Below, in pieces: positions 1 through 32,910 of a stretch of 32,910 nt of DNA (position 1 is its first letter; every line of letters starts with the position of its first letter). The stretch is from an uncultured Eubacteriales bacterium. GTDB taxonomy: Bacteria > Bacillota > Clostridia > Christensenellales > Aristaeellaceae. A program made the position numbers and the translations under genes. Below the pieces are notes generated by a model. That model searched no databases, was not told the DNA's origin, and saw only the letters and a list, made by a program, of their open reading frames with translations. The stretch lies in contig CACYZW010000046.1 of NCBI GenBank assembly GCA_902778995.1, forward strand, positions 1 through 32,910, in the 5' to 3' direction.

Positions 1-1293
1 GATATTCTTTTCCTTGATCATCGGCTGGGACAGGTTCACGAGGTTTTCCACCGTCTCAACGATCGAGAAGGTCAGCGGGCTGAGGGTCAGCTTTCCGCTT
101 TCGACCTTGGAAATGTCCAGAATATCGTTGATGAGCGTGAGAAGATGGTTGCTGGCCATCGTGATCTTCCGCAGGTATTCTCCCATCGATTCCGTGTCGC
201 CGAGGTTCTTTTCCGCGATGGTCGTAAGGCCGATGATCGCGTTCATGGGCGTGCGAATATCGTGGGACATCGTGGAGAGAAAATCGGTCTTCGCCTTGTT
301 GGCCGCTGCCGCCTCCCTGGCTGCCGCCTGCAGCTTTTTGTTGAAGGTAAGCATGACCGCCAGGTCAAACACGAACAGTATCAGCAGGCCCGAGGAGACA
401 AAGCCGATCAGCAGCCAGTTTTCGCTGCTCACGCTCAGATCCTTCATCGGCATGAAGCTCAGAAGCGTCCATCCCCCTGCCGCGTCAACCGGGGTATAGG
501 CGAGTATGCATTCCTCGCCGCGGGAGTTCAGCATGGTGAAGGAGCCGGTCGACGAGGTGATTTTCTTGAAGAACGCCTGTGCGGAGGCGGGGTCAATCGC
601 GTTGTACGACCTGTAAAACTCAAAGAAACTGGCATTTTTGAAGGAATGGCCCTTGATGATATAATCGCCGTTCGCGTCGATCATGGAAAGCTCTGCGTTT
701 TCAAACTCCTCCTGGGGGAAGACCCACTTCTGTTCCAGCTCTGACAGCGGCAGCACGCGCAGCAATATGGCGCTTCGGGGATTGCCGGTCTGCGGATCAT
801 GGACCGTTATATTATTGCAGAAGGCTATGGACTGTTCGCCGTTGACGGGGTTCGTATAGGCGCGGGATATGTTGATGGATTCCCCTATGTCGTGGATCCA
901 GCTCACGTCGTTCAGCAGCTCCATCCGCTCGTAAGTGACGGAATAGTCGTCGGAGGTATCGTGCATCGCTCTCGTGGACAGGCCGGACAGCGTATCAAGG
1001 TACACGATATGCGCCGAGGCGTTCGGCAGCACGTGGGAAATCCGAATGAAGGAAATGGCCTCCTCGATGGTCATGTCCTTGCTGTTGATATAGCGCGCCC
1101 ACACATCGCAGATGCGCTGCTCGCCCGCCAGATAATTCTCGGTGACATGCTCCATGGCGATTGTGGTGTTCTCAAAATGCTCTATCTGCCTTTGTATTGT
1201 TTTCCTGTTCGTAGAGCTGGAATAGAGGACCACGAAGGACAGCATGGCGATCATGATGAGCACGTTGACGATAATGACCCCGTTTTTCTTCAC
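1..1293 (-). CDS. Membrane sensor histidine kinase (3' part lies outside the window)
   Basis: This reading frame stays open through base 1, so only the first 431 codons are visible. The start is GTG at 1293, with GAAGGGGGG upstream and an in-frame TAA two codons before it. It has a membrane helix at about residues 5-22, an extracytoplasmic sensor of about 265 residues (dCache-like by size and position, by inference), a second helix at about 290-315 and a HisKA dimerisation/phosphoacceptor domain. The H-box reads SHDIRTPMNAIIG with His344 as phospho-acceptor, followed by the LINDILDISKVESGKL segment. The H-box style is typical of hybrid kinases, so a catalytic domain and probably a receiver should follow beyond the window. 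It is the third leftward gene after the binding protein and diguanylate cyclase, 131 bases downstream of the latter. The ligand is unknown. Confidence 0.9.
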   Translation of the reverse strand, partial: MKKNGVIIVNVLIMIAMLSFVVLYSSSTNRKTIQRQIEHFENTTIAMEHVTENYLAGEQRICDVWARYINSKDMTIEEAISFIRISHVLPNASAHIVYLDTLSGLSTRAMHDTSDDYSVTYERMELLNDVSWIHDIGESINISRAYTNPVNGEQSIAFCNNITVHDPQTGNPRSAILLRVLPLSELEQKWVFPQEEFENAELSMIDANGDYIIKGHSFKNASFFEFYRSYNAIDPASAQAFFKKITSSTGSFTMLNSRGEECILAYTPVDAAGGWTLLSFMPMKDLSVSSENWLLIGFVSSGLLILFVFDLAVMLTFNKKLQAAAREAAAANKAKTDFLSTMSHDIRTPMNAIIGLTTIAEKNLGDTESMGEYLRKITMASNHLLTLINDILDISKVESGKLTLSPLTFSIVETVENLVNLSQPMIKEKNI

Positions 1294-1424
1294 TGCGCTT
1301 TACGCCCCCCTTCGTAAATCCTTTCCCAAACGCATCAGCGCTATTTGAGTCAGGCGTATCAATGGCTTACGCACTCATCTCACCTGTAACCGCCGCGTCT
1401 GTCCGCCGGCGCATGGCCCGTCAA

Positions 1425-2891
1425 TCAGATGCGACTTGGCGATGCGCCCATGGCCTTGAGTTCCTTCTTGCGTTCATACATCATCCGATCCGCCCGGTCA
1501 AAAATGTCGCGCAGCTGTTGATCCCCTTGGTTCAGGACGGAGTAGCCCACCGAAATGACCACGGAATTCTTTTTGATGTTCGCTTCCACCTGACGGTTCA
1601 GCTCGGCGATCACATCGCGCATCGTTTCATAGCCCCTTCCCTGAAGGAGGACGACAAATTCGTCGCCGCCTATCCTGAATACTGCGCCGTGCTTGAAATA
1701 ATTGCAGATCATCGCGCAGGCGTCCTTGATCAGCTGATCCCCGGCCGCGTGGCCCCGCGTATCGTTGACGTGCTTCAGCCCGTTGATGTCGCAGACCACG
1801 ACCCCCAGCGCCTGCAATTCTCCCGACTGTATCCGCCCGTTGAGCACCGCTTCGTTTTCGGAATAAGCGTGCTTGTTCCGAACGCCGGTCAAGGAATCCG
1901 TATTCGCCATGTTGCGGAAGACCCTGCTGTTTTCCTCCTCCGCCAAGAGCTTCGCCTTGGAAAGGCTTCTGATCTGGAAGAGGATGATTATGGCAAGCGT
2001 CAATGTCGAAACCAGCGTGAAGATGATCAGGGACTTGCTGGTTTCAAGGTATTTTTTGCTGATGCCCTGGATTCGATCCTGTATGACGCTCTCGTGAATC
2101 AGTACCGCCATCTCCCAGCCCGTGCCCTGGATCGGAACATAATACAGCGTCTCGTGGGTGTTGCCGGAGACAAACGAAAGGTTTCCCTCCTTCTCGTTTG
2201 AAAAGTTCCCCTGGATTTCCTCCAGGACATCCTCCGAAACGATGCCCCTGACAGCCTTTAACAGGTTGTGATCCGAGATCACGGGCCCCAGCTCGGTGCC
2301 GGACAGGTTGGCGCCGCTCTTTGAGTACAGGGCGAAATGGGTCCTGCCCTGATCGTCAAACGCCAGCAGATCGACGATATCCTGGATGTCGAACTGGTCC
2401 GGCGTCGGTATCACCAGGCACAGCTGCTTGGAGGAACCGTAGAGGGAAACGGTGCTGATGGTTCGACTTTTCTTCTCCTCGCCGGACAGAAAACTGTGTC
2501 GGCTTCTGCCGGTATAGGTCGTATATCGCGTGTAAACGATGTCGTCTTCATCGACCAGCGCAAACCGGTTGAGGCTCAGCAGCGATTCGACCTTGCCGAT
2601 CGTATTGCGCAATTCATCCTGCGACCCGATCTGTTCCCCGTCAATGAACGTAACGGCTTTTTCCATCTCATCGAAGCTGTCGTTGATCAGGTTTGTGATG
2701 GCCTTTGCGCGGCGGTCCGCCATTGCCTCAAGGTAGAAGGCGCTGACCGCAGAGACCGCCTCGTCCGTCGCGGCAGCGGCCTGTTTTGATTCCCATATGG
2801 TATTGGCCGTTATCGACGCCATGATCAACAGGCTGCCTATGACGGCTGTCAGGACAATCATCTTTTTGGTTATCATTATTTTATGTGCCAT
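1425..2891 (-). CDS. Membrane-anchored diguanylate cyclase (sensor-GGDEF)
   Basis: Predicted to make cyclic di-GMP from two GTP. The 488-residue protein has a membrane helix near residues 11-30, an extracytoplasmic sensor of about 255 residues, a second helix near 288-308 and a C-terminal GGDEF domain. The signature RIGGDEF is intact (GGDEF at about 408-412), as is the upstream CDINGLKHVND metal/nucleotide segment, so catalysis is expected. No RxxD inhibitory site is seen at the usual place before GGDEF, so product feedback may be absent. Its ATG overlaps the upstream gene's stop as TGATG, which indicates translational coupling to the binding-protein gene; a GTG one codon earlier (2894) is the alternative start. 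The pairing suggests that the lipoprotein feeds ligand information to this enzyme, but that is inference. Confidence 0.92.
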   Translation of the reverse strand: MAHKIMITKKMIVLTAVIGSLLIMASITANTIWESKQAAAATDEAVSAVSAFYLEAMADRRAKAITNLINDSFDEMEKAVTFIDGEQIGSQDELRNTIGKVESLLSLNRFALVDEDDIVYTRYTTYTGRSRHSFLSGEEKKSRTISTVSLYGSSKQLCLVIPTPDQFDIQDIVDLLAFDDQGRTHFALYSKSGANLSGTELGPVISDHNLLKAVRGIVSEDVLEEIQGNFSNEKEGNLSFVSGNTHETLYYVPIQGTGWEMAVLIHESVIQDRIQGISKKYLETSKSLIIFTLVSTLTLAIIILFQIRSLSKAKLLAEEENSRVFRNMANTDSLTGVRNKHAYSENEAVLNGRIQSGELQALGVVVCDINGLKHVNDTRGHAAGDQLIKDACAMICNYFKHGAVFRIGGDEFVVLLQGRGYETMRDVIAELNRQVEANIKKNSVVISVGYSVLNQGDQQLRDIFDRADRMMYERKKELKAMGASPSRI

Positions 2892-4012
2892 CACATTTCA
2901 CCGTACAGCAGTTCAAGCATCAAAGCCGCGTTTTTCTGAAAGATTATTGTCGTGATCTCATCTGTTTTCTCCGGGAACAGTTCGCCGGCCTGATTCCCGT
3001 CCGCGATTTTCACGGCTGTCTGGATGGTATCAAAGCCGATGGAATAACAATCCTGTACGCCGAGGCAATAGATCACGCCGTCGTCCAAATAGCGCAGGGC
3101 CTCCTCGTCGTGATCCATGCCCACGATAACGGCGTTGCTGCCCTTTTCTGTGATCGCCCTGGCGGCTCCGACGGGGTTGCTCATGTTACAGCAGATGATG
3201 CCGTCGAGATCCGGGCATTTCTCCAGGATCCCGAGGGTCAGATCATAGGCGATATCCACGGAATCCATGTCATATTCCGTGGCGACGATCTCCATATCGC
3301 CGTATTTGGCGATGGTATCCCTTGCGCCCCGCGCCCGGTCCTCATGGCAGGGCGCGCCGACGCTTCCCACGAGAATTGCAACCTTTCCCTTGTACCCCAG
3401 CTTTTCGCAAATCGCCTCCGTAAGGTCTGCGCCGTCCCGGTAATTGTGGGTATTGCCCACATAGGCGATTCTTTTGCAGCCTGCGGCGGCGTCGGAGCTT
3501 GAAAAGGTCATGACCTTCGTGCCGGAATCCACCATCTCATCGAGCAGCGGCGATATGATGCGCTCGTCCGCGACATCCACGCCGATCACATCGTAGTCCT
3601 TCTGTTCGGCGGCAAGCAGCTTTTTCTTCTGGTCTTCGGCGGAGGCCACGTCCGGCGCCATGTATTCATAGGTAATCGTTATGCCCTTGTCCAGAAATTG
3701 CCTCTGGGCTTCCTCCATCCCAAGCGCCACCGCGTCCCACCAGGGGTGTACGGTCTTGTATGTAAAATAGAAATTGTAATGGTCCTTCAGCGGCACATAG
3801 GCGTCCAGCTCATGCTCGAAGTCCACCGCGCTGCGCACGGACTCGTCCGAACCGGTTGAAATGGCCGGCGCTTCGGCGCTTGCGCCCAAATTGTCTGAAG
3901 GCACATCGTCGCCTGAACCGGAAGCGGGGGAGGCCAGGGAACAGGCCGCGAAAATGAACGCCGCAATCAATGCGGAAATTAACAGACCCGTCAGCTTTCC
4001 GATTCCTGGCAT
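2891..4012 (-). CDS. Sugar-type periplasmic-binding lipoprotein (RbsB/LsrB-like fold)
   Basis: A 373-residue substrate-binding protein of the Peripla_BP_4 type. The chosen start is ATG at 4012, preceded by AAAGGTGGAGG. It gives a basic N-terminus, a hydrophobic helix and a lipobox ending FAAC, with Cys24 as the lipidation site. A longer frame beginning at 4123 has no good ribosome site and would bury the signal peptide. After a linker rich in Ser, Gly and Asp, the ligand-binding fold starts at YFTYKTVHPWW and continues with the typical alternating segments (AILVGSVGAPC, GIICCNMSNPVG, VIVGMDHDEEAL). No ABC permease or ATPase is nearby. It is instead coupled to a diguanylate cyclase, so a sensory role is more likely than bulk uptake. 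Ligand unknown; a sugar or AI-2-like molecule is possible. Confidence 0.88.
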   Translation of the reverse strand: MPGIGKLTGLLISALIAAFIFAACSLASPASGSGDDVPSDNLGASAEAPAISTGSDESVRSAVDFEHELDAYVPLKDHYNFYFTYKTVHPWWDAVALGMEEAQRQFLDKGITITYEYMAPDVASAEDQKKKLLAAEQKDYDVIGVDVADERIISPLLDEMVDSGTKVMTFSSSDAAAGCKRIAYVGNTHNYRDGADLTEAICEKLGYKGKVAILVGSVGAPCHEDRARGARDTIAKYGDMEIVATEYDMDSVDIAYDLTLGILEKCPDLDGIICCNMSNPVGAARAITEKGSNAVIVGMDHDEEALRYLDDGVIYCLGVQDCYSIGFDTIQTAVKIADGNQAGELFPEKTDEITTIIFQKNAALMLELLYGEM

Positions 4013-4149
4013 TTGTATCCTCCACCTTTCCGCGACAGGCGCCGCAGCGGCATGAAACAGCGTGCCTGCGTGCGATATCCTGCTATGCGGTACCGACTTC
4101 ACGCAGAATCGACTGTTATCCATCGTGCATCCTATAAATCACCGTGTCC

Positions 4150-4178
4150 ATTATAACAGATAAATGGCGAGTTGTCCA
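4150..4178 (-). promoter_or_regulatory. Predicted sigma-A promoter of the leftward binding-protein operon
   Basis: Read on the minus strand, TGGACA (4178-4173) and TATAAT (4155-4150) are separated by 17 bases, one mismatch from consensus at -35 and perfect at -10. Transcription would start near 4143, leaving a leader of about 130 bases before the lipoprotein start codon. Confidence 0.7.
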
Positions 4179-4208
4179 CTTGAAAATGGGAATAACCTGC
4201 TTATCGAG

Positions 4209-4363
4209 CGCCCGGAAAACTGCACAGTGTGCTGTTTTTAGCGAGATGGGGCCGGCAAGCCCTTAGGGAACAGGGTACAGGGACAGCGAACGCCCGGAAA
4301 ACAGTCCAGTGGACTGTTTTCAGAGAGCTGGGGCCGGCAGGCCCATGGAAACAGGGAACAGGA
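4209..4363. repeat. Two tandem imperfect repeats (period 82), each with a hairpin-forming palindrome
   Basis: Unit 1 begins at 4209 and unit 2 at 4291; both start CGCCCGGAAAAC. Each unit holds an inverted repeat, then GGGGCCGGCA-GCCC, then AACAGGG-type runs. The unit 2 palindrome (4297-4321) has two perfect 12-base arms around one central base. The unit 1 palindrome (4216-4238) is imperfect, with GCACA-G-TGTGC at its core. The repeats sit between the two divergent promoters. They look like an interspersed REP-type element or a regulatory hairpin pair rather than coding DNA. The remainder of 4013-4550 holds the two promoters and untranslated leaders, and no other gene is seen. Confidence 0.8.
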
Positions 4364-4472
4364 ATAGTGGCTACTGTTCGTTCTGATGAATCCATTGGAA
4401 CAGAATATATCAAAGGACACTACGCTGTAACGACACATTCATGGGCGAGCCGTGTCGGGAAACAGAAAATAC

Positions 4473-4502
4473 TTGACAGTATTATGGAAACGGGTCTAAA
4501 AT
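4473..4502 (+). promoter_or_regulatory. Predicted sigma-A promoter of the rightward transporter-signalling operon
   Basis: TTGACA (4473-4478) and TAAAAT (4497-4502) lie 18 bases apart. The leader to the GTG start at 4551 would be about 40 bases and carries the ribosome site GGAGGGG at 4538-4544. Confidence 0.72.
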
Positions 4503-4550
4503 ATAGGCAACGGAATATGGCTTTTCAGCTGCAATACGGAGGGGAATGCT

Positions 4551-7500
4551 GTGGAGAAACAGAAGCCAGAGAGCGGAAAAAGCACGACGTTACAGCCCTA
4601 CCTTTCGCCGCTGGCCGTATGGGCCTTATCGGTGGGCTCGGCCATCGGCTGGGGGTCCCTTGTCGTCACCAGTCGGACCTACCTTTCCCAGGCGGGGCCG
4701 CTGGGCTCCATCCTCGGCCTGCTGATCGGTTTTGCCATGATGCTGATGGTGGCGAATCACTATCATTATTTGAACATGCACTATCCAGGCACAGGCGGGC
4801 TGTACAACTATGTGAAGCATATCTTCGGCTATGACCGCGCCTTCCTCGTCGCCTGGTTCATGTTCCTGGTCTACATTTCCATATTCTGGGCCAACGCCAC
4901 GAGCATCCCGCTGTTTGCGCGGTATTTCCTCCGGGGCGTCTTTAAGGTCGGATATCTGTACACCATCTTCGGCTACGAGGTCTATCTGGGCGAGGCGCTG
5001 GTGACGCTGTTGTCCATCGCCCTGATCGGACTGCTTTGCGCAAAGACCAAGCGGGGAACCGCGCGCATCATGGTGGTGCTGGCGCTGCTGTTTACCGCGG
5101 GCATCACGGTATGCTTTGCGGTGGCCATGGCGGGTCACGGCGCTTCCGGGATGACCATGGACCCTGCCTTTGTCCCGGATAAAGCCGTTCTGTGGCAGGT
5201 CGTGCGCATCGCGTTCATATCGCCCTGGGCCTTTATCGGCTTTGAAAGCGTGTCCCATTCCACCGATGAGTATCACTTCAAGCACAGCGCCCTGTTCCGC
5301 GTGCTGGTGATTTCCCTGATCGTTACCACGGCGCTGTATATCTTCGTGATATTGCTGAGCATTACCGCCTACCCGGAGGGCTGCTCCAGCTGGCTGGATT
5401 ACATCACCCGCCTGGACGAGTTCGAGGGCATCGCAGGGCTTCCGGCCTTCTATGCCGCCAACCATTACCTCGGCTCTACCGGCGTCTACATCCTGATGGC
5501 CTCTCTGCTGGCGCTGGTGATCACCAGCCTGATCGGTATGCTGCGTGCCGTCAGCCGCCTGTGCTTCGCCATCGCGCAGGACGGCATTCTCCCCAAGCGC
5601 TTTGCCGAGCTCAGCGGGAACCAGATCCCGGTCAGGGCCATCCTGCTGGTGCTCGTCGTCTCCCTGCCCATACCCTTCCTCGGCAGGACCGCCATCGGCT
5701 GGATCGTGGATACCACCACCATCGGCGCCGTCATACTCTACGGCTTCGCCTCCGCGGCTGTTCTCAAGCTGTCAAAGCAGGAAAGCAACAAAAAACAGCA
5801 GTTCGTCAGCGGCATATGCATGTTTATCATGGCCGCCTTCATCATATTCCTCCTCTTCCCGAGCGCCTTTGCCGACTACACCATCGCCACCGAGACCTAT
5901 GTGCTCATAGCCGTGTGGTCCATCCTCGGCCTGTGCTTCTTCCAGTATGTCATACGCAGGGACCACGCCCGGAATTTCGGCAAGGCCATCATCGTGTGGA
6001 TCGCCCTGCTGGCCTTCATCGTGCTGATGGCGATGACTTGGGCGGAGCGGCTGAACGAGGAAAGGGAAAACAAGGTGGTGGAGGAAATCGCCGTCTATAT
6101 GGATGAGATGAAGGACGGGAGCACCACGCCGGCGGAAAGGGATGAATTCCTGGCCGTACAGCGCCAGCGCCTGCACTCGGCGGACAATACCAGCGTTATG
6201 GTCATCGCCGCGCTGTTCGGCATATCCCTCGTCGTCATGATCGGCAACCACATTTCCCTGCAAAAATGGGAAAAGAAGGCCAATCAGGAGCGCGACCAGG
6301 CGCGCACCGTCGCCTTCACAGACCCCATGACCGGCGTCAAAAGCAAGCACGCTTTCCTGATGAAGCAGAAGGAGTTTGACGCCCGGATCGCCAGCAACGA
6401 GATGGACCCCTTTGCGGTGGTCGTCTGCGACGTCAATGGCCTGAAGGTCATCAACGACACCCTGGGCCATAAGGCGGGCGACGAGTACATACTCAAGGCC
6501 AGCAGGATGATCTGCGATATCTTCCAGCACAGCCCGGTATACCGCACGGGCGGCGATGAATTCGTGGTGATACTGAACGGACGCGATTACCTCATCCGCA
6601 AGGAACTGGTGCTGGCCCTGCACGACCGCTCGGTGGAGCATATCAGCACGAAGGAAGTCGTCATTTCAGGCGGCCTTTCGGAGTATAACGCCGGCAAGGA
6701 CGCCAGCTTCCACGAAGTATTTGAGCGCGCCGACAGCCTGATGTACGAGGAAAAGAAGCTGCTGAAGGGCATGGGCGCCATCTCGCGGGAGGACGTCGAG
6801 GAAGAGGCCCCCAAGCAGATGTTCGCGCTGGACAAGGGCGCTGAGATCCTGAACCTCAAACGCCGGGTCCTCATCGTCGAGGACGAAAAGGTCAACCAGA
6901 TGATACTCGGCGAAATACTCGGCGAAGGCTACGAGCTGCTGTACGCCTCCGACGGCGCCGAAGCCCTGGAGCAGATCAAGCTGCACAAGGACGATATGAC
7001 GCTGGTGCTGCTGGATCTGCAGATGCCGAGGATGAGCGGCATGGAAGTCCTGAAGGTCATGAAGGAGGAAGAGGAGCTCAGCCACATTCCGGTAATCGTG
7101 ATGACCGCCGACCAGAGCGCCGAGGTGGAATGCCTCAAGATCGGGGCCATCGACTTCATTCCCAAGCCCTATCCCTCCTGGGAGATCGTCCAGGCCCGCG
7201 TCAATCGCTGCATCGAGCTTTTCGAGAAGCGCAATATCATACAGTCCACGGAGCGCGACAGCCTGACCAACCTGTTCAATCTCGAATACTTCCTCCGCTA
7301 TGTGCGGATGTACGACCAGCACTATCCCGAAATGCCGATGGACGCCATCGTGCTGGACGTCAACCACTTCCATATGCTCAACGAGCGCTACGGCAAGCAG
7401 TACGGCGACAGCGTCCTCGCCCGCATCGGCAAGCAGATCCGCCAGGTATCCCGGGAGGTCGGCGGCGTGGGATGCCGCCGGGGCGCGGACACCTTCCTCA

Positions 7501-8927
7501 TCTATTGCCCGCACAGGGAGGATTACGCCGCCATACTGGACAAGGCCTCCGAAAACCTTGTGGACGAGAACACGTCCGGGAACCGGGTCCGGCTGCGCAT
7601 GGGCGTGTACTCCCAGGTCGACAAATCGCTGGAGATCGAGCGCCGCTTTGACTACGCGAAGATCGCCGCGAACACCGTCAAGAGCGGATATCAGAAGGCC
7701 ATCGGCATCTACGACAGCGAAATGCACGAAGCCGCGCTGTACAGGGAGCGCCTTCTGGAGGACTTCAGGCCGTCCCTGGAGAGCGGCCGCTTCATGGTCT
7801 TCTTCCAGCCCAAGTTCGATATCCGTCCCGAAAAGCCCATACTGTCCAGCGCGGAGGCGCTGGTGCGGTGGGATCACCCCGAGCTGGGCATGATCAGTCC
7901 CGGCGTATTCATCCCCCTGCTGGAGGACAACGGCCTGATCCTGGAGCTCGACCGATACGTGTGGCGTGAAACCGCGTCAAGAATACGGGATTGGAAGGAT
8001 CGCTTCGGCTATTCCGTGCCGGTGTCGGTGAACGTGTCCCGAATCGATATGCTGACGCCGAACCTGAAGAATATCTTCAAGGAGATCCTGGAAGCCTATC
8101 GCCTCGACGCGGAGGACCTGGTGCTTGAGATCACCGAGTCCGCCTATACCGGCGATTCCGATCAGGTCATATCCACGGCCAAGGAGCTGCGCGGCATGGG
8201 CATGGGCTTCCGCATCGAGATGGACGACTTCGGTACCGGCTATTCGTCGCTGGGCATGCTGTCGCACCTGCCCATCGACGCGCTGAAGCTGGACATGAGC
8301 TTCGTGCGCAGCGCCTTCGGCGAAAACCGGGACGTGCGCATGATCGAGCTGATCATCGACATCGCGGATTATCTGCATGTGCCCGTCGTGGCCGAGGGCG
8401 TGGAAACCGAGGAGCAGTATCTGGTGCTGAAGGCGATGGGCTGCGACATGGTGCAGGGCTATTTCTTCTCGAAGCCCGTGCCGCCTGAGGCCTTCGATCA
8501 TTTCCTGCTCGAACGGGGCAATGTGAAGGTCGAAATGACGCCCACGGAAAAGAAGACCTACATGAGCATCTCCAAGGCGCTGACCAGTGATTTCGAGAGC
8601 ATCTTCTATGTGGATGTCGTCACTGACTTCTACCTTGAGTTCTTCACGGGCGAGGACGGCGACCTCAAGATCCGTCCCGGCGGGGCTGACTTTTTCGAGG
8701 AGGCCCGGGAGAAGCTGCTGAAGGACGTGTACGAGCCCGACGTGGAAAAGGTCAGACAGGCCACCGGCAAGGCAAACCTGATGCGCTGGACCGGCCAGCA
8801 GGAAACCGTCGCGCTGTCCTTCCGCAAGCTGAGGCAGGGCGTGCCGACGCCTTATTCGCTGCAAACCATCAAGACCCGGGAAAGCGACAACCACCACATC
8901 GTCATTGGCATACGACAGGAAAAATAA
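4551..8927 (+). CDS. APC-transporter-like sensor fused to GGDEF-REC-GGDEF-EAL
   Basis: A 1458-residue fusion starting at GTG 4551 behind GGAGGGG. Residues 1 to about 468 form a 12-helix amino-acid-permease-like (APC superfamily) domain that keeps the unwound TM1 motif GSAIGWG and the TM6 motif PWAFIGFE. Two further helices (about 477-495 and 546-566) flank a 50-residue loop. Next come an intact GGDEF domain (GGDEF at 667-671, no RxxD I-site), a receiver (LLDLQMP, phospho-Asp822, terminal FIPKPY), and a second GGDEF with a degenerate site (GADTF at 978-982). The EAL domain carries AEALVRW (Glu1102), SVNVSR, EITES, DDFGTGYSSLG and VAEGVETEEQ, so phosphodiesterase activity is expected. A C-terminal tail of about 125 residues is of unknown fold. 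The protein may both make and degrade c-di-GMP under control of transporter-domain ligand and receiver phosphorylation; that control is inferred. Confidence 0.93.
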   Translation: MEKQKPESGKSTTLQPYLSPLAVWALSVGSAIGWGSLVVTSRTYLSQAGPLGSILGLLIGFAMMLMVANHYHYLNMHYPGTGGLYNYVKHIFGYDRAFLVAWFMFLVYISIFWANATSIPLFARYFLRGVFKVGYLYTIFGYEVYLGEALVTLLSIALIGLLCAKTKRGTARIMVVLALLFTAGITVCFAVAMAGHGASGMTMDPAFVPDKAVLWQVVRIAFISPWAFIGFESVSHSTDEYHFKHSALFRVLVISLIVTTALYIFVILLSITAYPEGCSSWLDYITRLDEFEGIAGLPAFYAANHYLGSTGVYILMASLLALVITSLIGMLRAVSRLCFAIAQDGILPKRFAELSGNQIPVRAILLVLVVSLPIPFLGRTAIGWIVDTTTIGAVILYGFASAAVLKLSKQESNKKQQFVSGICMFIMAAFIIFLLFPSAFADYTIATETYVLIAVWSILGLCFFQYVIRRDHARNFGKAIIVWIALLAFIVLMAMTWAERLNEERENKVVEEIAVYMDEMKDGSTTPAERDEFLAVQRQRLHSADNTSVMVIAALFGISLVVMIGNHISLQKWEKKANQERDQARTVAFTDPMTGVKSKHAFLMKQKEFDARIASNEMDPFAVVVCDVNGLKVINDTLGHKAGDEYILKASRMICDIFQHSPVYRTGGDEFVVILNGRDYLIRKELVLALHDRSVEHISTKEVVISGGLSEYNAGKDASFHEVFERADSLMYEEKKLLKGMGAISREDVEEEAPKQMFALDKGAEILNLKRRVLIVEDEKVNQMILGEILGEGYELLYASDGAEALEQIKLHKDDMTLVLLDLQMPRMSGMEVLKVMKEEEELSHIPVIVMTADQSAEVECLKIGAIDFIPKPYPSWEIVQARVNRCIELFEKRNIIQSTERDSLTNLFNLEYFLRYVRMYDQHYPEMPMDAIVLDVNHFHMLNERYGKQYGDSVLARIGKQIRQVSREVGGVGCRRGADTFLIYCPHREDYAAILDKASENLVDENTSGNRVRLRMGVYSQVDKSLEIERRFDYAKIAANTVKSGYQKAIGIYDSEMHEAALYRERLLEDFRPSLESGRFMVFFQPKFDIRPEKPILSSAEALVRWDHPELGMISPGVFIPLLEDNGLILELDRYVWRETASRIRDWKDRFGYSVPVSVNVSRIDMLTPNLKNIFKEILEAYRLDAEDLVLEITESAYTGDSDQVISTAKELRGMGMGFRIEMDDFGTGYSSLGMLSHLPIDALKLDMSFVRSAFGENRDVRMIELIIDIADYLHVPVVAEGVETEEQYLVLKAMGCDMVQGYFFSKPVPPEAFDHFLLERGNVKVEMTPTEKKTYMSISKALTSDFESIFYVDVVTDFYLEFFTGEDGDLKIRPGGADFFEEAREKLLKDVYEPDVEKVRQATGKANLMRWTGQQETVALSFRKLRQGVPTPYSLQTIKTRESDNHHIVIGIRQEK

Positions 8928-8954
8928 CCGTATGATTGCGAGGAGGGATAGAAG

Positions 8955-9293
8955 ATGACATTGGACGCTTTGCGCGCCTATGGCGCGAACACCGCCGAAG
9001 GGGTGGCCCGGTGCATGAACAATGAGCCGTTTTATCTCAGAATGGTCGCCATGGCTTTGGCGGACAAGAATTTCGACGCGCTGACAGCCGCCGTGGACGC
9101 GGGCGATGGCACTGCGGCATTTGAGGCCGCCCATGCGCTGAAGGGCTCCATCGGCAACGTTTCGCTGACCCCGATATATAAGCCGCTTTGCGAACTGACG
9201 GAGCTGCTGCGCGGCAAGAGCATGCCGGCGGATGGCGGCAGGGCGCTGCTGGAGCAGATCGTGGCCGAACGGGAGAAGGCGTTGAAGCTGTGA
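8955..9293 (+). CDS. Histidine phosphotransfer (Hpt) protein
   Basis: A 112-residue helical protein with the Hpt signature AAHALKGSIGNVSL; His60 is the expected phospho-acceptor, followed by the usual LKGxxxN pattern. It starts at ATG 8955 behind AGGAGGGA, 27 bases after the transporter-GGDEF-EAL gene and 29 bases before the transporter-kinase gene. It can be placed as a shuttle between the receiver of the downstream hybrid kinase and the receiver inside the upstream GGDEF/EAL protein. No other domain is present. Confidence 0.9.
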   Translation: MTLDALRAYGANTAEGVARCMNNEPFYLRMVAMALADKNFDALTAAVDAGDGTAAFEAAHALKGSIGNVSLTPIYKPLCELTELLRGKSMPADGGRALLEQIVAEREKALKL

Positions 9294-9322
9294 CGGAGGG
9301 GGGACAGCAGGGAGAAAGGAAG

Positions 9323-12136
9323 ATGGATAAGGGCAGTCAGGATAACGCCAGGGCGCTCGACCGCTATCTGTCGCCCCTGGACGTCTGGGCCCTTGCTTTC
9401 GGCTGCATGGTGGGGTGGGGCGTGTTTGCCATGCCCGGCACCACCTTCCTGCCCGTCGCCGGTCCCGCCGGCACGGTGACAGCCATGCTGATCGGCATGG
9501 CTGTCATGCTTGTGATCGGAAGCAATTTCACCTATCTTATGGGTCGTTCCTCCATGACGGGCGGCGTGTATTCCTATACAAAGGAAGCCTTCGGGCGGGA
9601 TCACGCCTTCCTGAGCTGCTGGTTCCTCTGCCTGTCCTATCTGACGATTGTATTCCTGAACGGTACCGCGCTTTTTCTCGTTGTGCGAACGCTGCTCTCC
9701 GATACCGCGCAGACCGGCATACATTACACGGTCGCGGGCAATACCATCTATCTCAGCGAAACCATCGCTTCGATCATCGCGCTGGCGGGCTTCGGCGCGC
9801 TGTTTGTGTGGGCAAAGCCCCTGCTGCAGCGCCTGCAAACGATACTGGCCGTCGTCCTGATAGCCGGGATCCTGTTGACGGCGGCATGCTGTCTGCCGTC
9901 TGTCTTCCGCAACGGGGTGATCGGCGACTTTGGCATACGGGGGTTGAACAGGGACTATGCGGTTTTCAGCCTGGTCATACTGGCGCCCTGGGCGTTCGTG
10001 GGATTTGAGGTAACGGCCTTCGACACCGCGCACTTTCGCTTTCCGATGCGCAGATCCCGGAGCATCATCGCCGCGTCCATCGTCATTGCGGCCATCGCGT
10101 ACATTGCCATGGCGCTGACCAGCGTGGCGTCGGTTCCCGACGGGTTTTCCTCATGGCAGGCGTATATCGCCGCCCTGGACGGTCTGAAAGGCGTCGCCTC
10201 GACGCCGACGTTCTACGTCGCGAAGCGCATCATGGGCCCGTTTGGGCTGGTGGTGATGACGATAACCGCCATTGCCGCGATACTGACCGGCATTATCGGG
10301 GGCTACCGGGGCACCACCCGCGTCCTTTCGACCATGGCGGAGGACCGCATACTGTCGGAGCGCTTTTCCAGGACGACCTACAGCATACTGTTCATCATGG
10401 CGCTGTCCATAATGCTTTCCCTGCTTGGGAGGAACACGCTGAACTGGTTTGTCGATCTGACCTCCTTCGGGGCGATCATCGGCTTCGGCTATACCTCCGC
10501 CGCTGCGTGGAAGATCGCCCGGGCGGAAGGCAACCGGCGGACCACGATCACCGGCGTGACGGGTACCGTCATATCCGCCGCGTTCGCCATCGTGCAGATC
10601 GTGCCGCGCCTGGCGGCAATGGAGACGATGGAGAGCGAGGCGTTCCTCCTGCTGTCCCTCTGGTGCCTGCTGGGCTTTGTGTTTTACTGGCGGACGGTTA
10701 TCCGAAGCTCGCTGACAGAGTTCAGCGGCATGTCCACCTCGGGCATTGCGCTGTTTTCGCTCCTGATCTATTCGGCCATGATGTGGCTGGGCAAGCGGGT
10801 CATGGCGGGGGAAAGCGCGGAGCAGATGCGGACGATACTGACCCGGGACGGCGTACTGCTGATCGTCATCACCTTTGTGGGGCTGGCCGTGATGCTGTAT
10901 GTTCAGAATGTGGTGCGGGAAAAGCATGAGGCCGTGGAGCGCGAGAAGATTCACGCGGTGGAGAGCAGCCTGGCCAAGAGCCAGTTCCTGTTCAACATGT
11001 CCCACGATATCCGCACCCCGATGAACGCCATCATCGGCTATACGACACTGTCGCTGAAGGAGCCGGCATCCCCTCAGCTTCACAGCTATCTGGAAAAGAT
11101 CGACATGTCGAGCCAGCACCTGCTTGCGCTCATCAACGACATCCTTGAGATGAGCCGCATTGAGAGCGGCAGGATCGAGCTTGAATTTTTGCCGCTGGAT
11201 ATTTGCGCGCTGTTCGACGGCATGCGCGATCTGTTTTCCGAGCAGATGAAGCAGAAGCAAATGGATTTCCGGGTGCATACCGGCCAGGTGCAGCACCGCC
11301 ATGTCTGGTGCGACCAAAAGAACCTGAATCGCGTGCTGCTGAATATCCTCTCAAACGCCTACAAGTTCACGCCGTCCGGCGGCACGATCACCGCCTCGCT
11401 CCTGGAGACCGGCGTTACGGACAACAACTACGGCGCCTACGAGATCCGCGTGCAGGATACCGGCATCGGCATGTCCAGGGAATTCGCGGAAAGGATGTTC
11501 AACGCCTTTGAACGGGAGCGCAGCTCCACGGTCAGCGGCATCGAGGGGACGGGACTGGGCCTGTCCATCACGAAGCGGATCATCGACCTGATGGGCGGCA
11601 CCATCGAGGTGCTCACGGCGCCCGGCAGCGGGACGCAGATCGTCATCCGGCTGAAGTTCAAGCTCGCGGAGGAAAAGGACGTCACGGATGGCGCGCAATC
11701 GCTTCCGGCCGAACCGGATGTCGCTGCGGAAGCGGAAGTCGATTTTTCGACCAAGCGATTGCTGCTGGTGGAAGACAATCAGATCAATATGGAAATCGCC
11801 ATGATGATTCTCACCCAGGCGGGCTTCACGGTGGAATCCGCGGAAAACGGCCGGGTCGCCGTGGACATGGTGGCGGCCTCCGAGCCGGGCTATTACGACG
11901 CGATCCTGATGGACATCCAGATGCCGGTGATGGACGGCTACGAGGCTACCCGGGCGATACGCGCCCTGGAAAACCGGAAGCTGGCCGACATCCCCATACT
12001 GGCCATGACGGCCAACGCATTCAAAGAGGACGTGGAAGCGGCGAAGGAAGCCGGGATGGTCGCCCACATCGCCAAGCCCGTGGACGTGCAAAAGATGCTG
12101 GCAATACTGAAAAACGTGCTTGCGGAAAAACGGTGA
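9323..12136 (+). CDS. APC-transporter-like hybrid sensor histidine kinase
   Basis: A 937-residue protein. The start is ATG 9323 behind GGAGAAAGGAAG; a longer open frame from 9188 overlaps the Hpt gene and is not used. The N-terminal 12-helix domain is paralogous to that of the protein at 4551: both begin YLSPL.VWAL, and here TM1 reads GCMVGWG and TM6 APWAFVGFE. Two more helices follow (SGIALFSLLIYSAMMW and VLLIVITFVGLAVMLYV), then a short coiled coil. The HisKA domain has SHDIRTPMNAIIGY with His561. The ATPase domain has the N-box NILSNAYKFTPSGG, DTGIGMS and GTGLGLSITKRI. The C-terminal receiver has LLLVEDNQIN, phospho-Asp864 in MDIQMP and IAKPVD. All catalytic elements are present. The architecture parallels CbrA-type kinases, which use an SSS rather than an APC transporter module. 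The ligand is unknown, possibly an amino acid. Confidence 0.93.
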   Translation: MDKGSQDNARALDRYLSPLDVWALAFGCMVGWGVFAMPGTTFLPVAGPAGTVTAMLIGMAVMLVIGSNFTYLMGRSSMTGGVYSYTKEAFGRDHAFLSCWFLCLSYLTIVFLNGTALFLVVRTLLSDTAQTGIHYTVAGNTIYLSETIASIIALAGFGALFVWAKPLLQRLQTILAVVLIAGILLTAACCLPSVFRNGVIGDFGIRGLNRDYAVFSLVILAPWAFVGFEVTAFDTAHFRFPMRRSRSIIAASIVIAAIAYIAMALTSVASVPDGFSSWQAYIAALDGLKGVASTPTFYVAKRIMGPFGLVVMTITAIAAILTGIIGGYRGTTRVLSTMAEDRILSERFSRTTYSILFIMALSIMLSLLGRNTLNWFVDLTSFGAIIGFGYTSAAAWKIARAEGNRRTTITGVTGTVISAAFAIVQIVPRLAAMETMESEAFLLLSLWCLLGFVFYWRTVIRSSLTEFSGMSTSGIALFSLLIYSAMMWLGKRVMAGESAEQMRTILTRDGVLLIVITFVGLAVMLYVQNVVREKHEAVEREKIHAVESSLAKSQFLFNMSHDIRTPMNAIIGYTTLSLKEPASPQLHSYLEKIDMSSQHLLALINDILEMSRIESGRIELEFLPLDICALFDGMRDLFSEQMKQKQMDFRVHTGQVQHRHVWCDQKNLNRVLLNILSNAYKFTPSGGTITASLLETGVTDNNYGAYEIRVQDTGIGMSREFAERMFNAFERERSSTVSGIEGTGLGLSITKRIIDLMGGTIEVLTAPGSGTQIVIRLKFKLAEEKDVTDGAQSLPAEPDVAAEAEVDFSTKRLLLVEDNQINMEIAMMILTQAGFTVESAENGRVAVDMVAASEPGYYDAILMDIQMPVMDGYEATRAIRALENRKLADIPILAMTANAFKEDVEAAKEAGMVAHIAKPVDVQKMLAILKNVLAEKR

Positions 12137-12153
12137 CGGCGTTTCCCGCCGTC
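12135..12153 (+). terminator. GC-rich hairpin at the end of the signalling operon (weak terminator candidate)
   Basis: GACGGCG and CGCCGTC form a 7-base stem with a TTTCC loop, overlapping the stop codon of the kinase gene. There is no T-tract after it, so factor-independent termination is doubtful. The rest of the gap up to 12411 holds only the doubtful small frame listed separately. Confidence 0.3.
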
Positions 12154-12208
12154 CCGGGTTCGATATGCGCATCGCCTGGATGAAGCCCCGACAGCGCCGG
12201 CATCCGTA

Positions 12209-12415
12209 TCAGCCGTCAGGCCCTTTGCCCATTTGGTTTCGGATTGAATGCGGACAACGACATCGGGTGTGCTTCAACGGCTGCACGTTCACACTGTATG
12301 GGCACAACTGCGCAGCCCCGGCCATCTTCGGGCGCTCGTTCCCTGTGACGACACGGCTGTGGTCGTAGCCACGATAGCTGCGGTCTGCCTTTACAAGGCC
12401 GATCGGCATCGTCAT
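12209..12415 (-). CDS. Doubtful 68-aa ORF overlapping the HD-protein stop codon
   Basis: Its ATG overlaps the stop of the HD-domain gene as ATGA, the arrangement used for translational coupling. The product is basic and has a Cys/His cluster (HTRCRCPH) near its C-terminus. I recognise no family, and no separate ribosome site is evident. It may be a chance frame in an otherwise empty 275-base gap. Confidence 0.2.
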   Translation of the reverse strand: MTMPIGLVKADRSYRGYDHSRVVTGNERPKMAGAAQLCPYSVNVQPLKHTRCRCPHSIRNQMGKGPDG

Positions 12416-12840
12416 TCCGCCATCAGCTTTTGCAGAGCTCTGTTGTATTTCGCCTGCCGCTCCACGTCCTTCATGGTGATCACCGGAATCCGCCCCAGGT
12501 TGCTGTTGTCGATCAGGTCGCTGATTTTCACCTGGCGGGCGATGGGATTGGCCTGTACGCGATCCAGGTAATCCGACCATGCTTCGCCGTCGCGCCGACT
12601 GATCGCATCCACGGCAGCGGCGGTCTCCGGGCCGAACTGCGCTTCTATCTCGCCCAGCGTTAGCGCCGTATCCTCCACGGTATCGTGGAGCCAGCCGACG
12701 ACCTGCGCCTCTGGGGTATCCAGGCGTCCGGCGACTCGCATCGGATGGGTGATGTAGGGTTGCCCCGCTTTATCGGTTTGGCCTTCATGTACCCTTGCGG
12801 CGAGCGCCTTCGCCGCTTCTGTGTCAGTGCTGTACGCCAT
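12412..12840 (-). CDS. HD-domain protein, small alarmone-hydrolase-like
   Basis: A 142-residue single-domain HD phosphohydrolase resembling the hydrolase half of RelA/SpoT and the Mesh1-type small alarmone hydrolases. Expected metal and catalytic residues are present: His32 in ITHPMRVA, His52-Asp53 and Glu56-Asp57 in LHDTVEDT, and Asp108 in KISD. The usual KLADRLHN segment is altered to KISDLIDN. The length fits a free-standing hydrolase; no synthetase or ACT domain is present. It starts at ATG 12840 with GAGGAGGG upstream, 36 bases after the phosphoesterase gene. ppGpp hydrolysis is inferred from the family; other nucleotides or phosphate esters are possible. Confidence 0.82.
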   Translation of the reverse strand: MAYSTDTEAAKALAARVHEGQTDKAGQPYITHPMRVAGRLDTPEAQVVGWLHDTVEDTALTLGEIEAQFGPETAAAVDAISRRDGEAWSDYLDRVQANPIARQVKISDLIDNSNLGRIPVITMKDVERQAKYNRALQKLMAE

Positions 12841-12876
12841 GTGAAGCCCTCCTCAGATCGTTTTGTTATTTTTTTC

Positions 12877-13530
12877 TCATACGCCCATCTTTTGCATGAT
12901 GCCGTCCGCGTCCACGCCGGGATGCGTCACGTACAGACGGGCGATCTGCTCGACCAGCGCCACGTCCCAGCCCCTCCTGGCGGCGATGTCAACGGCGGGC
13001 CGTCCCTTCGCCGTCTCCTTCATCACGGTCTCTATCTGCGCTTTCAGATCTGCGCCGATGCGCACCCTCGGCGTGTTATGATGCGCTATGTCGATGCGCT
13101 CAACCTCGATCCGCCCCTCAGGGGTGATTGTGACTATGGCGAGGGTGATCGCCTGATTGAAGCGCCGGGGGCCGCAGCTGCCGGGATTGAGCAGGATGGT
13201 CCTTCCCTGACGAATCTCCTCATACCTGTGGCTGTGGCCGTATACCACCAGATCATAGGGCGACAGGTCATTCGGCAGGTCGCGCTTCTTATGCGCCATG
13301 AAGACGTGCAGCCCGGCCAGGGTGAAATCCAGATACAGCGGTATTGCCTCAGCCCATTCCCTGTCGTTGTTGCCCCGCACGACATAAACCGGGGCGATCC
13401 CTTCGAGGGTCGTCAGTATCCCCTGGTTGTTGATGTCGCCGCCGTGGAGGATGGCGTCGGAGCCGGAGAGATACTCGATCACCTCCTGCCGCAGCAGACC
13501 ATGCGTATCCGACAGAACACCGATTTTCAT
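12877..13530 (-). CDS. YfcE/MJ0936-type metallophosphoesterase
   Basis: A 217-residue calcineurin-like phosphoesterase. The metal-binding motifs run in order: SDTHG (Asp8, His10), HGGD (Asp32), GNND (Asn54), AHKK (His80) and YGHSH (His99, His101). The first about 160 residues make the enzyme. The C-terminal 55-60 residues form an extra helical segment that includes a GWDVALVEQIARLYVTHPGV stretch and is absent from the shortest family members. The start is ATG 13530 behind GGAGGGAGGAAG. It lies upstream of the HD-domain gene on the same strand and is probably co-transcribed with it. Phosphodiesterase activity is expected; the natural substrate is unknown. Confidence 0.85.
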   Translation of the reverse strand: MKIGVLSDTHGLLRQEVIEYLSGSDAILHGGDINNQGILTTLEGIAPVYVVRGNNDREWAEAIPLYLDFTLAGLHVFMAHKKRDLPNDLSPYDLVVYGHSHRYEEIRQGRTILLNPGSCGPRRFNQAITLAIVTITPEGRIEVERIDIAHHNTPRVRIGADLKAQIETVMKETAKGRPAVDIAARRGWDVALVEQIARLYVTHPGVDADGIMQKMGV

Positions 13531-13703
13531 TGCGCTTCCTCCCTCCAGCCCTTCAAAATGCGGATTTCATGACGCATCCGTCGTCGTTCGGCGTCTGCGG
13601 TGTATCGCCGCGACAAATCGCTCCCCGGCGCCTTGCCACAGGATGGCCGAATGGCGCCGAAGGGCCAGTGAAATCGGCTTGCTGATCCGGGTCGTGTATA
13701 TGG

Positions 13704-14462
13704 TCAATCCTCCGGCCTTTTCCCGATCAGCGTTATGATGCTCTTTTCGTCGGCGTCCGGATACATCGCCCGCGTATGCTCATGGATGCGCCGCCAGCTT
13801 TCCGCCGGTTCTTCGCCGTAGGCCGAGGCGACGACGTCATATCCCCAGATGGACTCCGGCGTCATGATGACGGATACGGCCATGCCATAGTCGCTCCCGC
13901 GCTTGTTCTGACGGCGTCGGAAGCCGCCGATCACCAGGTAAAGCTGCATCTGCAGGCCGGTCAGGACGCCCGGGTAGTTCTTCTCCCCACCCTTGCCGAA
14001 GCCGGCGCGCCGCTTCAGATCCGTGCTCAGGATTTCCGCATTCGTGAAGACCGGCGCGTCGTCCGATTCAGGATCGACGAAAAACGCCATGATGGCCCTT
14101 TCGCGGACGGAGGCTCTGCCGTCCTGCCACTTCCCGTCAAAGTCCCAGCCGTTGCGCCGGGCGTTGGCAAAGGTGGGAAGCCATCGCCGGCTGATAAAGC
14201 CGGCCCTGCAGTCGAAGAATTTGCCGTAGGCGACGACATGCGCCGCGGCGATCGCCTCCCGCCATTCCCAGGGGTCGGTGGCCTTGCTGCCCGTCCACCA
14301 GGCGTCCGCCGCGACGTGCTCTTCGGCGGAAAAGCCGGCGACCTCGTTGGCGAAGAGAGGCAGGAAGCCGATCTCCTCCACCCAGGCGGTCAGCTCCGCC
14401 GCCGAGTGTATTCGCAGGGGATTGTCCCACGACAGCCCCTTCATGATCCATGCGTCAGCCAT
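13704..14462 (-). CDS. AlkZ-related conserved protein of unknown function
   Basis: A 252-residue soluble protein with recurring Trp-rich motifs (WWTGSKATDPWEWR, KFFDCRAGFISRRWLPTF) that I associate with Firmicutes proteins annotated as AlkZ-related, distant from the DNA glycosylase AlkZ/YcaQ. The family assignment is from memory of motif pattern only. The start is uncertain: ATG 14462 is preferred, with TTG 14477 in the same frame as an alternative; neither has a strong ribosome site. It is the first of three leftward genes, 173 bases before the phosphoesterase. No catalytic residues can be assigned. Confidence 0.6.
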   Translation of the reverse strand: MADAWIMKGLSWDNPLRIHSAAELTAWVEEIGFLPLFANEVAGFSAEEHVAADAWWTGSKATDPWEWREAIAAAHVVAYGKFFDCRAGFISRRWLPTFANARRNGWDFDGKWQDGRASVRERAIMAFFVDPESDDAPVFTNAEILSTDLKRRAGFGKGGEKNYPGVLTGLQMQLYLVIGGFRRRQNKRGSDYGMAVSVIMTPESIWGYDVVASAYGEEPAESWRRIHEHTRAMYPDADEKSIITLIGKRPED

Positions 14463-14495
14463 ACTCACAACCCGCAATTCTTTGAATTTGGTGCC

Positions 14496-14511
14496 TGCGG
14501 TATTTCCTTAA
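14496..14511. repeat. 16-base fragment matching the end of the intergenic repeat at 21263-21457
   Basis: TGCGGTATTTCCTTAA occurs here and again, identically, at 21378-21393. The rest of the repeat arm is not recognisable, so this may be a decayed copy or a shared terminal motif. The surrounding gap 14463-14651 otherwise shows only a GC-rich hairpin. Confidence 0.45.
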
Positions 14512-14617
14512 TATATCGGGCGCTGAAGGATGCGCCTGTCCTTTTTCCTGCGCGATGCAACATTTAGCGGCGGTATTCTAACCGTCGCGGTTGCCCGGAT
14601 ACGCTGGGGAAGCCGAC

Positions 14618-14636
14618 GCGGCGTGGATGCCGCCGC
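14618..14636 (-). terminator. GC hairpin downstream of the metal-repressor gene (weak)
   Basis: GCGGCG and CGCCGC pair as a 6-base stem with a 7-base loop just past the stop of the leftward repressor gene. No T-run follows on the minus strand, so it is only a candidate 3' end. Confidence 0.25.
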
Positions 14637-14651
14637 AATGGTGCATGCAGG

Positions 14652-15032
14652 TCATTTCATGTACTTGTCGATAGCCTGGCAAAGATCCTCTATGGCCTGC
14701 TGATCGCCCTCGGCGGCGGCCTCGACGATGCAGTGCTTTAAGTGATCCTGCAATATCAGCTTGCCGGTGTTGTCGATGGCGGAGCGCACGGCGGCGATCT
14801 GTATCAGCACCTCCGAGCAATCCCGCCCCTCCTCCACCATGTTGCGCACGGATTGCAGGTGGCCGATGGCCCTTGAGAGCCGGTTCAGCACCGCCTTGGT
14901 GTGCTCGTGGCTGTGGGTGTGGCTGTGGCCGTGTTCATGGGTATGCTCAATGCCGTGGGCGTGCATATAGGCGTGGTCGTGGATTTCGGCTTGCATGCCG
15001 TGCTCCACAGCATTTTTGTTTTCATGGTCCAC
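14652..15032 (-). CDS. CsoR/RcnR-family metal-sensing repressor with His-rich leader
   Basis: A 126-residue DUF156-family repressor. Residues 46-126 form the all-helical DNA-binding/metal-sensing core (LNRLSRAIGHLQSVRNMVEEG). The metal site shows Cys72, His97 and Cys101 with spacings of 25 and 4, as in the CsoR Cys-His-Cys set. The first 45 residues are an unusual extension with 14 His, mostly HxH repeats. The start is GTG 15032, 8 bases after GAGGTG. It is divergent from the His-rich protein and CooT genes and probably represses them, and perhaps itself, until metal is bound. The C-H-C core suggests Cu(I) sensing by CsoR precedent, but the neighbours suggest nickel; the metal cannot be settled from sequence. 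Confidence 0.9.
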   Translation of the reverse strand: MDHENKNAVEHGMQAEIHDHAYMHAHGIEHTHEHGHSHTHSHEHTKAVLNRLSRAIGHLQSVRNMVEEGRDCSEVLIQIAAVRSAIDNTGKLILQDHLKHCIVEAAAEGDQQAIEDLCQAIDKYMK

Positions 15033-15052
15033 TGATGATTCACCTCGCCGCT

Positions 15053-15081
15053 ATTTTATCCCATATGGCCTTCAGATGCAA
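15053..15081 (-). promoter_or_regulatory. Predicted sigma-A promoter of the metal-repressor gene
   Basis: On the minus strand, TTGCAT (15081-15076) and TAAAAT (15058-15053) are 17 bases apart. Transcription would begin about 15 bases before the GTG start, giving a very short leader. Confidence 0.55.
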
Positions 15082-15131
15082 TCACCGGCGCAAGGACACA
15101 AGTTAAGAATTCAAAAAATTATGATTGGAAA

Positions 15132-15144
15132 CCCTGGACGGGGG
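15132..15144. promoter_or_regulatory. Candidate operator for the CsoR-type repressor
   Basis: CCCTGGACGGGGG is a C-tract/G-tract pseudo-palindrome between the divergent promoters, in the style of CsoR/RcnR sites. It lies about 26 bases upstream of the rightward -35 box. This is a pattern match only. Confidence 0.3.
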
Positions 15145-15170
15145 ATGCGCCGCAAACGGCGAAGACGGCT

Positions 15171-15199
15171 TTGACAAATCCGCGTGCCTGGTGTATAAT
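15171..15199 (+). promoter_or_regulatory. Perfect-consensus sigma-A promoter of the nickel/His-rich operon
   Basis: TTGACA (15171-15176), a 17-base spacer and TATAAT (15194-15199) match consensus exactly. So strong a promoter divergent from a repressor gene suggests tight repression with high output on derepression. Confidence 0.85.
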
Positions 15200-15234
15200 C
15201 AAAGCGATGAACAGACGTGAAAGGAAGATCAGAT

Positions 15235-15729
15235 ATGGATCACGACCACGATTATATGCATGAGCACGGCATACCCCACGACCACCACAATCACGACGCG
15301 GCGCATCCCCACATGGGCGGGGCGGATCACGAGCATTCCCACGATGGCGGGCACAGCCATGCCCACGCCCACGAGCACAGCCACCCGCACACCCATGCCG
15401 ATGGCGTCACCCACACCCATCCCCATGAGCACGTCCACGAGCATCCCCACGGCCACGACCATGCCCACGGCGGCTGTCCCGGCGCGGCCGGCTGCAATTC
15501 CGATTGCAGGAGCTGCGACATGGACCCCAGGGCTGAGATCGTGGCGCTGATGCAGTACATGGTCAACCACAACGCCGCCCATGCCAACGAGCTGGCGCAG
15601 CTTGCCGGGCGTTTGAAGGAAGTGGGGGACGCGACCGCCTGCGAGCAGGTCATGCAGGCCGTGTCCGACTTTGAAAAGGGCAACATGCGCCTGTCCACGG
15701 TGCTGGCGGCGCTGAATGTTCCGAAATAA
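15235..15729 (+). CDS. His-rich metal-binding protein, probable nickel store or chaperone
   Basis: A 164-residue protein from ATG 15235 behind AAAGGAAG; GTG 15217 is an in-frame alternative. The first 78 residues contain 31 His in HxH and HxHxH runs. A short Cys motif follows (Cys81, Cys87, Cys91, Cys94), then a helical C-terminal domain of about 70 residues (ALMQYMVNHNAAHANELAQL onward). There is no signal peptide or membrane segment, so it is cytoplasmic. Its start, HDHDYMHEHGIPH, closely matches part of the neighbouring repressor's leader. CooT lies 18 bases downstream, and CO-dehydrogenase maturation factors are nearby, so nickel buffering or delivery analogous to CooJ is likely but not proven. 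Confidence 0.85.
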   Translation: MDHDHDYMHEHGIPHDHHNHDAAHPHMGGADHEHSHDGGHSHAHAHEHSHPHTHADGVTHTHPHEHVHEHPHGHDHAHGGCPGAAGCNSDCRSCDMDPRAEIVALMQYMVNHNAAHANELAQLAGRLKEVGDATACEQVMQAVSDFEKGNMRLSTVLAALNVPK

Positions 15730-15747
15730 TGACGGGAGGCGACGCAT

Positions 15748-15945
15748 ATGTGTCTTTCAACGGTTTACAAAATTGAAAAGCGCCCTGAAAACGAGGTATT
15801 GAAAAACGTGATGCTGATCGAATGCGCGGACGGCGTTGTCACGCTCACCGACATCATGGGGCGCGAGGAGAAGATCGAGGGCGAAATCGCCTCCGCCGAT
15901 CTGACCGGCGGCACGGTGGTGGTTCGCCCCCGGGCATGCGCATAA
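15748..15945 (+). CDS. cooT: CooT-family nickel-binding protein
   Basis: A 65-residue protein beginning MCLSTVY, the hallmark N-terminus of CooT, in which Cys2 takes part in Ni(II) binding at the dimer interface. The rest is a small beta-rich fold (VMLIECADGVVTLTDIMGRE) of the usual 60-65 residues. It starts at ATG 15748 behind GGGAGG, 18 bases after the His-rich gene and presumably in the same transcript. CooT proteins assist nickel supply to CO dehydrogenase; cooC and the acs genes lie about 1.4 kb downstream, which fits. Confidence 0.88.
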   Translation: MCLSTVYKIEKRPENEVLKNVMLIECADGVVTLTDIMGREEKIEGEIASADLTGGTVVVRPRACA

Positions 15946-16021
15946 AACGATCCCTGCGGACAGGCGCGGCGGCGGTGATTCCGCCGCGCGGCTGCCCGCC
16001 CACGTCAAAGGAGGACGGCCC

Positions 16022-16249
16022 ATGGCCGAATACGAGCTGGTGCGGGAGATACAGAACAGCTGCTCGGGCAACCAGATGCGGGATGTTTTTTTTGACGAGA
16101 TCGAGACGGACGATCCGGTTGGCTATGTGCGCGCGCTGCTCAGGGGCGAAGTGGACGAGTTGACCGTGGAACAGTTGGACGGCGGAAGCCTCACCGTTTT
16201 CGCCAGCAGCCACGGGCTGCGGCAGAAATTTCTATTCACATTAATTTAG
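16022..16249 (+). CDS. Small 75-aa protein of unknown function in the nickel operon
   Basis: It starts at ATG 16022 after AAAGGAGG, one of the strongest ribosome sites in the window, and lies 76 bases after cooT. The protein is acidic, with a single Cys in QNSCSGNQMRDVFFDEIETD and a C-terminal beta-like stretch (LTVEQLDGGSLTVFASS). I recognise no named family. The strong ribosome site and the conserved-looking composition argue that it is real. A role in metal or CO-dehydrogenase maturation is suggested by position only. Confidence 0.75.
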   Translation: MAEYELVREIQNSCSGNQMRDVFFDEIETDDPVGYVRALLRGEVDELTVEQLDGGSLTVFASSHGLRQKFLFTLI

Positions 16250-16282
16250 TTGAAATTATGTCATAATATTTATCGCAGACAC

Positions 16283-16311
16283 TTGCCTATTTCTTGGGTT
16301 TGTGATATTAT
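16283..16311 (+). promoter_or_regulatory. Predicted promoter of the metF-acs operon
   Basis: TTGCCT (16283-16288), 17 bases, TATTAT (16306-16311), in an AT-rich gap of 125 bases. A partly palindromic GGCATGTATGCATGCTGCC follows at 16317-16335 near the predicted start of transcription and could be an operator. Confidence 0.5.
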
Positions 16312-16374
16312 TACCTGGCATGTATGCATGCTGCCCCAAAAATACATCAGTAGCCGGAGCGCGTGGAGGATTGA

Positions 16375-17304
16375 ATGAGTATAAAGGACATCCTGAAGGA
16401 TCGAATGGCGTTTTCATTTGAAGTATTCCCGCCCAAGACCGACGCTGGCATGGAAAAGCTTTGCGGCGCGGGGGGAGTGCTGGAGCATCTCTATGAATTG
16501 AACCCCGACTATATTTCATGTACCTATGGCGCCGGCGGAAGCAATGTTGGCAAGAATCTCGAGGTACTCGACAAGATCAAAAAGGACGGCAAGTGCATCC
16601 CGGTGACCCACTTCACGTGCGTCGCAAATACAAAGGAGGGCATCGCCGAACAGCTGCGGGCCTATTTGGAGCATGGCATCGATCATATGCTGGCCCTGCG
16701 CGGCGACATTCCCTTCGGCTGGATCGGCACCGGCGGCGACCTGCACTACGCCACCGAGCTCGTGAAGTTTACCCGCAAAACCTTCGGCGACAGGTTCACC
16801 ATCGCGGTGGCGGGCTCGCCCGAGGGCCACATCGCCTGCCGGAGCATTGAAGCGGACATTGCCTTCCTGAAGCAAAAGCAGGATGAAGGGGCGGACTACA
16901 TCATGACCCAGCTGTGCTGGGACATGGACCAGTTCCGCTGGTGGCTGGACGCCATCCGCGCCGCTGGCGTGTATATGCCTGTGGATGTGGGCATCATGCC
17001 GGTGCTGGACATCGCCGCGACCGTCAACATGGCGCTCAGCCGAAACGGCTGCGTCATGCCCAGGGCGCTGACGGAGATCATCTCCAGGCACTGGATCTTC
17101 CCGAATCCCTTCGCGCCCGGCGAGAGCGAGGAAGCCATCGCCGCCAAGAAAGCGGCCTTTAAGGAGGCGGGCATGGCCTACACCGTTCGCCTGATCGACG
17201 AATACCGCGCCTGCGGCATCGACGGCATCCACCTTTACGCGCTGAACAAATACGAGGATGTCACCCGACTGGTGAAGGAATCCGGGATTATCGATCTGAT
17301 TTGA
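16375..17304 (+). CDS. metF: Methylenetetrahydrofolate reductase (MetF)
   Basis: A 309-residue flavin TIM-barrel enzyme that reduces 5,10-methylene-THF to 5-methyl-THF, the last step of the methyl branch before transfer to the corrinoid protein. The N-terminal FSFEVFPPKT carries the catalytic Glu (Glu16). Further family motifs are SCTYGAGGS, HFTCV, LALRGDIP, GSPEGH and MTQLCWD. It starts at ATG 16375 behind GTGGAGG. The length matches bacterial MetF. It is first in a tight operon with cooC, acsD, acsC and acsE, which points to an acetogenic-type rather than a purely methionine-biosynthetic role. The MetV partner common in acetogens is not seen next to it. Confidence 0.95.
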   Translation: MSIKDILKDRMAFSFEVFPPKTDAGMEKLCGAGGVLEHLYELNPDYISCTYGAGGSNVGKNLEVLDKIKKDGKCIPVTHFTCVANTKEGIAEQLRAYLEHGIDHMLALRGDIPFGWIGTGGDLHYATELVKFTRKTFGDRFTIAVAGSPEGHIACRSIEADIAFLKQKQDEGADYIMTQLCWDMDQFRWWLDAIRAAGVYMPVDVGIMPVLDIAATVNMALSRNGCVMPRALTEIISRHWIFPNPFAPGESEEAIAAKKAAFKEAGMAYTVRLIDEYRACGIDGIHLYALNKYEDVTRLVKESGIIDLI

Positions 17305-17322
17305 TCAAAGACTGGAGCAAAA

Positions 17323-18096
17323 ATGGCAACACATGTTATCGCTGTGGCCGGCAAGGGCGGCGTCGGCAAGACGACGGCCTGCGGCATGATAATAGAATAT
17401 CTGTGCGCGAAGGGCAAGGGCCCGCTGCTGGTGGTGGACGCCGACGCCAATTCCAACCTGAACGAGGTGCTGGGCGTCGAAGTTGACACCACGCTGGGCA
17501 GCATCCGCGAGGAGATGGCCCACGCGGAGCTCATGCCGGTCAGCCCCATTCCGTCGGGCATGACCAAGCAGGAGTACGCCGAATACAAATTCAACGAAGC
17601 CCTGATCGAAGAGGACGACTTTGACATGCTGGTCATGGGGCGCACCGAGGGCAAGGGCTGCTATTGCTACGTCAACGGCGTTCTCAAGTCCCAGATCGAC
17701 AAGTATTACGGTCGCTACAAATACATGGTGATCGACAACGAGGCGGGCATGGAGCACATCGCCCGGGGAACCCTGCCCCATGTCGATACGCTGTTGCTGG
17801 TCAGCGACTGCTCCCGCCGGGGCATACAGGCCGCCGCGCGCATCGCCGAAATGGTGAACGCGCTGGAGCTCAGGCCCGGCGTCATGAAACTGATCGTTAA
17901 CCGCGCGCCGGGCGGACGCCTGAACGACGGGGTTAAGGAAGAGATTGAAAAGCACGGCCTTGATCTGGCGGGTGTGCTGCCGCAGGACGAGCTCGTTTAC
18001 GAGTACGACTGCGAGGGCAAACCCAGCGCCAAGGTACCAGATGACGCGCCGGTGAAGGTCGCGCTGAAATCAATCATGGATACACTGGCACTTTAG
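17323..18096 (+). CDS. cooC: CooC/AcsF-type nickel-insertion ATPase
   Basis: A 257-residue MinD-like P-loop ATPase that matures the nickel sites of CO dehydrogenase or acetyl-CoA synthase. The deviant Walker A is GKGGVGKTT (residues 10-18), with the signature Lys11. The CxC metal-binding pair is Cys113/Cys115 in KGCYCYVN, and DNEAGMEH provides the switch II-like segment. It starts at ATG 17323, 18 bases after metF. Its place directly before acsD agrees with the cooC-acsD-acsC-acsE order known in clostridial Wood-Ljungdahl clusters. Its client enzyme is not encoded in this window. Confidence 0.93.
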   Translation: MATHVIAVAGKGGVGKTTACGMIIEYLCAKGKGPLLVVDADANSNLNEVLGVEVDTTLGSIREEMAHAELMPVSPIPSGMTKQEYAEYKFNEALIEEDDFDMLVMGRTEGKGCYCYVNGVLKSQIDKYYGRYKYMVIDNEAGMEHIARGTLPHVDTLLLVSDCSRRGIQAAARIAEMVNALELRPGVMKLIVNRAPGGRLNDGVKEEIEKHGLDLAGVLPQDELVYEYDCEGKPSAKVPDDAPVKVALKSIMDTLAL

Positions 18097-18152
18097 GAAG
18101 CGCGCCCAACCGCCGCGCTTTCGGCAACGACGACAAACAGGGGGAATACAAC

Positions 18153-19097
18153 ATGGCTTTCACTCCAAAAAAGCAGGCGTTCAATGCCAGGATCAATGCG
18201 GTCACCCTCGGCACGGGCGACAAGAGCATCGTGATCGGCGGCGAAAACGTACTGCCCTTCTACACCTTCGACGCGCCCATTGAGAACAAGCCCAAGATCG
18301 CCGTCGAGATTTCCGACAAGGGCCTCGCGGGCATCGTTTCGCCCGGCCTGCTGGACTTCTACGCCGGCTGTGAATCCGTCGTGGACATGGCGAAAAAGGC
18401 CGAGACGATGGAGGGTGCTTCCGCGATCTGTCTGCACTTTGAGAGCGCCGATCCCAACGGCGACAATACCTCGGTCGCAGACTGCGTCGCGCTGGCGAAG
18501 GCCGTGGCCGACGCCGTTTCCATGCCCATTCTGGTGATGGGCTGCAAGAACATCGAAAAGGACGCCGAGCTGTTCTCCGCCGTCTCCGACGCGCTGCAGG
18601 GCAAGAACATCCTGGTGCTCTCCTCCCGTGAAGAGAACTATAAGACCGTCGGCGCCTCCGCCGGCCTGGCCTACAATCAAAAGGTCGGCGCGGAATCCGC
18701 CGTGGACATCAACCTGGCCAAGCAGCTGAACGTGCTGCTTTCCCAGCTGGGCGTGCCCGCGCAGAGCATCTGCATGAACGTGGGCTCCTCCGCTGCGGGC
18801 TATGGCTTTGAATACCTTTCCTCCACGCTGGATCGCGTGAAGGCCGCCGCTCTGGCGCAGAACGACGCGCAGCTGCAGATGCCCATTGTGACGCCCATCA
18901 GCACCGAGACCTGGGGCGTCAAGGAATCCATGTCCCCCGAAGAGGAAACCCCCGAATGGGGTCCCCTCGACGAGCGCGGCATTGAGATGGAAGTGTGTAC
19001 CGCCTCAGCCTGCCTGATGGGCGGCTCCGAGATGGTCATCATGAAGCACCCTGCCGCTGTCGCCACCATCGCCAAGTTTATCGACAGCCTGATGTGA
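18153..19097 (+). CDS. acsD: Corrinoid iron-sulfur protein small subunit (AcsD, CODH/ACS delta)
   Basis: A 314-residue TIM-barrel protein that pairs with AcsC to form the corrinoid Fe-S protein carrying methyl from methyl-THF to acetyl-CoA synthase. Recognisable stretches are LPFYTFDAPIENKPKIAVEI, GLLDFYAGCESVVDMAKKAE, ILVMGCKNIEKD, SSAAGYGFEYL and EAS-type tail residues in METCTAS-like VCTASACLMGGSEM. The length fits the family (about 310). It starts at ATG 18153 after CAGGGGGAA. The reading frame is intact, unlike that of its partner subunit, and it lies 22 bases before acsC. Confidence 0.95.
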   Translation: MAFTPKKQAFNARINAVTLGTGDKSIVIGGENVLPFYTFDAPIENKPKIAVEISDKGLAGIVSPGLLDFYAGCESVVDMAKKAETMEGASAICLHFESADPNGDNTSVADCVALAKAVADAVSMPILVMGCKNIEKDAELFSAVSDALQGKNILVLSSREENYKTVGASAGLAYNQKVGAESAVDINLAKQLNVLLSQLGVPAQSICMNVGSSAAGYGFEYLSSTLDRVKAAALAQNDAQLQMPIVTPISTETWGVKESMSPEEETPEWGPLDERGIEMEVCTASACLMGGSEMVIMKHPAAVATIAKFIDSLM

Positions 19098-19119
19098 GCG
19101 GGGAAGGAGGAAAAGAACC

Positions 19120-20323
19120 ATGGCTCTGAAAGGTCTTGACATATTTAAGCTGACCCCCAAGAAGAATTGCAAGGAATGCGGCAGCCCCACCTGCATGGCG
19201 TTTTCCATGAAGGTCGCCTCCGGCGCGGTGCCGATTGAGAAGTGCCCCTACATGTCCGCCGACGCCCTGGCCACCCTGTCCGAGGCCACCGCCCCCCTGA
19301 TGAAGACCATCACCGTCGGCGCGGGCGCCACCGAACACAAGCTGGGCGGCGAGACCGTGCTGTTCCGCCACGAAAAGACCCTGATCAACCGCAACCTCTA
19401 CGCCGTCACCCTCTGCTCCTGCATGAGCGAGGCCGAGATCGACGCCAAGATCGCCGAGATCAAGAAGGTCGACTACGAGCGCATCGGCGAGCGCGAGTAC
19501 GTGGAATTTCTGTATCTAAACTATGCCGGCAACGGGGCGGACGCCTATGTGGCGCTGGTCAAGAAGGCCATGGCCGCCGAGCGCGCGCTGGTGCTGAACT
19601 GCGCCGACGCCGATGTCGCCAAGGCTGCGCTGGATCTCTGCAAGGCCGCCAAGCCCCTACTCAACGGCGCGAACAAGGAGAATGCCGAGGCCATGAACGC
19701 CGTGGCCACCGCCGCGGGCGTCACCCTGGGCGTGGGCGGCGCGGACATCTCCGAAATCTACGACACCATCAAGCTGCTGGAGGGCAAGGGCAACAAGAAC
19801 CTGATCATCGACTGCACCGGCGCGGACGCGAAGCAGACCTTTGCCAACGCCGTGATGGTGCGCCGCGGCAACCTGAAGCGAGGCGCTGGCGCTGTACGGC
19901 CTGCGCCAGAACATCTTCACCGATCCCCAGAAGCCCATGAAGGTGGAGCCCGGCATCTATGCCCTCAATGGCGCGGACGAGAATTCCGTCTGCTCTCTGA
20001 CCGTGGACTTCGCGCTGACCTACTTCCTGGTCTCCGGTGAGTACGAGCGCTCCAAGTGCCCGGTCAACCTGCTGATTACCGACGCGAGCGGCATGTCCGT
20101 GCTGACGGCCTGGGCCGCGGGCAAGTTCTCGGCGGGCACTATCAAGAAATTCTTCGACGAGTTCGACATCGAGAACAAGATCAAGTCCCGCACACTGATC
20201 ATTCCCGGCAAGGTCGCCGTGATGAAGGGCGAGATCGAGGCCAAGCTGCCCGGCTGGAACGTGGTGGTCGGCCCCATGGAGGCGGTCCAACTGGTCAAGT
20301 TCATCAAGGATTTCAACGCTTAA
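19120..20323 (+). pseudogene. acsC: Corrinoid iron-sulfur protein large subunit (AcsC), frameshifted with an internal deletion
   Basis: AcsC carries the 4Fe-4S cluster and the corrinoid cofactor. The cluster-binding Cys set is present (Cys17, Cys20, Cys25, Cys42: CKECGSPTC and KCPY). The frame from ATG 19120 is family-like through VMVRRGNLK (Lys253, 19878), then turns to nonsense, ending at 20040. The correct sequence resumes in the +1 frame at 19880 (EALALYGLRQNIFTDP) and runs through SVLTAWAAGKF in the corrinoid domain to TAA at 20323. The two parts total about 400 residues against about 446 expected. Roughly 45 residues of the barrel domain, between the RR motif and LRQNIFTDP, are missing as well as the frame. 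This is either a true loss of function or an assembly/sequencing error; intact neighbours and good codon use make an error quite possible. Confidence 0.9.
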
Positions 20324-20333
20324 CGAAGCGCAT

Positions 20334-20362
20334 TGGCCGGTATGGCGTTGCCGTACCGGCCA
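20334..20362 (+). other. Intercistronic hairpin between acsC and acsE
   Basis: TGGCCGGTA pairs perfectly with TACCGGCCA, and an inner GGC/GCC pairs around a GTT loop after one mismatch. No T-run follows, so it is more likely an mRNA-stability or processing element, or a partial attenuator, than a terminator. Confidence 0.5.
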
Positions 20363-20395
20363 GCTTTCAATAAAAACAAGCTGGGAGGAAACATT

Positions 20396-21181
20396 ATGGC
20401 AAAGTTCATCACCATCGGCGAGCGCATTTCCGTCACCGCCCCCTCGATCCGCAAGGCGTTTGCCGAGCGCGATCCCGAGCCGATCCTGCTGCGGTGCGAG
20501 CAGCAGCTGAAGGCGGGCGCGAATTACATCGACGTGAACATCGGCCCCGCCGAATCTGACGGCGAAGAGGTTATGCAGTGGGCTGTGAAGCTGCTGCAGG
20601 AGCGCTTCGACAACGTGCCGCTGGCGCTGGATACCTCCAACATGAAGGCCATCGAGGCGGGCATCAAGGTGTACAACCGCTCCAAGGGCAAGCCCATCGT
20701 GAATTCCGCCGACGCGGGTGACCGCTTCAACCGCATCGAGCTGGCGGCCAACAACGAAGCCATCGTCATCGCGCTGTGCTCCGCAAACGGCATCGCCTCC
20801 GATAACGATGAGCGCATGATGCACTGCCAGCGGATGCTGGAGGAGGGCCTGATGCACGGCATGGAGGCCGAGGACCTGTGGTTCGATCCGCTGTTCCTCG
20901 TGGTCAAGGGTATGCAGGACAAGCAGATGGAGGTTCTCGAGGCCATCAAGATGTTCTCCGACATGGGTCTGAACAGCACCGGCGGCCTGTCCAACAATTC
21001 CAACGGCATGCCCAAGCACATCCGTCCCATCTTTGACAGCTGCATGCTGGCGATGGCGATGATGCAGGGCCTGACCAGCGCGATTGTGAACCCCAACGAC
21101 CAGCGCCTGATGGAGACCGTCAAGACCTGCGACATCATCAAGAACAACAACCTGTACGCCGACTCCTACCTGGAGATCTGA
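20396..21181 (+). CDS. acsE: Methyl-THF:corrinoid iron-sulfur protein methyltransferase (AcsE)
   Basis: A 261-residue pterin-binding TIM-barrel enzyme that moves the methyl group of 5-methyl-THF to the cobalt of the corrinoid Fe-S protein. The start is ATG 20396 behind GGGAGG, giving MAKFITIGERIS; an in-frame upstream ATG at 20333 lies in the preceding hairpin and is not used. Family motifs are ANYIDVNIGPAESD, LALDTSN (pterin-contacting Asp), PIVNSADAG and GLSNNSNGMP with the conserved Asn. The length is the usual 262. The frame is intact. It is the last gene before a strong terminator; acsB, often next in clostridial clusters, is not there. Confidence 0.96.
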   Translation: MAKFITIGERISVTAPSIRKAFAERDPEPILLRCEQQLKAGANYIDVNIGPAESDGEEVMQWAVKLLQERFDNVPLALDTSNMKAIEAGIKVYNRSKGKPIVNSADAGDRFNRIELAANNEAIVIALCSANGIASDNDERMMHCQRMLEEGLMHGMEAEDLWFDPLFLVVKGMQDKQMEVLEAIKMFSDMGLNSTGGLSNNSNGMPKHIRPIFDSCMLAMAMMQGLTSAIVNPNDQRLMETVKTCDIIKNNNLYADSYLEI

Positions 21182-21226
21182 TTGCGGTCCGGGCGCATAT
21201 TCGGGGGCATTCCCATTCGATTCGAC

Positions 21227-21259
21227 GACAGCTTCGCGTTTTGCGGGGCTGTCTTTTTT
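21227..21259 (+). terminator. Strong rho-independent terminator of the metF-acs operon
   Basis: An 11-base stem (two G-U pairs) running from GACAGCTTCGC to GCGGGGCTGTC closes a GTTTT loop at 21227-21253 and is followed by six T residues. It lies 45 bases after the acsE stop. Confidence 0.92.
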
Positions 21260-21262
21260 AAT

Positions 21263-21457
21263 GGAAACACCGAACAATGCTCGCAACGCTCTGACGGCTG
21301 AATTTATTGGCGGCAAGTCAAGAAATCAGCAGGCAGCAGGCGGCTGAAATTCAGCCGTTAATGCGCCATGAGCATTGTGCGGTATTTCCTTAACACACTC
21401 CAGAAACACACTCGAAAATTGACCAGTCGCTGTACCACTTGATTATACGGTGCTTCC
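21263..21457. repeat. MITE-like intergenic repeat with 43-base inverted arms
   Basis: The arms 21263-21305 and 21347-21389 are inverted repeats, identical at about 34 of 43 positions, and start GGAAAnACCGnACAATGCTC. A further end motif, GATTATACGGTGCTTCC, lies at 21441-21457. The right arm, read on the minus strand, matches the element at 23734-23814 over about 59 bases with about six differences. There is no coding potential. It lies between the acsE terminator and the envelope cluster, and with the promoter at 21510 it accounts for the 445-base gap. Confidence 0.8.
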
Positions 21458-21509
21458 TTATGTCCATATACATTAATATTAACCGAATTATTTCATTGTT
21501 GCAACGGGT

Positions 21510-21539
21510 TTGCCGTAACCCAATCGGACTGAATATGAT
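21510..21539 (+). promoter_or_regulatory. Predicted promoter of the envelope acylation operon
   Basis: TTGCCG (21510-21515), 18 bases, TATGAT (21534-21539), in AT-rich DNA. The -35 box sits inside a small inverted repeat (GGGTT ... AACCC, 21506-21521) that might be an operator. Confidence 0.45.
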
Positions 21540-21626
21540 AAAATAACATTGAATAATTTTGTACAATTGTCGATTGCCGTCTATGCCCGGAATCGGGCAA
21601 TCGGCGAAGATATGGAGGTAATGAAT

Positions 21627-23027
21627 ATGTGGAATGTCGGCAGCAAGGGGGAGCATATTGCGCTTGTCGAGGGGGAGCGCAGGGTCTCCTATTCAGAGCT
21701 GGACGGGCTTTGCAGGGAAATCGTCGCGCCTTTGAAAAAGAGGTCTCTGATATTTTGCCTGTGCGCCAATACGGTCGCTTCGATCGCCGGGTATCTCGCC
21801 TTTACGGAATACGGTCACGTGCCGCTGCTCTTGGACGCGCGGATCAGCCGCGACCTGTTGAACCAGCTGATCGACGCCTACCGTCCGACATGGCTTTGGG
21901 CGCCTTTGGACATGACGGAAAAGCTTCCCGAGCACCGCGTCGTCCTCGAAAAGGAGGGATACGGGCTTATGGCGCTGGCGGTTGAGACGCCTTTCGCCAT
22001 GAATGATGCGCTTTGCCTGCTGATTTCCACGTCCGGGTCCACGGGAAGTCCCAAGCTGGTGCGCCAGAGCTACGAAAACATACGCGCCAACACCCAGTCC
22101 ATCATCGAATACCTGGGCATCACGCCCTCGGAGCGGGCTATCACATCGCTGCCGATGAACTATGTCTATGGCCTGTCCGTGGTCAATACCCACATATACG
22201 CAGGCGCGACGCTGGTGCTGACAGACCTGAATCCCTACGCGAAGAAGTTCTGGGAGCTGGTGGATCGCGAGGGGGTCACCTCGTTTGCGGGCGTGCCCTT
22301 CACCTACGAGACCATCGACAAGCTGCGCATACTCAAGCGGGAAATGCCGTCGATCAGGACGCTGACCCAGGCGGGCGGAAAGCTTTCCCCGGAGCTGCAC
22401 CGCAAGCTGGCCGAGTGGGCGATGGAGCGGGGCAAGCGTTTCGTGGTGATGTACGGCGCTTCAGAGGCCACCGCCCGCATGGGCTATTTGCCGCCTGAGC
22501 GCTCCCTCGAGAAGCAGGGGAGCATGGGCATTCCCATTCCCGGCGGTCGGTTCGAGCTGATCGGCGCCGACGGCGAGGTCATAGACGCGCCGGAGCAGGT
22601 GGGCGAGCTGGTGTATTACGGCCCGAACGTCACCCTGGGCTACGCGCTGACCGGCCAGGATCTGAACAAGCCGGATGAAAATCACGGACGTTTGGTGACC
22701 GGCGACATGGCGCGGCGGGATGCGGACGGCTTCTATTACATCGTCGGCAGGAAGAAGCGCTTTTTGAAAATACTCGGCAAACGGGTCAACCTGGACGACG
22801 TGGAACGCCTCCTGAAGCAGCATTTCGACACCGGGGATATCGCCTGCGGCGGCAAGGACGACGAGCTTTGGATCTACGTCGTCGATCCTGCGATCAGGGA
22901 TGATGCGGTGGAATACGTGTTTTCAGAGATGGATATCAATCGCAACCTGCAAAAGGCCGGCGTCATTCCGGCTATTCCCAGGAATGCCTCTCAAAAGGTA
23001 CTTTACAGCCAGCTCCCGCCGCTGTAA
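21627..23027 (+). CDS. AMP-forming acyl/aminoacyl-adenylating ligase (DltA-like)
   Basis: A 466-residue ANL-superfamily enzyme that should activate a carboxylic or amino acid as an adenylate and load it onto the carrier protein encoded downstream. The start ATG 21627 lies 8 bases after GGAGG; the frame is open from 21549 but earlier starts have poor spacing. Motifs in order: P-loop STSGSTGSPKLV, TSLPMNYVYGLS, MYGASEATARM, LVTGDMARR, GRKKRFLKILGKRVN and a C-terminal A10-like Lys (Lys457 in NASQKVLY). It is slightly shorter than DltA (about 500). With the carrier protein, MBOAT and SGNH genes it makes a Dlt-like pathway, but the substrate need not be D-alanine. Confidence 0.88.
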   Translation: MWNVGSKGEHIALVEGERRVSYSELDGLCREIVAPLKKRSLIFCLCANTVASIAGYLAFTEYGHVPLLLDARISRDLLNQLIDAYRPTWLWAPLDMTEKLPEHRVVLEKEGYGLMALAVETPFAMNDALCLLISTSGSTGSPKLVRQSYENIRANTQSIIEYLGITPSERAITSLPMNYVYGLSVVNTHIYAGATLVLTDLNPYAKKFWELVDREGVTSFAGVPFTYETIDKLRILKREMPSIRTLTQAGGKLSPELHRKLAEWAMERGKRFVVMYGASEATARMGYLPPERSLEKQGSMGIPIPGGRFELIGADGEVIDAPEQVGELVYYGPNVTLGYALTGQDLNKPDENHGRLVTGDMARRDADGFYYIVGRKKRFLKILGKRVNLDDVERLLKQHFDTGDIACGGKDDELWIYVVDPAIRDDAVEYVFSEMDINRNLQKAGVIPAIPRNASQKVLYSQLPPL

Positions 23028-23070
23028 ATGGGAAATACGGCTTGAACGAGCGCAAAGTGAGGTATGAGAT

Positions 23071-23721
23071 ATGGCTTTGATCAAGAGCATCGCTGACGAC
23101 GCCTTTGTCAAGCACACGACCATCGGCGAGCGGTCGACCATAGACCACGGCTGCGTGGTGTTGAATTCGACCATCGGAAACTATGTGGACATTGAAAAGC
23201 GGAACCTGATCCGCAGCGCCGTCATCGGCGATATGACCTATACCGGCACGGATGTAGGCATCATGTGGGCCGAGGTCGGCAAGTTCTGCTGCATCGCCCG
23301 CCGCGTGGAGATCGGCGGCAACGAGCACAACTATCGGGCGGCTTCGATGATGCCCTCCTACAGGCTGCTCAACAAATTGGGCGGAAAGCTGTCCATGCAC
23401 CAGGACGAGGAGATCATACAGGTCGGGAACGACGTGTGGATCGGCGTGGGCGCGGTGATCGCCCGCAAGCCGGGCCTTACGATCGGAGACGGCGCGGTGA
23501 TCGGCAGCGGCGCGGTGGTGACGAAGAGCGTGCCGCCCTATGCCATCGTCGCGGGCGTGCCCGCCAGGGTGATTCGCTATCGCTTCGAAGCGCCGGTCAT
23601 TGATAAGCTGCTGAAGCTGAGATGGTGGGACTGGGAGCGGGAGCGGATCCTGGAAAAATGGCCGCTGCTGTCCTCCGAGCTGACCGAGGAGACAGTGGAC
23701 GCCCTGCTCGCGTCCGAATAG
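23071..23721 (+). CDS. CatB-type hexapeptide O-acetyltransferase
   Basis: A 216-residue left-handed beta-helix acyltransferase of the xenobiotic/CatB type. Hexapeptide repeats are visible (TTIGERSTIDHGCVV, STIGNYVDI, VGKFCCIARRVEIG, VGNDVWIGVGAVIA, IGDGAVIGSGAVV), the catalytic His86 lies in GGNEHNYRA, and the C-terminal helix (WWDWERERILEKWPLL) is typical. It starts at ATG 23071, 43 bases after the ligase gene. It probably transfers acetyl from acetyl-CoA to a sugar or polyol hydroxyl, perhaps a cell-surface polymer precursor. Such a gene is not part of the standard dlt operon. Confidence 0.85.
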   Translation: MALIKSIADDAFVKHTTIGERSTIDHGCVVLNSTIGNYVDIEKRNLIRSAVIGDMTYTGTDVGIMWAEVGKFCCIARRVEIGGNEHNYRAASMMPSYRLLNKLGGKLSMHQDEEIIQVGNDVWIGVGAVIARKPGLTIGDGAVIGSGAVVTKSVPPYAIVAGVPARVIRYRFEAPVIDKLLKLRWWDWERERILEKWPLLSSELTEETVDALLASE

Positions 23722-23733
23722 TTTATCGGCAAA

Positions 23734-23814
23734 GGAAATACCGCACAATGCCCACGGCGCATTAACGGCTGGATTTCAGCTGCCTGTTGCACGACTCGAT
23801 TATGCGGTGCTTCC
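23734..23814. repeat. 81-base MITE-like element with terminal inverted repeats
   Basis: It begins GGAAATACCGCACAATGC and ends TATGCGGTGCTTCC; the ends are imperfect inverted repeats of pattern GGAAnnACCGCA. The first about 59 bases match the reverse complement of 21331-21389, and the last 17 match 21441-21457 with one difference. It occupies much of the 211-base gap before the carrier-protein gene; no convincing promoter was found in the rest of that gap. Confidence 0.8.
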
Positions 23815-23932
23815 TGAAAGCATGGAACCAGAGTGTATTTATGGATAATACCTTCATCATATCATTTTTCCGGGACCACGCTCACGGGGGTGAAACCGGA
23901 ACCCAAGTCCGATGAGACGAAAGGAGATTAAC

Positions 23933-24160
23933 ATGGACGAGCTGTTGAAGATTCTCAAGGGGATTTGCCCGAAAGTGGACTTTGCCAAAGAAAAAAAACT
24001 GATTGACGACGGCATACTGGATTCTTTTGACATCATATCGATCGTCAACGAGCTGAACGAACACTACGACATCGAAATTGATGTGGACGACCTTGAGCCG
24101 GATAACTTCAATTCCTGCGAAGCGATGCTGGAGCTGATCGAAAAGCTGCGGAACGAATGA
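23933..24160 (+). CDS. Acyl carrier protein, DltC-like
   Basis: A 75-residue acidic helical carrier protein. The start is ATG 23933 after AAAGGAG; a frame from 23912 exists but lacks that spacing. The phosphopantetheine site is Ser31 in DDGILDSFDI, in the DSF form common in DltC-like proteins. The rest (YDIEIDVDDLEPDNFNS) matches carrier-protein helix II-III. It sits directly before the MBOAT gene and should accept the adenylated acyl or aminoacyl group from the ligase at 21627. Confidence 0.9.
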   Translation: MDELLKILKGICPKVDFAKEKKLIDDGILDSFDIISIVNELNEHYDIEIDVDDLEPDNFNSCEAMLELIEKLRNE

Positions 24161-24182
24161 CAGGATTGAGAGGGTATTATCC

Positions 24183-25760
24183 ATGAATATCGTATCTCTG
24201 CTTTACCTGGCGTTCGTGGCCGGCGTGGCGCTGGTTTATTTTGTCACGCCACGCCGGTTTCGTTGGGTCACATTGCTGGTTGCCAGCGTGATCAACTATC
24301 TCGCCTACGATTTGAAGCTGGCGGTATGGCTGTTCATTACGTCGCTATCCATTTACTTTGGCGGCCTGCTGATTGACCGTCAGGAGCAGAAATATCTCGC
24401 ACAACTCAAGACCGCTGATCTGGACCGGGACGGTAAGCGGGCGCTGAAAAAACAAAATGAGCGCGTCAAGCGGCGCTACGCGGCGCTGGTCGCGGCCGTC
24501 AATATCGCCATATGGGTCGTCTTCAAGTTTGCCGACCTGTTTATACTCACCCTGAACAGGTACCTGTCTGCGGAAATCAGCCTGTGGCACCTGATGCTGC
24601 CCCTGGGGATATCCTTCTATACGCTCCAGGCCATCAGCTATGTGATGGATCTTACAAGGGGCAAATGCGAGGTTCAAAAGAACTACTGCAAACTGCTGCT
24701 GTGGCTTTGCTTCTTTCCTCAGATGCTCCAGGGGCCTATCTGCCGCTATCGGGAGACCGCGCCCCAGCTGTACGCGCCCCACGATTTCGATTACCGCCGC
24801 GTGAAATTCGGCATGCAGCGCATGCTGTGGGGCTATTTCAAAAAGCTCGTGATCGCGGACAGGGTCGTCAGCCTTTCCGACAAGATTTTCGGAAATTCGA
24901 TCGAGTACCAGGGCGTTGTGTTCGTCGTCGGCGCGCTGGCCTATACAATACAGATCTACGCTGATTTTTCCGGCGGCATGGACATCATCGGCGGCGCGGC
25001 AGAGATATTGGGCGTTAACATGCCCGTCAATTTTGAACGCCCCTACTTTTCCAGAAGCATATCCGAATACTGGCGCAGGTGGCACATCACGCTGGGCGCG
25101 TGGTTCAGGGATTACGTGTTCTATCCCCTGTCCATATCAAAGGGCGCCCAGAAGCTGAGCGCCGCCTGCCGCAAGCGCCTCGGGCCCAACCTGTCCAAGA
25201 TGATTCCCACGTATCTTGCGATGGTGCTGGTTTGGATACTCAACGGCATATGGCACGGCGCGGGCTGGCAGTTTGTGGCCTTTGGCATGTACCAGGGCGT
25301 GCTGATCGTGCTGGGGATGCAATTTGAGCCGGTATTTGACTGGATCATCCGTCGCCTGAAGATCCGCACCGACTGCTTCAGCTGGCGGCTGTGGCAGCGG
25401 TTGAGGACGCTTGTGCTGATCATGGGCGGGCGCATCATCTTCAAGGCCAGCGGCCTGTATGAGGCGATGCGCATCGGCTGGAGCATTCTGAAGATTCACA
25501 ACGTCTGGATTTTTACGGACGGCACGTTTTTCAAGCTGGGGCTGGACGCCTGGAACATGTTTGTGCTTTTCGTGGCGGTGCTCGTGCTGCTGACGGTGAG
25601 CATTTTACAGGAAAAGGGCGTTCATATCCGCGAAGCCATCGAGAAGCAGAACCTTGTATTCCGGTGGGGATTGTACATCGCGGCCATCGTCACGGTCGTT
25701 TTGCTGGGCATCTATGGGCCGAGATATGACGCGGCGGGATTTGTTTACGCCGGTTTCTGA
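24183..25760 (+). CDS. MBOAT-family membrane O-acyltransferase (DltB/AlgI-like)
   Basis: A 525-residue polytopic protein with about 11 hydrophobic helices. MBOAT landmarks are present: the first conserved His in RRWHITLGAWFRDYVFYPL (His301) and the catalytic His in LNGIWHGAGW (His358), plus YADFSGGMDIIGGAAEILG and RPYFSRSISEYW. Family members pass acyl groups from a carrier protein across the membrane to extracellular polymers (D-alanine on teichoic acid for DltB, acetyl on alginate for AlgI). It starts at ATG 24183, 22 bases after the carrier-protein gene. A downstream insertion of cytoplasmic basic sequence (KGAQKLSAACRKRLGPNLSK) resembles AlgI-type members. Confidence 0.92.
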   Translation: MNIVSLLYLAFVAGVALVYFVTPRRFRWVTLLVASVINYLAYDLKLAVWLFITSLSIYFGGLLIDRQEQKYLAQLKTADLDRDGKRALKKQNERVKRRYAALVAAVNIAIWVVFKFADLFILTLNRYLSAEISLWHLMLPLGISFYTLQAISYVMDLTRGKCEVQKNYCKLLLWLCFFPQMLQGPICRYRETAPQLYAPHDFDYRRVKFGMQRMLWGYFKKLVIADRVVSLSDKIFGNSIEYQGVVFVVGALAYTIQIYADFSGGMDIIGGAAEILGVNMPVNFERPYFSRSISEYWRRWHITLGAWFRDYVFYPLSISKGAQKLSAACRKRLGPNLSKMIPTYLAMVLVWILNGIWHGAGWQFVAFGMYQGVLIVLGMQFEPVFDWIIRRLKIRTDCFSWRLWQRLRTLVLIMGGRIIFKASGLYEAMRIGWSILKIHNVWIFTDGTFFKLGLDAWNMFVLFVAVLVLLTVSILQEKGVHIREAIEKQNLVFRWGLYIAAIVTVVLLGIYGPRYDAAGFVYAGF

Positions 25761-25801
25761 CGGAACGACGGAAGATTTCAGTAAAGAGAGGGTCATGCTC
25801 A

Positions 25802-27436
25802 ATGAGCCTGAGAATCAAGAGGATCGTGAGCGCGGTGGTTTTTCTGTCGCTGACTGTCTTTGTCATCAACTGGCTGCAAAACCTGGTGACGCCCAAATAC
25901 GATTGGCCGGAGCACAATCGGCGCTCGCTCAAAAGCGTCCGAAGCGCCTTTCTGGAGCCCAAAAACAGCCTGGATGCCATCTATTTGGGAACCAGCCAGA
26001 CCTTTTGCTCCATCTCGCCGATGGACATCTACGACAGCAGCCACATTCGCTCCTACAATCTGGCGACCATCGCCCAGCGCGTTCCCGTGGCCTACTACAT
26101 GCTGCGGGGCATATTGAGGCGGCAGTCGCCCAAATTGGTGGTGATTGACGCCAGCGGCTTTTTCTATACCCAGGAGGAGCTGATGGTGACCGGCAAGTGG
26201 GAGGAGATGGTGGACAGCCTTCCGCTGAGCTGCTACCGGGAAAAGCTGGACATGATGAAGGACATCGCCATCATGCAGGGCCGGGAGGACGACACGGGGT
26301 ACCTGATGAGCGCGATCATACCGCTGCTGAGATACCACAAGAATTACAAGGTTAAAAAGGAATATTTTCAGGAGCACTATCTGCATCAGCTTTACCAGCG
26401 CAAGGGCTACGTCGCCACCTACAATTTTGTGGCCGTGGACAAAACCGAGGTCAAAACCGCAAAGGCCATGCTGGATGTCAACGACACCTTTGCCAGCGAT
26501 GACGACAAAATTGAAACGCTGGAGGACTGCATACGCGCCAACGAGCCCTATCTTGAAAAGCTGCGGGATCTGTGCCACGCCCACGGCGCGGAAATCGCCT
26601 TTGTAAAGGTTCCCGTATGCACCAATACCCGGGCGAGGGGCTACTGGAGCGCCAACAAGCACGAAATGACCCAGGCCCTGGCGGATCGCCTCGGCGTCAA
26701 ATTCCTGGACATGTGCTATGAGGATCTGGGCCTCGATTGGCAGTACGACAGCTTCGACGGCGGCATCCACGTCAACCATCGCGGCGCGCGAAAGATCAGT
26801 GCCAGGCTGCTGGACTGGATGCAACAGGAATTCGGCCTGTCCTCCGAGCCCAATGAAAAGCTGGACAGGCAGTGGGCCTACCAGAGCGACGTCTTTGCCA
26901 GCGAGGTGGAATACCTGGATCTGGAGTTGGAGCACGACCTGTTCAAATTCTTTGATCGGGTTGAGCAGGGGGATTATACCCTGTTCACCACCGTGTCCAA
27001 TGGCCTCGGCGACCACTGGAGCGACGAAGCCCAGCGCAGGTTAGAGGCGCTTACGGGCACAAAGCGGGATCTTCGGGATGCAAAAAACGCCGCCTATATC
27101 AGCGTTTCAAGCCACGGCCGCATCATCGAGGAGCGGCATGGCAAGAAGTCGTGCACCATCGAAGCGACCCTTGGGGACGGGCTGCGCTACAAGGCCGTCA
27201 GCAAGACCGGCAAGGGCAAGAAAAACGGCATGGTCGATATATGGGGCGTCGATTACGCGCCCGAGGGCAGGGGCATACATTTCGTGGTGTATGACAACAA
27301 CCTGGGCTGCGTCGTGGACAGCGTCTGCTTCGACACCTCGACCGCGGAGCTGACCGCCCTGCAGGAAACGCGGTATCAATATGTAATGCGCGAAAGGCTG
27401 ATCGAATACGTCCACGGACGAATGAACGGAATGTGA
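25802..27436 (+). CDS. SGNH-type membrane-anchored protein, DltD/AlgX-like partner of the MBOAT
   Basis: A 544-residue protein with one N-terminal membrane anchor (residues 6-24) and an extracytoplasmic SGNH-hydrolase-like domain. The nucleophile Ser65 lies in YLGTSQTFCSIS, and the Asp319-His323 pair in DGGIHVNHRGARK. A C-terminal domain of about 190 residues, beta-rich and basic, has no recognised family and is absent from DltD. It starts at ATG 25802 behind AGAGAGGG, 41 bases after the MBOAT gene, the usual dltB-dltD adjacency. It likely completes acyl transfer to the polymer on the outside of the membrane. Confidence 0.83.
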   Translation: MSLRIKRIVSAVVFLSLTVFVINWLQNLVTPKYDWPEHNRRSLKSVRSAFLEPKNSLDAIYLGTSQTFCSISPMDIYDSSHIRSYNLATIAQRVPVAYYMLRGILRRQSPKLVVIDASGFFYTQEELMVTGKWEEMVDSLPLSCYREKLDMMKDIAIMQGREDDTGYLMSAIIPLLRYHKNYKVKKEYFQEHYLHQLYQRKGYVATYNFVAVDKTEVKTAKAMLDVNDTFASDDDKIETLEDCIRANEPYLEKLRDLCHAHGAEIAFVKVPVCTNTRARGYWSANKHEMTQALADRLGVKFLDMCYEDLGLDWQYDSFDGGIHVNHRGARKISARLLDWMQQEFGLSSEPNEKLDRQWAYQSDVFASEVEYLDLELEHDLFKFFDRVEQGDYTLFTTVSNGLGDHWSDEAQRRLEALTGTKRDLRDAKNAAYISVSSHGRIIEERHGKKSCTIEATLGDGLRYKAVSKTGKGKKNGMVDIWGVDYAPEGRGIHFVVYDNNLGCVVDSVCFDTSTAELTALQETRYQYVMRERLIEYVHGRMNGM

Positions 27437-27474
27437 TTTCGTCCGGACCGCCGAGCGGCTGCGGAGGAAAGGCA

Positions 27475-30339
27475 TTGGCTGAAAAGAAGGATTTCAGTTT
27501 GAGAAACGCCGTGCAGGGCGTGGCTTCCATGGCCCTGCTGTGTTTCGTCATGTTCGGCGATCCGACCCGTCTGCCAACGCAGTGGCTGGCATCCATTCCA
27601 GGCGGGCCATTGACTTCCCCCTGGGCGTTCGTGGTTTGCATGGCGCTGCTGTATTTCATCGAGGGATCGAAGGCCGCGGAATGGATGGTTGGAAAGCCCG
27701 TTTCCCCGGTAAAACGGGTGCTCGATTGCTACATTCCCTATTGGAAGGTCTGTGCGCCGCTGGTGCTGATCGGAGGCCTGTTCTTCTGCGAGATTTCGGA
27801 ATCGCCGATCTACTGCCCTATGTTCAGAAACCTCGGCTTCCTGAATGTCTCCCGAGCGGTGGTGGCGCTGTCCAACAACATCCACGAGGGCACCTGGCTG
27901 ATTTCCTCTGTGGCGATATGCGCCTTTTGCGCCTCGCTGCACCGCACTGTAAGGGAAAGGGCGGGAGGCGCCCTGGCGCTTCTGACGCTGGCGGGCGGCA
28001 TCGCGGCGCAGGCAGTGCTGTACCTGAAGGTCATGCCCTTCATGTACAACAGCCGGGTGTACAGAATCGCCGCAATCGTCGGCCCGACGGCATACATGCT
28101 GGGCTTTTTGCTGTTTCAGCCGGGGGGCTTCGCCGCGCGCAGGCTTGGCCGGCTTGAGGCGGGGGGGAACCGCACGCTTATGGCCCTCTCCCGACCCTTC
28201 AGGTTTATCGGGCGCAACTGGACGGTCTTCTGGATGGCCCAGTTCTACGCCGCGATGTATTACTATCACGTCGCGGCGTCGGTGTACGCGGCGACGCGCA
28301 GCGCCGTGGCGAGCTATCTGATCTTCCTTGCCATGACCATGCTTTTGCTGTACGGACTGGAATGGGGCTATCGCAGGCTCTGCGCCGCCGTCTCACGCAG
28401 CTGGCGGGCTGTACCGGCGATACTGCTGACGCTGGCCGTGCCCTTCCTGCTGCGCCTGGCGCTGGAGGTCTCCATGGATTCCTACGCCCAGTTCGGCCAC
28501 CTGGCCGCCCAGCAGTGGCCGATACGGGCGATGGTCAACGTGCTGGCGATATTCTCCCTGATCCTGATACTCCGGGCGCTGATTGGACACTGGCTGCCGG
28601 CGGGATTGATCGTGACCGGTCTGATGACGCTGCTGGGCGTCGCCAACCATTACACCATGAAATTTCACGGCGCGCTGCTGACAGCGGAGGACATTCACAA
28701 CCTCGGCACCGTTTCCGGCGTGATCGGGGCCTACGACCTGTCATTGGACGCCGTTGCGGGGCGCATACTGCTGCTTGGCGCGGCGGCGGCGGCCTGCTGC
28801 GTATTGTCCTGGGCGTTTTCCAGAGCCCTGCGCGACCTCTATACCCGCAGGCAGCGCTGGGTCAACCGGGGCGCGTGCCTGCTGACAGCGGCGTTGAGCC
28901 TGTATTTCTGCTATTTTTCAGCCGTCCCGATCATCGCCAGGGAGGACAATATCTGGAGCTGGGGCAGCCTTTACGCGAAGATCGGCTATTTTTCCGGCAC
29001 GGTGGAATCGACGCTGGCGAACATGGAGTTCTCTGTCTACAGGCCGGAGGACTATTCCGACGAGCGCATCGCCGAGATCGCGGAAAGGGCGGTGGCGAGC
29101 CGGGCGGCAGCGCCCGAGGCGGAGAGCCCGAAGCAGCCCTGCCCGGACATCGTGATGATCCTCAACGAGTCATGGTACGACCTTGACATGTACATCGACA
29201 CCCATGCGGACGTGGATTATCTGAAAAACTACCGGGCGCTGGACAACGCCGTCAAGGGCTACGCGGAGGTTCCGTTGACCGGCGGGGGCACCAACGGCAC
29301 GGAATATGAAATGCTCACCGGCAATTCCATGACGCTCATCAACGCCTACGCGCCGTTCAACCGGCTCAACTTCACCGACGCGCTGTCGCTGCCGCAATAC
29401 TTGAAGCAGTTCGGGTATTCGACCATCGCCGCCCATCCCCATGAATCCCAGAACTATCACCGGGGCATGAGCTGGTCGCAGCTGGGCATTGACCAGAGCT
29501 TTTTCGTCCATGATTTTACCGATCTGGAATACTATGCCGACAGGCACAGGGATCACGAGATCACCGATACCTGCGCGCTGAAAAACGTGATTCGGTTCAT
29601 GGACGCGATGCCTGCCCAGAAGCCCCGGTTCGCCTTTCTGGTCACCATGCAGAACCACGGCGAATGGAACGCCAACAAGCCCGAGCAGGCGGTGGTTCAC
29701 GCCAAAACAGGCGTGGCGGACCCCAGCCTTGCGGCCCAGATAGACGAATACCTTTCCTGCATGACCTACACGGACGCGATGATCGGCTTTATGCAGGATT
29801 ACTATACCCGGCTGTATGAAGAGACGGGGAGAAGGGTCGTCGTGTGCATGGTGGGGGACCACTCGCCCAGCTTTTTGACCGAGCTGGGGCCGATATGCAA
29901 GTGGTCGGACAGGGCTGTGGCCGAGCGCAAGGGCAAGATGACGCCCTACTTCATCTGGGCCAACTATCCGCTGGACCTGAACGAAGCCGCCCTCGCCGAC
30001 GCGGGAGACATGGATCTGTGCTGCCTCATGCCTGCCACGCTGCGGGCGGCGGGGCTGCCGCTGTCCTATTACTACGGGTATATCCTCGATATGAACCGGG
30101 ACGTGGCGGTCTATACCAACGTGGGCTCGGAGACGGCGCAGCAGACGCGGCGAATCGCTTTCTACGATCGCGCCGGTCAGCTGCACACCGTGGACGAGGA
30201 CAGCCCCCTGGCCCGCATGGTCAGCGACTATTTCTGCATGGAATACAATCTCAACGGTGAGGACACCCGACGGGAGCCGGTCCTGTTTGAACCGGCAGGA
30301 ACAAAGAGCACAGGCGAAATCACCGTATCCGAAGGATGA
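27475..30339 (+). CDS. LTA-synthase-family phosphotransferase with extra N-terminal membrane helices
   Basis: A 954-residue membrane protein starting at TTG 27475 behind GGAGGAAA; GTG 27433 overlaps the previous stop and is less likely. About 13 hydrophobic helices occupy residues 1-490, roughly eight more than the five of standard LtaS. The C-terminal extracellular sulfatase-like domain keeps the catalytic set: Glu565 in ILNESWYD, Thr606 nucleophile in GGGTNGTEYEMLTG, and Asp795-His796 in VGDHSPSF, with AAHPHESQNYHRG as the conserved His region. Expected activity is transfer of glycerol-phosphate, or another phospholipid head group, to a polymer or glycan. Its place after the MBOAT/SGNH genes suggests that the same surface polymer is made and acylated here. 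Confidence 0.88.
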   Translation: MAEKKDFSLRNAVQGVASMALLCFVMFGDPTRLPTQWLASIPGGPLTSPWAFVVCMALLYFIEGSKAAEWMVGKPVSPVKRVLDCYIPYWKVCAPLVLIGGLFFCEISESPIYCPMFRNLGFLNVSRAVVALSNNIHEGTWLISSVAICAFCASLHRTVRERAGGALALLTLAGGIAAQAVLYLKVMPFMYNSRVYRIAAIVGPTAYMLGFLLFQPGGFAARRLGRLEAGGNRTLMALSRPFRFIGRNWTVFWMAQFYAAMYYYHVAASVYAATRSAVASYLIFLAMTMLLLYGLEWGYRRLCAAVSRSWRAVPAILLTLAVPFLLRLALEVSMDSYAQFGHLAAQQWPIRAMVNVLAIFSLILILRALIGHWLPAGLIVTGLMTLLGVANHYTMKFHGALLTAEDIHNLGTVSGVIGAYDLSLDAVAGRILLLGAAAAACCVLSWAFSRALRDLYTRRQRWVNRGACLLTAALSLYFCYFSAVPIIAREDNIWSWGSLYAKIGYFSGTVESTLANMEFSVYRPEDYSDERIAEIAERAVASRAAAPEAESPKQPCPDIVMILNESWYDLDMYIDTHADVDYLKNYRALDNAVKGYAEVPLTGGGTNGTEYEMLTGNSMTLINAYAPFNRLNFTDALSLPQYLKQFGYSTIAAHPHESQNYHRGMSWSQLGIDQSFFVHDFTDLEYYADRHRDHEITDTCALKNVIRFMDAMPAQKPRFAFLVTMQNHGEWNANKPEQAVVHAKTGVADPSLAAQIDEYLSCMTYTDAMIGFMQDYYTRLYEETGRRVVVCMVGDHSPSFLTELGPICKWSDRAVAERKGKMTPYFIWANYPLDLNEAALADAGDMDLCCLMPATLRAAGLPLSYYYGYILDMNRDVAVYTNVGSETAQQTRRIAFYDRAGQLHTVDEDSPLARMVSDYFCMEYNLNGEDTRREPVLFEPAGTKSTGEITVSEG

Positions 30340-30358
30340 CATTGTGGAGGTTCGTCGA

Positions 30359-32056
30359 TTGAAAAACAGACGAAGAGGCGCGCTGTACTGCATATTGGGT
30401 GGAGCGTTGATCGTCGCCCTGCTGATCTATGTTCTGACGGCGGGCGGGCGCGACGCCCGGACGGTGACGCCCGTGCGCATCTCCAGAGAGTCCGGGTTTT
30501 ATAATGAGCCGTTCTATCTGGAGATGACCTGCGACAGGGGAGAGATTCGCTATACCCTGGATTCCACCGAGCCGGATGAGCATTCGCTTCTGTATACCCA
30601 GCCCATACTGATCGAGGATGCCAGCGCCAGGGAAAACGTGTACAGCATGATAGAGGATGTCTGCATCGAGCTGAGGACGGATATTCTCAAAATTGCGGGT
30701 CGTGAGCCCAAGTATGGGTTTAAGACGCCGGTACAGCCGGTGGACAAGGCCACGGTCATACGCGCCGTTTGTATCGACGCCTTTGGCAACCGGAGCGAGA
30801 TCGTCAACCGGGTGTACTTTGTCGGGTTCGATCAAAAGGAAGCCTACGATGGCATGAATATCATCTCCATCGTCACCAATCCCGACAATCTGTTCGACTT
30901 TGAAAAGGGCATATACGTCCTGGGGAAGACCTTTGACGATACGCTTGTAGAGGGCGCGGGCGTCCCGCCGGCCCTGCCCAATCTGGGCAACTGGGCGGGA
31001 AATTACAAGAACCGGGGCCGCGAATGGGAGCGGGAGGCGTATGTCTGCTGCTTCGACACCGAAAGGAATGCGACGCTTTCCGGATACTACGGCATCCGGA
31101 TTCAGGGCGGCGCCAGTCGCTATATGCTCCCCAAGAGCCTGAATATTTTTGCCCGGAAGCGCTACGGCGCGGAGACTATATCCGCCATGCCCCTGTTCGG
31201 CGAGGACTGGCAGCTGAAGAGCCTGAACCTCAACGCCGGCGGGCAGGGTGTGGATACGAAGATTCACGATCTGCTGGTCAATACCCTGGCTGAGGATTGC
31301 GACGTGCTGACTCGGGAATACCAGCCCTACGAGCTGTTTCTGGACGGAGAGTACTGGGGCGTGTATTGGCTGACGCCGCGCTTCAAGGGGGATTATTTTG
31401 AGAATAAGTACCTTATCAAGGATGGCGATGTCATCGAAACCAAGATGGACCACGTCGAGGTCGGCACCGACGAGGACTATGGAGCTTACAAGGATCTGCT
31501 GCGCCTGATTGCCGACAACGATCTCACGAACGAAGAGAATTATGCCCGCGTCTGCGAAGCCATCGACCTTGAAAGCTGGATCGACTACTATGCCATAGAG
31601 CTGTACATCGCCAACACCGACTGGCCAAACAACAATCGCTCCCTTTGGCGCGTTCGCAACGTAGAAAACCAGCCGGACGCGGACGGCAAGTGGCGGTGGG
31701 TGATGTTCGACGTCAACCTTTCGATGAATCCCGAGCGTGCGGAGGACAATTTTGTGAACCGCACCGCCAAGCGCGACGCGATATTCGCCAGTCTGCTGGA
31801 GAACAAGTCCTTTAAGAAGGCGCTGTATGCTAGGCTTGTGAGGCTGGCGAAGAGTACATTCAAGCCCAAGCGTGTGGATGCCTTTGTGGACGATTACGTC
31901 GCAAAAATGCGTCACGCCATGGGCAATGAATACGCCCGATTCAGAAACGACAGGACGGAGGAAGATTTTATAAAGAGCTGCGAGGACATCAAGACCTTCT
32001 TTCACAAGAGGTATGATTATATTCTGGAGGCATACGGTGGAAAAAAGAAGAAATAA
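30359..32056 (+). CDS. CotH-family secreted or membrane-anchored protein kinase
   Basis: A 565-residue protein with an N-terminal membrane anchor (LYCILGGALIVALLIYVLTA). The start is TTG 30359, 8 bases after GTGGAGG; the frame is open from 30257 but that region overlaps the LTA-synthase gene. After the anchor comes a chitobiase C-terminal-like beta domain (FYNEPFYLEMTC, GEIRYTLDSTEP). The CotH core has GIRIQGGASRYMLPKSLNIF, YELFLDGEYWGVYWLTPRF, NTDWPNNNRSLWR and WRWVMFDVNLSM with the metal-binding Asp. CotH proteins are atypical kinases, first known from spore coats but also found in vegetative envelope clusters. Here it forms a set with the VTC and DUF4956 genes, so a spore role should not be assumed. 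Confidence 0.9.
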   Translation: MKNRRRGALYCILGGALIVALLIYVLTAGGRDARTVTPVRISRESGFYNEPFYLEMTCDRGEIRYTLDSTEPDEHSLLYTQPILIEDASARENVYSMIEDVCIELRTDILKIAGREPKYGFKTPVQPVDKATVIRAVCIDAFGNRSEIVNRVYFVGFDQKEAYDGMNIISIVTNPDNLFDFEKGIYVLGKTFDDTLVEGAGVPPALPNLGNWAGNYKNRGREWEREAYVCCFDTERNATLSGYYGIRIQGGASRYMLPKSLNIFARKRYGAETISAMPLFGEDWQLKSLNLNAGGQGVDTKIHDLLVNTLAEDCDVLTREYQPYELFLDGEYWGVYWLTPRFKGDYFENKYLIKDGDVIETKMDHVEVGTDEDYGAYKDLLRLIADNDLTNEENYARVCEAIDLESWIDYYAIELYIANTDWPNNNRSLWRVRNVENQPDADGKWRWVMFDVNLSMNPERAEDNFVNRTAKRDAIFASLLENKSFKKALYARLVRLAKSTFKPKRVDAFVDDYVAKMRHAMGNEYARFRNDRTEEDFIKSCEDIKTFFHKRYDYILEAYGGKKKK

Positions 32057-32771
32057 GACGGTGCTCCAGTCGGATAAGTACCGCCACGAGCTCAAATATA
32101 TTTGCAGCGATATTGAACTGAGGATTGTGGAACAGAAGCTCAGGATGGTGATGTGCCCGGACGTCCATGCCGATGAAAACGGCGAATACCTGATACGCAG
32201 CGTCTACTTCGACGACTTTCACAGGAGTCGGTTTTTTGAAAATGAGGACGGCGTCGATCCGAGGGAGAAGTTTCGGATTCGTGCCTACAACTGCTCCGAC
32301 GCGCGGATCACGCTGGAAAAAAAGATCAAGAGCCACGGCATGACGGCGAAAAAGAGCTGCCTGATTGACCGCGAGACCTGCAGAAGGATGCTTGCGGGCG
32401 AATCCATCCGGGATCGCCTGGGGCAGCATCCGCTGCTGGACGATTGGATATTCCAGCGGGAAACCGTGGGCCTGAGGCCCGTGATGCTGGGGGAGTACGT
32501 GCGCAAGCCCTATGTTTACAGGCTCGGCAATGTCAGGATAACCTTTGACCGGTATATCAGCGCGTCCCTGCGGGCGCAGGACATGTTTGAACGGCGAATA
32601 TCCAGGATCGCGGTGTTGCCGACGGGATACCACGTGCTGGAGGTCAAGTACGATGATTTCCTGCCGGACGTCATCTATCAGCTGATCGACAGCGGTCACA
32701 TGCGGCAAACCACATTTTCCAAATTCTATCTGGGCTGCAAGGCGATAGGAGGCAATATCTATGGGCTTTAA
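32037..32771 (+). CDS. VTC-domain protein, polyphosphate-polymerase type
   Basis: A 244-residue protein consisting only of the VTC catalytic tunnel domain. The start is GTG 32037 behind CTGGAGG and overlaps the CotH gene by 20 bases. The basic residues that line the tunnel are visible in order: KYRHELKYI, IRSVYFDD, KFRIRAYN, LEKKIK, VRITFDRYI, VLEVKYDDFLP and TTFSKFYLG. By family it would make polyphosphate from ATP or bind it. The overlap implies tight co-expression with CotH. There is no membrane segment, so it acts in the cytoplasm, perhaps at the membrane with the DUF4956 protein. Confidence 0.9.
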   Translation: MEKRRNKTVLQSDKYRHELKYICSDIELRIVEQKLRMVMCPDVHADENGEYLIRSVYFDDFHRSRFFENEDGVDPREKFRIRAYNCSDARITLEKKIKSHGMTAKKSCLIDRETCRRMLAGESIRDRLGQHPLLDDWIFQRETVGLRPVMLGEYVRKPYVYRLGNVRITFDRYISASLRAQDMFERRISRIAVLPTGYHVLEVKYDDFLPDVIYQLIDSGHMRQTTFSKFYLGCKAIGGNIYGL

Positions 32772-32910
32772 CGACATATTCAAGAAGGGCTTTCTGACAT
32801 CCTACGCGAACACGGAGATCACGTTCCGGTACGCGGTGCTGGCCATGCTGATCTGCCTGGTGATATCGCTGGTGATCTGCGGGGTGTATTACTTCAAATC
32901 GAGGAAGTAC
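32761..32910 (+). CDS. DUF4956-type membrane protein (5' end only)
   Basis: ATG 32761 follows AGGAGG and overlaps the VTC gene by 11 bases. The visible 50 codons read MGFNDIFKKGFL, then SYANTEITFRYAV and a hydrophobic helix (LAMLICLVISLVICGVYYF) before the window ends. The start and position match DUF4956 membrane proteins that regularly follow VTC and CotH genes in Firmicutes. The family call rests on this short segment and context. Confidence 0.75.
   Translation, partial: MGFNDIFKKGFLTSYANTEITFRYAVLAMLICLVISLVICGVYYFKSRKY

Follow-up and report, generated by a model that had tools for sequence, protein, structure and literature searches.

The locus studied here raises the question of whether three adjacent genes, encoding a c-di-GMP enzyme, an Hpt protein and a hybrid kinase with a permease fold, form a phosphorelay, and whether such a relay would be a private circuit. 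The genes lie in a 32,910-nt stretch of DNA (the window) on contig CACYZW010000046.1 of assembly GCA_902778995.1, from an uncultured Eubacteriales bacterium of the Aristaeellaceae, a relative of rumen Clostridia, whose genome is 83.1% complete. Their open reading frames, like all features described below, are on the + strand, at 4551–8927 (enzyme), 8955–9293 (Hpt) and 9323–12136 (kinase). The initial annotation assigned the whole relay to 8955–12136, which covers the Hpt and kinase genes but leaves the enzyme outside. Its spacings of 27 and 29 bases agree with the ORF coordinates, the former separating enzyme and Hpt and the latter Hpt and kinase. No + strand promoter-like or terminator-like site was found in either gap, so a single transcript for the three genes is plausible. 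A promoter-like site upstream of the first gene (TTGACA-18-TAAAAT, 4473–4502) matches the consensus at 11 of 12 positions, but it is weak evidence because seven such sites were found in the region versus 3.6 expected from shuffles.

The kinase is a 937-aa protein with the domain order APC permease, HisKA, HATPase and REC (model mean pLDDT 80.2, pTM 0.61). This length takes the ATG at 9323 as the start; a TTG at 9188 opens the longest ORF. Its membrane domain (residues 16–428, 9368–10606) matches Pfam AA_permease_2 (PF13520) at 3.1e-14, and the permease domains of the kinase and the enzyme score 53.2 and 110.2 bits against a cut-off of 27. In the kinase model the domain resembles AdiC (target TM-scores 0.74–0.81) and a bacterial CAT homologue (0.77–0.78). 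Thus, the profile places both domains in the APC family, and the kinase domain is also predicted to adopt the LeuT fold of that family. The HisKA (8.2e-19) and HATPase_c (1.5e-25) domains at 10973–11662 are followed by a C-terminal receiver at 11762–12109 (Response_reg, 2.2e-23), the arrangement of a phosphorelay kinase. The motif MSHD starts at residue 559 and LMDIQMP at residue 862, giving H561 (bases 11003–11005) and D864 (bases 11912–11914). An SSS (SLC5) domain followed by STAC was not found in the kinase, whose Pfam families at E ≤ 0.01 are AA_permease_2, HisKA, HATPase_c and Response_reg; this presupposes that Pfam holds a STAC model. The last membrane helix runs into HisKA through an indel-free stretch (residues 505–575, 10835–11047), and this 71-column linker is gapless in all 62 rows of an alignment that combines the window with 61 of 67 listed intact genes. 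The model shows a continuous helix from residue 499 to 578.

The Hpt protein has 112 residues and matches its Pfam profile at 1.2e-7 (32.3 bits, cut-off 24.6), with the phospho-acceptor motif HALKGS placing H60 at bases 9132–9134. Against solved structures, its best match was no better than E 0.013.

The enzyme (1458 aa, GTG start) begins with its own APC-family domain (residues 18–439, 4602–5867, 1.5e-31). Pfam finds GGDEF in two stretches (3.7e-38). GGDEF domain 1 (residues 588–736, 6312–6758) has an intact RTGGDEF motif and is attached to the permease domain. The receiver follows (residues 773–881, 6867–7193, Response_reg 1.6e-22), in which LLDLQMP starts at residue 820 and gives D822 (bases 7014–7016). 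Behind it lie GGDEF domain 2, degenerate (RRGADTF, about residues 893–1058, 7227–7724, with boundaries of our own cutting), and an EAL domain (residues 1070–1309, 7758–8477, 1.5e-60). The catalytic motifs EALVRW, NVS, DDFG, KLD and EGVE are all present, marking the EAL domain as a putative c-di-GMP phosphodiesterase. The C-terminal domain (8523–8924) has no Pfam match; its AlphaFold2 model (mean pLDDT 79.7) has a PAS fold, and the Foldseek matches listed are mainly PAS/LOV proteins, with TM-scores over the query of 0.35–0.52. The EAL proteins of relatives show the same pattern, since none of 58 rows has a canonical motif in the GGDEF beside the receiver, while the EAL domain is mostly intact, with its motifs present in 51 to 58 of the 58. 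Because the receiver stands between the intact GGDEF on one side and the degenerate GGDEF and EAL on the other, the relay would most likely gate the EAL domain, that is, control the phosphodiesterase.

The initial annotation had named H561, D864, H60 and D822 as the stations, and all four are correct; every Pfam domain named above also scores over its cut-off. With all stations retaining intact active-site residues, and with linkage in relatives far above chance (see below), the best reading of the locus, to which we give a probability of roughly 0.72, is a multi-step phosphorelay operon running from a permease-fold hybrid kinase through Hpt to a protein with REC, degenerate GGDEF and EAL domains. 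Phosphotransfer, pairing, direction, ligand and the sign of the output are what we infer from it. The APC-permease-fold sensor would bind or transport a small solute, amino-acid-like by family, and a conformational change would travel into HisKA along the helix that extends the last membrane helix, and H561 would be phosphorylated. The phosphoryl group would then move from H561 to D864, to H60 of Hpt and finally to D822 of the enzyme, the second protein with a permease fold. Phosphorylation of D822 would switch the half of the enzyme that holds the receiver, degenerate GGDEF and EAL domains, most likely altering c-di-GMP hydrolysis, and the enzyme's own permease domain would regulate its intact GGDEF. 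A search of the host genome for PilZ effectors gave none (the control was positive in 5 of 14), and no Rfam family exceeded its gathering score within the window. A c-di-GMP-I riboswitch search gave no match in the host genome, but as it gave none in any control genome either, this negative carries no weight.

The switch residues of the receivers fit the proposed direction. Position K-3 was F in 58/58 receivers of EAL proteins and H in 73/75 receivers of single-receiver APC kinases, the rest being gaps; the values were 56/56 and 71/73 when doubled genomes (L101/L060, L107/L061, L073/L062) were counted once. As far as the cited excerpt goes, F and H at this position fit terminal and intermediary receivers, respectively (PMC9981736). 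All nine APC-EAL receivers (eight distinct) carry the acid pair, D, T, K and F at K-3, as terminal receivers should. However, the rule is not strict: F was found in 56/56 first receivers of two-receiver kinases, and H in just 19/23 single-receiver kinases without APC.

Tests of partner pairing gave no comparable signal. Mantel tests (these and the helix-1 comparison exclude L073, L101 and L107) showed no partner-specific signal, with 0.968 for the APC control versus Hpt and 0.948 for the kinase receiver versus Hpt. Co-inheritance was therefore dropped as evidence of contact between Hpt and receiver, the permease control being equally high. Partial Mantel values for Hpt with the enzyme receiver given EAL were −0.06 (51 pairs) and 0.387 (the 15 HALKG pairs that also have a linked kinase). 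For Hpt with the kinase receiver given the permease they were 0.282 (32 pairs) and 0.149 (the same 15), and Hpt with the permease given the kinase receiver reached 0.655, above the reverse value of 0.282. The linked APC kinases and the host genome had pointed to insulation by a motif in receiver helix 1, and APC kinases did carry one motif in 20/20 cases beside HALKG Hpts and another in 18/18 beside the other class. However, 19/26 other hybrid kinases beside HALKG Hpts share the motif carried by 20/25 beside the other class; since that motif does not separate the Hpt classes, helix 1 was dropped as a sign of insulation.

Similar gene sets in relatives suggest a real signalling module. In the window's genus, 34 of the 46 standalone Hpt genes examined adjoin a REC-GGDEF-EAL gene; one of the 46 (L217) belongs to neither motif class, and the contig-edge L184 gave none. 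The proportion was 23/24 for 'HA[MAS]KG' Hpts, the exception being 303 bp short of a contig end, and 11/21 for 'HALKG/HGLKG' Hpts, the window's class, in which two of the ten not adjoining an EAL receiver protein are less than 900 bp from a contig end. An APC gene also adjoins 19 of the 24 'HA[MAS]KG' Hpts; 18 of these APC genes are annotated as kinases and one, in L210, as APC alone. A second permease lineage shows the same succession of enzyme, Hpt and permease-kinase in the genus. Among the best 80 of 535 loci, 35 are well flanked (7 kb or more to either side), and 14 of these have an Hpt nearby, 13 together with the enzyme. A linked Hpt would be expected by chance in about 1% of cases, given that 28 genomes of the genus have 67 Hpt matches (~0.75 per Mb when their listed sizes are added up, or ~0.013 per 17 kb). 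A profile search added one Hpt (L095), at a locus with a short flank outside the 35. Across 80 operon-like clusters (the window plus 79 of these best 80 loci, L147 being left out as it has no kinase), 24, window included, combine an APC gene with Hpt; the APC gene is a kinase in 23 (exception L148), and 22 also have the EAL protein. At the level of the order, any Hpt was present in 61/200 genomes, and a kinase match at E ≤ 1e-240 occurred in 2/396, own genome included (two candidates scored per listed genome). The other, G058, has a full-length match at 69% identity with an Hpt 2.6 kb away. The existence of the modules as separate genes also speaks for the relay.

The expectation of a three-gene order conserved across genomes therefore held only in part. 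The genes are linked far above chance but often separated: no Hpt lies within 7 kb in 21 of the 35 well-flanked loci, the EAL protein occurs without Hpt in 12 of the 80 clusters, and in L079 and L084 the permease-enzyme adjoins the permease-kinase with no Hpt between. Alternatively, the kinase may act on another regulator without this Hpt, with Hpt and enzyme serving a different kinase and adjacency reflecting a shared sensory island. Consistent with that, besides L079 and L084, the permease kinase lacks any other annotated signalling gene in 22/80 clusters and has just another kinase before it in 12/80 (again from the best 80 of 535 loci). Many of these clusters are near contig ends. However, the H at K-3, found in all 73 single kinase receivers with a letter there, and the presence of an Hpt in 19 of 21 searched genomes without a linked one (L079 plus the unlinked well-flanked loci other than L147, 20 of 21) make this explanation unlikely.

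The initial annotation also read the locus as one linear circuit. The stations stand, with intact active sites and linkage, but a private circuit fits less well: besides the 21 loci without a nearby Hpt, 13 of the 21 unlinked genomes searched contain a single Hpt match, and the clusters frequently include further hybrid kinases. These data are better explained by a shared many-to-one node, and Hpt is probably common to other hybrid kinases. The fuller version, in which several hybrid kinases feed one Hpt with perhaps several receivers downstream and the permease kinase and enzyme are one input and one output, has about an even chance. The host genome has three Hpt matches versus ten ORFs annotated as HK plus REC, and one helix-1 motif of kinase receivers is found next to Hpts of either class. 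However, a second HK-REC/REC-GGDEF-EAL/Hpt set on another contig of the host (L024) suggests some insulation, divergent Hpts may escape Pfam, and most of the genomes are incomplete MAGs.

The hybrid kinase–Hpt–EAL relay is itself of a known kind. In VieSAB of Vibrio cholerae, as described in the cited excerpt, kinase, receiver and Hpt stations pass phosphate to a c-di-GMP phosphodiesterase regulator (PMC4352251). These parts come from one operon, as those of the relay proposed here probably do, and that relay would likewise end in such a response regulator. In that excerpt, VieSAB has its Hpt within the kinase, putative periplasmic sensor domains and a regulator with a DNA-binding domain. Unlike VieSAB, the window has a separate Hpt gene and permease domains at both ends.

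Two further sets of systems come close. RocR is an EAL-type regulator, and the Roc and Pvr systems, unlike the window, have their Hpt inside the kinase; to our knowledge, their sensors are not permease-like, another difference. In the portions cited, both are branched kinase/regulator networks in Pseudomonas aeruginosa, with PvrR a phosphodiesterase (PMC12051241, PMC3842833). CbrA and MxtR/CrbS are SSS-domain sensor kinases (PMC7918813, PMC13022988), in which, as in the window kinase, a transporter domain of LeuT fold is joined to a histidine kinase. MxtR has a C-terminal receiver, as the window kinase does, and is said to work via phosphorelay. According to these excerpts, however, they are SLC5/SSS members in which STAC and PAS separate the transporter from the kinase, whereas the window kinase is APC (PF13520), has no other Pfam domain between and neighbours a c-di-GMP enzyme. 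The unusual part is the input, in that kinase and enzyme each carry an APC-family permease domain. Among the matches listed in the open-access literature, none describes the fusion of such a domain to a histidine kinase or a GGDEF/EAL protein.

The permease domains may still be functional transporters, with the attached kinase and enzyme signalling transport (a model proposed for CbrA), and not pure ligand receptors, a reading that falls a little short of even odds. It agrees with kinase-less paralogs that keep the TM1 and TM6 signatures (GWG; PWAFVGFE) of the kinase-fused form. However, in a tree made by a quick method the 14 kinase-less rows form a clade (support 100) that lies among kinase-fused rows, a placement with support of only 86, so these permeases may derive from sensors and not be ancestral transporters. 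The idea that GWG in TM1 marks a non-transporting sensor was dropped, since standalone permeases carry it too.

Reuse of a transporter fold in the membrane part of sensor kinases is described for S-component-fold transceptors (PMC11109136). In the part of that source cited here, the link is drawn from predicted-fold comparison, and the transporter-to-receptor question is argued mostly from yeast and fold comparison; here, kinase-fused and kinase-less forms 58% identical occur in one genome. We tentatively suggest, as a possibility somewhat less likely than not, that gut and rumen Clostridia have a large and sequence-recognisable family of bacterial APC-domain 'transceptors', in which hybrid histidine kinases acquired such domains on more than one occasion and c-di-GMP enzymes acquired them too. 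Within an operon, both proteins with a permease fold would report on the same nutrient class through Hpt, and kinase-less permeases would have arisen from sensors by kinase loss. The relay, if real, would connect c-di-GMP in rumen Clostridia with amino-acid-like nutrients. The co-occurrence of the two forms at this identity, together with the indel-free linker, makes the switch between transport and sensing directly testable. One of the APC-plus-Hpt clusters is from an isolate, Ruminococcus flavefaciens ATCC 19208 (L124).

The module consists of three genes on the same strand. The first (4551-8927) encodes a 1458-aa APC permease-GGDEF-REC-GGDEF-EAL-PAS enzyme, the second (8955-9293) a 112-aa Hpt, and the third (9323-12136) a 937-aa APC permease-HisKA-HATPase-REC kinase. 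The gaps measured 27 and 29 bp, as the initial annotation had claimed, and the residues it named as phosphorelay stations (kinase H561 and D864, Hpt H60, enzyme D822) were all found in place. Its coordinates covered the Hpt and kinase but left out the c-di-GMP enzyme, the first gene. The enzyme's last 134 residues matched no Pfam family and were modelled as a PAS-like fold. This Pfam-unmatched domain (8523-8924) recurred in loci L081, L085, L131, L025, and L029, in GGDEF and kinase proteins that carry it one to four times.

PMC9981736 describes the position three before the conserved Lys (K-3) as a Y in a particular group of terminal receivers and as variable in a particular group of intermediary ones, and it notes that some intermediary receivers do not conform. 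Here, K-3 was F in all 58 EAL-protein receivers (56/56 without doubly counted loci) and H in 73 of 75 single-receiver APC kinases, with two gaps (71/73), and in 56/56 last receivers of two-receiver kinases (53/53). This pattern fits a predicted intermediary role for the kinase receiver and a terminal role for the enzyme receiver. K-3 is no strict rule, since F also occupied all 56 first receivers of two-receiver kinases, H was found in 19 of 23 single-receiver kinases without APC, and the published exceptions exist.

Among the 58 REC-EAL proteins, our motif patterns found DDFG and NxS in all, EGVE in 56, EAL in 55, and KxD in 51, and the GGDEF domain beside the receiver was canonical in none, suggesting that the relay most likely controls c-di-GMP hydrolysis. 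The intact GGDEF falls in the permease half of the enzyme, and each half can be found as a gene of its own in relatives. The protein is therefore best interpreted as a fusion of a putative permease-controlled cyclase with a putative relay-controlled phosphodiesterase. The whole genome contained 85 stretches with a match to the enzyme (pieces of GGDEF, EAL, receiver, PAS, and permease) and no match to PilZ.

Named genomes were scanned with the kinase's permease domain, and the best 80 of 535 loci were kept. Of these 80, 79 were titled as MAGs or uncultured bacteria, many with a ruminant gut site as label, the remaining one being Ruminococcus flavefaciens ATCC 19208, and 78 carried the permease-histidine kinase fusion. 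Permease domains 60-66% identical were also present in L121, L123, L127, and L138, which come from MAGs assigned by label to Eggerthellaceae, Coriobacteriaceae, and Atopobiaceae, through either horizontal transfer or mis-binning. Where the flanks reached 7 kb or more on each side (35 loci), a REC-GGDEF-EAL gene lay within 7 kb in 19, and both this gene and an Hpt in 13. The proposed grouping of the relay genes held in part: an Hpt was nearby in 14 of the 35, against about 1% expected by chance from the 67 Hpt matches in 28 genomes of the genus, but 21 had none within 7 kb, so the linkage is not strict. Among 80 operon-like clusters (genes on one strand, no gap above 450 bp, window included), 24 combined an APC gene with an Hpt, 22 of them also with an EAL protein. 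The APC gene was a kinase in 23 of the 24 (exception, L148), and the exact arrangement permease-enzyme, Hpt, permease-kinase occurred in the window alone.

Of the 21 Hpt-unlinked genomes searched, 19 had an Hpt somewhere and 13 exactly one, which suggests that the Hpt is likely shared. The lone Hpt stood beside a GGDEF-EAL gene (1.5 kb each side) in six of these 13. Neither co-inheritance nor receiver-motif tests showed partner specificity.

Within the genus, 11 of 21 Hpts of the HALKG/HGLKG class, to which the window's belongs, stood next to an EAL receiver protein. Of the 24 HA[MAS]KG Hpts, 23 adjoined REC-GGDEF-EAL and 19 an APC gene, which was annotated as a kinase in 18 of the 19. The order was enzyme, Hpt, APC gene wherever an HA[MAS]KG Hpt showed both neighbours (18 rows). 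In a quick-method tree with a long-branch warning and five rows sampled from the HA[MAS]KG-linked APC domains, a long branch (support 100) parted these domains from the window kinase's lineage; most simply, APC domains would have joined hybrid kinases at least twice. A set of the HA[MAS]KG type, lacking the permease, is also present on a different contig of the window's genome (L024). In L180, L182, L183, L185, L187, L188, L189, L192, and L194, the HALKG Hpt was directly followed by a gene of 405-432 aa that contained none of the searched domains.

A model of the kinase, with mean pLDDT 80.2 and pTM 0.61 and lower confidence near the linker, predicted interrupted helices 1 and 6 and an unbroken helix from the membrane into HisKA (residues 499 to 578). 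Its membrane part matched AdiC and a bacterial CAT homologue in fold, with target TM-scores of 0.74 to 0.81, and stretch 505-575 (71 residues) was gap-free in 62/62 rows. The same genome also encodes a permease without a kinase (L026:3459-5174, identical with the gene in L002) that shares 58% identity with the kinase's membrane domain, and similar ones (55-59%) occurred in 13 other loci examined in the genus (L036-L046, L058, and L059). The quick-method tree placed them among kinase-fused rows (support 86), hinting that they may have arisen by loss of the kinase. In several of them, the last membrane helix is still followed by some of the linker sequence.

The candidate relay, in which phosphotransfer is putative, would work like VieSA. 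The transporter-kinase idea resembles CbrA/MxtR, but the kinase falls outside that group because its permease is APC rather than SSS and Pfam matched no STAC in it. Among the open-access papers listed in our literature searches, none described permease sensors of the APC family attached to kinases or to c-di-GMP enzymes.

Elsewhere in the window, consecutive genes at 16375-20040 encode MTHFR, an ATPase of the CbiA/NifH-like kind, and two CdhD-type CO dehydrogenase/acetyl-CoA synthase subunits, which suggests that the organism has a Wood-Ljungdahl pathway. A divergent sensory group on the minus strand (1-4123) comprises genes for a GGDEF protein, a binding protein of the Peripla_BP_4 family, and a kinase truncated at the end of the contig.
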